This document shows, in pieces, positions 1 to 64,000 of a stretch of DNA of 64,000 nt. Below the pieces are notes generated by a model. The model worked only from the letters and a program-made list of their open reading frames with translations, was not told where the DNA came from and did not search any database. Numbering within the stretch: the first letter of the stretch is position 1; every line of letters begins with the position of its first letter. The stretch is from Oscillospiraceae bacterium (GTDB lineage: Bacteria; Bacillota; Clostridia; Oscillospirales; CAG-272). The DNA lies in assembly GCA_015063895.1 (NCBI GenBank), contig SVTG01000002.1, positions 62,001-126,000 on the forward strand, read 5' to 3'. A program made the translations under genes and the position numbers.

Positions 1-2
1 GA

Positions 3-602
3 TATACCGAGGTTGAAAGTATTCTCAACGAATGGAATTATGTGCTTGGCTGGCACGGTGATGAAATGGCGTATAGTCATCTTGTCAAAAAACAGATCAA
101 GGGCGCTTCCTTTACGCTGGCGGCCATGTGCGCGTGCCAGGCGTCGAGTGTGGATATGCTGATGTATTACGATGCACGCCCCACTCACTGGAACGGGTTG
201 TTTGATTTTGTGCAGGTGGGTAAGGTGACCACCACGGCATATTTTGCATTTCCCATGTTTGATGCGCTTTACAAGCTGGGAAATTATGTAGCGTCTGCCT
301 CGGATGATGGCGATGCCTTTGTGTGTGCCGCCAAAAATGAAAATGAGGCTGCTGTTATCATGACGCATTATAACGATGACGATAACGCCGCGCCCAAATT
401 TATCAAGCTGGATATGGTGGGCCTTGCAGCCGAAAACGGCGTTGAAGCGGAGATATATCTGCTGGATGCCGATCATGATCTTGCGTTGGTACAAAAGGCT
501 GTGATCTACGGTGACCGCTTTGTTTGGGAGCCTCAGGTCCCCAACTTTACCTGCTATTTGCTGAAATTCAGAAAAATTGAGAAGAGTCAACCAAATCATT
601 AA
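3..602 (+). CDS. C-terminal part of a glycoside hydrolase (GH39/xylosidase-like), truncated by window edge
   Basis: Open reading frame continues to the 5' edge (YTEVESILNEWNYVLGWHGDEM...); ETxLNEWNY-like motif and C-terminal beta-sandwich-like tail. Confidence 0.6.
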   Translation, partial: YTEVESILNEWNYVLGWHGDEMAYSHLVKKQIKGASFTLAAMCACQASSVDMLMYYDARPTHWNGLFDFVQVGKVTTTAYFAFPMFDALYKLGNYVASASDDGDAFVCAAKNENEAAVIMTHYNDDDNAAPKFIKLDMVGLAAENGVEAEIYLLDADHDLALVQKAVIYGDRFVWEPQVPNFTCYLLKFRKIEKSQPNH

Positions 603-616
603 GGGGGAATGATCGT

Positions 617-1987
617 ATGAGTAAGATAACGGAATACAGGATCGTTGTGCCGAGCAGACCCGAGACCAATGAGCTGCGTGCGGCATCCTTTATACGGGAA
701 AACGTGAAGCTTGTGTGCGGCAAGAAGCTTGATATCGTCAAGGACAGCGAAGCGCCGACGCCGCTTGAGATCGTTGTCGGTAAAACGTCAAGAGAAGAAA
801 CTGACGGTATTGAGCTTGCCCGCTCAAGGGACGGTATTTGGGAATTTACCATGTTTAAAAAGGGAGAGCGTCTGTATCTGACCGGCCTTGGCACACCGCC
901 CGACACGCCGCCCGCGTATCATTCGGCATATAAAAAGCTGGATGACGGTGCGATCGGCACGGTTATGGCCGCTTATCGCTTTGTTGAGGAGATACTTGGG
1001 TATCAATTCGTTTACGCTACATACGACGCATTTCCCGAGGATCCCGATCTTGAAATGCCGGCAACCTACCAATACAGCTATACCAGAGCAGATCTTCGCT
1101 TGCAAAGACCGCAGCCGATCGAGGGGGCGGCGTTGTATTCGCTGAATTGCTCGGAGTTGATCGATTGGAATATCGGCAGCTTTATCCTGAAAACGCGCGA
1201 GGGCAAGCTTATTGTGATCGATGGCGGCGAGAGGGAAGATCTGCCAAGACTGATCGAGTGCCTGAAAAGCATTTCGGGCGAGGCGGTGCCCACAGTGACG
1301 GCATGGCTGTTTTCTCATCTTCACAGCGACCACGTCCATGCGTATCAGCGCCTGTGCGAGGAGGAGTGGAGAGATAAGCTGAAGGTCAAGGACGTGTATT
1401 GTAATTTCCTTACAAGAGAATTTTGGACAAAGCTCTCGCCCGAGGCGCATGAAAGACACGCCAAGAGCTACGATATCATGATGACAAGCGACCAAGCCCT
1501 GCACACCGATCTGCACGTGGTACAGAAGGGTGATAAGATCACGGTGGACGAGATCGAATTTGAGGTCATTCACGTGCCGGATCTTGCGTTTGCGGACCGT
1601 ATGAATATCAACGATTCGAGTGTGGTCTATAAGATGAACTATGACGGTGCGCAGACGGTCATGTTCCTGGGTGACGCCGAATGGGTGTGCGATAATGATC
1701 TGGTAGAAAACTGTGCTGAGAAATTGTCAAGCGACGTGGTACAGGTAGGGCATCACGGGTGCGGTAATGTATCGCGCAGATGCTATGAATTGATCGGCGC
1801 ACAGGCCTATATCTGGCAGTGCGGTGAGCGATTCTGGTATCAGGATAGCGGTGAAGGATTGAATACGCATAACGTGGGCTATATCCGCTATCGGGCATTT
1901 ATGAAGGAGATCGGCGTGAAAAATGAGAATATTCACGTCACGTTACGGGATATCCAATCCTTCCCGCTGCCCTTTCCCATTCAGTGA
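617..1987 (+). CDS. Metallo-beta-lactamase-fold hydrolase with an N-terminal glycosidase-accessory-like domain
   Basis: HLHSDHVH and FLGDAEW / GHHG motifs of MBL fold; N-terminal ~150 aa precede it; RBS aaggggg upstream. Confidence 0.8.
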   Translation: MSKITEYRIVVPSRPETNELRAASFIRENVKLVCGKKLDIVKDSEAPTPLEIVVGKTSREETDGIELARSRDGIWEFTMFKKGERLYLTGLGTPPDTPPAYHSAYKKLDDGAIGTVMAAYRFVEEILGYQFVYATYDAFPEDPDLEMPATYQYSYTRADLRLQRPQPIEGAALYSLNCSELIDWNIGSFILKTREGKLIVIDGGEREDLPRLIECLKSISGEAVPTVTAWLFSHLHSDHVHAYQRLCEEEWRDKLKVKDVYCNFLTREFWTKLSPEAHERHAKSYDIMMTSDQALHTDLHVVQKGDKITVDEIEFEVIHVPDLAFADRMNINDSSVVYKMNYDGAQTVMFLGDAEWVCDNDLVENCAEKLSSDVVQVGHHGCGNVSRRCYELIGAQAYIWQCGERFWYQDSGEGLNTHNVGYIRYRAFMKEIGVKNENIHVTLRDIQSFPLPFPIQ

Positions 1988-2095
1988 ATGCTGATTTGCA
2001 CAGCATTGATACAAACCAAAACTTGATGCGTTTGTGTCTGACATGGTATAATACGAAAAACGCAGCATGCGTAGAAATGAAAAGGAGATAACAAT

Positions 2096-2752
2096 ATGCC
2101 CGTTCGTGTTGGCTTACAGTATATTGAGATTTGGAAAGAGTCCTTGGAGAATTCCGTGCGCAGATATGAGCAGGAGCAGGTGGAGCCGGGGCAGATCGTA
2201 TTTTACGGCCCCTCTAATTTTACCAGATGGAGCGCACGATGGAATCACGTTCCGCTGCGCGAGGTGCTTTTGGGGGCGAGTGGCAAGCCCTGCTGCGTGA
2301 ATCGCGGCTTTGGTTCAAGCTGTGCGGAGCATCAGCTTTATTATTACGACCGCATGGTTCGTCCCCTGAAGCCCAAGGTGCTGGTTTACAGCCCCTCCTA
2401 CGGCAACGGTGGGGCATTTGGCTACAGCAGAGAGGAAAACTGGGAGCTGGCACAGCGCGTGCTGGCCTATGCGCTGACCGATTTTCCCGACCTGCGTATT
2501 TATCTGGAGGGCTCGGGCGCGGGGCCTAAAGCTACCGAAGAGGTTTTGGCGCAAAGAATAGAATACAACGAATGGCTGCAGAAATTCGCGAGGGAAACGC
2601 CAAACGTGATCTACGTGGATAAGATGAGCTGCACCCCCTTGCGCGATAAGAGCATATACGTGGAGGATGGGGTACATTATAACCAAAAGGGTTATGACAT
2701 TTATGCTGAATTTTTCCGCGAGGTATTAAAGGACGAGCTGGCACAATTTTAA
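2096..2752 (+). CDS. SGNH/GDSL-type hydrolase
   Basis: YGPSNFTRW block and DGVHYNQKGY catalytic Asp/His block; RBS aaaaggag. Confidence 0.75.
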   Translation: MPVRVGLQYIEIWKESLENSVRRYEQEQVEPGQIVFYGPSNFTRWSARWNHVPLREVLLGASGKPCCVNRGFGSSCAEHQLYYYDRMVRPLKPKVLVYSPSYGNGGAFGYSREENWELAQRVLAYALTDFPDLRIYLEGSGAGPKATEEVLAQRIEYNEWLQKFARETPNVIYVDKMSCTPLRDKSIYVEDGVHYNQKGYDIYAEFFREVLKDELAQF

Positions 2753-2773
2753 TTTATAAAAAAGGAGGCAACG

Positions 2774-2989
2774 ATGTCTTATCAAATGTCAGGCTGTCAG
2801 CGGCTGTGCGCGACCTGTGTATACTGGATAGGACCGCGCGAGCCGAATTACTTTGCCAATATGGTCGTGATCGATAGCCAGAGCGTAAAGGGCAAATGCT
2901 TTTGTCTTAGCGGCCCTCACGCAAGGGCTGAGCGGCAGAGCAACAGCGGTGCTTGCTCCCGTTATGAAAAGTGGCCCGTGCTCCGTTAA
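2774..2989 (+). CDS. Small Cys-rich (probable metal-binding) protein
   Basis: 71 aa, CxxxCxxCVYW...GKCFC...CSRYEKW; RBS aaaggaggc. Confidence 0.65.
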   Translation: MSYQMSGCQRLCATCVYWIGPREPNYFANMVVIDSQSVKGKCFCLSGPHARAERQSNSGACSRYEKWPVLR

Positions 2990-3002
2990 AGGAGCACGGG
3001 CC
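2973..3002 (+). terminator. Hairpin overlapping the stop codon of the Cys-rich ORF
   Basis: GGCCCGTGCTCC GTTAAA GGAGCACGGGCC, 12-bp perfect stem. Confidence 0.6.
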
Positions 3003-3063
3003 GACATAAAACGAATACGCCGTTTAGGGCTGCGCCCTACGCCGTGTTCGTTTTTATAAAAAA

Positions 3064-3117
3064 GCTCCCCCGTAGTAACCTGCTTTATGGCAGATACGTT
3101 ACGGGGGATCTTTTTTT
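3064..3117. terminator. Probable bidirectional terminator
   Basis: CTCCCCCGTA...TACGGGGGATC followed by T7. Confidence 0.6.
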
Positions 3118-3145
3118 GCAAATATGTTGTGATACGGGGCAAAAA

Positions 3146-3931
3146 TTACACTCTGGCAGTCCCTTCCCATTCCTCGGCGGGGTCACATTCAAGGAGCTTG
3201 GCAACGGTCGGAGCTACGTCCTTGAGTGATGCCTCGGGCAGCACCTTGCCACCCTCGAAGCGCGGACCGATGAGGAAGAAGGGGATCGTCATATCCTCGG
3301 GGCTATCGGTGCCGTGCGTGCGGTCGTGACCGCCGTGGTCGGCTACGAAGATGATGGTATAGTCCTTTGGAATGCTGTTATAGACCTCTTCCACACAGCC
3401 GATGGCATCGTGGGCATCCTTCATATATTCGGGGCCCATCCAGCCGAGTGCATGACCGGTGTTGTCGGTATCGGCGAGATAAAGGAAAAGAAAATCGGGC
3501 TGCTGCTCGTTGATGTATTTGATGGCACGGGGGGTGATGATCTCATTGACGTCCTGATAGTTATAGCAGCTGATAAAGTCGCACACGTCAAGCTTGCCGG
3601 GGCGGCAAAGGTCGCGCAGCTGATCCCACGTGATGAAAAACGCGCACTTTTTCTTATTTCTCTTCAGCACCTCCACAATGCCGTCAATGGGGCGCACCTG
3701 GGGGGTATAGGTGTTGGTGGTGGTGCCGTGACGGGAGGGGTCAACGCTGTGAAACAGCGATACGTGACAGGGGAGCGTTACCGAGGGAAATACGGTTTGG
3801 GCATTGAGCGAATAGGTGGCCAGCTCCGTCATTTTTTGGGCAAACGGGTGCCCGCAGCTCATCATAGCATCGGGGCGCATACCGTCGGCAAGAATCAAAA
3901 TAACCTTTTCGGACATAAGAGTATCCTCCAT
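3146..3931 (-). CDS. Alkaline phosphatase-superfamily / type I phosphodiesterase-nucleotide pyrophosphatase-like protein
   Basis: ILADGMRPDAM, FPSVTLPCHVSLFH, FVADHGGHDRTHG motifs. Confidence 0.85.
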   Translation of the reverse strand: MEDTLMSEKVILILADGMRPDAMMSCGHPFAQKMTELATYSLNAQTVFPSVTLPCHVSLFHSVDPSRHGTTTNTYTPQVRPIDGIVEVLKRNKKKCAFFITWDQLRDLCRPGKLDVCDFISCYNYQDVNEIITPRAIKYINEQQPDFLFLYLADTDNTGHALGWMGPEYMKDAHDAIGCVEEVYNSIPKDYTIIFVADHGGHDRTHGTDSPEDMTIPFFLIGPRFEGGKVLPEASLKDVAPTVAKLLECDPAEEWEGTARV

Positions 3932-4370
3932 TTTTTTACTGCACCCTCATTATATAACCGCGAATTTTAAAAGTCAATACGGTTTGTGAAATTTTGCTTT
4001 TTAAAATAACAGTGCCCCGCCAAAAAGCGAGGCGTTGTGATCAGCGTGCGTTTATTTCGCTTGTCGGTGACGTAAAAGGCGTAAAGCTTTTTGCCGATGT
4101 TGGCCGTCATGGTGCTGCCGGCATACCGCATTTTTTCATGGCATACTGCTTGACGGCGGTGCCTGCTTGTGAGATCAAGAGCGCACCGTACAGTAAAAAT
4201 TCCATCATGTGTGAATCCTTTAAATTTAAAATGGAGTGGCGGACAGCTGCCGCGCATACGGTGCTTATTATGGCATAAAACAAAGTGGGTTTCCATCTTT
4301 TTTAAAAGTCTGTTGCATTATTTGAAATAAATTTTTTTCCGTGCTCGGATATTCTTCAATATATGAATAA

Positions 4371-4412
4371 AAAAGGCAATATCAGACCATTAGGAATGAT
4401 ATTGCCTTTTTT
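4371..4412. terminator. Terminator-like hairpin next to the repeat array
   Basis: AAAAGGCAATATCA ... TGATATTGCCTTTTTT. Confidence 0.6.
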
Positions 4413-5002
4413 GGCGGACGACCGATGGTCGCCTCTACGGCGTTGAGGGTATGGCTTGTAGGGGCGCGCATGGCGCGTCCGTTTACGACGCCAAATTGCC
4501 CGTCTGTGCGAGCATATTTTCAATAATTTTGGCGGACGACCGATGGTCGCCCCTACGGGGTTCAGGGTATGGCTTGTAGGGGCGCGCATGGCGCGTCCGT
4601 TTACGACGCCAAATCGCCCGTCTGTGCGAGCATATTTTCGATAATTTTGGCGGACGACCGATGGTCGCCCCTATGGGGTTGAGGGTATGGCTTGTAGGGG
4701 CGCGCATGGCGCGTCCGTTTACGATGCCAAATCGCCCGTCTGTGCGAGCATATTTTCGATAATTTTGGCGGACGACCGATGGTCGCCCCTACGGGGTTGA
4801 GGGTATGGCTTGTAGGGGCGCGCATGGCGCGTCCGTTTACGATGCCAAATCGCCCGTCTGTGCGAGCATATTTTCGATAATTTTGGCGGACGACCGATGG
4901 TCGCCTCTACGGCGTTGAGGGTATGGCTTGTAGGGGCGCGCATGGCGCGTCTGTTTACGATGCCAAATCGCCCATCTGTGCGAGCATATTCTCAATAAAA
5001 AT
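4413..5002. repeat. Five-copy 118-bp tandem repeat
   Basis: GGCGGACGACCGATGGTCGCC recurs at 4413, 4531, 4649, 4767, 4885 (exact 118-bp spacing); TGTAGGGGCGCGCATGGCGCG recurs at 4457, 4575, 4693, 4811, 4929. Confidence 0.95.
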
Positions 5003-5038
5003 TCCGTATCCCACGGTGGGATCATTGATCAGCACGTG
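4944..5038 (-). pseudogene. 3' fragment of a spoIVB-like gene
   Basis: Reverse strand reads HVLINDPTVGYGIFIENMLAQMGDLAS*, matching the C-terminus of the intact homologue at 9162-10214 (HVLIGNPTTGYGIFIENML...). Confidence 0.8.
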
Positions 5039-5220
5039 CAGTTACCATATTCCGCTTCGCTCCATGGCAAGCTTGCTTTGCAAGCATTGCGCGCCGACGA
5101 GCGGAGTGCATCGCACCAAGCGGTAACGCTTGCACCGCAAAGGAGTATAATGGGCTACCGCTCAGGAATGTGGTGGGTAAAGGACAACAGTTTTTAACTA
5201 AAAATTCATATTTCTTTGCA

Positions 5221-6474
5221 TTACCAATTTTTATCTTCGTAAGGCGTGTCTTCAACACCATTAGATTGAAGCTTTGCAACCATACGGTCAAGCTTGCCTT
5301 TCCAAAGCTTTTTAAACCAATTTGTGTTGCCAAACCACTTTACAAGAGTAGGGCTGATTGCATAGTATGTACGAATGAACAATCTTCCGTACCAAGTAGA
5401 TCCGAGCGTGTCATCACGATAACGACGAAGCGTCCATACCTGCGGACAATCGTAAGAGCCGTATACACAAGTTGCAATGTAGCAGCCAGCATTTTTCTTT
5501 ACGGTTGGACGATTAGGAATAACATAACTAGGATTAATTTCTTTGATTTTTTCGTGATATCCCATCATCTCGTCAATAAGTTTCTGCCTAAATTCAGTCG
5601 TTAAAGTAAATTCTCTTGAATAACCACCGTTTCTATATGTGTAGGAACAGGAATCTACCACATTTTGTATAATCAAAATTAAGTTTTTATATCGTCCAAC
5701 ATCTGATTGCTTATCATCATCACACAAATCTATTGCCGCTTTAAGTATCATTATACATGACGCACAGCGTTCTGTAAATGTTTCCCAAATGTGTTTTGAT
5801 GGATGCTCCGAGTGTTGGTAATCTTTGGTGATGACATTTTCCCATGCAGAGCAAACAGCGTCATTCATCAAAGAAGCTACTTTTTTGTAAAATTCAGTAG
5901 AAGCGACACCACATTTTTTTAACAGCAGCAATAAATACTGCGCTGTCATTTTTATATTATCTAAAATATCAGACGAATTTTCTCTAGAAGGATACTCGGC
6001 AAAATTATTACAACATAGTTTTATTAAAGCAGTTGATAATGCTGATATCTCAATAACTGCTTCTGTTTTGATTTCTTTAAGCTTATCCGCGGGGGCATTG
6101 TCAATTGCTTTGGTAAAACAATTAACACTTTCTTCTATTCGAATTTTTCGCAAAGTTGATTGCCAACCGGCTGCTTTTCCTTTTAAAAACCAAGCTCTAT
6201 AATATGTTGGATCTATCTCAATTATCTTGTTGCAGTATATTTCCGCTTCTTTCTTGTTCCCGGCATCATACGCATTTTCAGCCATAGTATAATAGTTATC
6301 GATTTTAGAGGAATCATCCACTCTGACGGTTCCCGTGACCTCCACTGTCCCCTCAATCATCATTTTCTTGGCTTCTTCAACAGAATATTTTGTTCCGCAC
6401 GGTTGGCATACAAAAAATCCGTCCTGCTTTACAAGGTCTGTGCTTCCACACATTTCACAAGTTAATTGTTTCAT
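5221..6474 (-). CDS. Zinc-ribbon / TPR / CFI-box-CTERM domain protein
   Basis: N-terminal CEMCGSTDLV...CQPCGTKYS ribbon, TPR-like stretch, C-terminal GCYIATCVYGSYDCPQVWTLRRYRDDTL. Confidence 0.8.
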   Translation of the reverse strand: MKQLTCEMCGSTDLVKQDGFFVCQPCGTKYSVEEAKKMMIEGTVEVTGTVRVDDSSKIDNYYTMAENAYDAGNKKEAEIYCNKIIEIDPTYYRAWFLKGKAAGWQSTLRKIRIEESVNCFTKAIDNAPADKLKEIKTEAVIEISALSTALIKLCCNNFAEYPSRENSSDILDNIKMTAQYLLLLLKKCGVASTEFYKKVASLMNDAVCSAWENVITKDYQHSEHPSKHIWETFTERCASCIMILKAAIDLCDDDKQSDVGRYKNLILIIQNVVDSCSYTYRNGGYSREFTLTTEFRQKLIDEMMGYHEKIKEINPSYVIPNRPTVKKNAGCYIATCVYGSYDCPQVWTLRRYRDDTLGSTWYGRLFIRTYYAISPTLVKWFGNTNWFKKLWKGKLDRMVAKLQSNGVEDTPYEDKNW

Positions 6475-6488
6475 GGTTTCCTCCGTAT

Positions 6489-6686
6489 TTATAATCTTTT
6501 TTGTCCTTTAACCGTAATTAAATATCTTATCTCACCTGTATCCGAAGGCGTTGTTTCAATAATACATCCACCATCAAGAGCTTTTTGTATTAGAACGGGT
6601 GTAATTCCTTGTATCTTTAACAATCTTTTTCTCGTGACGGGAACTCCAAACGAAAAGTTAATTAACAATTTATACAATTCATCCAT
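6489..6686 (-). CDS. Small hypothetical protein (possible winged-helix-like)
   Basis: 65 aa ORF in same orientation between operon genes, overlaps next ORF by 8 bp. Confidence 0.5.
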   Translation of the reverse strand: MDELYKLLINFSFGVPVTRKRLLKIQGITPVLIQKALDGGCIIETTPSDTGEIRYLITVKGQKRL

Positions 6687-6891
6687 TTTTTACGTCCCCC
6701 TCTTCATAAAAATCACATTTTGCCGCAGAACTGCACTTGTCCTTCCAAACAGGAGATTGTTCATTTGTGCAATATCGGTTAGGTGCTTTTCCTACTGCAA
6801 AAATACAACGAGAAGGATGCCTACGCTTACCATCAGATTTTAACGTTACCAGGTGTGCAGGACATCCCTGCATATCTCTTACTCTTGCCAT
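6679..6891 (-). CDS. Small Cys-containing hypothetical protein
   Basis: 70 aa ORF MARVRDMQGCPAHLV...; tightly packed in operon. Confidence 0.5.
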   Translation of the reverse strand: MARVRDMQGCPAHLVTLKSDGKRRHPSRCIFAVGKAPNRYCTNEQSPVWKDKCSSAAKCDFYEEGDVKNG

Positions 6892-6898
6892 AAAAACC

Positions 6899-7567
6899 TC
6901 ATTTCAAAATTTTGCACTTTTTATTTCGCTCAGTAAGTAATGTATTAATCTCTACAACAAGTGTCTTCTTATCCACCGCCGTTTTCATTTCCTCAACCTT
7001 GGCTGTGATTCTTGATTCCAAGTCACCCAGCTTTTCGTGGCTCATCGGGTCGCTAAAACGGACTTGTTCGGCAAGCTTTTTGAGTGCCGCTTTGGTTTCA
7101 GCGTCTGTTTCAGTTTCAACAAGAATTTCAATATCGGTTTGCAGGAATTGGATAAATACACGCTTTACCTTGATTTTTTCCTCTACACGGTTGATTTCCT
7201 TTGCGCCCGCCTGACCTGCAATAACACACAGGGCAGAGATATCAAGGATAATTACGCATATCACAACTGCCAACCATGCGGGAAGCGTCGGGAAGATCAT
7301 AAAGACCGCAAAGGCAATCAGTTGAATGATCAGATAAGTTATTCCAACGTGAACAACGGGAATGCCAAGGAATTTGCTTTTCAACGTATCCTTTTTACCA
7401 AAGGCAATCTTCCACAATGGAATTTGTACTGCAAAGGCTACAACCGCGAAAACGTATGCCGCAAAGAACGTGGCAGTTTTTTCGGTAGGGATTACAAATG
7501 CAATGACGTTAAATAAAACAAATACAATACCAAGGGCAAGATAAGACTTTAAATTATTCTTTTTCAT
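6899..7567 (-). CDS. Membrane protein with cytoplasmic coiled-coil-like tail
   Basis: Four hydrophobic segments in the first ~120 aa, then charged helical C-terminus. Confidence 0.75.
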   Translation of the reverse strand: MKKNNLKSYLALGIVFVLFNVIAFVIPTEKTATFFAAYVFAVVAFAVQIPLWKIAFGKKDTLKSKFLGIPVVHVGITYLIIQLIAFAVFMIFPTLPAWLAVVICVIILDISALCVIAGQAGAKEINRVEEKIKVKRVFIQFLQTDIEILVETETDAETKAALKKLAEQVRFSDPMSHEKLGDLESRITAKVEEMKTAVDKKTLVVEINTLLTERNKKCKILK

Positions 7568-7570
7568 TGC

Positions 7571-8758
7571 TTATCCCCCTCTCTTTGTACCGCATTTGGG
7601 GCAGAACTTACCGGGGCGCTCAAATTGATAGCCGCAATTTCTGCAAACATTATCGGGAATAGCTACCTTTGTTCCGCACTCGTCGCAAAATGCCGCGCCA
7701 GGTGTAAGCTTTGCACCGCAATTTTCACAGAAAGTAGATGGACAATCGGGGACGCCTGTCCCTACAGGTTGCGTATCTGTTCCGTTAAACGCCGTATTGA
7801 CCGCGCCGCCGACCATATTGGCAATGCCACCCCCAACACCAGCCATCATACCGAGACCAATTCCCATATTTGTGAACTGTCCCGCACCTTCGTTTTTAGC
7901 AGCGTCTTGCGCAACGTCGAATCCGCGCTCTTGCTGATAGGTATATCCTTCTTGTGCTCGTTTGGTAGCCTGTGCCTGAGAGTCGATAACAACCTTTTGA
8001 GCTTCTGTTTGTGCGTGAATGATATCAGTCTGCTGTTGTAACTTGGCTTCGGCAATATCCGCGTACTGACGGAAGTGTAACTCCTTAAAGCGTTCGTATT
8101 GAGGATCTCCGTCGGGTTTTACAATAGTAGTAACGTAGAAACGACTGAGATTGATGCCGTATTCAAGGAAATCATCGATCAGTTTTTCGTGTATATCATT
8201 TGAAAAGACTTCCAACTGCTCGTCAATTTCAAAAATGTTGATGGCGTTCTGTCGCATTGTCTGCGCCATATAGGTCTTGACCTTGGTCATCAGTACCGCG
8301 CGGAAATACGTAACAAGACTTTGACGGTCAAGATAGTTTTCCGTACCGACAAGCTTGATGAGAAGCTTTCGGGAATCCTCAACGCTGAGTGTCATTTCTC
8401 CCGATGCGCCAATGGAGATCGGAAACTTATAGGTTGGTTCTACGTACTGAACCTTAGAGTCTGTACCCCATCGGATTGCCATCTGTTCGGTTTTGTTTAT
8501 AAAATAAACCTCACAATGGAACGGTGTCTGTCCACCCGTAGGAATATTGATTATTCTACGTAGCAGCGGAATGTTCTGCGTTTCAAGCGTGTGTCGTCCC
8601 GCACCGAATAAGTCAAGTGCTTGACCATTTGCAAAAAACACGGCTTCTTGCGATTCGTGGACGATCAGTTGCGAAGTCGTATTAAAATCTTCGCACGGAT
8701 GCTTCCATATAAAGGTGCTATTGTCGCCTTCATATTTGATAATATCGGCTATTGCCAT
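7571..8758 (-). CDS. SPFH-domain (YdjI/virion-core-like) protein with C-terminal double zinc ribbon
   Basis: MAIADIIKYEGDNSTFIWKHPCEDFNTTSQLIVHESQEAVFF; CENCGAKLTPGAAFCDECG...CRNCGYQFERPGKFCPKCG. Confidence 0.88.
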   Translation of the reverse strand: MAIADIIKYEGDNSTFIWKHPCEDFNTTSQLIVHESQEAVFFANGQALDLFGAGRHTLETQNIPLLRRIINIPTGGQTPFHCEVYFINKTEQMAIRWGTDSKVQYVEPTYKFPISIGASGEMTLSVEDSRKLLIKLVGTENYLDRQSLVTYFRAVLMTKVKTYMAQTMRQNAINIFEIDEQLEVFSNDIHEKLIDDFLEYGINLSRFYVTTIVKPDGDPQYERFKELHFRQYADIAEAKLQQQTDIIHAQTEAQKVVIDSQAQATKRAQEGYTYQQERGFDVAQDAAKNEGAGQFTNMGIGLGMMAGVGGGIANMVGGAVNTAFNGTDTQPVGTGVPDCPSTFCENCGAKLTPGAAFCDECGTKVAIPDNVCRNCGYQFERPGKFCPKCGTKRGG

Positions 8759-8883
8759 AGCGTTCTCCTTTTCAAAACAGATGCGGGCTATTTATAGCTC
8801 GTATTGTATCATATATAGCCTATTTTGTCAAGTGTTTTGGGCTATAATTAGTCTAAAATCACGAAAGAGGATATTATATAGAT

Positions 8884-9120
8884 ATGTATACGGCTGTGAA
8901 AAACAGAATTTTGCAATTGCTTGGTGAAAAGAGAATGTCAATACACCGCCTTGCGATGGAATCGGCTGTCGCGCCATCGTCTATAAAAAATATACTTTAT
9001 GGAAAAAGTCAAAATCCCGGAATCGTTACATTAAAGATGCTTTGCGACGGATTTGGGATAACGATTGTTGAATTTTTTGACACTGAAGAATTCAGGAATT
9101 TAGAACAGGAAATTCAATAA
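8884..9120 (+). CDS. XRE-family HTH regulator
   Basis: MSIHRLAMESAVAPSSIKNILYGK HTH; divergent from SPFH operon. Confidence 0.88.
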   Translation: MYTAVKNRILQLLGEKRMSIHRLAMESAVAPSSIKNILYGKSQNPGIVTLKMLCDGFGITIVEFFDTEEFRNLEQEIQ

Positions 9121-9160
9121 AACAAGGCAATCTCATCCAAGTTGATGAGATTGCCTTGTT
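9121..9160. terminator. Bidirectional terminator
   Basis: AACAAGGCAATCTCATC CAAGTT GATGAGATTGCCTTGTT, 17-bp perfect stem. Confidence 0.85.
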
Positions 9161-9161
9161 A

Positions 9162-10214
9162 TTATCCTGCCTTCGCCATGGGAATTTGCGCAGCATTTAA
9201 CATATTCTCAATAAAAATTCCGTACCCCGTGGTGGGGTTGCCGATCAGCACGTGGGTAATGGCGCCGACGAGCTTTCCGTTTTGAATGATCGGGCTGCCG
9301 CTCATACCCTGCACGATGCCGCCTGTTTTTTCAAGCAGCGCTTCGTCGGTGACGGTAACGGTAAAGCACTTGTTATCCTTGGCTGCGCGGTGAATATCCG
9401 AAATTTTCACCGTGTATTCCTGCGGGCCCTCATCGTCAAGCGTGCACCAGCAGGTAGCAACGCCCTCGTGCAGCTCGTCGCGGTGACCGACGGGCAACAG
9501 ACCCGCTGTGGTCGGCTGCGGATCGGTCAGCACACCAAATACGCCACAGGGGGTGTTGGTGGTCAGCGCACCGATTTTGGCAGCTGTAAATTGCCCCTTT
9601 AATTCGCCCGGGGTGCCTACCGCACCGCGCTTTACGTCATGGATGGATACGCCCATGACGGTGCCGCGCGACAGTGGAACAAGACAGCCGCTGGCGCCGT
9701 CGCAGATCCCGTGACCAAGGCCGCCGAAGTCTTTGCCGTTTGCGTGGATATAGGTGACGGTGCCGATGCCCGCACCCGTATCACGCACCCAAAGGCCGCA
9801 TCGCCAATGTCCGTCGCTGTCACACGCAAGAGGAGAAAGCGTAACGCTTTTTACTTCCTCGTCGCGCCGCAGCGTCAGCGTCAGCGGTGCTTCTTTCCCG
9901 TTTTCAATCATTTCTGCCAATGCTTTTGCGCTCTCAACGCTTTGGCCGTTTATTTTGGTGATACAGTCACCCGGTCGCACACCTGCCGCCTTGGCTGGAT
10001 TTTTGGCGTGCCCGCCCGAGGTCACGTCACAGTAACCGACCACCATAATGCCGTCTGTTACGTAGCGTACGCCAAACGCGCCACCCCCGACAAATACGTG
10101 TTCGCGCTGTGGCAAAGCGGCACCGACGGGCAATAGCAGTGCGCAGAGCAAAACGCTACATAATAAAAGAGCAAGCAGGGCCTTAGCGCTTGTTTTTTTA
10201 AAATTTCTGTTCAT
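9162..10214 (-). CDS. spoIVB: SpoIVB peptidase (S55) with PDZ domain
   Basis: PDZ (AGVRPGDCITKINGQ), GMSGSPIIQNGKLVGAITHVLIGNPTTGYGIFIENML. Confidence 0.9.
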   Translation of the reverse strand: MNRNFKKTSAKALLALLLCSVLLCALLLPVGAALPQREHVFVGGGAFGVRYVTDGIMVVGYCDVTSGGHAKNPAKAAGVRPGDCITKINGQSVESAKALAEMIENGKEAPLTLTLRRDEEVKSVTLSPLACDSDGHWRCGLWVRDTGAGIGTVTYIHANGKDFGGLGHGICDGASGCLVPLSRGTVMGVSIHDVKRGAVGTPGELKGQFTAAKIGALTTNTPCGVFGVLTDPQPTTAGLLPVGHRDELHEGVATCWCTLDDEGPQEYTVKISDIHRAAKDNKCFTVTVTDEALLEKTGGIVQGMSGSPIIQNGKLVGAITHVLIGNPTTGYGIFIENMLNAAQIPMAKAG

Positions 10215-10358
10215 GTTTTCTTCCTCCCATCAGCATTACTATGCGCTCCTGTCTGCGGTTTCACACTAACAATAAGAGCACTGTTTACCAGCCTTTTCGC
10301 GCGGTGCCGATTTTTTGGGTGTGATTTGACGGTGGTAGCGCAAATTTATTTATTTTTA

Positions 10359-10386
10359 TTGACAAATGGTAATTTTATGATATAAT
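10359..10386 (+). promoter_or_regulatory. Sigma-A-type promoter of MarR cassette, followed by a palindrome at 10387-10404
   Basis: TTGACA-16-TATAAT; TAGTTT GCTAAT AAACTA directly downstream. Confidence 0.7.
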
Positions 10387-10417
10387 TAGTTTGCTAATAA
10401 ACTATTAAGGAGGCTCT

Positions 10418-10900
10418 ATGAAAAATCAATCGCACATACTGCTCCCGCCGCCCCCCGAGCGTGAGGAGCTGCGCGATCTGCCGCAGGCACCGCGCCTGCT
10501 GATGAACGTATCGCGCTTGCTACGCTACCGCGTACGCGATGCAGAGGCACGGGAGGGTGTTATGGACCAGCAGGCCGCAAGGCTGCTGATGGCGCATCTT
10601 GCCGTGCTTGGTGAGGCCAGTCAGCTGACGCTTGCCGAAAAAACGCATTTTTCCACCCCCACGGTATCGATCCTACTGCGGAAGATGGAAAAGGAGGGGT
10701 ACGTCGCGCGTGTGCCGCGCGACGATGACCGCCGCGTGATGCAGGTCTCCCTTACCGAAAAGGGGCTTGCCTTTGACCGTGAGCACGTGGGGCACATTAT
10801 GGCAAATGACCGCCGTGCGATGGCGGGCTTTACCGCCGAGGAGGAGGCGACGCTGGTGGCACTGCTTTCTCGCATGTATGAGAATTTAAAGGAAAAATAA
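10418..10900 (+). CDS. MarR-family regulator
   Basis: wHTH: LTLAEKTHFSTPTVSILLRKMEKEGYVARVPRDDDRRVMQVSLTEKG. Confidence 0.88.
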   Translation: MKNQSHILLPPPPEREELRDLPQAPRLLMNVSRLLRYRVRDAEAREGVMDQQAARLLMAHLAVLGEASQLTLAEKTHFSTPTVSILLRKMEKEGYVARVPRDDDRRVMQVSLTEKGLAFDREHVGHIMANDRRAMAGFTAEEEATLVALLSRMYENLKEK

Positions 10901-10901
10901 G

Positions 10902-12704
10902 ATGAAAAAACTGTTTCGTTATTTAAAGCCGTATCGGCTCTTTGCCGTGCTCTCGCCCTTGCTGATGATGGGCGAGGTGCTTTGCGATCTGTGCTTGCCG
11001 TATCTGATGTCCTTTATCGTGAATTACGGCATCATTGGTGAGAATATCGCAGGGAACCGTGTGGCCTCCTTTTTGATCGGGGTGTTTTATCCCGACGGTG
11101 GATATACTAATCTTGCGCTGATCATCGTGTTTGGTGTTCTGATGCTGGTGGTGACGCTTATCGGCGGATTTTTCGGCACGTTTTGTGCCTATACTGCCGC
11201 GCGCGCCTCGCAAAGCTTTGGGCATGATCTGCGGCGTGACGCCTACGGGCGCGTGATGTCCCTGTCGATCGAGCAGACCGACCGTTTTACGACAGGGTCT
11301 CTTGTTACGCGTATGACAAACGACATTGCCATGATCGTTGAATTTGTCGAAATGCTGCTGCGTATGTTCGTGCGTGCCCCCATGTTTTTCCTCGGCGGCA
11401 CAGTATTTTTGCTCACTCTCGAGGTGGAATTCGGCACGGTGCTTCTGATCTCCTTGCCCGTTTTGCTGCTGACACTGATCCTGGTGCTGGCGCGCGCGGT
11501 ACCGCTTTTTGGCACGGTGCAAAAACGCCTTGACCGCGTCAACTGCGTTGTGCAGGAAAATGTGAGCGGCGCGCGCGTCGTCAAGGCCTCGGTGCAGGAG
11601 GAGTATGAGAACAGCCGTTTTGCCGAGGCGAACGGCGCGCTGCGCAGCATCAATTACCGCGTGCTTCGCTTGATGGCAATTATGAATCCCGTGTTGATCT
11701 TCGTGCAGAATTTTGCCGTGATCGCCATTATTTATATGGGCAGCAACAGCATTGCCTCCGGCGTTGGCAGTATGAGCACCGGTAATATTATGGCCGCTGT
11801 TTCTTATGTGACGCAGGTAATTATGTCCATTATGATGGTGACGATGATGTTTCAGTCTGTTTCACGTGCGCTGGCTTCCGCAAAGCGCGTGCGCGAGGTG
11901 CTGGATACTGTGCCCGTCATTGCCGATGGCACGGGTACGCGTGCCGCTGACGGGGAGATCGCCGTGTCGTTTCGCGGTGTGTCGTTCCGCTATCCCGATA
12001 CCGTGGGTGAGCCCGTGCTGCATGATATCAATCTTGAGGTGCGTCGCGGTGAGACGCTGGCCATTGTGGGTGCGACGGGGTCGGGTAAATCGTCGCTGGT
12101 ACAGCTGATCCCGCGCTTTTACGATGCGACCGACGGCGAGGTGCTGGTCGATGGTGTGCCGGTCCGTGATTACAAATTAAAGGAGCTGCGCAGGAAGATC
12201 GGCTTTGTGCTGCAAAAGAGTGAGCTGTTTTCGGGTACCGTGGCCGACAATGTCCGTTGGGGCAAGCCCGATGCCACCGAGCACGAGGTGCAGGCCGCCG
12301 CGACTGTGGCCCAGGCTGACGGATTTGTGCGCGAATTTGCCGACGGATATCAAAGCGCGGTGGCAGAGAAGGGCGCGTCGTTATCGGGTGGACAAAAGCA
12401 GCGCCTGTCTGTGGCACGCGCGCTGGCACGCAAACCCGAGATTTTAATTCTTGACGATGCGACCTCCGCCCTTGACCTCTCTACCGAGGCAAGGCTGCGT
12501 AGCGCTTTGCGGGAAACGATGGGAGATACGACCGTGATCATGATCGCACAGCGTGTGGCCAGCGTGCGCGATGCCGACCGCATTGCCGTGATCGAGGACG
12601 GTACGATACGCCATTGCGCGCCGCACGACGAGCTGCTTCGGATCAGCGAGGCTTACCGTGATATTTATGCCTCTCAGATGGGCAAAGGAGGTGCAGCGGT
12701 ATGA
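10902..12704 (+). CDS. ABC exporter half-transporter (permease + ATPase)
   Basis: Walker A GATGSGKSS, LSGGQKQRLSVARAL, Walker B ILILDDATSALD. Confidence 0.95.
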   Translation: MKKLFRYLKPYRLFAVLSPLLMMGEVLCDLCLPYLMSFIVNYGIIGENIAGNRVASFLIGVFYPDGGYTNLALIIVFGVLMLVVTLIGGFFGTFCAYTAARASQSFGHDLRRDAYGRVMSLSIEQTDRFTTGSLVTRMTNDIAMIVEFVEMLLRMFVRAPMFFLGGTVFLLTLEVEFGTVLLISLPVLLLTLILVLARAVPLFGTVQKRLDRVNCVVQENVSGARVVKASVQEEYENSRFAEANGALRSINYRVLRLMAIMNPVLIFVQNFAVIAIIYMGSNSIASGVGSMSTGNIMAAVSYVTQVIMSIMMVTMMFQSVSRALASAKRVREVLDTVPVIADGTGTRAADGEIAVSFRGVSFRYPDTVGEPVLHDINLEVRRGETLAIVGATGSGKSSLVQLIPRFYDATDGEVLVDGVPVRDYKLKELRRKIGFVLQKSELFSGTVADNVRWGKPDATEHEVQAAATVAQADGFVREFADGYQSAVAEKGASLSGGQKQRLSVARALARKPEILILDDATSALDLSTEARLRSALRETMGDTTVIMIAQRVASVRDADRIAVIEDGTIRHCAPHDELLRISEAYRDIYASQMGKGGAAV

Positions 12705-14674
12705 ATCAGGGCGGAAAAAGACCGGTTGCTACCCCTAACTTTGATATGCGTCCGGGCGGGCGCGGCAATCCAAACAGTCGCGCAAGCGTACAAAAACCGA
12801 AAAATCTAAAAAAGACCGTGGTGCGCTTGCTGCGCTATATCGGCAGCAGCAAATACATATTGATCGCGCTTCTTCTGATCATGCTGGCGGTGACGGCCGC
12901 AGAGCTGGCGGGACCCATGCTGCAGGGTAACGCGATCGATGCGATCGAGCCGATCTATGTCAACGCCGAAACCGATGAAATACTTTTTAATTATGACAAA
13001 AACGACCCCCGTTTTGAGGGTATTGCGGTAAAAACCAAGTTCCGTGTGCACTTTTTTGCCGGCTTTTACGAGGGGCGCGACGGACGCACAGCGGGTATGG
13101 TCAGCTATCTTGCGGCCATGGCGGTGATCTTTTTGGCTTGCAGCCTGTTACACTATTTTCAGGGTATTATTGCAGCTAAGCTTTCGCAGCGTACGGTCTA
13201 TACGATGCGAAATGATCTGTTTTGCAAAATTTCAAAATTGCCGATCTCATATACCGATAATCACAAGCACGGCGATATCATGTCGCGCATGACCAACGAC
13301 GTTGAAAACGTTTCAAATGCCATCTCGCAGGCCATTACCTCGCTGTTTTCTGCGGTGCTGACGCTTGTGGGCGCGTTTGCGATGATGCTTGTTTTAAGCC
13401 CCATTATGACACTTGTTGCGATGGTGACGGTGCCGCTTTCCATTTTTATCTCCACCAAGCTCGGCAAATTCATGCGCCGCTATTTCGTGCGTCAGCAGCG
13501 CCTGCTCGGCAGCCTGAACGGCACGGTTGAGGAGATGGTAACCTCTTATCAGACCGTAGTGGCCTACGGCAAGGAGGAGGCAGCCGTCGCGCATTTCTCC
13601 GAGATCAGCGGTGGCCTTCGCGATTGCGCAGTGAGCGCACGCGTATGGGGGTCCGTGATGGGGCCTGTCATGAACTTTATCGGTAATCTTCAATACGTTA
13701 TGATCGCGGCTACGGGCGGTGCGATGATCTTGTTCGGTGGCCCAGGCAATATCAGTATCGGTAATATCCAGTCAATGCTTTCGTATTCCAAGCGCTTCAC
13801 CAGGCCCATCAATCAGATCGCCAATCAGTATTCTACGATCCTGACGGCTCTTGCGGGTGCAGAGCGCATTTTTGAAATCATGGATCAGCCCGAGGAGATC
13901 GATGAGGGCGCGCTTGAAATTTCGCCCGACGGGATCAAGGGTAATATTGAGTTTGAAAACATTCATTTTCATTACGTGGAGGGTGAGCCCGTGTTAAAGG
14001 GACTCAACCTTTCCGTCAGGGCCGGGCAAAAGGTTGCCATCGTCGGTGCTACAGGGTCGGGAAAGACTACGGTCGTCAATCTTCTGACGCGCTTTTACGA
14101 GGTGGTTGACGGCAGAATCACCGTAGACGGTATCGATATTCGCGATCTGCCCAAAAAGACGCTGCGCCGTGCCATTGCCATCGTGCTGCAGGACACCGTG
14201 CTTTTTCACGATACCATTCGCGCCAATATTATGTATGGGCGTCCCACGGCCACTGAGCAGGAGATGAAGGAGGCCGCGCGTCATGCCAAGGCCGACCGCT
14301 TTATTGAGCGCTTGCCCGATGGGTATGACACCGTGCTTGACGAGGAGGGCAGCAATCTTTCGCGCGGTCAACGGCAGCTTTTGTCTATTGCACGCGCTGT
14401 GCTGGCCGACCCGAAGATCCTGATCCTGGACGAGGCGACCTCGTCGGTCGATACGCGCACCGAAATGCACATTCAGCAGGCAATGGTCGCGTTGATGAAG
14501 AATCGCACGTCCTTGATCATCGCACACCGTCTGTCCACCATTCGTGATGCCGACGTCATTGTGGTGGTGAAAAACGGTGTGATCGCCGAATCGGGCAATC
14601 ACGACGAGCTGCTGGCGCTCGGCGGGGAATACGCCAAGCTTTACCAAAATCAATTTGCGGGGATCGCGACCTGA
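12701..14674 (+). CDS. ABC exporter half-transporter (permease + ATPase)
   Basis: GATGSGKTT, LSRGQRQLLSIARAV, ILILDEATSSVD. Confidence 0.95.
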   Translation: MNQGGKRPVATPNFDMRPGGRGNPNSRASVQKPKNLKKTVVRLLRYIGSSKYILIALLLIMLAVTAAELAGPMLQGNAIDAIEPIYVNAETDEILFNYDKNDPRFEGIAVKTKFRVHFFAGFYEGRDGRTAGMVSYLAAMAVIFLACSLLHYFQGIIAAKLSQRTVYTMRNDLFCKISKLPISYTDNHKHGDIMSRMTNDVENVSNAISQAITSLFSAVLTLVGAFAMMLVLSPIMTLVAMVTVPLSIFISTKLGKFMRRYFVRQQRLLGSLNGTVEEMVTSYQTVVAYGKEEAAVAHFSEISGGLRDCAVSARVWGSVMGPVMNFIGNLQYVMIAATGGAMILFGGPGNISIGNIQSMLSYSKRFTRPINQIANQYSTILTALAGAERIFEIMDQPEEIDEGALEISPDGIKGNIEFENIHFHYVEGEPVLKGLNLSVRAGQKVAIVGATGSGKTTVVNLLTRFYEVVDGRITVDGIDIRDLPKKTLRRAIAIVLQDTVLFHDTIRANIMYGRPTATEQEMKEAARHAKADRFIERLPDGYDTVLDEEGSNLSRGQRQLLSIARAVLADPKILILDEATSSVDTRTEMHIQQAMVALMKNRTSLIIAHRLSTIRDADVIVVVKNGVIAESGNHDELLALGGEYAKLYQNQFAGIAT

Positions 14675-15450
14675 TGGAAGCGGGAAAGATCAGATTTTTA
14701 CGCATTGCCGATGAGGAGCTGTCGCGCGAAAAGCTGCGCGACGGCATCGGCTTGCTTGCTGAAAAGCGGCTGCACAGCGTCCTGAAGCGCTGGGTGCTTG
14801 ACGATTTCTCCTGCCATGAGATCAAGATCGAGGGGCAGGGCGCAAGGCCGCGCAAATTCGTCGCAGACGTGCTTGCACCCACGGGCGAGATCTTTGAGGT
14901 GCAAACGGGCAAGCTTTATCCGATGCGCACCAAGCTCGCCTTTTATATGACACAAACAACGTACCCCGTCACAGTGGTGCATCCGCTGCTTGCCGTCAAA
15001 TATATCAGCTGGCTGGACGGTCGGAGCGGGGAGGTCACGTCGCGTAAAAAATCCCCGAAAAAGCAAACGCCGCTACACGCATTGGCACAGCTGAGGCCCT
15101 TTCTTGATTATCTGGGCACTCCGCGCTTTTCACTGTGCTTGCCCCTCTTGGAGGTCGATGAGTACCGACTGCTTGACGGCTGGGGCAGAGGCGGTAAGCG
15201 CGGCTCGCATCGCTATGAATTGATACCGATCGCGTTGCTTGATACGGTTTATTTGCGTGAAAAAGCCGACTACGTGGCGCTTTTTCCTGCCGATGAGCGA
15301 CTTGACGTGCCCTTTACCGCCAAGACCTTCGGTAAGGTCAGTCGCCTTGCGGGCTATGCACTTTACGATGCGTTGGCTGTCTTTGAGGCGCTTGACGTCA
15401 TTGAAAAATGCGGCAAGGAGGGGCGCGCTGCGCTTTATTGCAAAAAATAA
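14674..15450 (+). CDS. Conserved hypothetical protein; possible PD-(D/E)XK-like fold
   Basis: 258 aa; start overlaps upstream stop (TGATG); FVADVLAPTGEIFEVQTGKLYPMRTKLAFYM resembles D...ExQ..K. Confidence 0.6.
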   Translation: MEAGKIRFLRIADEELSREKLRDGIGLLAEKRLHSVLKRWVLDDFSCHEIKIEGQGARPRKFVADVLAPTGEIFEVQTGKLYPMRTKLAFYMTQTTYPVTVVHPLLAVKYISWLDGRSGEVTSRKKSPKKQTPLHALAQLRPFLDYLGTPRFSLCLPLLEVDEYRLLDGWGRGGKRGSHRYELIPIALLDTVYLREKADYVALFPADERLDVPFTAKTFGKVSRLAGYALYDALAVFEALDVIEKCGKEGRAALYCKK

Positions 15451-15482
15451 AAAAAGCCTTCTGCCGCGGCAGAAGGCTTTTT
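15450..15482. terminator. Bidirectional terminator
   Basis: AAAAAGCCTTCTGCC GC GGCAGAAGGCTTTTT. Confidence 0.85.
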
Positions 15483-15484
15483 GC

Positions 15485-16321
15485 TTAAAATGTGATATCA
15501 ATATATGCGGGGGCGTGATCGGAAACGGTCAAATAATAGTCAGGGCAGTAACGGTCAAAGCGGCTGATCGCCCCTTCGGGGATATCCTTGACTAAAATGT
15601 GGTCGATGGCAGTTTCAAAGGGGGTGTGCTGCCACGTGCCGGGGGCCTTTGGGCCGCAGGCATTATAGCCGCGCTCCTCAAAGCGGTAGTCGGTGGCCAG
15701 GTGATAGGCGTGGCTGTAGCCACCCTCGCCGAGCGCGTATTGGATAGAGGGGGAATTGAAGCGTGCGTTCATGTCGCCTACGAAAATGATGGGGCAGTTG
15801 TCGTATTTTTGCTGATATTTTGCCAGCAGCTCGGTTGCCTGCTTGATCTGTCTGCGGCGTACCTCGGAGGAGCCGGGGCGTCTTTCGTCGCTCATCCACC
15901 ACAGGTGGGTGGTTGCGAAAATGAATACCTTCCCGCTTTGCTTGTCACGGAACACACCGAGATTGAGGGATTTGGAATTGGCGTCGTTAAATTTGCCCTC
16001 AAAGTCGGCAACCATGGCGGGATAGAGGATATATTCGGTGTCAAGCAATTCAAATTTGTCGGCGCGGTAGATCAGAGGCGTCATATTACCCCACACAATG
16101 GTATAGGGCAGATTTTCCTCCAGGCAATAGAATTTAAAGAGCATCTGCATATCCATGTTGACCTCTTGGCCCCCGACGATATCGGGCATCAGATCCTTAA
16201 AGATCTGAATGTGTCCCTTCATGCGTACAGCCGCCGAGCAGTCAAGGCCAAGCGCCTCCCACACCTCGTTGTTGTTGGTGCAATTCCATTGATTCTGAGT
16301 CATTAAACGAAGCTTGTTCAT
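15485..16321 (-). CDS. Endonuclease/exonuclease/phosphatase (EEP) family protein
   Basis: VGGQEVN, TTHLWW, FVGDMNAR, DHILV, SDHAP motifs. Confidence 0.85.
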   Translation of the reverse strand: MNKLRLMTQNQWNCTNNNEVWEALGLDCSAAVRMKGHIQIFKDLMPDIVGGQEVNMDMQMLFKFYCLEENLPYTIVWGNMTPLIYRADKFELLDTEYILYPAMVADFEGKFNDANSKSLNLGVFRDKQSGKVFIFATTHLWWMSDERRPGSSEVRRRQIKQATELLAKYQQKYDNCPIIFVGDMNARFNSPSIQYALGEGGYSHAYHLATDYRFEERGYNACGPKAPGTWQHTPFETAIDHILVKDIPEGAISRFDRYCPDYYLTVSDHAPAYIDITF

Positions 16322-16330
16322 ATATCCTCC

Positions 16331-17188
16331 TTAAAATTCCACGTCGATATAGACGGGCGCGTGGTCGGAAAGTGACAAATAGTATTCGGGCATATAGCGG
16401 TCGTAGCGCTTGACGGCCCCTGCGGGCATATCCTTGACGTAAATATGGTCGTCGGCGGCGCTGTAGGGGGTATCCCACCATTTGGGTGCAGGGCCTCCCC
16501 AGCCGCAGGAGCAGTAGCCAGAGAGCTCGGTAGTGTAGTCGGTCGCGGCGTCGTGTGCGTGCGTGTAGCCCGCCTCATCCTCTACAAATTTGAGGGCAGG
16601 GGAATTGGTGCCCGTGTTCATATCACCCGCGATCACCACGGGGACCTCGCCGTACACGGCACGGTATTTGTCGATCAGCGCTACCGCCATACGGAGCTGG
16701 TGCTCGCGTGCCTCGTTGGAGCCCGCCTGGTAGTATTTATAGTCGGGGTTGTTGCCGTTGCGCCACCAGAGGTGGGTGGTCACGAAGATAAAGACCTTGC
16801 CGCTTTCCTTGTCGCGGAAGACCGCTAAGTTGCAGGCCTTGCTGTTGCTGTCGTTAAAGATGCCCTCGTACCCCTCCATATATTTAGGGTAGAGCAGGTA
16901 TTCCGTGGCAAGCAATTCAAGCTTGTCGGCACGGTAAAAGATGGGCGTCATATTGCCCCAGATCATAGCGTAGGGGAGCTTTTCCTCCTGTGCGTAAAGC
17001 ATAAAGAAAAGCTGCATATCCTTGTTGACCTCCTGGCCGCCGCACACGTCGGGCATCAGCTCTTGAAAGACGCGGATGTGTCCTTTCATACGCGTTTCGG
17101 CAGAGCAGTCAAGCCCTTGCTCGATCCATTTCTCCTGATTGTTCGTACAATTCCATTGGTTTTGACCCATTAAACGAAGCTTGCTCAT
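16331..17188 (-). CDS. EEP family protein, tandem paralogue
   Basis: GGQEVN, TTHLWW, IAGDMNTG, DDHIYV, SDHAPVYID; highly similar to the neighbouring CDS. Confidence 0.85.
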   Translation of the reverse strand: MSKLRLMGQNQWNCTNNQEKWIEQGLDCSAETRMKGHIRVFQELMPDVCGGQEVNKDMQLFFMLYAQEEKLPYAMIWGNMTPIFYRADKLELLATEYLLYPKYMEGYEGIFNDSNSKACNLAVFRDKESGKVFIFVTTHLWWRNGNNPDYKYYQAGSNEAREHQLRMAVALIDKYRAVYGEVPVVIAGDMNTGTNSPALKFVEDEAGYTHAHDAATDYTTELSGYCSCGWGGPAPKWWDTPYSAADDHIYVKDMPAGAVKRYDRYMPEYYLSLSDHAPVYIDVEF

Positions 17189-17371
17189 CGTAGCTCTCCT
17201 TTCGGTGGCGTCTGTTGGCGCTTGGCCCCATTATAACACGCGCGTGCGGGGGAATCAAGACAAGCGTTATATTTTTAGATAATTAAACAATATAAAACAC
17301 GGTTTTTTGTGGCATTTGCCTTGACCTTGGCGGCGAAATAGGATATACTAAAGGGGAGGGGAGGTGCCTTT

Positions 17372-18106
17372 ATGGAGAAGCTGCAAAGGGCGTGCCGCGC
17401 GCTTTACGAGCAGGCTTTCGGCGTGTCGGGCGCGTTTGACGATGCGCTGTTTGCCCATGCGATGCCCGATTGTCTGCGCGTGATCGCCGAGGGCGATACG
17501 CCGAAATCTATGCTTTTTTCAATACCGTATGCCATTGAAACCGAAAACGGCATCGTTGATGCGCGGTATTTGTATGCGGTTGCCACCGATCCTGCCTTTC
17601 GCTCGCAGGGGCTGGCGACAAGGCTTCTTCGTGAGGTGATCGCCGAGGGCTTGCCCGTGTTTTTGCGCCCCAGCGCCCCCTCGCTGTTTGATTTTTACCG
17701 CGCGGTGGGCCTTGTGCCTGTATCGCCCGTGAAAACCGAGCGCGGCATGGCCGGCGGTGCAGGGGTGGCATTGCCCTTGACCGCACTTTCACCAAGCGCG
17801 TATCTTGCAGCGCGTAGAGCATACCTGCTGCCCCCCTTTGCGGCTCCCACCGAGGCGTTTTTGTCGCTGGGGTATCTTGGGGGCGGCGCCCTTGAAATGG
17901 CGGGGCAATTCGTTACCTTTTACGAGCTGCGTGGGCGCGAGGTGCTTTTTAAGGAATGGCTGGGAGCCACTCATTTTGCGCCCCGTGTGGCGGCTTTTCT
18001 CGGTGCGGATACCTACGAGCTGCGCACACCCTGTGCCGAGGGCACGCCCTTTGGCGTGGCGGCAAACTGCCCTGAGAACCTTACTTTTTTGATCGCACTG
18101 GATTAG
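17372..18106 (+). CDS. GNAT-family N-acetyltransferase
   Basis: VATDPAFRSQGLATRLLREVI acetyl-CoA motif. Confidence 0.8.
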   Translation: MEKLQRACRALYEQAFGVSGAFDDALFAHAMPDCLRVIAEGDTPKSMLFSIPYAIETENGIVDARYLYAVATDPAFRSQGLATRLLREVIAEGLPVFLRPSAPSLFDFYRAVGLVPVSPVKTERGMAGGAGVALPLTALSPSAYLAARRAYLLPPFAAPTEAFLSLGYLGGGALEMAGQFVTFYELRGREVLFKEWLGATHFAPRVAAFLGADTYELRTPCAEGTPFGVAANCPENLTFLIALD

Positions 18107-18133
18107 ATCGGCATACGATGGAAAGGAGAGCAT

Positions 18134-19369
18134 ATGAGCGAGCGAACGATACTGCACTGCGATTGCAACGGCTTTTTTGCCTCGGTCGAAATGCTTTCAA
18201 AGCCCCATCTTGCCAAGGTGCCGATGGCTGTTGCGGGCGACCCCGAAAGCCGTCACGGCATCATTCTTGCCAAAAACGAGCTGGCAAAGGCCTATGGCGT
18301 GAAGACGGCTGAAACCATCTGGCAGGCCAAAAAGAAATGCCCGGATCTTGTGCTGGTTTCACCGCATCACGATCGGTATCACGAGATCTCAAAGCGCGTG
18401 AACGCCATTTATCTGGATTATACCGATCTTGTCGATCCGTTTGGTATTGACGAGTCTTTTCTTGACGTCACGGGCAGCATGCACCTGTTCCCTATGTCGC
18501 CAAGGGAGCTTGCCGACGTGATCCGCGCCCGTGTGCGCAGTGAGATCGGTATTACCATCTCGGTGGGCGTGAGCTTTTGCCGTGTTTTTGCCAAGCTTGG
18601 CAGCGATTATAAGAAGCCCGATGCCACCACGGTCATTGATCGCGATAACTACCGCGATATCGTATATCCCTTGCCCGTGTCGGAGCTTTTGTTTGTCGGG
18701 CGCCGCACAGCCGAGCAGCTGCGCGCGCTCGGGATTTTGACGATCGGCGATCTTGCCAAGGCTGACCCTGCGCTTCTGATGGCACGCCTCGGTGAGGCGG
18801 GCGGCATGCTGTGGCGCTACGCCAACGGTCAGGATAACGAGCCTGTGCAATCCTATTTTCAGAGAAAGCAGCCGAAATCGGTTGGAAACGGTATGACCTT
18901 CCGCCGCAATATCGTGGGTGAGGCCGAGATCCGTGCGGGGGTTGCCGCGCTGTGTGATTCGGTGGCGGCACGCTTGCGGCACGAAAATTGCAAGTGTACG
19001 GTGGTGCAGGTGCAGGTCAAGAGCCCTGATTTTAAGGTGGTGCAAAAGCAATGCACTCTGCGGCGCGCCACGTGGCTGCAGCGCGACCTCCTTGAAAATG
19101 CCATGGCGCTGATCAAGGCCGCCAACGGCTACGGCAATATGATCCGCGCGCTGACCGTGACGGCCGCGGGGCTGGTAGGCCCCGAGGGCACCGAGGAGCA
19201 GCTTGATATGTTCTCGGTGGCAGACGGCAAGGTTGAAAAGCAGGAGGGCGTGGAGGATACGATGCATGCGATCAGAGCGCGCTTTGGCAAAAAAAGCATT
19301 CGTCTTGGCTGCTATCAGCGCCCCGACGGAGATGCACTGACCGACACACAAACTGAACTTGAGTCTTGA
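18134..19369 (+). CDS. dinB: Y-family DNA polymerase IV
   Basis: HCDCNGFFASVE, YSxxDLVDPFGIDESFLDVTGS, SVGVSFCRVFAKLGSDYKKPD. Confidence 0.92.
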   Translation: MSERTILHCDCNGFFASVEMLSKPHLAKVPMAVAGDPESRHGIILAKNELAKAYGVKTAETIWQAKKKCPDLVLVSPHHDRYHEISKRVNAIYLDYTDLVDPFGIDESFLDVTGSMHLFPMSPRELADVIRARVRSEIGITISVGVSFCRVFAKLGSDYKKPDATTVIDRDNYRDIVYPLPVSELLFVGRRTAEQLRALGILTIGDLAKADPALLMARLGEAGGMLWRYANGQDNEPVQSYFQRKQPKSVGNGMTFRRNIVGEAEIRAGVAALCDSVAARLRHENCKCTVVQVQVKSPDFKVVQKQCTLRRATWLQRDLLENAMALIKAANGYGNMIRALTVTAAGLVGPEGTEEQLDMFSVADGKVEKQEGVEDTMHAIRARFGKKSIRLGCYQRPDGDALTDTQTELES

Positions 19370-19394
19370 CAGTATTTCTTTGGTTTGTTATAAT
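19366..19394 (+). promoter_or_regulatory. Sigma-A-type promoter overlapping the dinB stop codon
   Basis: TTGACA-17-TATAAT. Confidence 0.7.
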
Positions 19395-19427
19395 AGATTC
19401 GTTGTTTGAGAAAGCGAGTTTTCCGAT

Positions 19428-20357
19428 ATGCAGTTTTTACGCAAATCAAGTGGGCTGATCTGCTGCTTGCTGGCAGCCTTTTTCTGGGGAACGACGTTCG
19501 TGGCACAGGATACTGCCGCTGAAACGATACCGCCCTTTACCTTTTTGGCGCTTCGCTCCTTTGTGGGCGCGGCCGCGCTTCTTTTGGTGGTTTTGCTTAA
19601 GGATAAATGGCAAAAAAGCAAGGGTGTATACGCACCCTCAAGCCGATCGCAGATCAAGCTCACGCTCCTTGGCGGTGCCTTTTGCGGACTGTTTTTGTGT
19701 GCGGCCTCGGCCCTGCAGCAATTCGGCATCGCCAGCAACACGGGCTCGCCCGGTAAGGACGCCTTTATCACCGCCCTTTATATTGTTTTTGTGCCGGTGT
19801 TTTCTCTGGTGCTGGGCAAGCGTGCGGCGCCCCATATATACGCCTGCGTGGCGGTGGCGCTCGGGGGTCTTTGGCTGCTTTGCATGAACGGCAGCGCGCT
19901 GACAACGGGCGATATTCAGCTGATCGTTTGCTCACTGCTGTTTGCCTGTCAGATGATCTTAGTCGACCATATCGGCACGCGTGCCGATGCGGTGCGTCTG
20001 TCGGCGGTGCAGTTTTTGGTGGTGGGCGTGGTGGCAGCTCTGCTTGCCGTGATATTTGAAAAGCCCACGCTTGACGGGATCCTCACCGGTTGGTGGACGG
20101 TCCTTTATGCAGGTATTTTGTCCTCTGCCGTTGCGTATACGCTGCAGATCATCGGTCAGCAGCGCACGCCTGCGACGCTTGCCAGCCTTGTGCTGAGTCT
20201 TGAATCGGTGGTGGCAGTGATCGCCAGCATGATCGCGCTGTCGCTGTATCCCACCTTGCCGGAAATTTTCGGTATGCTTCTTATTTTTGCTGCGATCATC
20301 GTATCGCAGATCCCGTTTCAGTATAAAAACAAAATGCCGTCCGTCAAGCAAAATTGA
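19428..20357 (+). CDS. DMT/EamA-family transporter
   Basis: Ten hydrophobic helices, LLAAFFWGTTFVAQDTA start typical of EamA. Confidence 0.88.
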   Translation: MQFLRKSSGLICCLLAAFFWGTTFVAQDTAAETIPPFTFLALRSFVGAAALLLVVLLKDKWQKSKGVYAPSSRSQIKLTLLGGAFCGLFLCAASALQQFGIASNTGSPGKDAFITALYIVFVPVFSLVLGKRAAPHIYACVAVALGGLWLLCMNGSALTTGDIQLIVCSLLFACQMILVDHIGTRADAVRLSAVQFLVVGVVAALLAVIFEKPTLDGILTGWWTVLYAGILSSAVAYTLQIIGQQRTPATLASLVLSLESVVAVIASMIALSLYPTLPEIFGMLLIFAAIIVSQIPFQYKNKMPSVKQN

Positions 20358-20394
20358 CGGCGGCGAGAAAATAAATTTTGAAAAGAGGACAATT

Positions 20395-21612
20395 ATGAAA
20401 GCTGTTATGTATGGTGCCGGTAATATCGGACGTGGCTTTATCGCGCAGCGTTTGTATCTTTCGGGATATCACACGACCTTCGTTGACGTGAACACCGAGG
20501 TGGTGAATGCCATCAACGAGGCAGGGAAGTACCCGATCTACGTGACGCGCGGTACCGAATACGTGCCGGAATGGGTTGAAAACGTTGATGCGATCAACGG
20601 CAGAGAGGAGCAGCGTGTGATCGATGCGATCGCCGATGCCGATCTGCTGGCAACTGCACTTGGTGTGCCTGTGTTGCCCTTTGTGGCACATATTATCGCA
20701 AAGGCCATTTTAAAAAGAAAAGAGGCAGGCCGTCCGCTCAATATTTTGATCTGCGAGAATATGATCGGCTCAAACGAATATCTGCGCGGTCTTGTTGAGC
20801 CTCACATTCCTGCCGAGGCTAAGGATTTCTTTGAGAACAACGTTGGCTTTGTTTGCGTTTCGGTTGGCAGAACCGTGCCGCCCACGCCCGAAGAATTCAA
20901 GCAAAAATATCCGCTTGCCGTTTGTGCCGAGCCTTACAGTGAATTACCCGCCGATGCGCTGGGCTTCCGCCCCGTCGGGTGTGAGCTGCCCCCCATCAAG
21001 GAGCTGGTTGCCTTCACTCCCTTCGCCTACTTCATCGAGCGCAAGCTGCTCATACATAACATGGGTCATGCGCTGATGGCCTATATGGCCTACCAGAGAG
21101 GCTATCAGTATATTTTTGAGGCAGCCACTGACGGTGAGATCAAGTATATCCTCACGCGCGCACTGCTTGAGTCTGCACGTGCGCTTGCCAAGCGCCACGG
21201 TGCCTCTACCGATGATGCGATGCAGTTTGTAGAGGATCTGATGGTGCGCTTTGAAAACAAGCTTCTGGTAGACTCGCTGGATCGCGTTGGCCGCGACCCC
21301 AAGCGCAAGCTTTGCCCCACTGACCGTCTGGTCGGCGCGTTTAACGTCGTGCGTGAGCAGGGCGGCATTCCTGCGCACATCGCTGTCGGTATTGCGGCAG
21401 GTTATTTGTTTGATCTTGAGAGCGATGCGGGCGCCGTGGAGATTTCTACGTATGTCAAGGAAAACGGTATTGAGCGCGCGCTTGAAAAATACAGCGGCTT
21501 GACCGATCCCGCTGACGTTGCGATGATCAAGACCTTTTATGATATGCTTCGTGCCAAGGCACCCTTCTCTCAGTTTGTGGAGACCCTTGCCGGCATGAAA
21601 AATACGCACTAA
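20395..21612 (+). CDS. Mannitol-1-phosphate 5-dehydrogenase-family oxidoreductase
   Basis: MKAVMYGAGNIGRGFIAQRLYLSGYHTTFVDVN; start placed at ATG 20395 after gaaaagagg. Confidence 0.85.
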   Translation: MKAVMYGAGNIGRGFIAQRLYLSGYHTTFVDVNTEVVNAINEAGKYPIYVTRGTEYVPEWVENVDAINGREEQRVIDAIADADLLATALGVPVLPFVAHIIAKAILKRKEAGRPLNILICENMIGSNEYLRGLVEPHIPAEAKDFFENNVGFVCVSVGRTVPPTPEEFKQKYPLAVCAEPYSELPADALGFRPVGCELPPIKELVAFTPFAYFIERKLLIHNMGHALMAYMAYQRGYQYIFEAATDGEIKYILTRALLESARALAKRHGASTDDAMQFVEDLMVRFENKLLVDSLDRVGRDPKRKLCPTDRLVGAFNVVREQGGIPAHIAVGIAAGYLFDLESDAGAVEISTYVKENGIERALEKYSGLTDPADVAMIKTFYDMLRAKAPFSQFVETLAGMKNTH

Positions 21613-21732
21613 ATTCGGCGATTGCTGTTGTGGTTGCGCCCGACAAAGCCGTGCTTTCGGCTTTGTCGGGCGCAGCTTGCAAGCCTTTAAAAATCGTGTC
21701 GAAGAGTTTTTTTCGCAATTTTTTCGTAGTGC

Positions 21733-21761
21733 TTGACAAACCTGTTTTTTTTCGCTATAAT
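21733..21761 (+). promoter_or_regulatory. tRNA-Gly promoter
   Basis: TTGACA-17-TATAAT. Confidence 0.85.
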
Positions 21762-21771
21762 AAGGAAGTCC

Positions 21772-21845
21772 GCAGGCGTAGTCTAGTGGTAAAACCCCTG
21801 CTTCCCAAGCAGGAGATGCGGGTTCGATTCCCGTCGCCTGCTCCA
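21772..21845 (+). tRNA. tRNA-Gly (anticodon CCC)
   Basis: GCAGGCG acceptor pairs with CGCCTGC; anticodon loop TTCCCAA; GGTTCGATTCC T-loop; encoded CCA. Confidence 0.95.
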
Positions 21846-21884
21846 AAGAGAAACCCCGCCCATTGCGGCGGGGTTTCTCTTTGG
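21843..21884 (+). terminator. tRNA-Gly terminator
   Basis: CCAAAGAGAAACCCCGCC CATTGC GGCGGGGTTTCTCTTTGG, 18-bp stem including tRNA CCA end. Confidence 0.8.
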
Positions 21885-22047
21885 AGCAGCGACCGAACCC
21901 GTTTCAAACCGCAGCGCGGTTTGAAAGCGGGTTCGCATGCGCGTAGCGCATATTCGCCCGAAGGGCGAAATTCCCGTCCCGCGTGCGGATCGGGGGCAGG
22001 CACGACTCGGTGCCTTAGAAAACGTTAAAAATGGGAGAGAGAAGAGA

Positions 22048-22884
22048 ATGGAAAAGGCTTATCTTGAAATTACGAATATCTGCAACCTCTCCTGCGAATT
22101 TTGCCACAAAACGGTGCGCGAAAAGCGTCAGATGACCGCTGATGAATTTGAGCTTCTGACCGACCGCTTGCAGGGCGAGGTCAAATACATATTTTTTCAT
22201 CTGATGGGTGAGCCGCTGCTGCATCCGCTGCTGCCACAATTCGTGTGTCGGGCCCGCGAGAAGGGATTTTTGCCTGCCATTACCACCAACGGCACGCTTT
22301 TGGCAAAGCGGGGCGAGGAATTGCTGGCGGCACAGCCCTATAAGATCAGTATTTCCTTGCACGCGCCCGCGGCTAATGCCGCCTTTGCCGATGAAGCGTA
22401 TCTGCCTACCTGCCTTGCTTTCGGTAAGAGGATGGCCGAGCGTGGCACGATCGTGGCGTTTCGCCTTTGGAATATCGGGGGTGCGGGGGAGCGCGAAAAC
22501 GAAGCCGTGCTTGCCGCTATGCGGGAGGTGTTTCCCACACCGTGGGAGCACAAATGGAGCGGGTATCGCCTTGCCACAAAGGTATTTCTTGAGTGGGGCG
22601 AGGAGTTTGATTGGCCCGATATGCGCGCGCCTGCTATTTCTGAGGATACCCCCTTGTTTTGCTATGCGCTGCGTAATCAGGTCGGTATTCACGTGGACGG
22701 CACCGTGGTGCCTTGTTGCCTTGATGCCGAGGGAGAGCTTGCACTCGGCAACTTGTTTGAGAGCTCCTTGCGGGAGATCTTGCAATCTCCGCGCGCGCGT
22801 GCCGTTTACGACGGATTTACCGATCACCGCGGCGTTGAGGCACTCTGCCGCCGCTGCGGTTATGCGAGAAGATTTAAGGCATAA
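22048..22884 (+). CDS. Radical SAM/SPASM-domain protein
   Basis: ITNICNLSCEFCHK (CxxxCxxC) and C-terminal Cys cluster VPCCLDAEGELALG...CRRCGYAR; ATG 22048 after gagagaagag. Confidence 0.85.
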   Translation: MEKAYLEITNICNLSCEFCHKTVREKRQMTADEFELLTDRLQGEVKYIFFHLMGEPLLHPLLPQFVCRAREKGFLPAITTNGTLLAKRGEELLAAQPYKISISLHAPAANAAFADEAYLPTCLAFGKRMAERGTIVAFRLWNIGGAGERENEAVLAAMREVFPTPWEHKWSGYRLATKVFLEWGEEFDWPDMRAPAISEDTPLFCYALRNQVGIHVDGTVVPCCLDAEGELALGNLFESSLREILQSPRARAVYDGFTDHRGVEALCRRCGYARRFKA

Positions 22885-22935
22885 AATAGAAGCGCTTGGA
22901 AAACGGACTTCTCATAAGGAAGTTTGTATTTATTT

Positions 22936-22985
22936 TGTAGGGGCGACCATTGGTCGTCCGCGGACGTGCAATGCACGCCCCTACA
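22936..22985. repeat. 50-bp REP-like palindromic element
   Basis: TGTAGGGGCG-ACCATTGGT-CGTCCG-CGGACG-TGCAATGCA-CGCCCCTACA; terminal and internal inverted repeats. Confidence 0.85.
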
Positions 22986-23013
22986 GATAAACGAATTTGA
23001 TGCGCAGAAAACA

Positions 23014-23057
23014 AATAATACCCCCGACAGATCTTAAATCTGTCGGGGGTATTATTA
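23014..23057. terminator. Bidirectional terminator
   Basis: AATACCCCCGACAGAT CTTAA ATCTGTCGGGGGTATT. Confidence 0.8.
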
Positions 23058-23058
23058 T

Positions 23059-23544
23059 TCAATTAGGGTTTTCACAATAATATGTGTATAAGAGATATTT
23101 AGTCCATTTGTTCGCTTCCATTTCCAAACTTCTGTCTGTTCGTTTTTCATCCTCAAGAAAATACCATTGATAATAATGGGTCAATTCGTGGGCTATATTA
23201 AACAATATATCTTCTATAGAGTTTTTTGGGGTATGTTTTGCCGCGATATAAATTTGGGGATATGTCTTTTTATCAGCATCTCCGTCATAAAACACACCGT
23301 AATATTTGTGACCATCTGTTTGATTGATAAAATGTATTTTGTTATCAAACGTAACGTTTACCCTAATGGGAAAATAATAATTTGCTCTAATGAATTTAAT
23401 AAACCGCTTTATTTCGTTTTTTGTATCTTCATCAAATCCTTTTGGAAATACACATCTGATACCGGTTTGTTTTGCGGAGTCAATATATTCATTTTTGAAT
23501 TGGTTCTCTATCCAAAATATCAATTTATTCACCTCAGCAAACAA
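23059..23544 (-). CDS. Small putative zinc metallopeptidase
   Basis: HELTHYYQWYF (HExxH) with downstream LEMEANKW Glu; start codon uncertain (TTG/GTG). Confidence 0.65.
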   Translation of the reverse strand: MFAEVNKLIFWIENQFKNEYIDSAKQTGIRCVFPKGFDEDTKNEIKRFIKFIRANYYFPIRVNVTFDNKIHFINQTDGHKYYGVFYDGDADKKTYPQIYIAAKHTPKNSIEDILFNIAHELTHYYQWYFLEDEKRTDRSLEMEANKWTKYLLYTYYCENPN

Positions 23545-23635
23545 TATTGTTTCATTTTGTTTTGTCGCCAGCTTCGCCTTTGTACTACAAAGGCACAGGG
23601 CTTAGCCCATACCCATAAAGACGCACAAGCGCTTT

Positions 23636-24607
23636 TTATATATCAAAATCGGGTGTGTAGCCAACTGTGGCCGAGCCCTTTTTCTGCTTGAAGCCGTCAA
23701 AGTCAAGCAGAAGTGCTTTCTTTAGCACCTGCTCGTATTCGTAGGTCGTTACGCGCCGCAATAGATTTTTAGGCGCTGAACGGGGCGCAAAATCGGGTGT
23801 ATATTGCCGCAAAAGCGATAAGCGGATATGTGCGGTCGGTACTGTGTCAGAGATCGTTTTCAGGACAGCGGCCGCGTTCTCGCGGCAACCCGGTAGCACC
23901 AGGTGTCTGATCACCAACCCTCGCTGCAATATGCCGTTCTCGTCAAAGGATACGGGCCCCACCTGGCGGTACATTTCGGCAATGGCGGCCGTTGCGTATC
24001 GGCAGTAGTCGGGTGCGCCTGAATAGGCGGCTGAAAGAGTAGGGGATACGTACTTGAAATCGGGCAGATAAATATCAACGAGCCCCTGTAAAAGCCGTAA
24101 CGTTTCGGGGCGTTCGTAGCCGCTGCTGTTCCAAACGACAGGGATCTTCAGCCGGGGCTTGATCCGTGTCAGCACGCGCGCTACGCGGTCGGTGTAATGC
24201 GTGGCGGTGACAAGGTTCAGATTGTGCACGCCCGTATCGGCAAGAGCGAGCAGGATCTCGGCCAGCTCCTCCTCGTCAACCGCACGCCCCACGGCCTCGC
24301 GGCTGATTTTTTGATTTTGACAAAACAGACACGAGAGTGAGCACCCTGCAAAAAAGACGGTGCCCGACCCCTTGGTGCCACTGATGGGCGGCTCCTCAAA
24401 ATGATGAGGGGCGGCACGGGCGATGCGGATCTTGTCACCGACGTGGCAAAGCCCTATCTCGCCGTTTTCGCGGTCGGCGCCGCACTGATGCGGACAAAGA
24501 ACGCAGGCGCTCACGTGAATCCCCCCTTCGGTGTTTGGCTTGTCATTTATATTTGTTTTACCATATTTTTGGCTTTTTTTCAAGTTTTTCGTGCGATTTT
24601 GCGCCAA
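23636..24607 (-). CDS. Radical SAM protein (PflA-like activating enzyme family)
   Basis: CVLCPHQCGADR...GLCHVGD, FFAGCSLSCLFCQNQKIS; N-terminus may start later than the ORF. Confidence 0.85.
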   Translation of the reverse strand: MAQNRTKNLKKSQKYGKTNINDKPNTEGGIHVSACVLCPHQCGADRENGEIGLCHVGDKIRIARAAPHHFEEPPISGTKGSGTVFFAGCSLSCLFCQNQKISREAVGRAVDEEELAEILLALADTGVHNLNLVTATHYTDRVARVLTRIKPRLKIPVVWNSSGYERPETLRLLQGLVDIYLPDFKYVSPTLSAAYSGAPDYCRYATAAIAEMYRQVGPVSFDENGILQRGLVIRHLVLPGCRENAAAVLKTISDTVPTAHIRLSLLRQYTPDFAPRSAPKNLLRRVTTYEYEQVLKKALLLDFDGFKQKKGSATVGYTPDFDI

Positions 24608-24664
24608 AAGCTGTTTTTTGTGCTACAATGATAGCAGAATTTTAATTTCCCGACGAGGTGGCTT

Positions 24665-25942
24665 ATGAAAAATAATTGCTTTGAACGTGCCGAGATCCTT
24701 TGTGTCGGCACCGAGCTGTTGATCGGCGATATTGTGAATACCAATGCGGCGTACCTTGCGCGCCGTCTGGCTACGCTCGGCATCGGCGTGTACCGTCAGG
24801 GTGTGGTGGGCGATAATCCCGCACGCCTACAGGCCGACGTGACCGCTGCACTTTCACGCAGTGATCTGGTGATCATGTCGGGCGGCCTGGGTCCTACCTA
24901 TGACGACCTTACCAAGGAGACGGTTGCCGCTGTGTTCGGGCGCAAAATGCAAATGCACACCCCGTCACTTTTGCGTATTGAGTCGTATTTTGCCGCCACG
25001 GGACGCGTGATGACCGAAAATAACAAAAAGCAAGCCATGATGCCCGAGGGCGCGGTGGTGTTTCCAAACGATTACGGCACCGCCCCGGCGCTGGCCCTTG
25101 AAAACGAAAAGGGGCAGGTCGTGGTGATGCTCCCGGGGCCTCCGCGTGAGCTTGAGCCGCTGTTTCGTGAGCAGGTAGAGCCGTATTTGAAAAAGCGCTG
25201 CGAGGCGATTCTTGTCAGCCGTAATCTGCATATTATCGGCATGGGAGAGTCGGCAGTGGAGGCGGCGCTGCCGCAGGCGCTGCGCGACAGTGAAAATCCT
25301 ACGGTCGCGCCCTATTGCGCGACGGGTGAGGTGCGCTTGCGTGTCACGGCGCGCGATGCCGACGAGGCGCACGCGACGGCGCTTTGTGACGCGATGATCG
25401 AAAAGCTGATGGCGTTGCCCCTTGGTGAATTTGTCTACGGTATTGACGTGCCCGCCCCCGAATATGCCCTGGTTGCCGAGTTGCAAAGACAGGGAAAAAC
25501 CGTCGCTACGGCCGAGTCCTGCACGGGGGGCCTGATCGCCAAAAAGCTCACCGACGTGCCGGGGTGCTCCGACGCGGTGGCCGGCGGTGCCGTGACCTAC
25601 CAGACGCATGAGAAGACGCGCTTGCTTGGCGTTCCTGCCGATCTGATCGCCCAAAACGGTGTTGTCAGCGCGCCCGTGGCCGAGGCAATGGCAAGAGGTG
25701 CGCTTGCCGCACTTTCGGTTGACGTTGCGATCGCCACAACGGGCTATGCAGGCCCCGGGGGCGGCACGGAAGGTGAGCCCGTGGGTACGGTGTACGTGGC
25801 GGTGGCCGACAAGGATACGGTCACGTCGCGGCGCCTGTCGCTCGGTGCTTTCCGCGATCGCGCCTATATCCGCGAGGTGGCTTCGGTGCGCGCAATATCC
25901 GACGCATTGGCATTTTTACGCAAAAACACCAAAAACTCGTGA
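24665..25942 (+). CDS. cinA: CinA-family protein (competence/damage-inducible, NMN amidohydrolase domain)
   Basis: ERAEILCVGTELLIGDIVNTNAAYLA; C-terminal TAESCTGGLIAKKLTDVPG, GYAGPGGGTEGEPVGTVYVA. Confidence 0.95.
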   Translation: MKNNCFERAEILCVGTELLIGDIVNTNAAYLARRLATLGIGVYRQGVVGDNPARLQADVTAALSRSDLVIMSGGLGPTYDDLTKETVAAVFGRKMQMHTPSLLRIESYFAATGRVMTENNKKQAMMPEGAVVFPNDYGTAPALALENEKGQVVVMLPGPPRELEPLFREQVEPYLKKRCEAILVSRNLHIIGMGESAVEAALPQALRDSENPTVAPYCATGEVRLRVTARDADEAHATALCDAMIEKLMALPLGEFVYGIDVPAPEYALVAELQRQGKTVATAESCTGGLIAKKLTDVPGCSDAVAGGAVTYQTHEKTRLLGVPADLIAQNGVVSAPVAEAMARGALAALSVDVAIATTGYAGPGGGTEGEPVGTVYVAVADKDTVTSRRLSLGAFRDRAYIREVASVRAISDALAFLRKNTKNS

Positions 25943-26053
25943 AAAATTTATCAATCAATGCTTGACATTTGCGGTATAATATATTACAATATTAACTGAT
26001 TGGAGTGAAACTGTTTGAACTGTTGACAGTTGATCAGAGAAAGGAATTTTTAC

Positions 26054-27130
26054 ATGGCTAAGTTTCGTAAAATCGGTATATTGACTTCGGGTGGCGATGC
26101 CCCCGGTATGAACGCCGCTGTCCGCGCCGTTGCACGCAAGGCACTTGACGAGGGCGTTGAGGTGGTAGGTATTCTTGGCGGCTATTCGGGCCTGATCCAC
26201 GATAACGTGGTGCCCTTCACCCCGAGAACCGTTTCCAACATTATTTCCCGCGGCGGCACGATTTTGTATTCCGACCGTTGCCCTGAGTTTAAAACCGAGG
26301 AGGGCATGCAGAAGGCGATCGCTACCTGCAAGCGCCACGGTATTGATGCGATCGTGGCATGCGGCGGTGACGGCACCTTCCGCGGTGCTACCGATATGAC
26401 CAATCACGGTATTCCCACGATCGGCATTCCCTGCACGATCGATAACGATATTACCGCAACCGATTACACGATCGGCTTTGACACGGCAATGAACACGACC
26501 CTGAACATGATCGACTGTCTGCGTGATACGTGCGAGTCACATAAGCGTTGCAACGTTGTGGAGGTCATGGGCCGCGACTGCGGTCAGATCGCACTCTTTA
26601 CGGGTCTGGCTTCGGGTGCTGTGGCTGCCATTGTACCCGAGGTGGCATTTGACGAGCAGGAATTTCTTGACCGTATGAAGAAGCTCATCGACGCAGGTAA
26701 GCGCAGCTTCCTTGTTATCGTCAGCGAGGGTGTGGTGACCGAGGACGGTAAGAAGTACGGTGAGGTGCTTGCCAAGAAGATCGACGCCGAGACCGGTATT
26801 GAAACCAAGTTTGCACGTCTGGCACACGTGGTGCGCGGCGGCAACCCCACGCTTCGTGACCGCTTCACCGCAACCGAGATGGGTGTGCGTGCCGTAGATG
26901 CACTGCTGGCAGGCAAGAGCAATATCGTTATTTGCCAGATCAACAGCAAGATCACCGAGCTTGATATCAACTACGCACTGATCGCCGACCGCATGTATAA
27001 GAAGAAGCTCAAGCCCGGCGACCTTGACGCGTTCAGCGCAGAGCAGGTGGCTGCCATGGAGGCTTTGGCCGCACAGCGTCAGGAAGAGATGGAAAGCGTT
27101 TACAAAATGGTTGCACAAACCAGTAAGTAA
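26054..27130 (+). CDS. pfkA: 6-phosphofructokinase
   Basis: IGILTSGGDAPGMNAAVRAV, GGDGTFRGA, GIPCTIDNDI; ATG 26054. Confidence 0.95.
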   Translation: MAKFRKIGILTSGGDAPGMNAAVRAVARKALDEGVEVVGILGGYSGLIHDNVVPFTPRTVSNIISRGGTILYSDRCPEFKTEEGMQKAIATCKRHGIDAIVACGGDGTFRGATDMTNHGIPTIGIPCTIDNDITATDYTIGFDTAMNTTLNMIDCLRDTCESHKRCNVVEVMGRDCGQIALFTGLASGAVAAIVPEVAFDEQEFLDRMKKLIDAGKRSFLVIVSEGVVTEDGKKYGEVLAKKIDAETGIETKFARLAHVVRGGNPTLRDRFTATEMGVRAVDALLAGKSNIVICQINSKITELDINYALIADRMYKKKLKPGDLDAFSAEQVAAMEALAAQRQEEMESVYKMVAQTSK

Positions 27131-27164
27131 TATATAAAACAGACCACGAAAGGAAAAAAGGAAC

Positions 27165-28103
27165 ATGAGAAAAGTAACTATTATCGGTGCAGGTAATGTT
27201 GGTGCTACTATTGCATACACGCTTGCAGTAGAGGGCGTGGCCAATGAGATCGTGATCATCGACATCAAAACCGAAAAGGCCGAGGGTGAGGCAATCGACA
27301 TCGCACAGGGCGGTCAGTTCTTCCGCGAGGACGTAAAGATCTCTTCCGGCAGCTACGAGGATGCAGTTGATTCCGACATCGTTGTGATCACCTCCGGTAT
27401 GGCCCGTAAGCCCGGCATGACCCGTCTTGACCTGGCGCAGACCAATATCAATATTCTTTGCAGCATTGCTCCCCAGATTACCAAGTATGCTCCCAATGCC
27501 GTTTACGTGATCGTAAGTAACCCTGTGGACGTTATGACCTACGTCTTCCACAAGATTACCAATATTCCCGAAAGCCGCATCATCGGCTCGGGCAACTCGC
27601 TTGATACCGCCCGCTTGCGCTACTGGCTCTCCGAGCATTTCGAGATCAGCCAGCAGAACGTACACGCTTACGTATTCGGCGAGCACGGTGACAGCTCCTT
27701 TGTGCCGTGGTCTCAGGCTGCCATCTGCACCACCAACGTAGACGATTACCAGAAGGTGCTTGATGCAGATCATCCGCTTGATCACGATGCCATTGAGGAG
27801 TATGTGAGAAAGTCCGGTGGCGAAATCATCAAGCGCAAGGGCGCTACCTTCTATGCAGTAGCTTGCGCGGCTGTGGATATCTGCAAGGTTATCTTCAGCG
27901 GCATTGAAACTGCTCTTGCCGTTTCTACCATGATGCACGGCGAATACGGTGTGGATGACGTTTGCCTTTCTGTTCTTTCCATCGTTGGCAAGGACGGCCT
28001 TAAGGGCAAGATCCCCGCAGCACTTACCGCACAGGAGGAGGAAAGACTCCAGCACAGTGCAAAGTGCCTGCGTAGCGTAATCGATCAGATCACCTATCAG
28101 TAA
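27165..28103 (+). CDS. ldh: L-lactate dehydrogenase
   Basis: VTIIGAGNVGATIAYTL, NPVDVMTYV, GSGNSLDTARLRYWLSE, GEHGDSS. Confidence 0.93.
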   Translation: MRKVTIIGAGNVGATIAYTLAVEGVANEIVIIDIKTEKAEGEAIDIAQGGQFFREDVKISSGSYEDAVDSDIVVITSGMARKPGMTRLDLAQTNINILCSIAPQITKYAPNAVYVIVSNPVDVMTYVFHKITNIPESRIIGSGNSLDTARLRYWLSEHFEISQQNVHAYVFGEHGDSSFVPWSQAAICTTNVDDYQKVLDADHPLDHDAIEEYVRKSGGEIIKRKGATFYAVACAAVDICKVIFSGIETALAVSTMMHGEYGVDDVCLSVLSIVGKDGLKGKIPAALTAQEEERLQHSAKCLRSVIDQITYQ

Positions 28104-28143
28104 AATTCGTCCCGTATAGAGGGTAATTCCTTTCATACGGTTC

Positions 28144-28183
28144 AAAAAGCCGCATTGCCATTTCGGTGGCAATGCGGCTTTTG
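28144..28183. terminator. Bidirectional terminator
   Basis: AAAAGCCGCATTGCCA TTTCGG TGGCAATGCGGCTTTT. Confidence 0.85.
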
Positions 28184-28185
28184 CG

Positions 28186-29139
28186 TTACGGATTTGCGTA
28201 AAAATCAAGAATTTGGTTGAGCACGGGGTGAAGCACCTCATCATTGGCAAATAAGATCTCGTGCTTGCTCTTTACCTGTGTGAGGGTCGCGTTTGTCAGA
28301 GCTGCTGCAAAGCGCGCCTGTGCCTCGTTACACACCAGATGATCGCGGTTGGCTGACAGTAATAGGACGGGGATCTTAACACGCGTGGGGGCCTTTTTGC
28401 GAAAAATGCGTCGGCACACACCAAGGGCAGCGGCGCTCCAGGCGTAGCTTGGTGCGCCACCGCTCATGTGGGGCGCGGTGCGGCGCCCCTCGCGCAGATA
28501 AGCGAAGCGCGCAGGGGAGAGGGCAGAGGAGCGCTCAAAGGGCTCGTTTTCGTAGTCCTTTTTCGAGATAAAGACTGCCTTCTTTGCGCGGCCCGTCAGC
28601 ATACAAAAGCGACACGCTGCACGGCAGGCAAGGCGTGTGATACCGCGGTACAGCAGATCGATCATGGGGGCGGAAAGCACGGCTTTTTCAAACACGTCCC
28701 CATGCTTTTCTAAGAAAAGTGCCGAAATGCCGCCACCCATTGAGTGTCCGAACAGAAATAGCGGTGCCGTGAGCGAATCGCGGTAGGCGGCAAGGATCTG
28801 CTCAAGGTCGCTGATATAATCGTCAAAGCGGCGCACGTGTATGACACCGACAGCGGCATCGCGTCCCGAGCGCCCGTGACCGCGCTGGTCAAAGGTCAAT
28901 ACGGAAAGCCCTTCACGCAGAAGATAGTAGATAAATTCGTGATATTTTTCAGCGGTCTCGGAAAAGCCATGTACGATCACTACCGTGCCGCGCGGCTCCT
29001 GTGCCGCGTAATGGCAGGTGTATAGCGGGGTACCGTCGGGGGCGGTAAGCGTTTGATCGGTGCGCGCCGCCTGCAGCGTCGGCAAAACCGTTTGTTTTAT
29101 TTCCTTGGCAAAATTCCCCTCGTTTAAAAAATCTCTCAT
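28186..29139 (-). CDS. Alpha/beta hydrolase (lysophospholipase-like)
   Basis: VIVHGFSETAEKYHEF, DQRGHGRSG, FGHSMGGGIS; start placed at ATG 29139. Confidence 0.85.
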   Translation of the reverse strand: MRDFLNEGNFAKEIKQTVLPTLQAARTDQTLTAPDGTPLYTCHYAAQEPRGTVVIVHGFSETAEKYHEFIYYLLREGLSVLTFDQRGHGRSGRDAAVGVIHVRRFDDYISDLEQILAAYRDSLTAPLFLFGHSMGGGISALFLEKHGDVFEKAVLSAPMIDLLYRGITRLACRAACRFCMLTGRAKKAVFISKKDYENEPFERSSALSPARFAYLREGRRTAPHMSGGAPSYAWSAAALGVCRRIFRKKAPTRVKIPVLLLSANRDHLVCNEAQARFAAALTNATLTQVKSKHEILFANDEVLHPVLNQILDFYANP

Positions 29140-29338
29140 AAGCGCCTCCCGCAAAATATATTTTAGTATATAGTATTTTGCCGCTTTTGTCAAACAAAAA
29201 GCAAAAAAAGGAACCAAAAGTGTAAAAGATTTGAAAATAAAGCAATTTTTGTCTTTTATATTGCTTGAAATGACTTGAAAAAGTCGCCTCACTACATTAT
29301 AATGAAATTACCAACATAGATAAGGGAGGTACTTTGCT

Positions 29339-30154
29339 ATGGCATTGCCCGTTGCAGTACAAGTGTATTCCGTGCGCGATGACGCGAAAGCAGATCTTCG
29401 CGGCACGCTGCAAAAAATCAAGGATATGGGTTATGACGGCGTGGAATTTGCCGGTCTTTACGAGAATGACCCTGCCGACATCAAAAAAATGTGTGAGGAT
29501 ATCGGTCTTGTGCCCGTTTCCGCTCACGTGCCGTATCGCGATATGATCGCTGCTCCCGAGGCAGTGCTTTCGCAGTATGCTACCATTGGCTGCAAGTTTG
29601 TGGCCGTGCCCTACCTTGTGGCGGAGGATCGTCCCGGCACGGAGGGCTTTGCTGCGGTGATTGAAAACATCAAGATGCTGGGCGCCGTTGCCAAAAAGCT
29701 TGGCATGACGCTGCTTTATCACAATCACGATTTTGAGTTTTTGAAGATCGACGGCAAGTATGCACTCGATATTCTTTACGATGAGGTTTCCGCTGACCTG
29801 CTGCAGACCGAGCTTGACGTTTGCTGGGTCAACGTAGGCGGCGAGGTGCCTGCCGATTATATCCGCAAGTACAGCGGCCGCACGCCCGTAGTGCATCTCA
29901 AGGACTTCTATGGCGAAAAGTCCGAGGATATGTACGAGCTGATCGGCATTGAAAAGAAGGTGCCCCAGCGTCCCGGCAACTTTGAGTTCCGTCCTGTGGG
30001 CTCCGGCTTGCAGGATTTCCCCGCTATTCTGAAGGCGGCTACCGAGTCGGGTGCACAGTGGGTCGTTGTAGAGCTGGATAAGCCCTCTATGGGTCTTACT
30101 CCCATGCAGTCGATCGAGATCAGCCGAGAGTACTTGAAATCCATTGGCAACTGA
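29339..30154 (+). CDS. Sugar phosphate isomerase/epimerase (AP endonuclease 2-like TIM barrel)
   Basis: AVQVYSVRDDAKADLRGTLQKIKDMGYDGVEFAG, LLYHNHDFEF. Confidence 0.88.
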   Translation: MALPVAVQVYSVRDDAKADLRGTLQKIKDMGYDGVEFAGLYENDPADIKKMCEDIGLVPVSAHVPYRDMIAAPEAVLSQYATIGCKFVAVPYLVAEDRPGTEGFAAVIENIKMLGAVAKKLGMTLLYHNHDFEFLKIDGKYALDILYDEVSADLLQTELDVCWVNVGGEVPADYIRKYSGRTPVVHLKDFYGEKSEDMYELIGIEKKVPQRPGNFEFRPVGSGLQDFPAILKAATESGAQWVVVELDKPSMGLTPMQSIEISREYLKSIGN

Positions 30155-30192
30155 GCGTTGCCGCACAAATAAATTCAGGAGGAATTTTAATC

Positions 30193-31380
30193 ATGGCTAT
30201 TGCAGAAGATAAGGATCTTAATGCGTTTAAGGAATCCCAGGAAGAGGTTGTGATCGATACCACGCGCAAGCTGCGTGTCGGCTTTATCGGCTGCGGTTGG
30301 ATCGCAGGCTCTCATATCAAGTCCTTTATGAAGCAGCCCGACGTTGAGATCGTTGCGGGTGCTGACCTTGTGCCCGGTAAGGCAAAGGCATTTTTTGAAA
30401 AATACGGTGTGGAGGGTGTTAAGACCGACTACGCTTCCCATAAGGAGCTGCTTGACGACGAAAGCCTTCAGCTTGATGCCGTTACCATCTGTACCTACAA
30501 CCGTCAGCATGCCGAGCCCGCTATCTATGCACTGAAGAAGGGCGTACACGTGCTGCTTGAAAAGCCCTTTACGGTAACGCTTGACGAGGCCGTTGAGGTG
30601 ATGAAGGCTGAAAAGGAGAGCGGCAAGATCCTTTCCATCGGCTTCCAGCCCCGTCTTGATGCCAACATGAAGATGATCAAGAAGATCGTTGACAGCGGCG
30701 CGCTTGGCCAGATCTACTACATTCAGACCGGCGGTGGCCGCCGTCGCGGTATTCCGACGCCCTTCGGCACCACCTTTATCACCGATGAGACTGCAGGTAT
30801 CGGCGCACTTGGCGATATTGGCTGCTATTCGCTCGATATGGTGCTCAACGCCATCGGTTATCCGAAGCCCCTGACGGTCAGCGGCTATAAGTCTGCTTTC
30901 TTTGGCACCGACCCCAACTACTCTAACTACGTCAAGACCGGTCACCCCGAGTATGCAAAGGCATTTGAGGTTGACGACTTTGCCGCAGCCTTTATCCGTC
31001 TTGAGGGCGGCATCATTCTTGACTTCCGTATTGCATGGGCAATGAACATGGATACCCCCGGTGATACCATTATTCTTGGTACCAAGGGCGGTCTTCGTAT
31101 CCCCTCCACCGAGTGCTGGAACGGTACCGTTGGCGGCGCTATGAAGCTGTATCACGAGGTGTGCGGCGAGCAGACTGAGACTGTGATCCCGATCATTGAG
31201 GATAAGAGCGGCGCGAGTCTGTTTGATAAGAAGATCCGCTCCTTCTGCGATGCAGTAAAGAACGGCGGCACAGCTCCTGTACCCTCCTCCCAGATCCTTT
31301 ACAACCAGGCAATTATCGACGGTATTGCAAAATCCGCCAAGCTTGGCCGTGAGGTCGAGGTCGTCATTCCCGAGATCTGA
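30193..31380 (+). CDS. Gfo/Idh/MocA-family oxidoreductase
   Basis: LRVGFIGCGWIAGSHIKSF, GVHVLLEKPFTVTLDEA. Confidence 0.92.
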   Translation: MAIAEDKDLNAFKESQEEVVIDTTRKLRVGFIGCGWIAGSHIKSFMKQPDVEIVAGADLVPGKAKAFFEKYGVEGVKTDYASHKELLDDESLQLDAVTICTYNRQHAEPAIYALKKGVHVLLEKPFTVTLDEAVEVMKAEKESGKILSIGFQPRLDANMKMIKKIVDSGALGQIYYIQTGGGRRRGIPTPFGTTFITDETAGIGALGDIGCYSLDMVLNAIGYPKPLTVSGYKSAFFGTDPNYSNYVKTGHPEYAKAFEVDDFAAAFIRLEGGIILDFRIAWAMNMDTPGDTIILGTKGGLRIPSTECWNGTVGGAMKLYHEVCGEQTETVIPIIEDKSGASLFDKKIRSFCDAVKNGGTAPVPSSQILYNQAIIDGIAKSAKLGREVEVVIPEI

Positions 31381-31392
31381 TATAAAAGCAAT

Positions 31393-31429
31393 AAAAGATC
31401 CCTTATCCGTGATAAGGGATCTTTTATTT
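31393..31429. terminator. Bidirectional terminator
   Basis: AAAAGATCCCTTATC CGT GATAAGGGATCTTTT. Confidence 0.85.
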
Positions 31430-31684
31430 TATTTCTTGTTCAAGGTTGCAAAATAAGGCGGAGCTGAAAAAGTCGGATATGGTGATCTCAAGTCCGTCAC
31501 AAATTTTTTGAATGGTGGAGACCGTGGTGCCCTTGTTACGGCCGCTGATGATGTTATTCAGCGTTGATTGTGTAATGCCGCAGATCGTAGCGAGCTTGTT
31601 TATCGTAATGGATTTTTCAGCGCAGAGCTCCAATATGCGCATTTGTGTTGCTTGTCCGATAGTCAAGCCCTCACCACCTTTCAT
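31424..31684 (-). CDS. XRE-family HTH regulator
   Basis: ITINKLATICGITQSTLNNIISGRN HTH; C-terminal tail NLEQEIK. Confidence 0.88.
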   Translation of the reverse strand: MKGGEGLTIGQATQMRILELCAEKSITINKLATICGITQSTLNNIISGRNKGTTVSTIQKICDGLEITISDFFSSALFCNLEQEIK

Positions 31685-31722
31685 TGATATTATTATTCTA
31701 CAGTTTTTTTGTTAAAAAACTT

Positions 31723-31763
31723 AACTCAAAAGAGTTGACAACGTGGCTTTTGTGTGTTAAAAT
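31723..31763 (+). promoter_or_regulatory. Promoter with abutting palindrome
   Basis: AACTC AAAA GAGTT overlapping TTGACA-17-TAAAAT. Confidence 0.6.
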
Positions 31764-31823
31764 GTAAATAACACCCCAAATCTTGTAAAAAAGGGTGAGA
31801 ATATCTTTGTGAGGTTATTTGAA

Positions 31824-32216
31824 ATGAATCCTAATTACGTTGCTCAAAAATCTATTGTAAAAGCGTTTACTCCACTTTGCGTTCTCTTCTTTTGGTTGAT
31901 AATTCCTGCTTTCATTATCGTTTTTCGCATTATTGCGCTGAAAAGCGAGCGATTTGAATTTTATGACGATCACGTGATTCATAAATATGGTGTTTTAAAT
32001 AAAAATGAAGATCGCAAGCCCTTTTTCCGTGTGAATGGCGTTAATTTCAAGCAGAGCCTGTTGGGCAGTATTTTTAATTACGGTGATCTGATCGTAGATG
32101 CAACGGGTAAGTGGGATTTTGCTTTAGACGGTATTAAGGATCCGCGTGCCTTGAAGACGTTTCTTGAAACACGCGGTGCGCGCGAAAGTGATTTTCAAAA
32201 TATTGTTCATAACTGA
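31824..32216 (+). CDS. Bacterial PH-domain membrane protein
   Basis: Two hydrophobic segments then SERFEFYDDHVIHKYGVLNK...; ATG 31824 after gaggt. Confidence 0.65.
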   Translation: MNPNYVAQKSIVKAFTPLCVLFFWLIIPAFIIVFRIIALKSERFEFYDDHVIHKYGVLNKNEDRKPFFRVNGVNFKQSLLGSIFNYGDLIVDATGKWDFALDGIKDPRALKTFLETRGARESDFQNIVHN

Positions 32217-32238
32217 TACGGTTTACGGTTATAAAAAG

Positions 32239-32279
32239 AAAACAGGGCCGATACGCTTAGCGTATCGGCCCTGTTTTTT
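32239..32279. terminator. Bidirectional terminator
   Basis: AAACAGGGCCGATACGC TTA GCGTATCGGCCCTGTTT. Confidence 0.85.
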
Positions 32280-32284
32280 AAGAT

Positions 32285-32962
32285 TTATCCAAACGTGCTT
32301 GAGGAGTTGTATTCATCGATCAACTGCTTTGCGTTGCTGTTTTCGTGCGAAAGGAGCCAGGTGTAGATCTCGGGATTGTCGTAGGTATCGCTCCAGCTGT
32401 TGTGCCCGTGCTCGGGGTATACCGTCAGCTTGGCGTTGCCGCCCTTTTTGTTGATGGCGTTTATCATGTGCTCACTCTCTTGCACAAATACCGTGGCGTC
32501 CATGCCGCCGTGAAAGGCCCACACGGGCACGTTGATCAGTCGTGCGGCATTCCAGTACATGCCGCCGCCGCAAACGGGGATGATGGCGGCAAAGAGCTCG
32601 GGCAATGACATGGCAAGCTGCCACGCACCGTAGCCGCCCATGCTGTTGCCTGTGAGATACAGGCGCCCTTTGTCGGTGAAGGGTCGGCTCGCCACAAAGA
32701 AGGTAAAGCGCTTAAGGGTCTCAAACAGATCAAACCAAGTGTTTTCGTGGCAAAGGGGAGCGACGATCACAAAGGGATAGTCCTTTATTTTGTCGGGGCG
32801 CTTCATAAACGAGTGGCCCGTGATATTTTTGATATCGGTGCCGCGTGTACCCGCACCGTGTAAAAACAGCAGCACGGGGTAGGCTTTTCCTTCGGTATAG
32901 CCGTCCGGGTAGCGCACGGCATACTGCATATTTTCAAAAATGCTTGTAACTACGCTTGCCAT
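32285..32962 (-). CDS. Alpha/beta hydrolase / esterase (phospholipase-carboxylesterase type)
   Basis: VLLFLHGAGTRGTD, LTGNSMGGYGAW, GMDATV, PEHGHNSW; ATG 32962. Confidence 0.85.
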   Translation of the reverse strand: MASVVTSIFENMQYAVRYPDGYTEGKAYPVLLFLHGAGTRGTDIKNITGHSFMKRPDKIKDYPFVIVAPLCHENTWFDLFETLKRFTFFVASRPFTDKGRLYLTGNSMGGYGAWQLAMSLPELFAAIIPVCGGGMYWNAARLINVPVWAFHGGMDATVFVQESEHMINAINKKGGNAKLTVYPEHGHNSWSDTYDNPEIYTWLLSHENSNAKQLIDEYNSSSTFG

Positions 32963-32963
32963 A

Positions 32964-33758
32964 TCAGCTTTCCCCTCCGATCGTGATAAAGCCGCAGACC
33001 ACAAAATGGTCAGAAATATAAACGCCGTCAATACCCTCATCTGCGATCTTATAGCTTCTTTCGGGTGTGCAGGGCAGGTCGGTGAAGATATAGTCGATCT
33101 TGCGGCGGCGCTCGGGGGGATATTCGCCGAATTTATGGAAGGTGCCGTCAAGCGTGGCGGTCACGTCAACGATCTCGCGGCCGCAGGGGGCGGCGCCTAC
33201 CATTGCCGTAATGGCCGTGTCGGTGGGAACGGCATTGGCGTCACCCGTTACGATCACGGGCAGGCCCTTCAAAGAGATGTATTGAATGATCTGCGTCATA
33301 CCCAGCAGCTTTGCCATATTGCCCACATGGTCAAGATGGGTGTTTACAAACAGGAAGGGCTTCTCGTTAAGGGGCTTCAAGACTGCCGCGGAAAAGGTGC
33401 GCGGGCAGCCGCTCTGATCGCCGCCATAGCGCGAGCCGGGTACCAGTGGCGTGTTTGACAGCCATTGCGTGTCAAAGGAAACGAGATCAAACAAATCGGT
33501 GCGGAAGGCAAGCGAGGTGCTCTCGTCGTCGTAATCCTTGCCGCGACCGCAGCCGATCACGGTGTAGCCGAGGGCGGGGAGATTGGCTACCAGCCAGCGG
33601 CGCATCGTGCCCGTGGCCTCCTGGAAGCCAATGAGGTCGGGTGCCTCGCTTTTGATAGTGTCAAGCACGCGTCCTTGGCGGTTGTCAAAAAAGTTGATGC
33701 CGTCGCTCTTGACGCGCGTACGCAGGTTAAAGGTCATTACTTTTAATTCGCGGCTCAT
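32964..33758 (-). CDS. EEP family protein
   Basis: VMTFNLRTRV, IGFQEATG, NTHLDHVG, VTGDANAVP, SDHFVV. Confidence 0.88.
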   Translation of the reverse strand: MSRELKVMTFNLRTRVKSDGINFFDNRQGRVLDTIKSEAPDLIGFQEATGTMRRWLVANLPALGYTVIGCGRGKDYDDESTSLAFRTDLFDLVSFDTQWLSNTPLVPGSRYGGDQSGCPRTFSAAVLKPLNEKPFLFVNTHLDHVGNMAKLLGMTQIIQYISLKGLPVIVTGDANAVPTDTAITAMVGAAPCGREIVDVTATLDGTFHKFGEYPPERRRKIDYIFTDLPCTPERSYKIADEGIDGVYISDHFVVCGFITIGGES

Positions 33759-33772
33759 TATTATTCTCCTTT

Positions 33773-34378
33773 TTAATAACCGAGATTTTCATTGATCAGA
33801 ACAAGCTCGACGTCAAGCCCCATCGGCTTTTCCCATAAAACCGTGAGGGCGCGGCAGATGCGTGCGTCGCTCTTGCAGTCGTAGCAGCGGTCGCCCTTGA
33901 CGGCGCAAGGGGTTTTCACCCCCAAACGCTGCGCGTTTTTGGGGGCTGCCACGTTACGTGCGCGCCACAGTGCCTCGTCATAGGTTTTGGCAATTTTGTT
34001 CTTGCCTACAACCAAATAGACCTTTTCGTGTCCGTAGACCGTCGCGGCCACACGGTTACACGTGCCGTCGATATTGATGATCTCACCGCTTTCGGCAAGT
34101 CCGTTGACGGAGCTGAAATAAATGGCGGCGGCATTGCCCTTGTCGCGCAGCTCCTTAGGGGAAACGCCTTCGGGTACGCGCCAATGCCAGAAGCAGGTAT
34201 TGTGGGTGGCAAGGCTTTCATAAAGGCCGCATTGCTCCAGAGTAACAGAGCCGCCAAAGCCGACGGTTTTGCCGTCAACGGCGGTATTCAGATAGGCAGC
34301 AGCCTCAGCGGCGGTTTCAAAGCAGGAAACGGCAAAGCCGCGCTGCTCTAAATTGGCACTCAGGGTTGAAAAGTCCAT
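33773..34378 (-). CDS. LUD-domain protein (LutC/YkgG-like)
   Basis: KTVGFGGSVTLEQCGL, YFSSVNGLAESGEIINIDGTCNRVAATVYGHEKVYLVVGKNKI. Confidence 0.85.
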   Translation of the reverse strand: MDFSTLSANLEQRGFAVSCFETAAEAAAYLNTAVDGKTVGFGGSVTLEQCGLYESLATHNTCFWHWRVPEGVSPKELRDKGNAAAIYFSSVNGLAESGEIINIDGTCNRVAATVYGHEKVYLVVGKNKIAKTYDEALWRARNVAAPKNAQRLGVKTPCAVKGDRCYDCKSDARICRALTVLWEKPMGLDVELVLINENLGY

Positions 34379-34389
34379 AAGATCTCCTT

Positions 34390-35109
34390 TCAGATGGCAA
34401 AGCCGCCGTCAACACCAAGGCATTGCCCTGTGATAAACGCGGCCTCGTTTGAGGCAAGAAAAGCGACGGCGGCGGCTACGTCCTCGGGGGTACCGAGGCG
34501 ACAAAGCGGTGTTTCGTCGGCTAGGGCGGCGAGAGTCGCCTCATCGTAGCAGCTGTTCATATCGGTTTGAATGACGCCGGGCTCAACACAGTTGACCGTG
34601 ATGCCTGAGGGGCCAAGCTCCTTGGCCAGAGCCATCGTCAGGCCCCGCAGTCCCGCCTTGGCTGCGGAATAGGCCACCTCCATCGAGGCGCCGACCTTGC
34701 CCCACATGGAGCCGATATTGACGATGCGTCCCCACCCGTTTGCGATCATTGACACCTGCGCTAAGCGGCAAAGAGCAAAGGCGGCGGTGAGATTTGTATT
34801 TAGCAGACGCTGCCACGTGGCGTCGTCCACGTCACGCGAGAGGCGCGTGTCCGACACGCCTGCGTTGTTTACAAGGATCTCGGGGGCGCCGCCAAGCGCC
34901 GCGACGATCTGCGGCCACACGGCGTCAAGCGCTGCGGTATCGGCAAGATCGCACGAAAAGGGCAGGGCACCGGTTTCGGCGGCCACGCGCGTGGCCGCTG
35001 CGTGGTTGGTGTGATAGATAAAGGCGACGCGGTGGCCTTTTTCGGCAAAGGCCTTGACGGTGGCGGCACCGATGCCGCGCGAGCCGCCTGTGACAAGCAC
35101 ACGCTTCAT
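34390..35109 (-). CDS. SDR-family oxidoreductase (FabG-like)
   Basis: VLVTGGSRGIGAATV, NNAG, YSAAKAGLRGLT. Confidence 0.92.
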   Translation of the reverse strand: MKRVLVTGGSRGIGAATVKAFAEKGHRVAFIYHTNHAAATRVAAETGALPFSCDLADTAALDAVWPQIVAALGGAPEILVNNAGVSDTRLSRDVDDATWQRLLNTNLTAAFALCRLAQVSMIANGWGRIVNIGSMWGKVGASMEVAYSAAKAGLRGLTMALAKELGPSGITVNCVEPGVIQTDMNSCYDEATLAALADETPLCRLGTPEDVAAAVAFLASNEAAFITGQCLGVDGGFAI

Positions 35110-35211
35110 TGATCGTTCTCCTTTTTTAAAAGATGCCCGTCGGTGGGGCCGGCAAGCCCTTGCTTGCCTCTTTGATGTTTGTCTGATCCGGATTTTTAAA
35201 AAGCTGCTCGC

Positions 35212-36645
35212 TTATTGAAATTTCGGGGGCCTTCGCACCTCGGCCGATCTGAAATCTGCCTCTAAATACGTGGCGAATTCGGCGTGACGGTCGGTGGGAA
35301 GCAGGGTCTTTCCAAAGGCGTAAAAGTGTGAAAAAAGCTCGCGCTGCGCGATTTTTTGCAGGGCGCGCCCGTCGTGCAAGCAAAGGTAGTCAAGGAAGTT
35401 TTCAAAAAAGCCGAAGGGCGAGGGGACACGCGTTAAAATATAGTGCAATCCATGGGCAAATCTGCCCTTTTCCTGTAGGCGGTCAAGGAGGTCGGCAATG
35501 CCGTGCAGACGGTGCAGCTCCTCAAAGCTCAGCCACTTTGTCTGAAGCACGGTATAGGGCGGTGTCCCTGAAGCGATCATGCCGTATTCTTTTGCGTTTT
35601 CATACAGGGGTGTGCCGTGCAGCAGCTTCAAAAAGCCAAGCTGCAGCACGTCAGCACAGAAGTAGGTGTCGTCAAAGGATCTGGCAAACGAGGCGTAATC
35701 CTCAAAAGGCAGACCCGCAATCAGGTCAAGGTGTAAATGTAGATTTCCCGCTGCCTTCAGGCGCTTGGCGGCGCGTAGGGTGCTTGTGGCACTTTGGTGG
35801 CGGCAGATGGCCGCAAGCGTTTGTTCTTTGGTGCTTTGCACCCCGATCTCAAGGCGTATTTTGCGTGCAGGAAACTGCTTCAGGATCGCAAAGCATTCCT
35901 CGTCAAGGAGGCCGGCCGAGATTTCAAAGTGATAGCATTTGGTGTATCTTGCGTCCAGTAATCCCTGCCAGATCTTTTTGGCGCGCGCCACGTCAAAATT
36001 AAAGGTGCGGTCAACCAGCTTTACGGTGATAGGCCCGGGGATCTCTTCAAAGCTCAGTAGGTCGGCCAGGGTCTGCGCGGCGCTTTTCGCGCGCACGCCC
36101 GTTTGTGCGGCGGAAAGGCAGAAGGCACAGTGATAAGGGCAGCCGCGCGCGCTTTCGTAATATACCAGCGTTGAGGCGCGGTCCTTGGTGTAGTGCGCAC
36201 CGCGTGCTAAAAAGGCGGGGTCGGGCGTGCCTGTAAGCAGACGTGGCAGGGGATCGCCTGCGGCCAGCAGATCGGCCAGTGTCACAATGGCCACCTCACC
36301 CTCACCCGTGACGATACAATCAATAAAGGGCAGATCGGTGAAGCGGTGTGTGTCAAAGCTGACCTCAGGGCCACCCAGTAGGATCTTGGCGTTGGGGCAG
36401 AGCGCCTTCAGATCGCGCGCGAGCGCGAGCGTTTCACGGATATTCCAGATATAGCAGGAAAAGCCGTACAGATCGGCGTGGCTCTTGACAAGCTCAGCCA
36501 GCACCGATTCGGTGCGATCGCGCAGAGTGGGCTCCAAGATCTCAACGTTGGTGTAGCCTGCGTCGCGGAGCGCGGCCAAAAGGCAGCGCACCGAAAGCGA
36601 GGTATGCGCGTGAGAAGCATTTAAGGCAAATAACGTGATCTTCAT
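35212..36645 (-). CDS. B12-binding-domain radical SAM protein
   Basis: N-terminal B12-binding Rossmann-like domain; YESARGCPYHCAFCLSA (CxxxCxxC). Confidence 0.9.
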   Translation of the reverse strand: MKITLFALNASHAHTSLSVRCLLAALRDAGYTNVEILEPTLRDRTESVLAELVKSHADLYGFSCYIWNIRETLALARDLKALCPNAKILLGGPEVSFDTHRFTDLPFIDCIVTGEGEVAIVTLADLLAAGDPLPRLLTGTPDPAFLARGAHYTKDRASTLVYYESARGCPYHCAFCLSAAQTGVRAKSAAQTLADLLSFEEIPGPITVKLVDRTFNFDVARAKKIWQGLLDARYTKCYHFEISAGLLDEECFAILKQFPARKIRLEIGVQSTKEQTLAAICRHQSATSTLRAAKRLKAAGNLHLHLDLIAGLPFEDYASFARSFDDTYFCADVLQLGFLKLLHGTPLYENAKEYGMIASGTPPYTVLQTKWLSFEELHRLHGIADLLDRLQEKGRFAHGLHYILTRVPSPFGFFENFLDYLCLHDGRALQKIAQRELFSHFYAFGKTLLPTDRHAEFATYLEADFRSAEVRRPPKFQ

Positions 36646-36657
36646 ACTACTATTGTA

Positions 36658-38490
36658 TCAGGTAAACTGCGAATTGTAAAGTGCCTTGTAAAAACCGCTC
36701 TCTTTTTTCATCAGTGCCTCGTGGTTGCCCGATTCGATCACGTTGCCGTCCTTTACGACCAAGATGACGTCGGCGTTTTGAATGGTGGACAGGCGGTGCG
36801 CGATGACAAACGAGGTGCGTCCCTGCATCAGGCGCTTCATGGCCGAGCCGATCTGCTGCTCGGTGCGGCTGTCGACGTTGGAGGTCGCCTCGTCAAGGAT
36901 CAGCATCGGGGCATCGGCAAGCATGGCGCGCGCAATGGTGATCAGCTGGCGCTGGCCCTTGGAAATATTGATGCCGTCGTCGGTGAGCATCGTGTCGTAG
37001 CCGTTTGGCAGACTTTCAATATAGTGGTGAATGTGCGCGGCCTTTGCTGCGGCTATCACCTCGTCCATGGTGGCGTTTTCCTTGCCATAGGTGATATTGT
37101 CAAAGATCGTGCCACAGAAGAGCCACGTGTCCTGCAACACCATTGTAAAGGCGCCGCGCAGCGATCTTCGTGTGGCCGCACGCACCTCGGTGCCGTCCAC
37201 GGAAATGCTGCCGCCGCCCACGTCGTAAAAGCGCATCAGCAGATTGATGATGGTGGTTTTACCCGCACCCGTAGGGCCGACAATGGCCACCGTTGTACCG
37301 GGGGCGGCGTGGACGGTGAGATCGTGCAGAATGGTCTTGTTTTCGGTATAGCCGAAGCGCACGTGGGAAAAATCTACTTCGCCCTTAACGTCTGTCAGTA
37401 CGGTGGCATCGGCGGCATCGGGCGTTTCGCTTTCCTCGTCGATCAGGCGAAAGACGCGCTCGGCTGCGGCGGTTGCCGATTGCAGCTCGCTGATGATGTT
37501 GGCCAGCTCGTTGATGGGGCCTGAGAATTTGCGTGAGTATTGTACAAATGCGGACACACCGCCAAGCGTGAGAACAAAGATCGGTGCAAGATCGGCGCGC
37601 GTGGTGCTGAGCATATACAGAATGCCGCCGAAGAGTGTGACTAAGGCGATCGAGAAGTTGTTGATAAAGTTGACGCTGGGGCCGATGATCGAGCCGTGCC
37701 AGTCGGCCTGGAAGTAGGCCTCCACGGCGTCGTTATTACGGGTGTCAAAGCGCGAAATGATGACGTTTTCGCGCGAATAGGCACGAATGGTCTTAGCGCC
37801 CGACAGCATTTCCTCGGCGTAACCGTTGAGTTCACCCAGCTTACGCGAGCGCGCCTTGAACAGGGGCCGGATACGCTTGGTCTTATAACGGGTAAAGAGG
37901 ATCGAGATGGGAATGGTGACGGCAAACACCAGCACCAGCGCAGGGGAGATTGAAAACATCATGCCAAGCGCGCCCGCAACGGTCACAATGCTGGCAAGCA
38001 CGTGTAAAAGGTCGTGAGAGAGCGAGGCGTTTACCGTGTCAATGTCATAGGAAATATGGCTGATGATATCACCCGTTGCGTGGGTGTCAAAATAGCCGAC
38101 GGGCAGGCTTGTCAGGTGCTCAAACACCTCTCGGCGCATGGTGTAAATGATTTTTTGGCTCAGTCGCACCATCAGGACCGAAAGCAGATAGGAAAGCAGC
38201 CCCGAGACGGTATAAAAGGCGATGAGCAGGCTGCCGTAAAGCCAGACCGTATCAAAATCAACGGCACCGCGACCGAGCTCAATGGCATCGATGGCACGTC
38301 CGGAGAGCATGGGTCCTGCCAGCGCCAAGAGGTTGGAGGAGAGCATTAAAAGCAGTGCCAACAAAACGGTTTTGGGATAGCGGAACAAATATTTGCCCAT
38401 ACGTGCCAGCACGCGTATTCTTTCCTTGCCTGTGGGAGCTTGAAGCGCGGGGGCGGCTTGCGTGTTCTTTGGCTGTAACGTCTTATTCAA
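36658..38490 (-). CDS. ABC exporter half-transporter
   Basis: GPTGAGKTT, ISKGQRQLITIARAM, LILDEATSNVD; TTG start at 38490 proposed from GGGAGGTG RBS. Confidence 0.92.
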   Translation of the reverse strand: MNKTLQPKNTQAAPALQAPTGKERIRVLARMGKYLFRYPKTVLLALLLMLSSNLLALAGPMLSGRAIDAIELGRGAVDFDTVWLYGSLLIAFYTVSGLLSYLLSVLMVRLSQKIIYTMRREVFEHLTSLPVGYFDTHATGDIISHISYDIDTVNASLSHDLLHVLASIVTVAGALGMMFSISPALVLVFAVTIPISILFTRYKTKRIRPLFKARSRKLGELNGYAEEMLSGAKTIRAYSRENVIISRFDTRNNDAVEAYFQADWHGSIIGPSVNFINNFSIALVTLFGGILYMLSTTRADLAPIFVLTLGGVSAFVQYSRKFSGPINELANIISELQSATAAAERVFRLIDEESETPDAADATVLTDVKGEVDFSHVRFGYTENKTILHDLTVHAAPGTTVAIVGPTGAGKTTIINLLMRFYDVGGGSISVDGTEVRAATRRSLRGAFTMVLQDTWLFCGTIFDNITYGKENATMDEVIAAAKAAHIHHYIESLPNGYDTMLTDDGINISKGQRQLITIARAMLADAPMLILDEATSNVDSRTEQQIGSAMKRLMQGRTSFVIAHRLSTIQNADVILVVKDGNVIESGNHEALMKKESGFYKALYNSQFT

Positions 38491-40204
38491 GGAAGGCACC
38501 TCCCATCTGCGAATCGCTGATCTCCTTGTATGCTTCACACGTGGCAAGCAGCTGCTCGTGTGTGCCGGCACCGATCACGGCACCGTTTTCAAGAACCAGA
38601 ATGTGGTCGGCGTGCTTGACGGAGCTGACGCGCTGTGCGATCACGACCGTGGTGGTGTTGGCCATGCCCTCGGCAATGGCGCGGCGCAGATTGGCGTCGG
38701 TCTTGTAGTCAAGCGCGGAGGAGGCGTCGTCGAGAATCAGAATGTCGGGATCGCCTGCGAGCGCGCGCGCGATGAGCAGGCGCTGGCGCTGTCCCCCCGA
38801 TACGTTGGTGCCCTTGGCGGTGAGCTGGTGCTCATAGCCGTCGGCAAAGCCCTCGATAAAGTCGGCGGCCTGCGCGAGCTCGGCGGCGCGGCGGATCGCT
38901 TCGTCGCTGATATTGCGCCCAAAGCGAATGTTTTCGGCTACGGTTTCGGCGATGATGAAGTCGTTTTGCATCACGACGCCGAACATGCTGTGCAACGCCT
39001 TTTTATCCATGGCGTAAATGTCCTTTCCGCCGATGCGAATGCTGCCGCTGTCGATATCGTAAAAGCCCTGCAAGACAGTTGAAAGTGTCGTTTTGCCCGA
39101 TCCCGTGGCGCCGATGACACCGAGCGTGCCGCCCTTGGGGAGTGTAAAGCTGATATGCGAGAGGTTGTCCTTTTTGCCGTTGTAGGAAAAGCAGACGTCC
39201 TCGAATACGATAAAGGCACCGTCGGCACTTTCCGTGCCCGTATCGGCAGTTTTGCGCGAGGTATCCTCAGCGGCCAGCACCTCGGCAATGCGGTTGGCAG
39301 AGGCGGCGCTCTTGGTGGACATAACAAAAATACGCGTCATAGCACTCATGGCGCCCGACATCAGCGTAAAATACTGGATAAAGGCAATGATGCGCCCGGG
39401 CATGGAAAGCCCGTCGTTGACAAGATAGGCGCCCGTGAGAATGACCGCTACGAGCCCGAGATTTAAAAACAGCGTCATCAAGGGCTGAGAAAGTGCCATG
39501 GTGATGCCCGCTTTCCGTTCGCAGGCAACGAGATTGCGGTTTACGGTATCGTAGCGGCGGCTTTCGTATTCCTCCTTGGAAAGCGCCTTGATCACGCGCA
39601 CACCCTGACAGTCCTCACGCACCACGCGCACCATGCCGTCAACCGCCTTTTGCGTCTGACGGTACAGGGGCATGCCGCGGCGGCTGATGAGAAATACAGA
39701 TCCACCGATAAAGGGCAGCGTGACGATCATCACAAGCGCTAAGCGCCAGTCAAGCACCAGCGTGATGGCGATACCGCCGATCAGCAGGATCGGCACACGC
39801 ACAGCCATACGCTGCACCATACCGATAAAGTGATGCACGTGATAGGTGTCGGACGTGAGGCGACTTTCAAGAGAGGGGACGGTGAATTGATCGGTCTGGC
39901 GCGAGGTCAGATGCATGGTAGCGGCAAACAGATCGTGGCGGATCCTACGCGAGGCCTCGCGCGCCACCTTAGCGGCGTTTTGGTTGGCGATAATATTGCC
40001 GATCATGGCAAGAAGAGCTGCCACGATCATCGCCCCACCCCACAGCACGATGTGTGATATGCTGTGTGTAGGCACCACAACGTCAAGAATGTGGCTGAGT
40101 ATGTAGGGGAGCATCAGCTCAAACAGCGTCGCGAGCACCTTAATGGTCAGTCCAAAGCTGATCATGCGGGACAGCGGCTTTAAATAACGGAAGATCAGCT
40201 TCAT
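38483..40204 (-). CDS. ABC exporter half-transporter
   Basis: GATGSGKTT, VSGGQRQRLLIARAL, ILILDDASSALD. Confidence 0.94.
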   Translation of the reverse strand: MKLIFRYLKPLSRMISFGLTIKVLATLFELMLPYILSHILDVVVPTHSISHIVLWGGAMIVAALLAMIGNIIANQNAAKVAREASRRIRHDLFAATMHLTSRQTDQFTVPSLESRLTSDTYHVHHFIGMVQRMAVRVPILLIGGIAITLVLDWRLALVMIVTLPFIGGSVFLISRRGMPLYRQTQKAVDGMVRVVREDCQGVRVIKALSKEEYESRRYDTVNRNLVACERKAGITMALSQPLMTLFLNLGLVAVILTGAYLVNDGLSMPGRIIAFIQYFTLMSGAMSAMTRIFVMSTKSAASANRIAEVLAAEDTSRKTADTGTESADGAFIVFEDVCFSYNGKKDNLSHISFTLPKGGTLGVIGATGSGKTTLSTVLQGFYDIDSGSIRIGGKDIYAMDKKALHSMFGVVMQNDFIIAETVAENIRFGRNISDEAIRRAAELAQAADFIEGFADGYEHQLTAKGTNVSGGQRQRLLIARALAGDPDILILDDASSALDYKTDANLRRAIAEGMANTTTVVIAQRVSSVKHADHILVLENGAVIGAGTHEQLLATCEAYKEISDSQMGGAFLE

Positions 40205-40632
40205 TTTGATAGTTCCTCCACTTTTTGTCTGGCGTTGGCAAACGCCCTTTCAATAAGGCTTGCAAATTGCTCCATTTCTTCCTCGCTGAAGCCTAACGTG
40301 ATGATGGCGTTCCATTCGCGTGAAAGCTCGCGCAGGGCAGGCAGGAGCGCCACGGCCTTGTCGGTGGGATGGATCAGTAGCACGCGGCGATCCTCTGCGC
40401 CCGGGGTGCGCGTGACGTACCCCTCGCGCTCAAGATAGGCAAGCCGTCTTGCCGCACTGCTTTTGTTGACGCAAAGCGCCAGTGCAATGCTATCCTGTGA
40501 TTGCCCGGGGTGATGGCAGATATAAAATAAGTAGGGTCGGTCGCAGGGCCCGATGCCCGTGCCCTCAAGCTTTGGGGCGCGCCATTGGTTGCCGTAGCGT
40601 ACGATCGAATTTAAGCGGTTCAATGCGTGCAT
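40201..40632 (-). CDS. MarR-family regulator
   Basis: DSIALALCVNKSSAARRLAYLEREGYVTRTPGAEDRRVLLIHPTDKA. Confidence 0.88.
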   Translation of the reverse strand: MHALNRLNSIVRYGNQWRAPKLEGTGIGPCDRPYLFYICHHPGQSQDSIALALCVNKSSAARRLAYLEREGYVTRTPGAEDRRVLLIHPTDKAVALLPALRELSREWNAIITLGFSEEEMEQFASLIERAFANARQKVEELSK

Positions 40633-40652
40633 AAAAACACCTCCGTGTCATT

Positions 40653-40703
40653 AGTTGCATACGCAACCATTTAGATTATAATCAATATCGCCCTCACTGT
40701 CAA
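40653..40703 (-). promoter_or_regulatory. Promoter and palindromic operator candidate for the second MarR cassette
   Basis: Reverse strand TTGACA-17-TATAAT then GTTGC GTAT GCAAC. Confidence 0.7.
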
Positions 40704-40795
40704 GCAAATTAAAAAAATAAACCGTAAAATCGGCATATTTTTTTGACGTTGCCCATATAACTGGAATGAGGCAATACACAAAGGAGGATTGAAGA

Positions 40796-41350
40796 ATGGA
40801 AAATCAACTTGAAATGCCCAAAGCTCACAAAAACGAAAAACGCCGCCCCCTACGTCGTCAGATCGTCATTGCCTGCGCAATGCTGCTGATTGCCGCCGCG
40901 CTGGTGCTCAATTTTACGCTGTTTGGTGAAAAAGCCGCCCCCGTGGATCCCGACGTTGAGGCGGGTGACGGGGCAGGGGACAGCACCGATACCAACACTG
41001 ACGTTGACGGGTATTTTTCCGCCACGCAGGTCAGCCGTCAGCGTGCCCGCGACGAGGCGCTGCTGGTGTTGCAGGGCGTGGTAGACAATGAAAATGCAGA
41101 CGAGGCCACCAAAACGGGTGCATTGCTTGAGATCTCGCAGCTTGCCAAGGAAATGGAGGCTGAGGCGAATATTGAGGCGATGGTAGTGGCCAAGGGCTTT
41201 GCACAGTGCGTAGCCATCGTCAATGACGACAGCTGCTCGGTCGTGGTGAAGAGCGAGGGGCTGGTGTCCTCGCAGATCTCGCAGATCAATGAGATCGTTT
41301 ATGAGCAAACGGGTATTTTACCCTCAGGCGTACGTATCATTACGAAATAA
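40796..41350 (+). CDS. spoIIIAH: SpoIIIAH-like family protein
   Basis: N-terminal TM, then FSATQVSRQRARDEALLVLQGVVDNENADEATKTGALLEISQLAKEMEAEANIEAMVVAKGF. Confidence 0.85.
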   Translation: MENQLEMPKAHKNEKRRPLRRQIVIACAMLLIAAALVLNFTLFGEKAAPVDPDVEAGDGAGDSTDTNTDVDGYFSATQVSRQRARDEALLVLQGVVDNENADEATKTGALLEISQLAKEMEAEANIEAMVVAKGFAQCVAIVNDDSCSVVVKSEGLVSSQISQINEIVYEQTGILPSGVRIITK

Positions 41351-41353
41351 AGA

Positions 41354-41391
41354 AAAACCGACGGCAAAAATTGCCGTCGGTTATCTTTTTG
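41354..41391 (+). terminator. Terminator
   Basis: AACCGACGGCAA AAA TTGCCGTCGGTT. Confidence 0.8.
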
Positions 41392-41476
41392 GCTTTCTTG
41401 ACTTTTTGCGTGTTATATATTATAATTTAGATTGTATGATTGACAGCACGATCTGAAGCTGAACGTCAAGGAGAGT

Positions 41477-42967
41477 ATGATGAAAAATTTAAAGGGATTT
41501 TGTGTAATACCCCTTCTTCTTCTGCTGCTTTGTGCACTGGTTGCCTGCGCTCCGTGTAAGCATAAGGATGCTGAATGGGAGGTGGTAACCGAGGCCACCT
41601 GCACCGTAGCGGGCACTAAGCATAAGGTGTGTGCCGATTGCGGCGAGGTGGTGGAAACAAAGCAATACGAAACGGGGCACGTGTATCAGGCGGGGTACTG
41701 TAAATTCTGCGGCCGTGCCCAATACGACAATCAGTATTTTGTGTACGAGGAGGTCGTTGTGAACGGCGAAGAGGGGTACGAGCTGGTCGATATGGGCAAC
41801 AGCAAGGCTCTGGCGGTGGAGATCCCACCCCTCAAAAACGGCAAGCCGATCCTGTCTGTGGCCGATCGTGCTTTCATGGGCAAGGATATTACGTCGGTGC
41901 ATTTTGGAAAAAACGTGCAGCGCATCGGCGAGCGGGCATTTGCCGAATGTGAGTCGCTTGAGACCGTGACCTTTACCGATACCAGCGAATTGACAAGCCT
42001 CGGCGTGGCGGCCTTTGAGGGGTGCGTGAAGCTGAAAAGCTTTGCCTTCCCTGCGGGTGTTACCGTGATCTCGGCCAGACTCTTTTCGGGCTGCACGGCG
42101 CTTAAGACCGTGACGCTGCACGATGGGATCCGCGCTCTTGATGAGGAGGCCTTTGCCGACTGTGAGGCTATCGATTACGCGCAAGAAAACGGCGCCAAAT
42201 ATCTTGGCACCGAAACGGCCCCCCATTTGTTTTTGGTGGCCGCCACCGACACGTCGCTGACAAGCTTTGCCGTGCCGCAGGATACACGCATTATCGCGTC
42301 GGGTGCCTTCAGTGGGTGCGCGGCACTGCAAAGCGTTGCGCTCCCCGAAGGGCTGCTTGCCATAGGCCCTTACGCGTTTGCCGCCTGTACGGTGCTGGAA
42401 AATCTGCAATTTCCGACAACGCTTGAGCGTATCGATCAATATGCCTTTGCCGAGTGCACGACATTGCAGGCTGTGACGATTCCTCAAAATGTGGCACATA
42501 TCGGTGCACACGCGTTTGATAAATGCACGGCGCTTTCATCGGTTTTCTTACCGACGGGGCTGCGTACGCTTGGGGAATTTGCTTTCTATATGACAGACGT
42601 GGAGCCTGTTGCGTACGGTGGGGGATTGTATCTCGGTAACACGCAAAATCCGTATCTTGTCCTGATCGGTGCCGAGCAGGGCGCGACGTCTCTCACGCTT
42701 CACGCCGATACGGCGGTAGTGGCCGACAGCGCGCTTGTCGGTTCGGCTCTCACCTCCTTTGTTGGCGGTGCGGGGCTTGTGACGATCGGCGTGCGCGCGT
42801 TTGCCAGCTGCTACAGCCTGGCAAGCGTGACGATTACGCCCCAGACGGGGTGGAAAACCTCTGAAATTTATGGTCAGGGCGGTATTGACGTCAGCTTTGG
42901 TGACGCTGCCGACAACGCCGCGCGTCTTGCGGGCATAGAGGCCTATCAATACTGGTACCGCTCTTGA
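41477..42967 (+). CDS. BspA-type leucine-rich-repeat lipoprotein
   Basis: Lipobox LLLCALVACAPC; repeated IGERAFAECESLETVTF / IDQYAFAECTTLQAVTIP units. Confidence 0.88.
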   Translation: MMKNLKGFCVIPLLLLLLCALVACAPCKHKDAEWEVVTEATCTVAGTKHKVCADCGEVVETKQYETGHVYQAGYCKFCGRAQYDNQYFVYEEVVVNGEEGYELVDMGNSKALAVEIPPLKNGKPILSVADRAFMGKDITSVHFGKNVQRIGERAFAECESLETVTFTDTSELTSLGVAAFEGCVKLKSFAFPAGVTVISARLFSGCTALKTVTLHDGIRALDEEAFADCEAIDYAQENGAKYLGTETAPHLFLVAATDTSLTSFAVPQDTRIIASGAFSGCAALQSVALPEGLLAIGPYAFAACTVLENLQFPTTLERIDQYAFAECTTLQAVTIPQNVAHIGAHAFDKCTALSSVFLPTGLRTLGEFAFYMTDVEPVAYGGGLYLGNTQNPYLVLIGAEQGATSLTLHADTAVVADSALVGSALTSFVGGAGLVTIGVRAFASCYSLASVTITPQTGWKTSEIYGQGGIDVSFGDAADNAARLAGIEAYQYWYRS

Positions 42968-43006
42968 CAGCGTCCGTATTTGACAAAGCGTGATTTTTTA
43001 GGATTG

Positions 43007-43043
43007 CGGGTGGATACGCAAAACGCGTATCCACCCGTTTTTG
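43007..43043. terminator. Terminator
   Basis: CGGGTGGATACGC AAAAC GCGTATCCACCCG TTTTT. Confidence 0.75.
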
Positions 43044-43177
43044 GTCAAATTTCGCGTTTTGTCCAAGCGCTGCCGCAAAACCGACGCTTTGCGGCAAAAA
43101 AGCCGCTGTGAAATATTGCAATATTTGATTTTTTATGATATACTTATCATAAATATACGAAAAAGGGGGGGTAAGCG

Positions 43178-44716
43178 ATGCTGACAACGTTGCTTTGCGC
43201 AGGTCTTTGCGGTATTGACGGCTTTTTGGTGACCGTTGAATGTGATGCACAGGAGCGCATGGGCGATTTTGAGATCGTTGGGCTCCCCGACGTTGCCGTT
43301 AAGGAGGCTAAGGAGCGTGTGCGCACGGCCAGCTACAACAGCGGCTTTCGCTTTCCCGCCCTCTCCCTTACCGTAAACCTTGCCCCCGCCAATCGCAAAA
43401 AAGAGGGCTCGGGCTTTGACGTTGCGATGCTGTGCGGCATTTTGCGCTGTGGCGGTGTGATCCGCCGTGACGTGGATCTTTCGCGCACGTGCCTGATCGG
43501 TGAGCTTTCGCTGTCGGGTAAGGTGCGCCCCGTGCGCGGTGTGCTTTCCATGTGCGTGGCGGCGCGCGATGCGGGACTTACCGAGATATTCGTGCCTGCC
43601 GAAAACGCCCGTGAGGCGGCGGCCGTGTCGGGTATGACGGTCTATCCGCTGACCGATATTCCTTCTCTGGTGGCGCACCTCAACGGAGAAACGCGCCTCA
43701 CCCCCGTTTCGGCGGAGCTTGATACATACGCCGCGGCGATGGAGCAGATCGGGCTTGATTTTGCTGACGTGCGCGGCCAGGCTATGGCCAAGCGTGCACT
43801 TGAAATTGCGGCGGCGGGCGGTCACAATATTTTGCTCATCGGCCCACCCGGTACGGGAAAATCAATGCTCGCGAAGCGCTTGCCCGGTATCTTGCCTCCC
43901 CTTTCCTTTGAGGAGGCGATCGAAACCACCAAAATACATTCGGTGGCGGGTACCCTGCCCGAGGGGCGTTCCTTGCTGACAGCGCGTCCGTTCCGCGCAC
44001 CGCACCATACGATGTCGGCCGTCAGCTTGGTGGGTGGCGGCGTCAATCCTACGCCCGGTGAGGTTTCGCTTGCGCATAACGGGGTGCTGTTTTTAGACGA
44101 GCTGCCCGAATTCCCCAAAACCGTGACCGACACGCTCCGTCAGCCCTTAGAGGATCGGCGTGTGACGATCACCCGTGCCGCGGCACGCGTTACGTTTCCA
44201 TGCTCGTTTATGATGGTGGGTGCGATGAACCCCTGCCGATGCGGGTATTTCGGTCACCCGACCAAGCCCTGCACGTGCTCACCCGCTGACGTTAAGCGTT
44301 ATATTTCGCGTATCAGCGGCCCCTTGCTTGACCGCATCGATATTGAGGTCGAGCTACCCTCGCTGCCGTTTGAGGAGATCTCCGCCACCGCGCCTGCCGA
44401 GTCCTCGGCTGCCGTGCGTGCGCGCGTGATACGCGCGAGGGCCTTTGCCGCCGCACGTTTGCAGGGTGAGCGGGATATCTATTGCAACGCGCAGCTTGAT
44501 GCTGCGGCGATCCGCAAATACTGTGTGACTGACGAGGCCGCGCGTACGCTCCTTGCCAGAGCCTATGACCGTATGGGCCTGTCCGCACGTGGCTATGACC
44601 GCGTGATGCGCGTTGCGCGCACGATCGCCGATCTTGATGAAAGCGACGTGATCCGTGCACCGCACGTAGCCGAGGCTATTCAGATGCGTAGCCTAGATAA
44701 GAAATATTGGAACTGA
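43178..44716 (+). CDS. YifB/ComM-family Mg-chelatase-like AAA ATPase
   Basis: GLPDVAVKEAKERVRTA, LLIGPPGTGKSMLAKRLPGILPP, FRAPHHTMSAVSLVGGG. Confidence 0.95.
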   Translation: MLTTLLCAGLCGIDGFLVTVECDAQERMGDFEIVGLPDVAVKEAKERVRTASYNSGFRFPALSLTVNLAPANRKKEGSGFDVAMLCGILRCGGVIRRDVDLSRTCLIGELSLSGKVRPVRGVLSMCVAARDAGLTEIFVPAENAREAAAVSGMTVYPLTDIPSLVAHLNGETRLTPVSAELDTYAAAMEQIGLDFADVRGQAMAKRALEIAAAGGHNILLIGPPGTGKSMLAKRLPGILPPLSFEEAIETTKIHSVAGTLPEGRSLLTARPFRAPHHTMSAVSLVGGGVNPTPGEVSLAHNGVLFLDELPEFPKTVTDTLRQPLEDRRVTITRAAARVTFPCSFMMVGAMNPCRCGYFGHPTKPCTCSPADVKRYISRISGPLLDRIDIEVELPSLPFEEISATAPAESSAAVRARVIRARAFAAARLQGERDIYCNAQLDAAAIRKYCVTDEAARTLLARAYDRMGLSARGYDRVMRVARTIADLDESDVIRAPHVAEAIQMRSLDKKYWN

Positions 44717-44731
44717 AAGGAAACATATACT

Positions 44732-46159
44732 ATGTCGAGTACCAAATACATTTCTCCCTTTTCTACCCGTTATGCCTCCGATGAGATGCAATATCTCTTT
44801 TCGGCCGAGAAAAAATTTTTAACCTTCCGCCGTTTGTGGATCGCGCTGGCTGAGGCCGAGCAAAGGGCGGGTCTGCCGATCACCGATGAGCAGATCGCCG
44901 AGATGAAGGCACACGAAAAGGATCTTGACCTGGATCTTGCCGCCGCATACGAGAAAAAGCTCCGTCACGACGTTATGGCGCACATTCACGCATGGGGTGA
45001 CGTGTGCCCCAAGGCGCGTCCTATCATTCACCTCGGGGCAACCTCCTGCTACGTGGGTGACAATACCGACATGCTGATCCTGAAGGAGGCACTTTTGCTG
45101 GTGCGCGGCAAGCTTTGCCGTGTGATGCAGAACCTGCGTGACTTTGCTCTTAAGTATAAGGATCTGCCTACGCTTGGTTACACGCATCTGCAGCCCGCAC
45201 AGATGGTCACGGTCGGCAAGCGTGCCACGCTGTGGCTGTACGATCTGGTGCTTGATTATCACGATCTTGAATACGTGCTGTCCACCCTGGCGCTTCTCGG
45301 CTCAAAGGGCACTACGGGCACACAGGCAAGCTTTATGGAGCTTCTTGACGGAGACGGAAAAAGGATCGATGAGATTGAAGCGTATATTGCCAAGGAAATG
45401 GGCTTTGACAAGGTCGTGCCCGTCAGCGGTCAGACCTACACGCGCAAATTTGACAGCCGTGTGCTCTCGGTGCTTTCCGGCATCGCACAGAGTGCTTATA
45501 AGTTCTCAAACGATATGCGTATCCTGCAATCCTTTAAGGAAATGGAGGAGCCCTTTGAGAAGAACCAGATCGGCTCCTCGGCGATGCCCTACAAGCGTAA
45601 TCCCATGCGCTGTGAGCGCATGAGTGCGCTCTGCCGCGCCGTTATTTCGGATGTCGCAAACACCGCCATCACCGCCTCCACTCAGTGGTTTGAGCGCACG
45701 CTTGACGATAGCGCCAACCGCCGTATTGCGATCTCGGAGGGCTTTTTGGCGGTAGATGCGATCCTTAATGTCTTCATCAACGTTACCGACGGCCTTGTGG
45801 TCTATCCCAAGGTGATCGCTTCGCGCGTTGCCGCTGAATTGCCTTTTATGGCATCGGAGAATATTCTTATGGCCGCTGTGAAGCGCGGCGGTGACCGCCA
45901 GACGCTGCACGAGGCTATTCGTGAGCACGCCATGGCTGCGGGGCGCATGGTCAAGGAGGAGGGCCTGCCCAACGATCTGCTTGAGCGCATCGCCGCAGAC
46001 GATCGCTTTGGCCTTGCCAAGGAGGATATAGAGAAGCTGCTGAGGCCCGCGGATTATATTGGCCGCTGTCCCGAGCAGGTCGAGCATTTTATTGAAAACG
46101 AGGTTGATCCTATCTTGCGTGCTACCGAGGCGATCGGCGGCGCTGCCTTGACGGTATAA
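44732..46159 (+). CDS. purB: Adenylosuccinate lyase
   Basis: IHLGATSCYVGDNTD, GSSAMPYKRNPMRCERM signature. Confidence 0.95.
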   Translation: MSSTKYISPFSTRYASDEMQYLFSAEKKFLTFRRLWIALAEAEQRAGLPITDEQIAEMKAHEKDLDLDLAAAYEKKLRHDVMAHIHAWGDVCPKARPIIHLGATSCYVGDNTDMLILKEALLLVRGKLCRVMQNLRDFALKYKDLPTLGYTHLQPAQMVTVGKRATLWLYDLVLDYHDLEYVLSTLALLGSKGTTGTQASFMELLDGDGKRIDEIEAYIAKEMGFDKVVPVSGQTYTRKFDSRVLSVLSGIAQSAYKFSNDMRILQSFKEMEEPFEKNQIGSSAMPYKRNPMRCERMSALCRAVISDVANTAITASTQWFERTLDDSANRRIAISEGFLAVDAILNVFINVTDGLVVYPKVIASRVAAELPFMASENILMAAVKRGGDRQTLHEAIREHAMAAGRMVKEEGLPNDLLERIAADDRFGLAKEDIEKLLRPADYIGRCPEQVEHFIENEVDPILRATEAIGGAALTV

Positions 46160-46186
46160 ATTCAAAAACGGTGAGGGGGTGATCCG

Positions 46187-47845
46187 ATGGCTGCTACGTA
46201 TGAAGCATTATTTGAAAGATCAAGCACGCTGTCAGCGCTGATTGACAGCATCAGCGAGACGTACGGTACGTCGGTCGCTATTCACGAAAAAAAGCAGGGC
46301 TTTTATCAGCATATTTCCTTTGGTCGCGTGGGTGAGGAGCTATCGGCACTGACCGCCGCCCTGTCGGGAAGGATCGTTGCGGGCAGCCGTGTACTGATCC
46401 TTGGAAAAAACAGCTATGCGTTCGTGCTGGCGACGCTTGCCGTCGCCGGTGGCGTTGGCGTTGCCGTGCCGCTTTCCTCCGGTGTGAAGAAAACGGCGCT
46501 TGCAAGGATCGTGAAGGCAAGCGGCATCACCGCTGTGCTTTACGATGACGTGACCGCCCCCCTGGTGGCTGATCTTGATCTGCCTTGCAAGCTTTCTCTT
46601 GCGGCATTTGAGTCACTGATCGAAGAGGGTAGGGGACTTTTGCTTGCAGGGACCGCTTCAGCTGTCCGTTGCCCCGATGATGCCGCGCTGCTTTTCTCCC
46701 TGCCAAGCGGCAAAAGGGTATTGCTTTCGCATACCAACCTTTTAAGGATGCTTGCCGCATTCTTAAAAACCAATTTGTTTGATGCACGCGATATTTTCCT
46801 CTCGCATTTGCCTCTTTCGCAGGCTACCGAGTGGGTGTGCGGTGTGCTGGGTCCGCTTTGCTGCGGTGCGTCGGTTGCCTTTGCTGAGGGCACGGGTATG
46901 CTGATGCGCAATATGCGCGAGATCCACCCGACCGCGATGGTGACAGTGCCCTTTGTGGCGGCACAGATCGCGGATAAATTTCATCGCCTGGCGGCTCGGC
47001 GCGACCAGCAGGCAAGCCTGCAGCGCGTCTGGCGTCTGACGGCTTCGGTCAAGCCCTTGGCGGCACGTCTTGCGGCAAGGCGGCGCTTACTGGCTACTGC
47101 CCGTGCACCTTTTGGCGGTGCGCTGCGCACGGTATTGACCGTAGGCGGGCAGGGCGAGGCAACGCTTTGCGATGCCCTTTGCAGGATCGGCATTCTTGCG
47201 GCACAGTGCTACGTGCCCCCCACACTCGGCTTACCGCTGGCGGTGAGCACGCCGCGCACTTGCCGTACGGTGGGGCACGCGTTATCGGGGCTCACGCTTT
47301 CCGTAGATGATAACGCAGAGATCTTTGTGCAGGGCGAGGCGCTGTTCCTCGGTTACGATGGCGAGGAGCCCTACGACGGGCATTCTCTACTCGCGACAGG
47401 GGACGTGGGGCGGCTGGATGCGCGTGGGCTTTACCGCATCGTGGGGCGCGTTGAAAATCGCATCGTACGTGCCGACGGCACCTGCATTTTCCCCGAAGAG
47501 CTTGAAAAAATGATCGTCGATCATTCGCACATTAAGCAGGCTGTGGTTGTAGGGCTTCCCTGCGACGGGGGACATGACGTTGAGCCTGCTGCTTTGATCG
47601 TGCCTGAGGGAGCAGCAAGCGACGACGAGGAGAGCGTACAGGCGCAGGAAAGGACAGTTGGGGAGTGGCTTTCGCGCGTGAATGGGCAGCTGCCCGAGGG
47701 CGCGCAGATCACACTTTTTGCCATCGCTACGGCACCCGTGCCGTGCGATAAGAGGGGACGCGTGCAGCGTCATCTGGTGGTAGAGCAGCTGCTTGCTGCC
47801 ACCGCACAAGAAAAGCAATCCGACACAAAAGGAGAAGATATATGA
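46187..47845 (+). CDS. AMP-binding/acyl-CoA synthetase-like protein
   Basis: LLATGDVGRLDARGLYRIVGRVENRIVRADGTCIFPEELE. Confidence 0.8.
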   Translation: MAATYEALFERSSTLSALIDSISETYGTSVAIHEKKQGFYQHISFGRVGEELSALTAALSGRIVAGSRVLILGKNSYAFVLATLAVAGGVGVAVPLSSGVKKTALARIVKASGITAVLYDDVTAPLVADLDLPCKLSLAAFESLIEEGRGLLLAGTASAVRCPDDAALLFSLPSGKRVLLSHTNLLRMLAAFLKTNLFDARDIFLSHLPLSQATEWVCGVLGPLCCGASVAFAEGTGMLMRNMREIHPTAMVTVPFVAAQIADKFHRLAARRDQQASLQRVWRLTASVKPLAARLAARRRLLATARAPFGGALRTVLTVGGQGEATLCDALCRIGILAAQCYVPPTLGLPLAVSTPRTCRTVGHALSGLTLSVDDNAEIFVQGEALFLGYDGEEPYDGHSLLATGDVGRLDARGLYRIVGRVENRIVRADGTCIFPEELEKMIVDHSHIKQAVVVGLPCDGGHDVEPAALIVPEGAASDDEESVQAQERTVGEWLSRVNGQLPEGAQITLFAIATAPVPCDKRGRVQRHLVVEQLLAATAQEKQSDTKGEDI

Positions 47846-48693
47846 GCAAACAGGTTATTATTTGTAGTGACAGCACCAGTGATCTTAGCAGTGCTTTGAT
47901 TGAAAAATACGGTATCAAGATCATACCTCTTGCTGTTACGCTGGGCGGTAGATCCTATACCGACGGAGTAGATATTGACCCCGATATGATCTATGCGCAC
48001 TATGCGGCGAATAAGGAGCTGCCGAAGACTGCCGCGCCCAATTACGCTGCCTTTTGTGCCTTTTTTGAGGAGCAGACCCAAAACGGTGCCGCAGTGGTGT
48101 GCTTTACCATCAGTCAGACGATGTCCTCTACGTATAACAACGCGCGTTTGGCCGCTGCCAACTATCCTGACGTATACGTGGTAGATACCAAAAATCTCTC
48201 CACGGGTGGGGGCTTGCTTGTGCTGGCTGCTGCCGAGATGGCGCAAAACGGACTCGCAGCAGGCGAGATCGCAAAGTCGGTATCGGCGATGACTGAACGC
48301 GTTGACGCCTCGTTTGTGGTAGATGACCTTGAATTTTTACATAAGGGCGGCAGATGCTCCGCTGTGGCGGCGCTTGCCGCAGGCGTGCTGCAATTAAAGC
48401 CCTGTATTTCGGTGCGCGACGGTAAAATGGGCGTCGGTAAGAAGTATCGCGGCAAATTTGCACGTGTGCTGCAGTCCTATATTGCCGACCGTATTGGCGA
48501 TGGCACGGATATTGATACCACGCGCGTATTTGTGACGCACGCAGGCTGCGATGAAAGCATCGTTGCACAATGTGTGGCGCAGGTCAGTGAGGCGTTGCCG
48601 TGGGGCGAGGTGCACGTGACGCGTGCGGGCTGTACGGTTTCTGCGCATTGCGGGCGTAATACGCTGGGCGTCTTGTTTATGCATAAATCATAA
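47842..48693 (+). CDS. DegV-family fatty-acid-binding protein
   Basis: IICSDSTSDLSSALIEKYGIKIIPL, SQTMSSTYNNARLA. Confidence 0.93.
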   Translation: MSKQVIICSDSTSDLSSALIEKYGIKIIPLAVTLGGRSYTDGVDIDPDMIYAHYAANKELPKTAAPNYAAFCAFFEEQTQNGAAVVCFTISQTMSSTYNNARLAAANYPDVYVVDTKNLSTGGGLLVLAAAEMAQNGLAAGEIAKSVSAMTERVDASFVVDDLEFLHKGGRCSAVAALAAGVLQLKPCISVRDGKMGVGKKYRGKFARVLQSYIADRIGDGTDIDTTRVFVTHAGCDESIVAQCVAQVSEALPWGEVHVTRAGCTVSAHCGRNTLGVLFMHKS

Positions 48694-48742
48694 CAAAAAG
48701 AACACACCGCCGCCGCGAATTTCGCGGCGGCGGTGCTTTTGT
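48694..48742. terminator. Bidirectional terminator
   Basis: CACCGCCGCCGCGAA T TTCGCGGCGGCGGTG. Confidence 0.8.
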
Positions 48743-48752
48743 TACAAAGCTT

Positions 48753-50399
48753 TTATTTTTTGCCGTTGAGGATAAAGAGCGGCGAGAGCGTAAGCGAGAG
48801 GGCGGTAATGGCAAGATTCAGGGCGATGGCAATTCCTGCAAAGGGCAGGAGCAGATCAAAGGCGAAGCCGAGCACGATGAGCACGGCTGTCGGTGCCAGG
48901 CCAAAGTATACGAACAGGATCTGTATCAAGGATTTGATGATGGGTGTAAGGCCCTCGCGCAGAGAAAGATCGATAAACAGCCCCATGCTATCGCAAAATG
49001 CCCCCACCGAAATGATCAGCAGCAGCCACAGCAGCGCTGAGAAGGGGTTTGCGCGCAGAAGAATGGCGGCCAGCAAAAATGCAGGCAGCGTATCAAGCAG
49101 GGCATTCAGTGTGCCGCCAAGGAAGGAAAACAGCACCTTGCGGTGTGCGGTGTCGGGCACCATATAAAAATGCTCCTGTGCGATATCTGCCGAGATGGGG
49201 TTGCCAAGCGCACGGAAAAAGCCAAAGCCTGCAAGCATCAGCGCCACCGCGGGAAAGAAGCTGCTTTTTACCGCCAGCAGCAAAAATGCCACAGTGCCAA
49301 TGGCGGCCAGCAGATAGGTGAGAGAGGTTTTGGTGAATACGTGCAGATAGGCAAAGCGGAATCGGTTGTGTAGGGTTTTATAGAAGTATACGGTGGCACC
49401 GAGCCCCTTCAAGGGGCGTTCGGCGCGCACGCGCTCACCGCGCTCCTTTTTCCGTTGCTTGAGGCCCTTGGCATTTTGCTGCGCTTCGCGCAGCGCGGCG
49501 ATCTCCTCGGAGCGTGCCATGGCTTCCTCGTAAAAATCTGCCTTGATGCGGCGAATTATGAGCACCAGTAAAATAGCAAATAACACCAGAGCCAGCAGTG
49601 CGATCGCCGCACCGCCCCAATGGCCCCAATAGGCACAAACGAGCAATGCCTTCAGCCACCCCCAAACAGGTACGTAGCGCGTGAGGGGGGCGTTGAAAAA
49701 GGCAAACGCGGCTTTGAGGGCATCGCCCTCAAAGCGTCGGGAAAACAGCAAGAAGGCGCCACCGATGATGGCAATAAGGACAAAAAGCGTGGGGCGCAGG
49801 CGTTTTTTCAGGCTTTCTTTTGTGGCGCAAACGGTATATAAGAGCACCGAGATCAGCTTGCTGTAAAGAAGCAGGAAAAACCAAGCGGCCAAAATTATCA
49901 GCACCATGCCGACCCCAAGGCCCAGGTTGACCATAAGGTTCGGGATCTGAAACAGTAGGTAAACGGTGGCAAATGCCGAGGTGCCCGCTTGCATCAAAAG
50001 TCGGAAAAGCAGCACCGTTTGGGGGGATAATGGGGCTTGAAAGAGCAGGTTGACGTCAGCCATCAAAAAGATGGAGCTGCCGCTCTTGTCTGCCTGAAAG
50101 GCGGAAAAGAAGATGACGATCAGCACAAGTGCGCCGACGCCAAGCTCTAAGAGTGCGGCGATCTCCTCGGGTGTTGGCATCGCCTCGGCTTCGCCGCCGT
50201 CATCGGGTAGCGTTTCCTCGTAATGCTCCCCGTTTTCGGGTGTGTCTTCTTCAAATAGGGTGGAGAGTGCGGCGGCACCGAGGCCGAAAATGACACCGAT
50301 CAGTATGCAAACAAGCAGAAAAACCGCTACCCAAGTGCGGAAGAGCTTGCGTATTTGGTTTTTTACGGTGTGTACCATATAGTAAAGCGTCATACGCAT
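48753..50399 (-). CDS. ABC exporter membrane protein
   Basis: Multiple hydrophobic helices; partnered with adjacent ATPase. Confidence 0.8.
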   Translation of the reverse strand: MRMTLYYMVHTVKNQIRKLFRTWVAVFLLVCILIGVIFGLGAAALSTLFEEDTPENGEHYEETLPDDGGEAEAMPTPEEIAALLELGVGALVLIVIFFSAFQADKSGSSIFLMADVNLLFQAPLSPQTVLLFRLLMQAGTSAFATVYLLFQIPNLMVNLGLGVGMVLIILAAWFFLLLYSKLISVLLYTVCATKESLKKRLRPTLFVLIAIIGGAFLLFSRRFEGDALKAAFAFFNAPLTRYVPVWGWLKALLVCAYWGHWGGAAIALLALVLFAILLVLIIRRIKADFYEEAMARSEEIAALREAQQNAKGLKQRKKERGERVRAERPLKGLGATVYFYKTLHNRFRFAYLHVFTKTSLTYLLAAIGTVAFLLLAVKSSFFPAVALMLAGFGFFRALGNPISADIAQEHFYMVPDTAHRKVLFSFLGGTLNALLDTLPAFLLAAILLRANPFSALLWLLLIISVGAFCDSMGLFIDLSLREGLTPIIKSLIQILFVYFGLAPTAVLIVLGFAFDLLLPFAGIAIALNLAITALSLTLSPLFILNGKK

Positions 50400-50402
50400 G
50401 GG

Positions 50403-51107
50403 TTATGCCTCCGTGCCCTCGGTGATGGCGAAAAACAGATCCTCAAGCTGTGTGCTCTGTGCCTGTAATTCCTCGCGCGTGACGTTGGCGCGCAGAACGC
50501 CCTTTTGCATGATCAGGGCGCGATCCCATAGGAGCGAAACGCTGTCGATCATGTGGGTGGAGACCAGTACGGTGCGCCCCTCACGGCGCATCTCCTCGAT
50601 CACGTCTTTTAATTCCTTGATAGCGTGCGGATCAAGACCAATCATCGGCTCGTCCATCAAAAGCAGCTGGGGCTTGGGCAGAAGCCCGAGACAGAGGTTC
50701 AGCTTCTGCTGCATGCCCTTTGAAAGCTCGTCACCGAATTTATTCTTTTTATCGGTCAGCTCAAAGCGATCAAGCAGGCTTTCGGCATAGTCGCGGTAAT
50801 TCTCAAGCTTGTAAGCACGTGCGATAAATTCAAAATGCTCCCAAACCGTCAGATTCGGGTAAAGGGAGGGGATCTCGGGCACGTAGCCGAGCACACGCTT
50901 GGCCTCAACGCTCTTGTTGTGCAGACCGCGGACTGTAATATCGCCTTGATAGCGCAAAAAGCCTGTGATCGATTTTAAAAGTGTTGACTTTCCTGCGCCG
51001 TTGGGCCCGAGCAAGACGGTCACACCGCCCTGCGGCAGGTGAAAGCAAATATCGTTGCAAGCAATATTCTTGGCATAGGTCTTGGTTACATGTGAAACGG
51101 TCAGCAT
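50403..51107 (-). CDS. ABC transporter ATP-binding protein
   Basis: LGPNGAGKSTLL, LSKGMQQKLNLCLGLL, LLLMDEPMIGLDP. Confidence 0.95.
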   Translation of the reverse strand: MLTVSHVTKTYAKNIACNDICFHLPQGGVTVLLGPNGAGKSTLLKSITGFLRYQGDITVRGLHNKSVEAKRVLGYVPEIPSLYPNLTVWEHFEFIARAYKLENYRDYAESLLDRFELTDKKNKFGDELSKGMQQKLNLCLGLLPKPQLLLMDEPMIGLDPHAIKELKDVIEEMRREGRTVLVSTHMIDSVSLLWDRALIMQKGVLRANVTREELQAQSTQLEDLFFAITEGTEA

Positions 51108-51121
51108 AATAGGTTTTCTCC

Positions 51122-52483
51122 TTATTTGTTACGTAATCCCTTGGGATAGTGGTTTTTTAATTTGCCGGCGACGTGCTTGCCGCCGCCAAGCGGTGCGCCT
51201 TCATAAAGTACGGCGGCGTAGCCGTTTTGCGTGTTCTGCAGCTCGGGGGCATCGATCTCCTCGCCTGCAAGATATTTTGCGGTGCGCGGATCGTTGGCCG
51301 AAAACGGCAAAATGCGCTTAAAATCTCTCCCGTATGCCGAGTAAAGATGGTGATGTGGCTCAAGGCGTCCCTTGACAAGGGTGCCGATACAAACGCCTGC
51401 GGCAAAGATACCGCGTGGCGGCAGGGGCACGTCAGGGCACAGGAAGACCTTATCGCCAAGACGGCAGAGCCGTCCTTCGGGTATTCCTTGCAGTGCTTGC
51501 GCTAAAAACGCTCCAACGGTATCCTCATCTGCGCGGGAAAGCGGCTGTGCGTTATTTTTGGGGATGGGCGTGGCAGCTGCTTCGTTGCTGCGTGTCAGCA
51601 GTGCGATAAACTGCCCCTCGCCCGGAGAAATATGCGGATAAAAGCGGCGGCAGGCGGTGAGGTCGTGCCCCTTTACCGAGATGCCGTCAGCCGTTACGGC
51701 GGTGACACAGTCAGCCACGGGGGAGAGCGAAAAATCAGGAAAGCTGTCAAGAAACCACGCAACGTTTTCCTCATTTTCGTCAAGCGACCACGTGCAGGTG
51801 GCGTAAAGCAGGCGTCCGCCCGGTGCAACACATTTAGCTGCATTGGTTAAAATGTCGCGCTGGCGTGCGGCGCAAAGGGCAACGTTTTCTTCGCTCCATT
51901 CTTCGCCCGCCACCTCGTATTTGCGTAGCATTCCCTCGCCCGAGCAGGGGGCATCGACCACCACGAGATCAAAATAATTACCAAAAAAGTTGGCAACGGC
52001 CGCGCTGTCAAGATTGGTGACGAGCGTGTTGGTAACGCCCATGCGCTCTATATTTCCTTGTAAAATGCGGGCTCTTGATGTGACGTATTCGTTGGATACG
52101 AGTACACCTTCCCGACCGATCGCGCTTGCCAGCTGGGTCGATTTGCCGCCGGGGGCGGCGCAAAGGTCAAGCACGCGCAGACCCTTTTCAAGAGGTAGGG
52201 CTGCCACGGTGCTGATGGCACCGGGGTCCTGCATATACAGCATGCCCGCGTGGTGCGCGGGGTGCGCGCCGATCTTGTCGTTTGTCGCGTAGTAGGCGTT
52301 TTTTGCAAAGGGTAGGGGCGTGGACACAAAGGGGAGCAGGGGCAGGAGCCGCGCGGCAGTTGTTTTGTCGGTGTTGACACGGAATGCGCGCACGGGGGGC
52401 GCCTCCAGCGCCGCGCAAAACGCCTCAAACGTGGGGGTGTCAAAATAACCCCGCATACGCTCTAAAAATTTTGAGGGAATCAT
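51122..52483 (-). CDS. RsmF/RsmB-like m5C rRNA methyltransferase
   Basis: VLDLCAAPGGKSTQLA, VVDAPCSGEGMLRK, YATCTW; ATG 52483. Confidence 0.92.
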   Translation of the reverse strand: MIPSKFLERMRGYFDTPTFEAFCAALEAPPVRAFRVNTDKTTAARLLPLLPFVSTPLPFAKNAYYATNDKIGAHPAHHAGMLYMQDPGAISTVAALPLEKGLRVLDLCAAPGGKSTQLASAIGREGVLVSNEYVTSRARILQGNIERMGVTNTLVTNLDSAAVANFFGNYFDLVVVDAPCSGEGMLRKYEVAGEEWSEENVALCAARQRDILTNAAKCVAPGGRLLYATCTWSLDENEENVAWFLDSFPDFSLSPVADCVTAVTADGISVKGHDLTACRRFYPHISPGEGQFIALLTRSNEAAATPIPKNNAQPLSRADEDTVGAFLAQALQGIPEGRLCRLGDKVFLCPDVPLPPRGIFAAGVCIGTLVKGRLEPHHHLYSAYGRDFKRILPFSANDPRTAKYLAGEEIDAPELQNTQNGYAAVLYEGAPLGGGKHVAGKLKNHYPKGLRNK

Positions 52484-52576
52484 AGCATAGCTTCCTTCTT
52501 TTTGGCATATAATGTGGTATATAAACAATATACCACTTTGCAAACGGCTCTGTCAATAACTTTTTTTCAAAAAGAC

Positions 52577-52605
52577 TTGACAATGCCCGACGCTTATGCT
52601 ATAAT
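52577..52605 (+). promoter_or_regulatory. tRNA operon promoter
   Basis: TTGACA-17-TATAAT. Confidence 0.85.
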
Positions 52606-52642
52606 AGCAAGGCGAGTGAGGGAAACCTCTGCATTTCGGCCT

Positions 52643-52730
52643 GCCGGAATGGCGGAACTGGCAGACGCCCGGGACTTAAAATCCCGTGAGATTATATCTC
52701 GTACCGGTTCGATCCCGGCTTCCGGCACCA
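52643..52730 (+). tRNA. tRNA-Leu (anticodon TAA)
   Basis: 88 nt class II; GCCGGAA/TTCCGGC acceptor, CTTAAAA loop, encoded CCA. Confidence 0.95.
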
Positions 52731-52747
52731 TTTTCTCAATTTCATAT

Positions 52748-52824
<77 letters not shown>

Positions 52825-52825
<1 letters not shown>

Positions 52826-52863
52826 AAAAAGAAAACACCCCCTTGTGGGGTGTTTTCTTTTTT
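52825..52863 (+). terminator. tRNA operon terminator
   Basis: AAAGAAAACACCCC CTTGT GGGGTGTTTTCTTT. Confidence 0.85.
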
Positions 52864-52864
52864 G

Positions 52865-53408
52865 CTCGCCGTAGGCGAGGCGGGGTGGGGTTTGAACCAT
52901 GCGACCTCTGGTCGCATGAACCGAGCACGCGGTTGTGCTTCTTGACAATGAACGCACTGCATTTTAAAATTATGATAGCAAACAAAAGATTGTTTTACCG
53001 CGTGCGTCGGGATCTATTTTGCCGAAGGCAAAATATTGCGTCGCTTTTCGTGTCACGCCCGAAAAGCAGCAAATAACCCGTACTAAAATTCTGCCCCAAC
53101 CCGCCCACCCACACCCCCTGTCACTCCGTGACCTCCCCCTCTCCGTCCCCAGAGGGGGAGGCATAAGAACTGTTTTTTGATGTGACCGAAAAAGATGCCG
53201 GTCACGAAACCCCAGAAGCCGCCACGGCTTCCGGGGTTTTTCCATGCCTTTCCCCGGTGTAAAATAAATAGATGCCAAAGCCATTTTTCGCCCTAGGGAC
53301 GGGAAATGAACCTTTCACCCACCATTTTGGGGCAGATTTTTCACGATTTTTGTGAAGGATCTGTCCCTTTTTTCGTTTTTGAAATTGTTAAATAATTGTG
53401 TCTGAAAG
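52865..53408. repeat. Composite intergenic repeat, copy A
   Basis: Near-identical blocks shared with 60932-61489 (e.g. gccgaaggcaaaatattgcgtcgcttttcgtgtcacgcccgaaaagcagcaaataacccgtactaaaat). Confidence 0.9.
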
Positions 53409-53522
53409 GGCAAGCGCGTCGTAGTTTGACTTTTATGTAATGTTATGAATTGAAAAACAACACTGCTTATGATATAATAAAATGGTATAAATACAATTCC
53501 CCACAAAAACAAAGGAGCAACC

Positions 53523-54176
53523 ATGAAAACGATACTGATTATCGACGACGATATGCACATTGGCGATATGCTGACCGAGGTGCTGGAGCGTGAGGGTTAC
53601 GGCGTTCTGCGCGCGTATTCGGGTACCGAGGCGCTGATGCTGCTTTCCACGAAAACACCCGACCTCGTGCTGCTTGACCTGATGCTCCCCGGGCTTTCGG
53701 GCGAGGAGGTTTTGCCGAAAATCAAGAATATTCCCGTCATTGTGGTCAGTGCCAAAATTGACGTGGATAATAAGGTGGATCTTTTGCTTGGCGGGGCGGT
53801 GGATTACGTCACAAAGCCCTTCAATACCAAGGAATTGTTGGCGCGGATTGCGGTGGCGCTGCGCGGCGCGACAAAGCAGACAACACTCCTGCATTTTGAT
53901 GACATTACCCTGAACGCGGCGAGCTACGCCGTGCATGTGGGAGAGGTTGAGGTCAAGCTGACGCGCACGGAGTTTGCTATCCTCAAATATCTGATGCAAA
54001 ACAGCGCGCAGGTGGTGTCCAAATCGCAGCTGTTGGAGCATATCAGCATCGACACCCCCGACTGCACCGAAACCTCACTCAAGATCCACGTCAGCAACCT
54101 GCGCGGCAAGCTGCGCGACGTGTCGGGCAAGGATTACATCGAAGCCGTTTGGGGCATCGGTTTTAAGCTGAAATAA
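53523..54176 (+). CDS. OmpR-family response regulator
   Basis: TILIIDDDMHIGDML, DLVLLDLMLPGLSGEE, C-terminal wHTH with YIEAVWGIGFKL. Confidence 0.95.
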   Translation: MKTILIIDDDMHIGDMLTEVLEREGYGVLRAYSGTEALMLLSTKTPDLVLLDLMLPGLSGEEVLPKIKNIPVIVVSAKIDVDNKVDLLLGGAVDYVTKPFNTKELLARIAVALRGATKQTTLLHFDDITLNAASYAVHVGEVEVKLTRTEFAILKYLMQNSAQVVSKSQLLEHISIDTPDCTETSLKIHVSNLRGKLRDVSGKDYIEAVWGIGFKLK

Positions 54177-54288
54177 GGCAAAAAAGCCGCATTGCGGAAA
54201 TCTTTACGAAATCTTAACCCTTTTCTTTACCGCCGCCTTTACGCTTTTTTGATAGAATAGCGGCAACATCTAAAAGGAGGAGTTCAAG

Positions 54289-55203
54289 ATGGAATACGTA
54301 CTCACAACACAAAACCTATCCAAAGCCTACCGCAAATTTCAGGCGCTGGACAATTTCACCATGCACGTGCCAAAGGGTGCGATCTACGGCTTTGTCGGCA
54401 AGAACGGCGCGGGTAAGACCACGCTCATTCGCCTTATTTGCGGCTTGCAATCCCCTACGGCGGGCTCTTACAGCATCTACGGCATTGACTATAAGGAGAA
54501 AAGCATCGCAAAATCTCGCCGTCGCATGGGCGCGGTGGTGGAAACGCCCGCGATCTATATGGATATGACCGCTGCCGAAAACCTAAAGCAGCAGTATCTT
54601 CTGCTGGGGCTCCCTTCCTATGAGGGGATTGACGATCTGCTCTCACTTGTAGGTCTTGCAAACACAGGGAAGAAAAAGGCGCGCAACTTCTCGCTTGGCA
54701 TGAAGCAGCGCCTTGGCATCGCCATCGCTCTGGCGGGCGACCCCGATTTTTTGGTGCTGGACGAGCCGATCAACGGTCTTGATCCGCAGGGCATCATCGA
54801 GATCCGCGAGCTGATCTTAAAGCTCAACCGCGAGCGGCAGATCACCGTGTTGATCTCCAGCCATATCCTTGACGAGCTTTCGCGTCTGGCTACCCACTAT
54901 GGCTTTATTGATAAGGGCAGAATGGTAAAGGAAATGAGCGCCGCGGAGCTGGAAGCGGCTTGCCGCAAGTGTATGCGCGTGGAGGTCAGCAACGCCGCCG
55001 CGCTGTCGCACGTGCTGGACACTATGGGGGTGGAATACAAGATCCTTTCCGACACCACCGCTGACATTTACGCCAAGCTCAATATTTCCGAGCTGACGCA
55101 CGCGCTTGATGAGAGCGCTTGCGAGCTGCGCGCGATCACCGAGCACGACGAGTCGCTTGAGAGCTACTTTATGGGGCTTGTGGGAGGTGGCGAGCGTGAG
55201 TAA
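54289..55203 (+). CDS. ABC transporter ATP-binding protein (BcrA/lantibiotic-immunity type)
   Basis: FVGKNGAGKTTLIRLICGLQ, FSLGMKQRLGIAIAL, FLVLDEPINGLDP. Confidence 0.93.
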   Translation: MEYVLTTQNLSKAYRKFQALDNFTMHVPKGAIYGFVGKNGAGKTTLIRLICGLQSPTAGSYSIYGIDYKEKSIAKSRRRMGAVVETPAIYMDMTAAENLKQQYLLLGLPSYEGIDDLLSLVGLANTGKKKARNFSLGMKQRLGIAIALAGDPDFLVLDEPINGLDPQGIIEIRELILKLNRERQITVLISSHILDELSRLATHYGFIDKGRMVKEMSAAELEAACRKCMRVEVSNAAALSHVLDTMGVEYKILSDTTADIYAKLNISELTHALDESACELRAITEHDESLESYFMGLVGGGERE

Positions 55204-56032
55204 TTTGTTGCGCGCGGGGCTTGCCCGTTATCTCAAAAACCCGCTTACCGCATTGGTTGCCGTTGCCTCGCTTATAATAGGGCTGTTTAGCGGTCGCAAT
55301 GCAGTCTGCACCATTGACGACGTGTATCTGATCGCGCTTTTCATCGCGTTTGCCGCATTCATCTCGCTGTTCGTCGGGCGTGAGCACGGCGAGGGCGGCT
55401 TTCGCAATAAGGCGGTCACGGGCTACACAAAGGGTCAGATCTTCTGCTCGGAATGGCTTCTGCACACGGCGTTTTGCCTTGCGATGCTGCTGCTTTTTCT
55501 GATCGGCTTTGCGCCGCTCGCGCACGAGGTGCTTTCCCCTGTGCCAGCGGGAATGCTTGCCCTGATCACACTGTGTCTTATGATGATGACAGTTACCGTT
55601 GTCACGTTGCTTTGCACGCTTACGCTTTTGGTCAGCCAACGCGCTGTGTCGGCGATCCTTTCCGTGCTATTGGTGGTCGGGTTGTTGTTTGCTTCTTATG
55701 CGATAGATGCGGCACTTACACGTCCGCAGTACTATCTTATACAGCATTATAACGAGGCAGGGGAGTTCGTTTCTTTGCAGAAAATAGAGGATCCTCGCTA
55801 TGTCGACGGTGCGGCGCGCACATTGCTTACGCATTTGAGCTATACGCTTCCCTTGGGTCAGAGCGAACCATTGCTTGAAAGTATTGCGATATGGAATTAC
55901 AGTAACGCGGAGGCAGATCATGACTTTTCTTGGTTGAAGATCATTAAATTTCTCCCGCTGTACTCTCTGGGGTTAACAACGATTATTGGCAGCATCGGCT
56001 ACGTGATATTCCGTCGCCGTGACCTCAAATAA
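55196..56032 (+). CDS. ABC transporter permease
   Basis: GTG start overlapping the ATPase stop; six hydrophobic segments. Confidence 0.8.
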   Translation: MSNLLRAGLARYLKNPLTALVAVASLIIGLFSGRNAVCTIDDVYLIALFIAFAAFISLFVGREHGEGGFRNKAVTGYTKGQIFCSEWLLHTAFCLAMLLLFLIGFAPLAHEVLSPVPAGMLALITLCLMMMTVTVVTLLCTLTLLVSQRAVSAILSVLLVVGLLFASYAIDAALTRPQYYLIQHYNEAGEFVSLQKIEDPRYVDGAARTLLTHLSYTLPLGQSEPLLESIAIWNYSNAEADHDFSWLKIIKFLPLYSLGLTTIIGSIGYVIFRRRDLK

Positions 56033-56045
56033 GGGGGTGGACGGT

Positions 56046-56891
56046 ATGAAAAATCTGCTTTCTGCTACCTTTGCACGACTCTTTAAAGGGAAGCTGTTTT
56101 GGATCGGTATGCTTGCCATGGGCGGTCTTGGCGCCGTTGCAACGATCGCACGGGCACGTGACGCCTATGTTTTACAGGATATGGGCTACGACAGACCCGA
56201 TGGGCTTTTGTTTATCGGTCTCACTTATTTTCTCATCACCGTGGCGGCGTTCGACGGTCTGTTCATCGGTGCCGAGCACGCGGACGGCACGTGGCGCAAC
56301 AAGCTGATCGTGGGACAGGGAAGAGTGCAGATCTATCTCACCTACCTGATCGTCACAACTGCAGCCACGATGTTGATGCACCTTGTCTATATCGGCGTGG
56401 TATTGGGGCTTTCCGCACCGCTGCTGAATCCTTTTTTGACACTGATAAAGGTGAACGTGGTCTTCTTTTTCTGCTCGCTTGCCACCGTGGTGGCAATGAA
56501 TGCTCTGATGGTCACGCTTTGCATGCTGATCCAAAACAGGGCGGTTGTGGCGGTTGGCGCGATGCTGCTTGCCATTGGCTTGATGATGGGCGGCATGGCG
56601 ATCTATCAAATGCTCTGTGCCCCTGAATTTTTGAGTGGTCCGGCAACGGTCGTAAACGGCGTTCTGATGCCCTCTCCCGAGCCCGTGCCCAACCCCAAAT
56701 ATCTCACGGGTGCAAAGCGCGCATTCTTCCAATTTTTGCACGAGTTTCTGCCCGGCGGTCAGGCTATAACCATTGGTATGACAGGCGAGTTGCCTGCAAA
56801 CGTGTGGCGGTTGCCCGTATTTTCTGCGTTGCTCACCCTGCTATCCACCCTTGGCGGCGCGTGGGGCTTTTGCCGCCGAGATTTAAAATAA
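56046..56891 (+). CDS. ABC transporter permease
   Basis: ATG 56046 after ggggtgg; hydrophobic segments, paralogous layout. Confidence 0.8.
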   Translation: MKNLLSATFARLFKGKLFWIGMLAMGGLGAVATIARARDAYVLQDMGYDRPDGLLFIGLTYFLITVAAFDGLFIGAEHADGTWRNKLIVGQGRVQIYLTYLIVTTAATMLMHLVYIGVVLGLSAPLLNPFLTLIKVNVVFFFCSLATVVAMNALMVTLCMLIQNRAVVAVGAMLLAIGLMMGGMAIYQMLCAPEFLSGPATVVNGVLMPSPEPVPNPKYLTGAKRAFFQFLHEFLPGGQAITIGMTGELPANVWRLPVFSALLTLLSTLGGAWGFCRRDLK

Positions 56892-56906
56892 TATCAAAAA
56901 GGAGGT

Positions 56907-57815
56907 GTGCGTATGGTCGCGTTATGGATCGCGGTGGGAGTGCTGTCCCTTACTGTACTCTTGCTTGTGTGCAAGGTGCTTTCCATGCAAAAGGCGGCAA
57001 GAGAGATCGCCGTAGCTTTTTCCGAGCATCTGCAAAGCGATACCAATACGCTGATCTGTGTATCCACCAGAGATCGGCACATACGCACACTTGCCGCCTC
57101 GATCAACCGCGAGCTGCGCGCGTTGCGCGAGATGCGGCACCGCTACCAAAACGGCGACAAGGAATTAAAAAGCGCCGTTACCAATGTCTCGCACGATCTG
57201 CGCACACCCCTCACTGCTATTTGCGGGTATCTTGATCTTTTAGAAGCGGAGGAAAAATCAGAGCAGACCGCCCGCTATATTGCGCAAATTGCAAACCGTA
57301 TCGAGGTTTTGAAGTCGCTCACCGAGGAGCTGTTCCGCTTTTCGGTGATTTCCGCTGAACCCGCGCTAACCCCCGAGCGCCTGAACGTATGCCGCGTGCT
57401 GGAAGACACGTTGGTTTCCTTTTACGCAGCCCTTGAGAGAAAGGGCATAAAACCACAGATTTCTTTGCCCGATTGCGAAGTGTGGCGCGTGCTAGATGCT
57501 TCCGCGCTTTCCCGTATTTTCAGTAACATTGTAAGCAATGCGGTGAAATATTCCGATGGGGACTTTTCCGTCTGTATGAGTGAGGACGGGCGCATCGTGT
57601 TCAGCAATACGGCGCGCACCTTGTCCGCGGTGGACGTGGAAAAGCTCTTTGATCGCTTCTATACTGTCAATTCCGCCAGAAGCTCCACAGGGCTCGGGCT
57701 TTCGATCGCCAAGATCCTGGTCGAGCGAATGGGGGGCAATATCTCTGCTGATTATAAAGGGAATATGTTGTCGATAACCCTTTCCTTTGAGGGAGAATCA
57801 TATGAAAACAAGTAA
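56907..57815 (+). CDS. Sensor histidine kinase (lantibiotic-responsive type)
   Basis: VSHDLRTPLTAICGYLDLL, NAVKYS, SSTGLGLSIAKILVERMGG. Confidence 0.93.
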   Translation: MRMVALWIAVGVLSLTVLLLVCKVLSMQKAAREIAVAFSEHLQSDTNTLICVSTRDRHIRTLAASINRELRALREMRHRYQNGDKELKSAVTNVSHDLRTPLTAICGYLDLLEAEEKSEQTARYIAQIANRIEVLKSLTEELFRFSVISAEPALTPERLNVCRVLEDTLVSFYAALERKGIKPQISLPDCEVWRVLDASALSRIFSNIVSNAVKYSDGDFSVCMSEDGRIVFSNTARTLSAVDVEKLFDRFYTVNSARSSTGLGLSIAKILVERMGGNISADYKGNMLSITLSFEGESYENK

Positions 57816-57879
57816 GAAAATGGTTGCATCTAAATCGGTCACACAAGCCATATTGTGCATCCTTAATGGATGCCACCCC

Positions 57880-57916
57880 AAAAAGCCCAGATGTCACAAG
57901 GCATCTGGGCTTTTTT
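57880..57916 (+). terminator. Terminator
   Basis: AAAAGCCCAGATG TCACAAGG CATCTGGGCTTTTTT. Confidence 0.8.
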
Positions 57917-58048
57917 CTACCAATTTTCAGGTAGTGATTTTAATAGATGCCACACGGCAAAAACGCCGTGTGGATGGGATTTGAACTTGAATAATCGACT
58001 TTTTAGGGGAGATTTTGAGATTGCTTCATCTTAGAATCTGTCCCTTGA

Positions 58049-58825
58049 TCATTTTTTATTCATATGTATTTTTCCGAAGCGGTTACGGAACTCTGACGGA
58101 TAACAGCCTTCATGATATTTAAAGTATCCAATGAAGGCTTTGTCGCTTGGAAATGCCAGCTCGGCAGCTATCTCCTTAACATACTTTTCTGTATTGCATA
58201 AAAGCTCCTTGGCTCTCGCAAGTAAAAAATTATTGATAAGCGCCCTCGCGCCAATACCGCAATTACTTTTGCATAAGCGGTTTATATGGTCGGGTGAATA
58301 GCCGAAATGCTCTGCCACACTTTTAACGGTAAGAGAGGAGTCTGCGTTTATCCTTATCCACTCGAGAAGTGTCTCTGCAATACTGTTATAGCTACACACA
58401 CTTTTTTCGGACAAATGACAGAGTACGGCAAGTATATGAATGAGTACTGAATTTACAGCGTATTCAGGAACGCTCGGCAGATTGTTATAGTGCAACAGCT
58501 CCTTAAAGAGGTACATACCGTTGAAGCTTTCGAAAAAACGTTTATTAAACGGGAGATCCCCCTCCTTCACGGTAAAATGTACCCAATAAAAGCCGACGTC
58601 ACTCGTTACCCTCGTTCCGTAATGAAGCACGTTCGGGGATAACAACATCACTTGTCCTTGCTCTACCAGATATTCATGCTCCCCCTCACGCATATATACC
58701 TTTCCTTTTGTGACACAGATTATCTCATAGGTTTTTTCTGTTCGTTTGGGGTGTATCCATTCCGTTTGCGTTGAAAAAAGTCCCGCATATGAAAATACGA
58801 TGTTATTATTCGTTAGAATGTTCAT
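58049..58825 (-). CDS. AraC-family regulator
   Basis: Cupin-like N-terminus; SLTVKSVAEHFGYSPDHINRLCKSNCG and IAAELAFPSDKAFIGYFKYHEGCYPSEFR. Confidence 0.9.
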   Translation of the reverse strand: MNILTNNNIVFSYAGLFSTQTEWIHPKRTEKTYEIICVTKGKVYMREGEHEYLVEQGQVMLLSPNVLHYGTRVTSDVGFYWVHFTVKEGDLPFNKRFFESFNGMYLFKELLHYNNLPSVPEYAVNSVLIHILAVLCHLSEKSVCSYNSIAETLLEWIRINADSSLTVKSVAEHFGYSPDHINRLCKSNCGIGARALINNFLLARAKELLCNTEKYVKEIAAELAFPSDKAFIGYFKYHEGCYPSEFRNRFGKIHMNKK

Positions 58826-58945
58826 ATCGTTTTTTCTTACCTCATATCGTGTTTTGAGAATTGATTTTTATACGAATATATTTTATAATAAATTCAAAAG
58901 AAAATCAATATTTCCTTGAAAATACAGCTATTTTGAGGTGGTTTT

Positions 58946-60745
58946 ATGAAAACATACTCTTATAAAGAGGTACGGCTCACATCCGGCTACCTTTTAGAAA
59001 AGCAAGAGCTAAATCGGAAAATCACGATTGACGCGGTGTACGACCGCTTCTTTGAAACGGGAAGAATATCTGCCTTTGACTTTAGTTATGATCCCACTGT
59101 TGAGGGCTCTGTTAAGCCCCATTACTTTTGGGACAGCGACGTTGCCAAATGGATAGAAGGCGCGGCTTATATTTTGAAGCATCACCCCGAGATGCGCGAG
59201 CTTGAGCAAAAGGCAGACGGCATTATATCCAAAATAAAAGAGCATCAAGAGGATAACGGCTATTTCAATATTTACTTCACAGTCTGTGAACCCGAAAATA
59301 GATTTTCAAATCGCAACGCTCATGAGCTTTACTGTGCAGGACATCTGATGGAGGCGGCTGTTGCCTATGCCGAAGCGACTGGTAAAGAAACTCTTCTTGA
59401 GTGTATGGAAAAATACGCGGAGCATATATACAAGGTTTTCGTTGTTGATAGGAGCGCCGCTTTTTTCACACCTGGACACGAGGAGATCGAGCTTGCTCTC
59501 GTTCGTATGTACCACTATACAGGCGAAAGAAAATATCTTGACCTTGCGGCTCATTTCATAAATACTCGCGGAACTGTCGTCGAAAACGATCATCCCGAGT
59601 ACGACCAAAGTCACAAGCCCGTCAGAGAGCAAGCCGAGGCAGTCGGGCACGCGGTACGCGCCCTGTATCTTTACACCGGCATGGCACATCTTGCAAAAGA
59701 AACGGATGACGATGAACTGAAGCATGCTTGTCGCGTTCTCTGGAACGATATCATGTCGCATAAGATGTACGTTACAGGCGGAGTCGGCTCGACAAACATC
59801 GGCGAGGCATTTACAACAAACTACGACCTTCCAAGCGATACGGCTTATGCCGAGACCTGTGCGGCGATCGCACTCATGTTTTTTGGCAATGCCATGCTTG
59901 CCCTTGAAAACGATGCAAAATATGCCGACGTCATCGAGCGTGCCTTGTATAACGGTGTACTGTCGGGACTCTCCTTGGACGGAACAAGATTCTTTTACAC
60001 CAACCCTCTCGAGATCAATCTATCCGAGCGATGGAGTAGCACTTGGGGAAAACGAGTCTTCCCCATCTCGCAGCGCCCGGGCGTATTCAGCTGCTCCTGC
60101 TGTCCTCCTAATATTAACAGGCTTCTTCCCTCTCTTGGAAATTACATTTACGGTAGTGAAAACGACACCTTGTACATCAATCAGTTTATCTCGTCACAGT
60201 TAAACGACGTTGGAGTATGCTGTACGCAGAAAACCGATTATCCTAACGACGGCACGGTAAAGATCTCCGCAAGGGGCATAGCGAGGGTGGCCGTGCGTAT
60301 TCCGTCATGGTGCGAGCACCTTACGCTCAACAAGCCCTACTCCATCGAACGCGGATATGCCGTGGTTGAGAACGACGGTGGCGATATCGTTGCGAATTTT
60401 GACATAAAACCGAGGCTCGTATACGCTGACAGCCGTGTGATGAGAAACGCGGGACGCGTCTGCGTTGCAAGAGGTCCTGTGGTATATTGTGCAGAGGGAA
60501 TGGACAACGGTGCGGATCTTCATAGCTATTCTATTCCATCAAATCCCGAATTCCATGAGGCATATGATGAGAACCTCGGTCTTTATACACTACAGGTAGC
60601 TTGTGTAAGAGAAACAGATTTTGGAGACGAGCTTTATTCAAACCGTGCGCCGCAAAAGGTGAGAGCCAGCCTGAAGCTCATACCCTACAACTGCTTTGCA
60701 AACCGAGGCGAAACGGATATGATCGTCTGGCTACGCCGTGAATGA
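58946..60745 (+). CDS. GH127 beta-L-arabinofuranosidase-like protein
   Basis: ELYCAGHLMEAAVAYAEATGK, TGGVGSTNIGEAFT, CSCCPPNINRLLPSLGNYIY. Confidence 0.92.
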   Translation: MKTYSYKEVRLTSGYLLEKQELNRKITIDAVYDRFFETGRISAFDFSYDPTVEGSVKPHYFWDSDVAKWIEGAAYILKHHPEMRELEQKADGIISKIKEHQEDNGYFNIYFTVCEPENRFSNRNAHELYCAGHLMEAAVAYAEATGKETLLECMEKYAEHIYKVFVVDRSAAFFTPGHEEIELALVRMYHYTGERKYLDLAAHFINTRGTVVENDHPEYDQSHKPVREQAEAVGHAVRALYLYTGMAHLAKETDDDELKHACRVLWNDIMSHKMYVTGGVGSTNIGEAFTTNYDLPSDTAYAETCAAIALMFFGNAMLALENDAKYADVIERALYNGVLSGLSLDGTRFFYTNPLEINLSERWSSTWGKRVFPISQRPGVFSCSCCPPNINRLLPSLGNYIYGSENDTLYINQFISSQLNDVGVCCTQKTDYPNDGTVKISARGIARVAVRIPSWCEHLTLNKPYSIERGYAVVENDGGDIVANFDIKPRLVYADSRVMRNAGRVCVARGPVVYCAEGMDNGADLHSYSIPSNPEFHEAYDENLGLYTLQVACVRETDFGDELYSNRAPQKVRASLKLIPYNCFANRGETDMIVWLRRE

Positions 60746-60890
60746 CCGAAAATAATAGATGCCGAAGTTTTTCGTGTATTGTAAGGATATAAGTATCTAT
60801 TAAGGATGCACATAAAACCGTCTCCAAAACTCCAAATCCCTTGATTTTATTGACTTTTTGAGATTGGCATCTATTTTGTCAAGACAACAC

Positions 60891-60931
60891 AAAACGAAAA
60901 AAGCACCCCGTGTGGGTGCTTTTTTCGTTTT
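60891..60931 (+). terminator. Terminator
   Basis: AAAACGAAAAAAGCACCC CGTGT GGGTGCTTTTTTCGTTTT. Confidence 0.8.
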
Positions 60932-61489
60932 GCTTGCCTTCGGCAAGGCGGGGGTGGGATTTGAACTATGCGACGGAGTCGCATGGGGCGACCTTCCGCC
61001 GTGCGAACCGAGCACGCGGTGGCGGTGCATGGCGGAGAAGGCGTTATATTATAAAGTCTGGATAACTAACGAAGGATAACACACCGCGTGCGTCGGGGCC
61101 CATTTTGCCGAAGGCAAAATATTGCGTCGCTTTTCGTGTCACGCCCGAAAAGCAGCAAATAACCCGTACTAAAATCCTGCCCCAACCCGCCCACCCACAC
61201 CCCCTGTCACTCCGTGACCTCCCCCTCTTCGTCCCCAGAGGGGGAGACATAAGAACTGTTTTTTGATGTGACCGAAATAGATGCAGGTCACGAAACCCCA
61301 GAAGCCAAGCGGCTTCTGTTTTTTTTATGCCATTTTTTAAGTGAAAATAAAAAGATGCATTTGCCGCTTTTCGCCGTTCGAGCGGGAAATGAACCTTGCA
61401 CCACGCATTTGGGGTAGATTTTTCACGATTGTTGTGAAAAATCTGCCCCTTTTTTCGTTTTTGAAATTGTTAAATAATTGTGTTTGAAA
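60932..61489. repeat. Composite intergenic repeat, copy B
   Basis: Direct-orientation copy of 52865-53408, both ending gaaattgttaaataattgtg(t/tc)tgaaagg. Confidence 0.9.
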
Positions 61490-61614
61490 GGAGGACTCTT
61501 ATTTAAAAATCAGAATATGCTCGTTTCGAATTTTTGAAAAAATATGTTATAATAATAAAAAAGTTTGTAAGATTTTCTTTTCTTCGGAGTCTTATAAGTG
61601 AAGGAGGTGATAGG

Positions 61615-62118
61615 GTGACGGATTTTGAACAGTTGTATAATACATATTTTAATGACGTTTATTTGTATATTTTGCGGCTTTCGGGTAACGAGCATATAGC
61701 TGAGGAAATTACAAGTGATACCTTCTTCAAAGCTATGAAGTCGATTAACAGCTTTCGTGGAGATTGCGATGTGCGTGTTTGGCTTTGCCAAATAGCTAAG
61801 AATTGTTACTATTCTTACATAAAGAAAAGCAATCGGACAGAACAAGTTGACGAAACAGAGTTGCAAGAGATTCCCGATCTTGCCCCAAGCGTGGCCGACG
61901 AGTACGTCCGGCGCGAGGAGATAGAGCAAATCCAAAAGATCTTGCACGACGTGAGTGAACCGCACAAGGAAGTCTTTATGTGGCGCGTGTATGCGGAGCT
62001 TTCATTCAAACAGATTGCTCAGATCTTTGGCAAGACCGAGAATTGGGCTTGTGTCACCTATCATCGAGCGCGAAAAATGATTAAAGAAAGATTGGAGGAA
62101 AAGAACGGTGAGAACTGA
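61615..62118 (+). CDS. ECF-type sigma-70 factor
   Basis: FEQLYNTYFNDVYLYILRLSGNEHIAEEITSDTFFKAM; region 4 FKQIAQIFGKTENWACVTYHRARKMIKERLE; GTG 61615 after aaggaggtg. Confidence 0.9.
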   Translation: MTDFEQLYNTYFNDVYLYILRLSGNEHIAEEITSDTFFKAMKSINSFRGDCDVRVWLCQIAKNCYYSYIKKSNRTEQVDETELQEIPDLAPSVADEYVRREEIEQIQKILHDVSEPHKEVFMWRVYAELSFKQIAQIFGKTENWACVTYHRARKMIKERLEEKNGEN

Positions 62119-62662
62119 ATGTAGTGTAGTCAGAGATTTGCTACCGCTTTATGTTGAAGATATGGTAAACCCCGAAACTGCGCAGTTTGTAAGTGACCAC
62201 TTGAAAGAGTGTTCCGAATGTCATTCCGAGTTTGAAAGTTTGAAAAATGGAGTGCCGTTATCTATGGTTGAAAATAAACCTGCCGCTGAAACCGCGAACT
62301 CAAAGCCTTTCAAAAAAATGATGAAAAGAATGAATAGACAATTCTATTCGATTGCTTATGCTGCCATCATATTTTTAATTTTTCTTGGCTTTGGGTGGAC
62401 GGCTGGCAACAACTTAATGTATAACAGTTTGATTATGCCGATCGTTGGTATTTTCGGATACTACGTCTTTAAATGGAAAGCATTTTATAAGGTTCTTGTG
62501 TTGTTGCTTTTGATTGACCTTTCTGTATTTGCTTTTCAGCTTGTAGAGATAGGCTTTGTGGATACGCTTATGTGGACGATGCTATACGCAATCTTCGTTC
62601 TTGTCGGAGTGGCAATCGCCTTCCTTTTGTATTATGCGTTTAGAAAGGAGGAGAAGAAATGA
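62108..62662 (+). CDS. Anti-sigma factor with zf-HC2 domain
   Basis: CSVVRDLLPLYVEDMVNPETAQFVSDHLKECSECHSEFE plus TM helices; overlaps sigma gene. Confidence 0.85.
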   Translation: MRTECSVVRDLLPLYVEDMVNPETAQFVSDHLKECSECHSEFESLKNGVPLSMVENKPAAETANSKPFKKMMKRMNRQFYSIAYAAIIFLIFLGFGWTAGNNLMYNSLIMPIVGIFGYYVFKWKAFYKVLVLLLLIDLSVFAFQLVEIGFVDTLMWTMLYAIFVLVGVAIAFLLYYAFRKEEKK

Positions 62663-63438
62663 AAACACGAATTTTGAAGATTTCAGCCTTATGCTTGGCT
62701 ATTGCTCTTATTGTTGGCGTGTGTTGGTTTGCAAATGGGCTTGTGGGTAATCCCATTTCAAAAATGATGGCTCGTAATGCGGCAGAAAAGTATCTTAGAA
62801 CAAATTATTCAAATATAGACTATGAACTTCAAGAGGTCTCATATAGCTTCAAGGAAGTTGGATACTATGCACACGTTGTATCTCCCGGTAGTGTAGATGG
62901 TAATTTCACGCTGCGCATGTCAATGCTCGGAAAAATACGTGGTGATGATTATAGCACACGTGTTGAAGGACACGGCAATGTGGCAAATAGATTATTTTTT
63001 GAGTATCGTGAAATGGTGGATAGCGTTCTCAACAGTAGTGCGTATCCTTACACCATAGCTATGGGGTACGGTGACTTGGAATTTGAGCGCGAGGCTGGTG
63101 CAGAGGTGGTAGAGGGCGCCATCAAGAGAAGCGAGCTTGTTAACGACAGATTTTATAACGTAGGCATGCTGGGGGCTAAAAATGGCAAGCTTGTACTGCA
63201 TATTGATAGCGACAGCGTTGCCGATACCAATGAAAAGGCAGCCGAAATACTGTTAAAAACAAAGGAATTATTGGATCAATCGGGCATTTCATTCTATTCC
63301 GTACATTTTGTGTTGGGGGAAATAAATCTCAAGGATTTTCTTTCTACCGATATCAATGAGGATGGTATCATCGAACGAATCGAAAAATGCGCTGAGAATA
63401 CAAGGAATTACTATAACGAGCAAGATAAGGCAAAATAA
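62659..63438 (+). CDS. Sigma-operon-associated exported/membrane-anchored hypothetical protein
   Basis: N-terminal TM, overlaps zf-HC2 gene by 4 bp. Confidence 0.75.
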   Translation: MKTRILKISALCLAIALIVGVCWFANGLVGNPISKMMARNAAEKYLRTNYSNIDYELQEVSYSFKEVGYYAHVVSPGSVDGNFTLRMSMLGKIRGDDYSTRVEGHGNVANRLFFEYREMVDSVLNSSAYPYTIAMGYGDLEFEREAGAEVVEGAIKRSELVNDRFYNVGMLGAKNGKLVLHIDSDSVADTNEKAAEILLKTKELLDQSGISFYSVHFVLGEINLKDFLSTDINEDGIIERIEKCAENTRNYYNEQDKAK

Positions 63439-63490
63439 GATACTCGCGGATAAACAAAAATGCGTGTGTCCAAATCGGTCACACAAGCCA

Positions 63491-63531
63491 GCAAAAGAAA
63501 AGGCCACCCAGTCGGGTGGCCTTTTCTTTTG
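63491..63531. terminator. Terminator
   Basis: GCAAAAGAAAAGGCCACCC AGTC GGGTGGCCTTTTCTTTTGC. Confidence 0.8.
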
Positions 63532-63723
63532 CCGATTACGGGGGCTTGCGGTTTGAGCCCTGCGGCGTGCAAATATCATAAAAATTGCAAGTATAATATC
63601 GCCGCAGAAAAGGTTGACGTTTTTGCGGAGCAAAATGGTCGGCGGTGTCGACAAGTCAACCTTTAAGCGTGCGAAGCGCAGCGAGCAAAGCGGGGCAACA
63701 TTCCACCTGTGCAACCGCATTAT

Positions 63724-63840
63724 GTGACCGAAATAGATGCAGGTCAAAAAACCCCAGAAGCCAAGCGGCTTCCGGGGTTTTTTCGTGCCATTTTTCAGGG
63801 TGAAAATAAAAAGAGGCATTTGCTGTTTTCGTCGTGCGAG
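63724..63840. repeat. Composite intergenic repeat, partial copy
   Basis: tgtgaccgaaatagatgcaggtca..aaccccagaagccaagcggcttc..ggtgaaaataaaaag matches 61265-61380. Confidence 0.75.
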
Positions 63841-64000
63841 CGAGAGGGGGAGCTTGACGCCTGTGCAGGAAAGATCGCTTTGCGTGTGATCGTAAACGAT
63901 CTGTGTCATATCCTGGTCAAGTGCCACCAGAACACGCGCTTTGATATGACGCTCGGAGACCTCGCTTTCGCTGACCCAGGATACGGTAGCACTGTCCATG

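Follow-up and report, generated by a model that had tools for sequence, protein, structure and literature searches.

The 64,000-nucleotide stretch analysed here (hereafter designated the window) contains a spoIVB gene that appears to have been entered by a cassette bringing a 3′ end of its own, and the native end of the gene, carrying a tandem array of its last codons and a REPIN, lies displaced behind the insert. Taken as a whole, this three-step explanation, that is, insertion of a REPIN behind spoIVB, joint growth of the gene tail and the REPIN, and entry of a cassette at spoIVB, has in our estimate a probability of about 0.8. Cassette insertion at spoIVB looks like a process that is repeated in the family and follows an undescribed site-specific route, as far as can be judged from sequence comparison.

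Cassette in the spoIVB gene of the window

Table 1 Features of the spoIVB region in the window (positions are those of the window)
Feature	Position	Strand	Remark
Phosphodiesterase-like gene; directly behind spoIVB in G017	3146..3931	-	79% DNA identity over 780 nt
Hairpin terminator past the array; spoIVB terminator type as after the single REPIN in G004 and G005	4370..4412	-	
Tandem array; each of its five 118-bp units joins spoIVB tail, stop codon and REPIN	4409..4998	-	
REP type GTAGGGGCGACCATCGGTCGTCCG, unit 4	4769..4792	-	GTAG unpaired, 8-bp stem, z -2.9
REP type GTAGGGGCGACCATCGGTCGTCCG, remaining units	4415-4438, 4533-4556, 4651-4674, 4887-4910		
REP type GTAGGGGCGCGCATGGCGCGTCCG, unit 4	4812..4835	+	
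REP type GTAGGGGCGCGCATGGCGCGTCCG, remaining units	4458-4481, 4576-4599, 4694-4717, 4930-4953		
spoIVB tail (IENMLAQMGDLAS, stop) in unit 5, running on into the gene remnant; units 1-4 repeat it	4955..4998	-	
Displaced native 3′ end of spoIVB, starting with SGSP at 5164	4955..5164	-	
Interruption of the displaced end by 108 nt that include palindromic stretches	5039..5146	.	
Right-end motif TTGTCCTTTACCCACCACATTCC, immediately before ^TGAGCGG	5165..5187	-	
Inserted cassette: new spoIVB 3′ end, terminator, cargo, right-end motif	5165..9304	-	Boundaries drawn from relatives and the empty site in G017
Cargo: zinc ribbon / TPR / CFI-box-CTERM protein, 417 aa	5221..6474	-	
Cargo: 222-aa protein, no family match	6899..7567	-	
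Cargo: SPFH/Band 7 and double zinc ribbon protein, 395 aa	7571..8758	-	
Cargo: Cro/C1-type HTH regulator, 78 aa	8884..9120	+	
Cassette-borne spoIVB 3′ end (SGSP...NAAQIPMAKAG, stop), completing the intact gene	9162..9304	-	
Intact spoIVB (Peptidase_S55 and PDZ)	9162..10214	-	PF05580 E = 2.4e-73

At the junction 5164/5165, the sequence reads TTGTCCTTTACCCACCACATTCC^TGAGCGG (the caret marking the junction), and past the 108-nt block the remnant of spoIVB resumes at position 5038. The empty site was found in genome G017, in which spoIVB is followed directly by the phosphodiesterase gene that in the window lies beyond the remnant. This comparison thus identifies 5165–9304 (4.14 kb) as an insert that gave spoIVB a new 3′ end, with the tail NAAQIPMAKAG, and displaced the native one, demonstrating at the sequence level a cassette in spoIVB whose own 3′ end keeps the gene whole. 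Because spoIVB sequence is shared to the right of the junction, the true crossover may be offset by a few bases, in either direction, from the point drawn here.

The earlier note on this DNA, made from its letters and open reading frames, had rightly seen that spoIVB sequence continues beyond the rightmost unit of the array; this sequence matches PF05580 at positions 192–210 (E = 2e-4) and is 85% identical in DNA over 54 nt to the intact gene. The intact spoIVB 4.2 kb away on the same strand had been missed, as had the reach of the remnant to 5164 across the 108-nt block. The supposed stray copy is in fact the original 3′ end of the intact neighbour gene, left displaced by an insertion that looks site-specific. 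A random duplication of spoIVB as the source of the remnant was ruled out by its fixed start codon and the motif.

Blocks containing a palindrome that resembles GCAAGCTTGC interrupt displaced ends just before the codons HVLI in the window, G016 and G298, and do not occur in intact genes. The block in the window replaces about 34 nt of the displaced end; it was rejected as a dispersed repeat, since its own genome holds no second full copy.

Displaced spoIVB ends across the family

Matches to spoIVB were obtained in 19 of the 21 genomes of the same genus, and extra C-terminal fragments in nine, that of the window included. The fragments of G003, G004, G006, G007 (two), G008, G013 and G015 start at or next to GM^SGSP, and a motif close to GTTGTCCTTTATTGACCACACTC(C/G) precedes them; G016 also fits. 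In its strict form, the motif gave 10 matches in the 21 genomes of the genus and 14 in 298 genomes of the family, with zero matches of the reversed control in both sets. Moreover, all 14 family matches, as well as an extra match at G007:C39, are directly followed by spoIVB codons. A scan of GTDB species for the motif together with spoIVB codons returned 29 stretches, all from Clostridia or Oscillospiraceae MAGs, and the stretches with a stated source came from the ruminant gut. The motif was absent from the viral contigs of IMG/VR, and a phage origin of the cassettes was rejected on this ground.

For the family survey, 120 genomes that are at least 90% complete were searched, and a C-terminal probe of 44 residues matched 108 of them. 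Displaced ends starting at SGSP occur in at least 16 of these 108 genomes, belonging to 14 genera, and reach about eight in G028. Variant motifs, such as TTGTCCCTAATGAACATCGAATGTG and TTGGTCCTATATTGACACACTCGTG, stand at the corresponding place in loci read from these genomes. The hexamer TTGTCC lies near position −25 in 42 of the 54 distinct SGSP-starting displaced ends, in contrast to none of 33 intact genes, and the junction consensus is CTC(C/G)^TG(AGC/TCG)GG. In the strict-motif set, conservation fades about 20–25 nt upstream of the motif, and the cargo differs beyond.

Stacks of several displaced spoIVB ends are present at the loci L204 and L205 (G028, C4 and C9) and L207 (G058, C72), where the reading frame is mostly intact up to MLDAA(A/S) and the stop codon, and one or a few genes in either orientation lie between the ends. 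From the TTG box to GYGIF, nearly all ends without an interruption span 100 nt.

Probable exchange and cargo of the cassettes

Over 866 nt, the second displaced end of G007 and its cargo share 97% identity with a stretch of another species, G008, that comprises the intact spoIVB end and the cargo behind it. The identity is 100% in the first 60 nt past the junction and 25–40% (unrelated) before it, and the host genes upstream are about 76% identical between the two genomes. Presumably, this cassette has moved horizontally with a sharp boundary. Cassettes with Phd/Doc pairs recur in G004, G016, G170 and G228 (three genera), and a glycyl-radical-enzyme cassette is found in both G007 and G013. Pairwise identities of the 5′ and 3′ parts of spoIVB are loosely correlated (r = 0.50 for 231 pairs).

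The cargo consists mostly of catabolic operons or toxin-antitoxin pairs, sometimes in tandem stacks, and several genomes have two or more tandem cassettes. Pfam matches include AraC- and IclR-type regulators, pyruvate-formate-lyase-like glycyl radical enzymes with radical-SAM activases, FGGY kinase, GH120 and GH5 glycosidases, a sugar-isomerase-like protein, SIS and BadF proteins, and Fic/Phd toxin-antitoxin pairs.

Candidate recombinases and homologous recombination

A pattern search for tyrosine and serine recombinases over the loci read recognized none in the cassettes, and a cassette-encoded enzyme of either kind was set aside for want of a convincing match. No excised cassette circle was seen, and PF00589, a general tyrosine recombinase profile that is not specific to IntI, had no match near spoIVB in six genomes. 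Searching these genomes with PF00589 and PF00239, we found that a Xer-like enzyme is the only one common to all, the empty-site genome G017 included. As the only tyrosine recombinase shared by the six genomes, it is the first candidate for a recombinase acting at spoIVB. In the loci L183–L188, a single Xer-like tyrosine recombinase of 346–357 aa is encoded, about 60% identical across genera. Two other candidates were rejected: a mobile integrase of 327 aa, with 91% identity between G000 and G114, is unmatched among the hits of G016 though this genome has a cassette, and serine recombinases are absent from G110.

Alternatively, the displaced ends and stacks may have formed by ordinary homologous recombination, a circle or fragment with cargo and a spoIVB 3′ end crossing over with the end of the resident gene, with no dedicated recombinase. 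Each cassette indeed contains 100–150 nt of spoIVB homology, the intact and displaced ends of G003 and G015 are identical in the first 43–65 nt after the junction, and the lack of a recombinase in the cassettes read points in the same direction. We nevertheless consider this origin unlikely, because all 54 SGSP-starting ends have one boundary, with a conserved motif of about 25 nt and about 20 nt of A/T-rich conservation, and homologous recombination alone would not keep such a boundary while swapping the unrelated cargo that abuts it.

Anatomy of the array

The array at the end of the displaced spoIVB is the sole tandem array of the window (TRF: period 118, 5.0 copies, 96% matches, score 1082), which bears out the earlier description of five 118-bp units, each with a spoIVB tail and stop codon. 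On the minus strand, every unit consists of a 44-nt spoIVB end with the stop codon, 1 nt, a 24-nt REP, a 19-nt spacer, an inverted 24-nt REP and CCAAAA. The REP part is therefore a complete inverted pair, not the half-element supposed before, and the spacer, given before as 18 nt, measures 19 nt. The spoIVB end reads IENMLAQ(T/M)G(D/N)LAS-stop, with 13 native codons and the stop repeated. The tail IIENML proposed earlier is correct in that a spoIVB end occurs in every unit, but its first Ile is made at the unit junction, from the A of the previous unit and TT. The rightmost unit runs on into the spoIVB codons HVLINDPTVGYGIFIENML.

The two REPs of a unit read GTAGGGGCG-ACC-ATC-GGT-CGTCCG and GTAGGGGCG-CGC-ATG-GCG-CGTCCG (hyphens setting off the varying part of the stem). 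Each folds into an 8-bp hairpin with an unpaired GTAG, in keeping with REPINs and BIMEs, in which an imperfect palindrome of 20–40 nt comes after a GTAG foot, and the folding of the pair beats that of shuffled sequence (z −3.3, DNA parameters). The array as a whole is thus built of head-to-tail units of a REPIN plus flanking DNA. Two substitutions in the REPIN are common to units 1 and 5 and absent from units 2–4, which suggests a later exchange among units.

REP family and RAYT-like genes of the genome

REPINs composed of inverted GTAG-type REPs are thought to be moved by RAYT transposases. The genome of the window holds 54 REP copies with up to two mismatches on eight contigs, mostly paired, and the reversed pattern gave 0 matches, so that the family is dispersed in the manner of REPINs and BIMEs. 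The stems vary in a compensated way (ACC/GGT, TGC/GCA and CGC/GCG). Further tandem arrays consist of units of about 125 bp with two alternating REP types (C1 and C16) or of 48-bp units with single REPs (C24 and C27).

The transposase genes that the earlier note had led one to expect are represented by two RAYT-like genes. The one on C1 matches NF047646 with E = 2.7e-18 at 66 bits, against a cut-off of 80, and Y1_Tnp weakly; it is surrounded by REP arrays, and we count it as a RAYT gene flanked by its cognate REPs. The other, a Y1 transposase on C17, lies above the Pfam cut-off.

The RAYT-like gene on C1 (L033:2602-3099; G000 C1:37101-37598) has two REPs within its own coding sequence, where the 24-bp repeats are read in frame as 8 residues, VGATIGRP in one direction and GRPMVAPT in the other. 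The Y1/RAYT-like transposase on C17 (L101:1315-1866, 183 aa) contains VGDGALDVPR and GTSRAPSPT, two stretches that look as if another type of REP had been copied in frame. Elsewhere in the window, at 22936–22985, a perfect head-to-head REP pair (GTAGGGGCGACCATTGGTCGTCCG / CGGACGTGCAATGCACGCCCCTAC) lies with no spacer. In G002, G003 and G015, TAGGG-footed REP-like palindromes lie between the spoIVB stop codon and the terminator; this spot thus seems to have been struck by different REP types.

Growth of the array

In G004 and G005, the intact spoIVB is followed by its stop codon, one REPIN and a terminator starting with AAGGCAATATCATTCC. G008 has the same order of stop codon, REPIN and terminator on a displaced end, and G013 has the stop codon and the terminator with no REPIN. 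From the single-REPIN state in G004, G005 and G008, we infer that gene, stop codon, REPIN and terminator is the ancestral order and that the array arose by local tandem growth, which upholds the earlier proposal of a REP insertion immediately behind the spoIVB stop codon, here of a REP pair, with later amplification of REP and gene end together.

The first step was thus the entry of a REPIN between the spoIVB stop codon and the terminator in an ancestor, as comparison with the relatives shows. In the second, to which the units themselves testify, the REPIN and its flank, the last 44 nt of spoIVB, were duplicated head to tail until five units were reached; the most likely course is that replication went wrong at the hairpins and unequal exchange came after. 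The new unit junction joins CCGCCAAAA to TTATTGAG. Its parental sequences, CCAAAA^AAGG and AATTT^TTATTG, share no direct microhomology; the A-run and the T-run at the unit ends could pair in single-stranded DNA, drawing the ends together. In the third step, the 4.14-kb cassette entered spoIVB at GM^SGSP with its own 3′ end, leaving the gene whole and, by comparison with the empty site, shifting the native end with its tail, array and terminator 4.2 kb downstream. This step is an instance of an apparently site-specific process found across the family, by which cassettes enter spoIVB at a fixed site and stack there in tandem, presumably as mobile units and through a recombinase. Array growth and cassette entry may have occurred in either order.

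It appears improbable that, instead of tandem duplication, RAYT transposases built the array by moving one REPIN after another into or next to those already there. RAYT-like genes are present and one is embedded among REP arrays; yet each unit holds 44 nt of spoIVB DNA private to this locus at an exact spacing of 118 bp, a REPIN moving alone would not bring spoIVB DNA with it, and the unit boundary does not coincide with the GTAG foot. Less probable still is that the array or its copy number is an artefact of short-read metagenome assembly. All sequences are MAGs, mostly from short-read assemblies, this one being in 36 contigs, and at 590 bp the array is longer than a short read, so the unit count is provisional; against an artefact, the units differ among themselves at several positions, the array lies between two unique flanks, and its outer junctions recur in the relatives with a single copy. 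That the spoIVB-like tail, present in every unit, is an intrinsic part of the REP family and no gene end was captured can be dismissed, because the 54 REPs of the genome occur in other contexts, significant matches to the tail were confined to spoIVB loci in this and 20 same-genus genomes (all other significant matches covering REPs only), as the earlier note's reading required, and the tail in relatives is the end of a complete spoIVB with one REPIN behind it. Tandem growth of the gene tail with the REPIN is thus the reading that we retain.

Discussion

Collectively, we give somewhat better than even odds to the view that spoIVB is the anchor of a cassette system that is like integrons and restricted to a single family of ruminant-gut clostridia. 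In such a system, a trans-acting recombinase would insert compact metabolic or toxin-antitoxin cassettes at GM^SGSP. Each would bring a TTGTCC-type end site and a replacement for the spoIVB 3′ end, which would let as many as about eight cassettes stack up while the protease gene remains unbroken. If this is confirmed, spoIVB would be a chromosomal entry site for interchangeable catabolic operons in more than a dozen genera of gut clostridia, each genome would hold at spoIVB a readable stack of past acquisitions, and the system would be a counterpart of integrons anchored to a sporulation gene and a route for the exchange of carbohydrate-use genes in ruminant microbiomes. We found no paper on an element or integrase targeting spoIVB in a literature of incomplete coverage, and the cassette site is thus likely, though not certain, to be new.

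The array alone is ordinary. REPIN arrays with flanking DNA in their units have been described in Pseudomonas fluorescens SBW25 (PMC3116915) and among GTAG REP clusters (PMC3733652, the main text of which does not mention Firmicutes or Clostridia), and these, together with the BIMEs of E. coli (PMC8266576), are among the closest known tandem arrays. The array of the window is thus of a known kind: an inverted pair of GTAG-footed REPs is repeated head to tail with flanking DNA, and the genome has RAYT-like genes, one of them flanked by arrays. It differs in its host, a gut clostridium, and in its peculiar flank, for which a protein gene has supplied its end and stop codon. That a gene end and stop codon can ride along in REPIN amplification is a small addition to a known process; the significance of the array is that it marks the displaced spoIVB end.

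Among elements that integrate into genes, the SP-beta prophage likewise targets a sporulation gene, spsM (PMC4191935), but the insert described here brings the 3′ end of spoIVB with it, so that the gene is whole and excision is not needed for function. ICEs and IMEs can target a protein gene at its 3′ end and leave the gene restored, and CIMEs are att-flanked derivatives without an integrase (reviewed in PMC5704250). The spoIVB cassettes resemble these in that one flank has the restored gene end and the opposite flank the displaced one, in the manner of attL and attR, and in their tandem accretion. Unlike them, the cassettes read are small, mostly single operons, without conjugation, phage or integrase genes, and no parental element with an integrase at the spoIVB site was seen among the loci read, which are not exhaustive.

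Compared with integrons, the GTTRRRY core is absent at the spoIVB junction, and an attC core was rejected for the 54 displaced ends with their consensus given above; no integrase gene was recognized beside the spoIVB site in the loci read, the spoIVB cassettes frequently comprise an entire operon and its regulator, and they enter within a protein gene, which each of them completes. As in integron cassette arrays, however, there is one chromosomal entry site at which varied cargo is stacked in tandem, and a conserved sequence resembling a recombination site ends each cassette.
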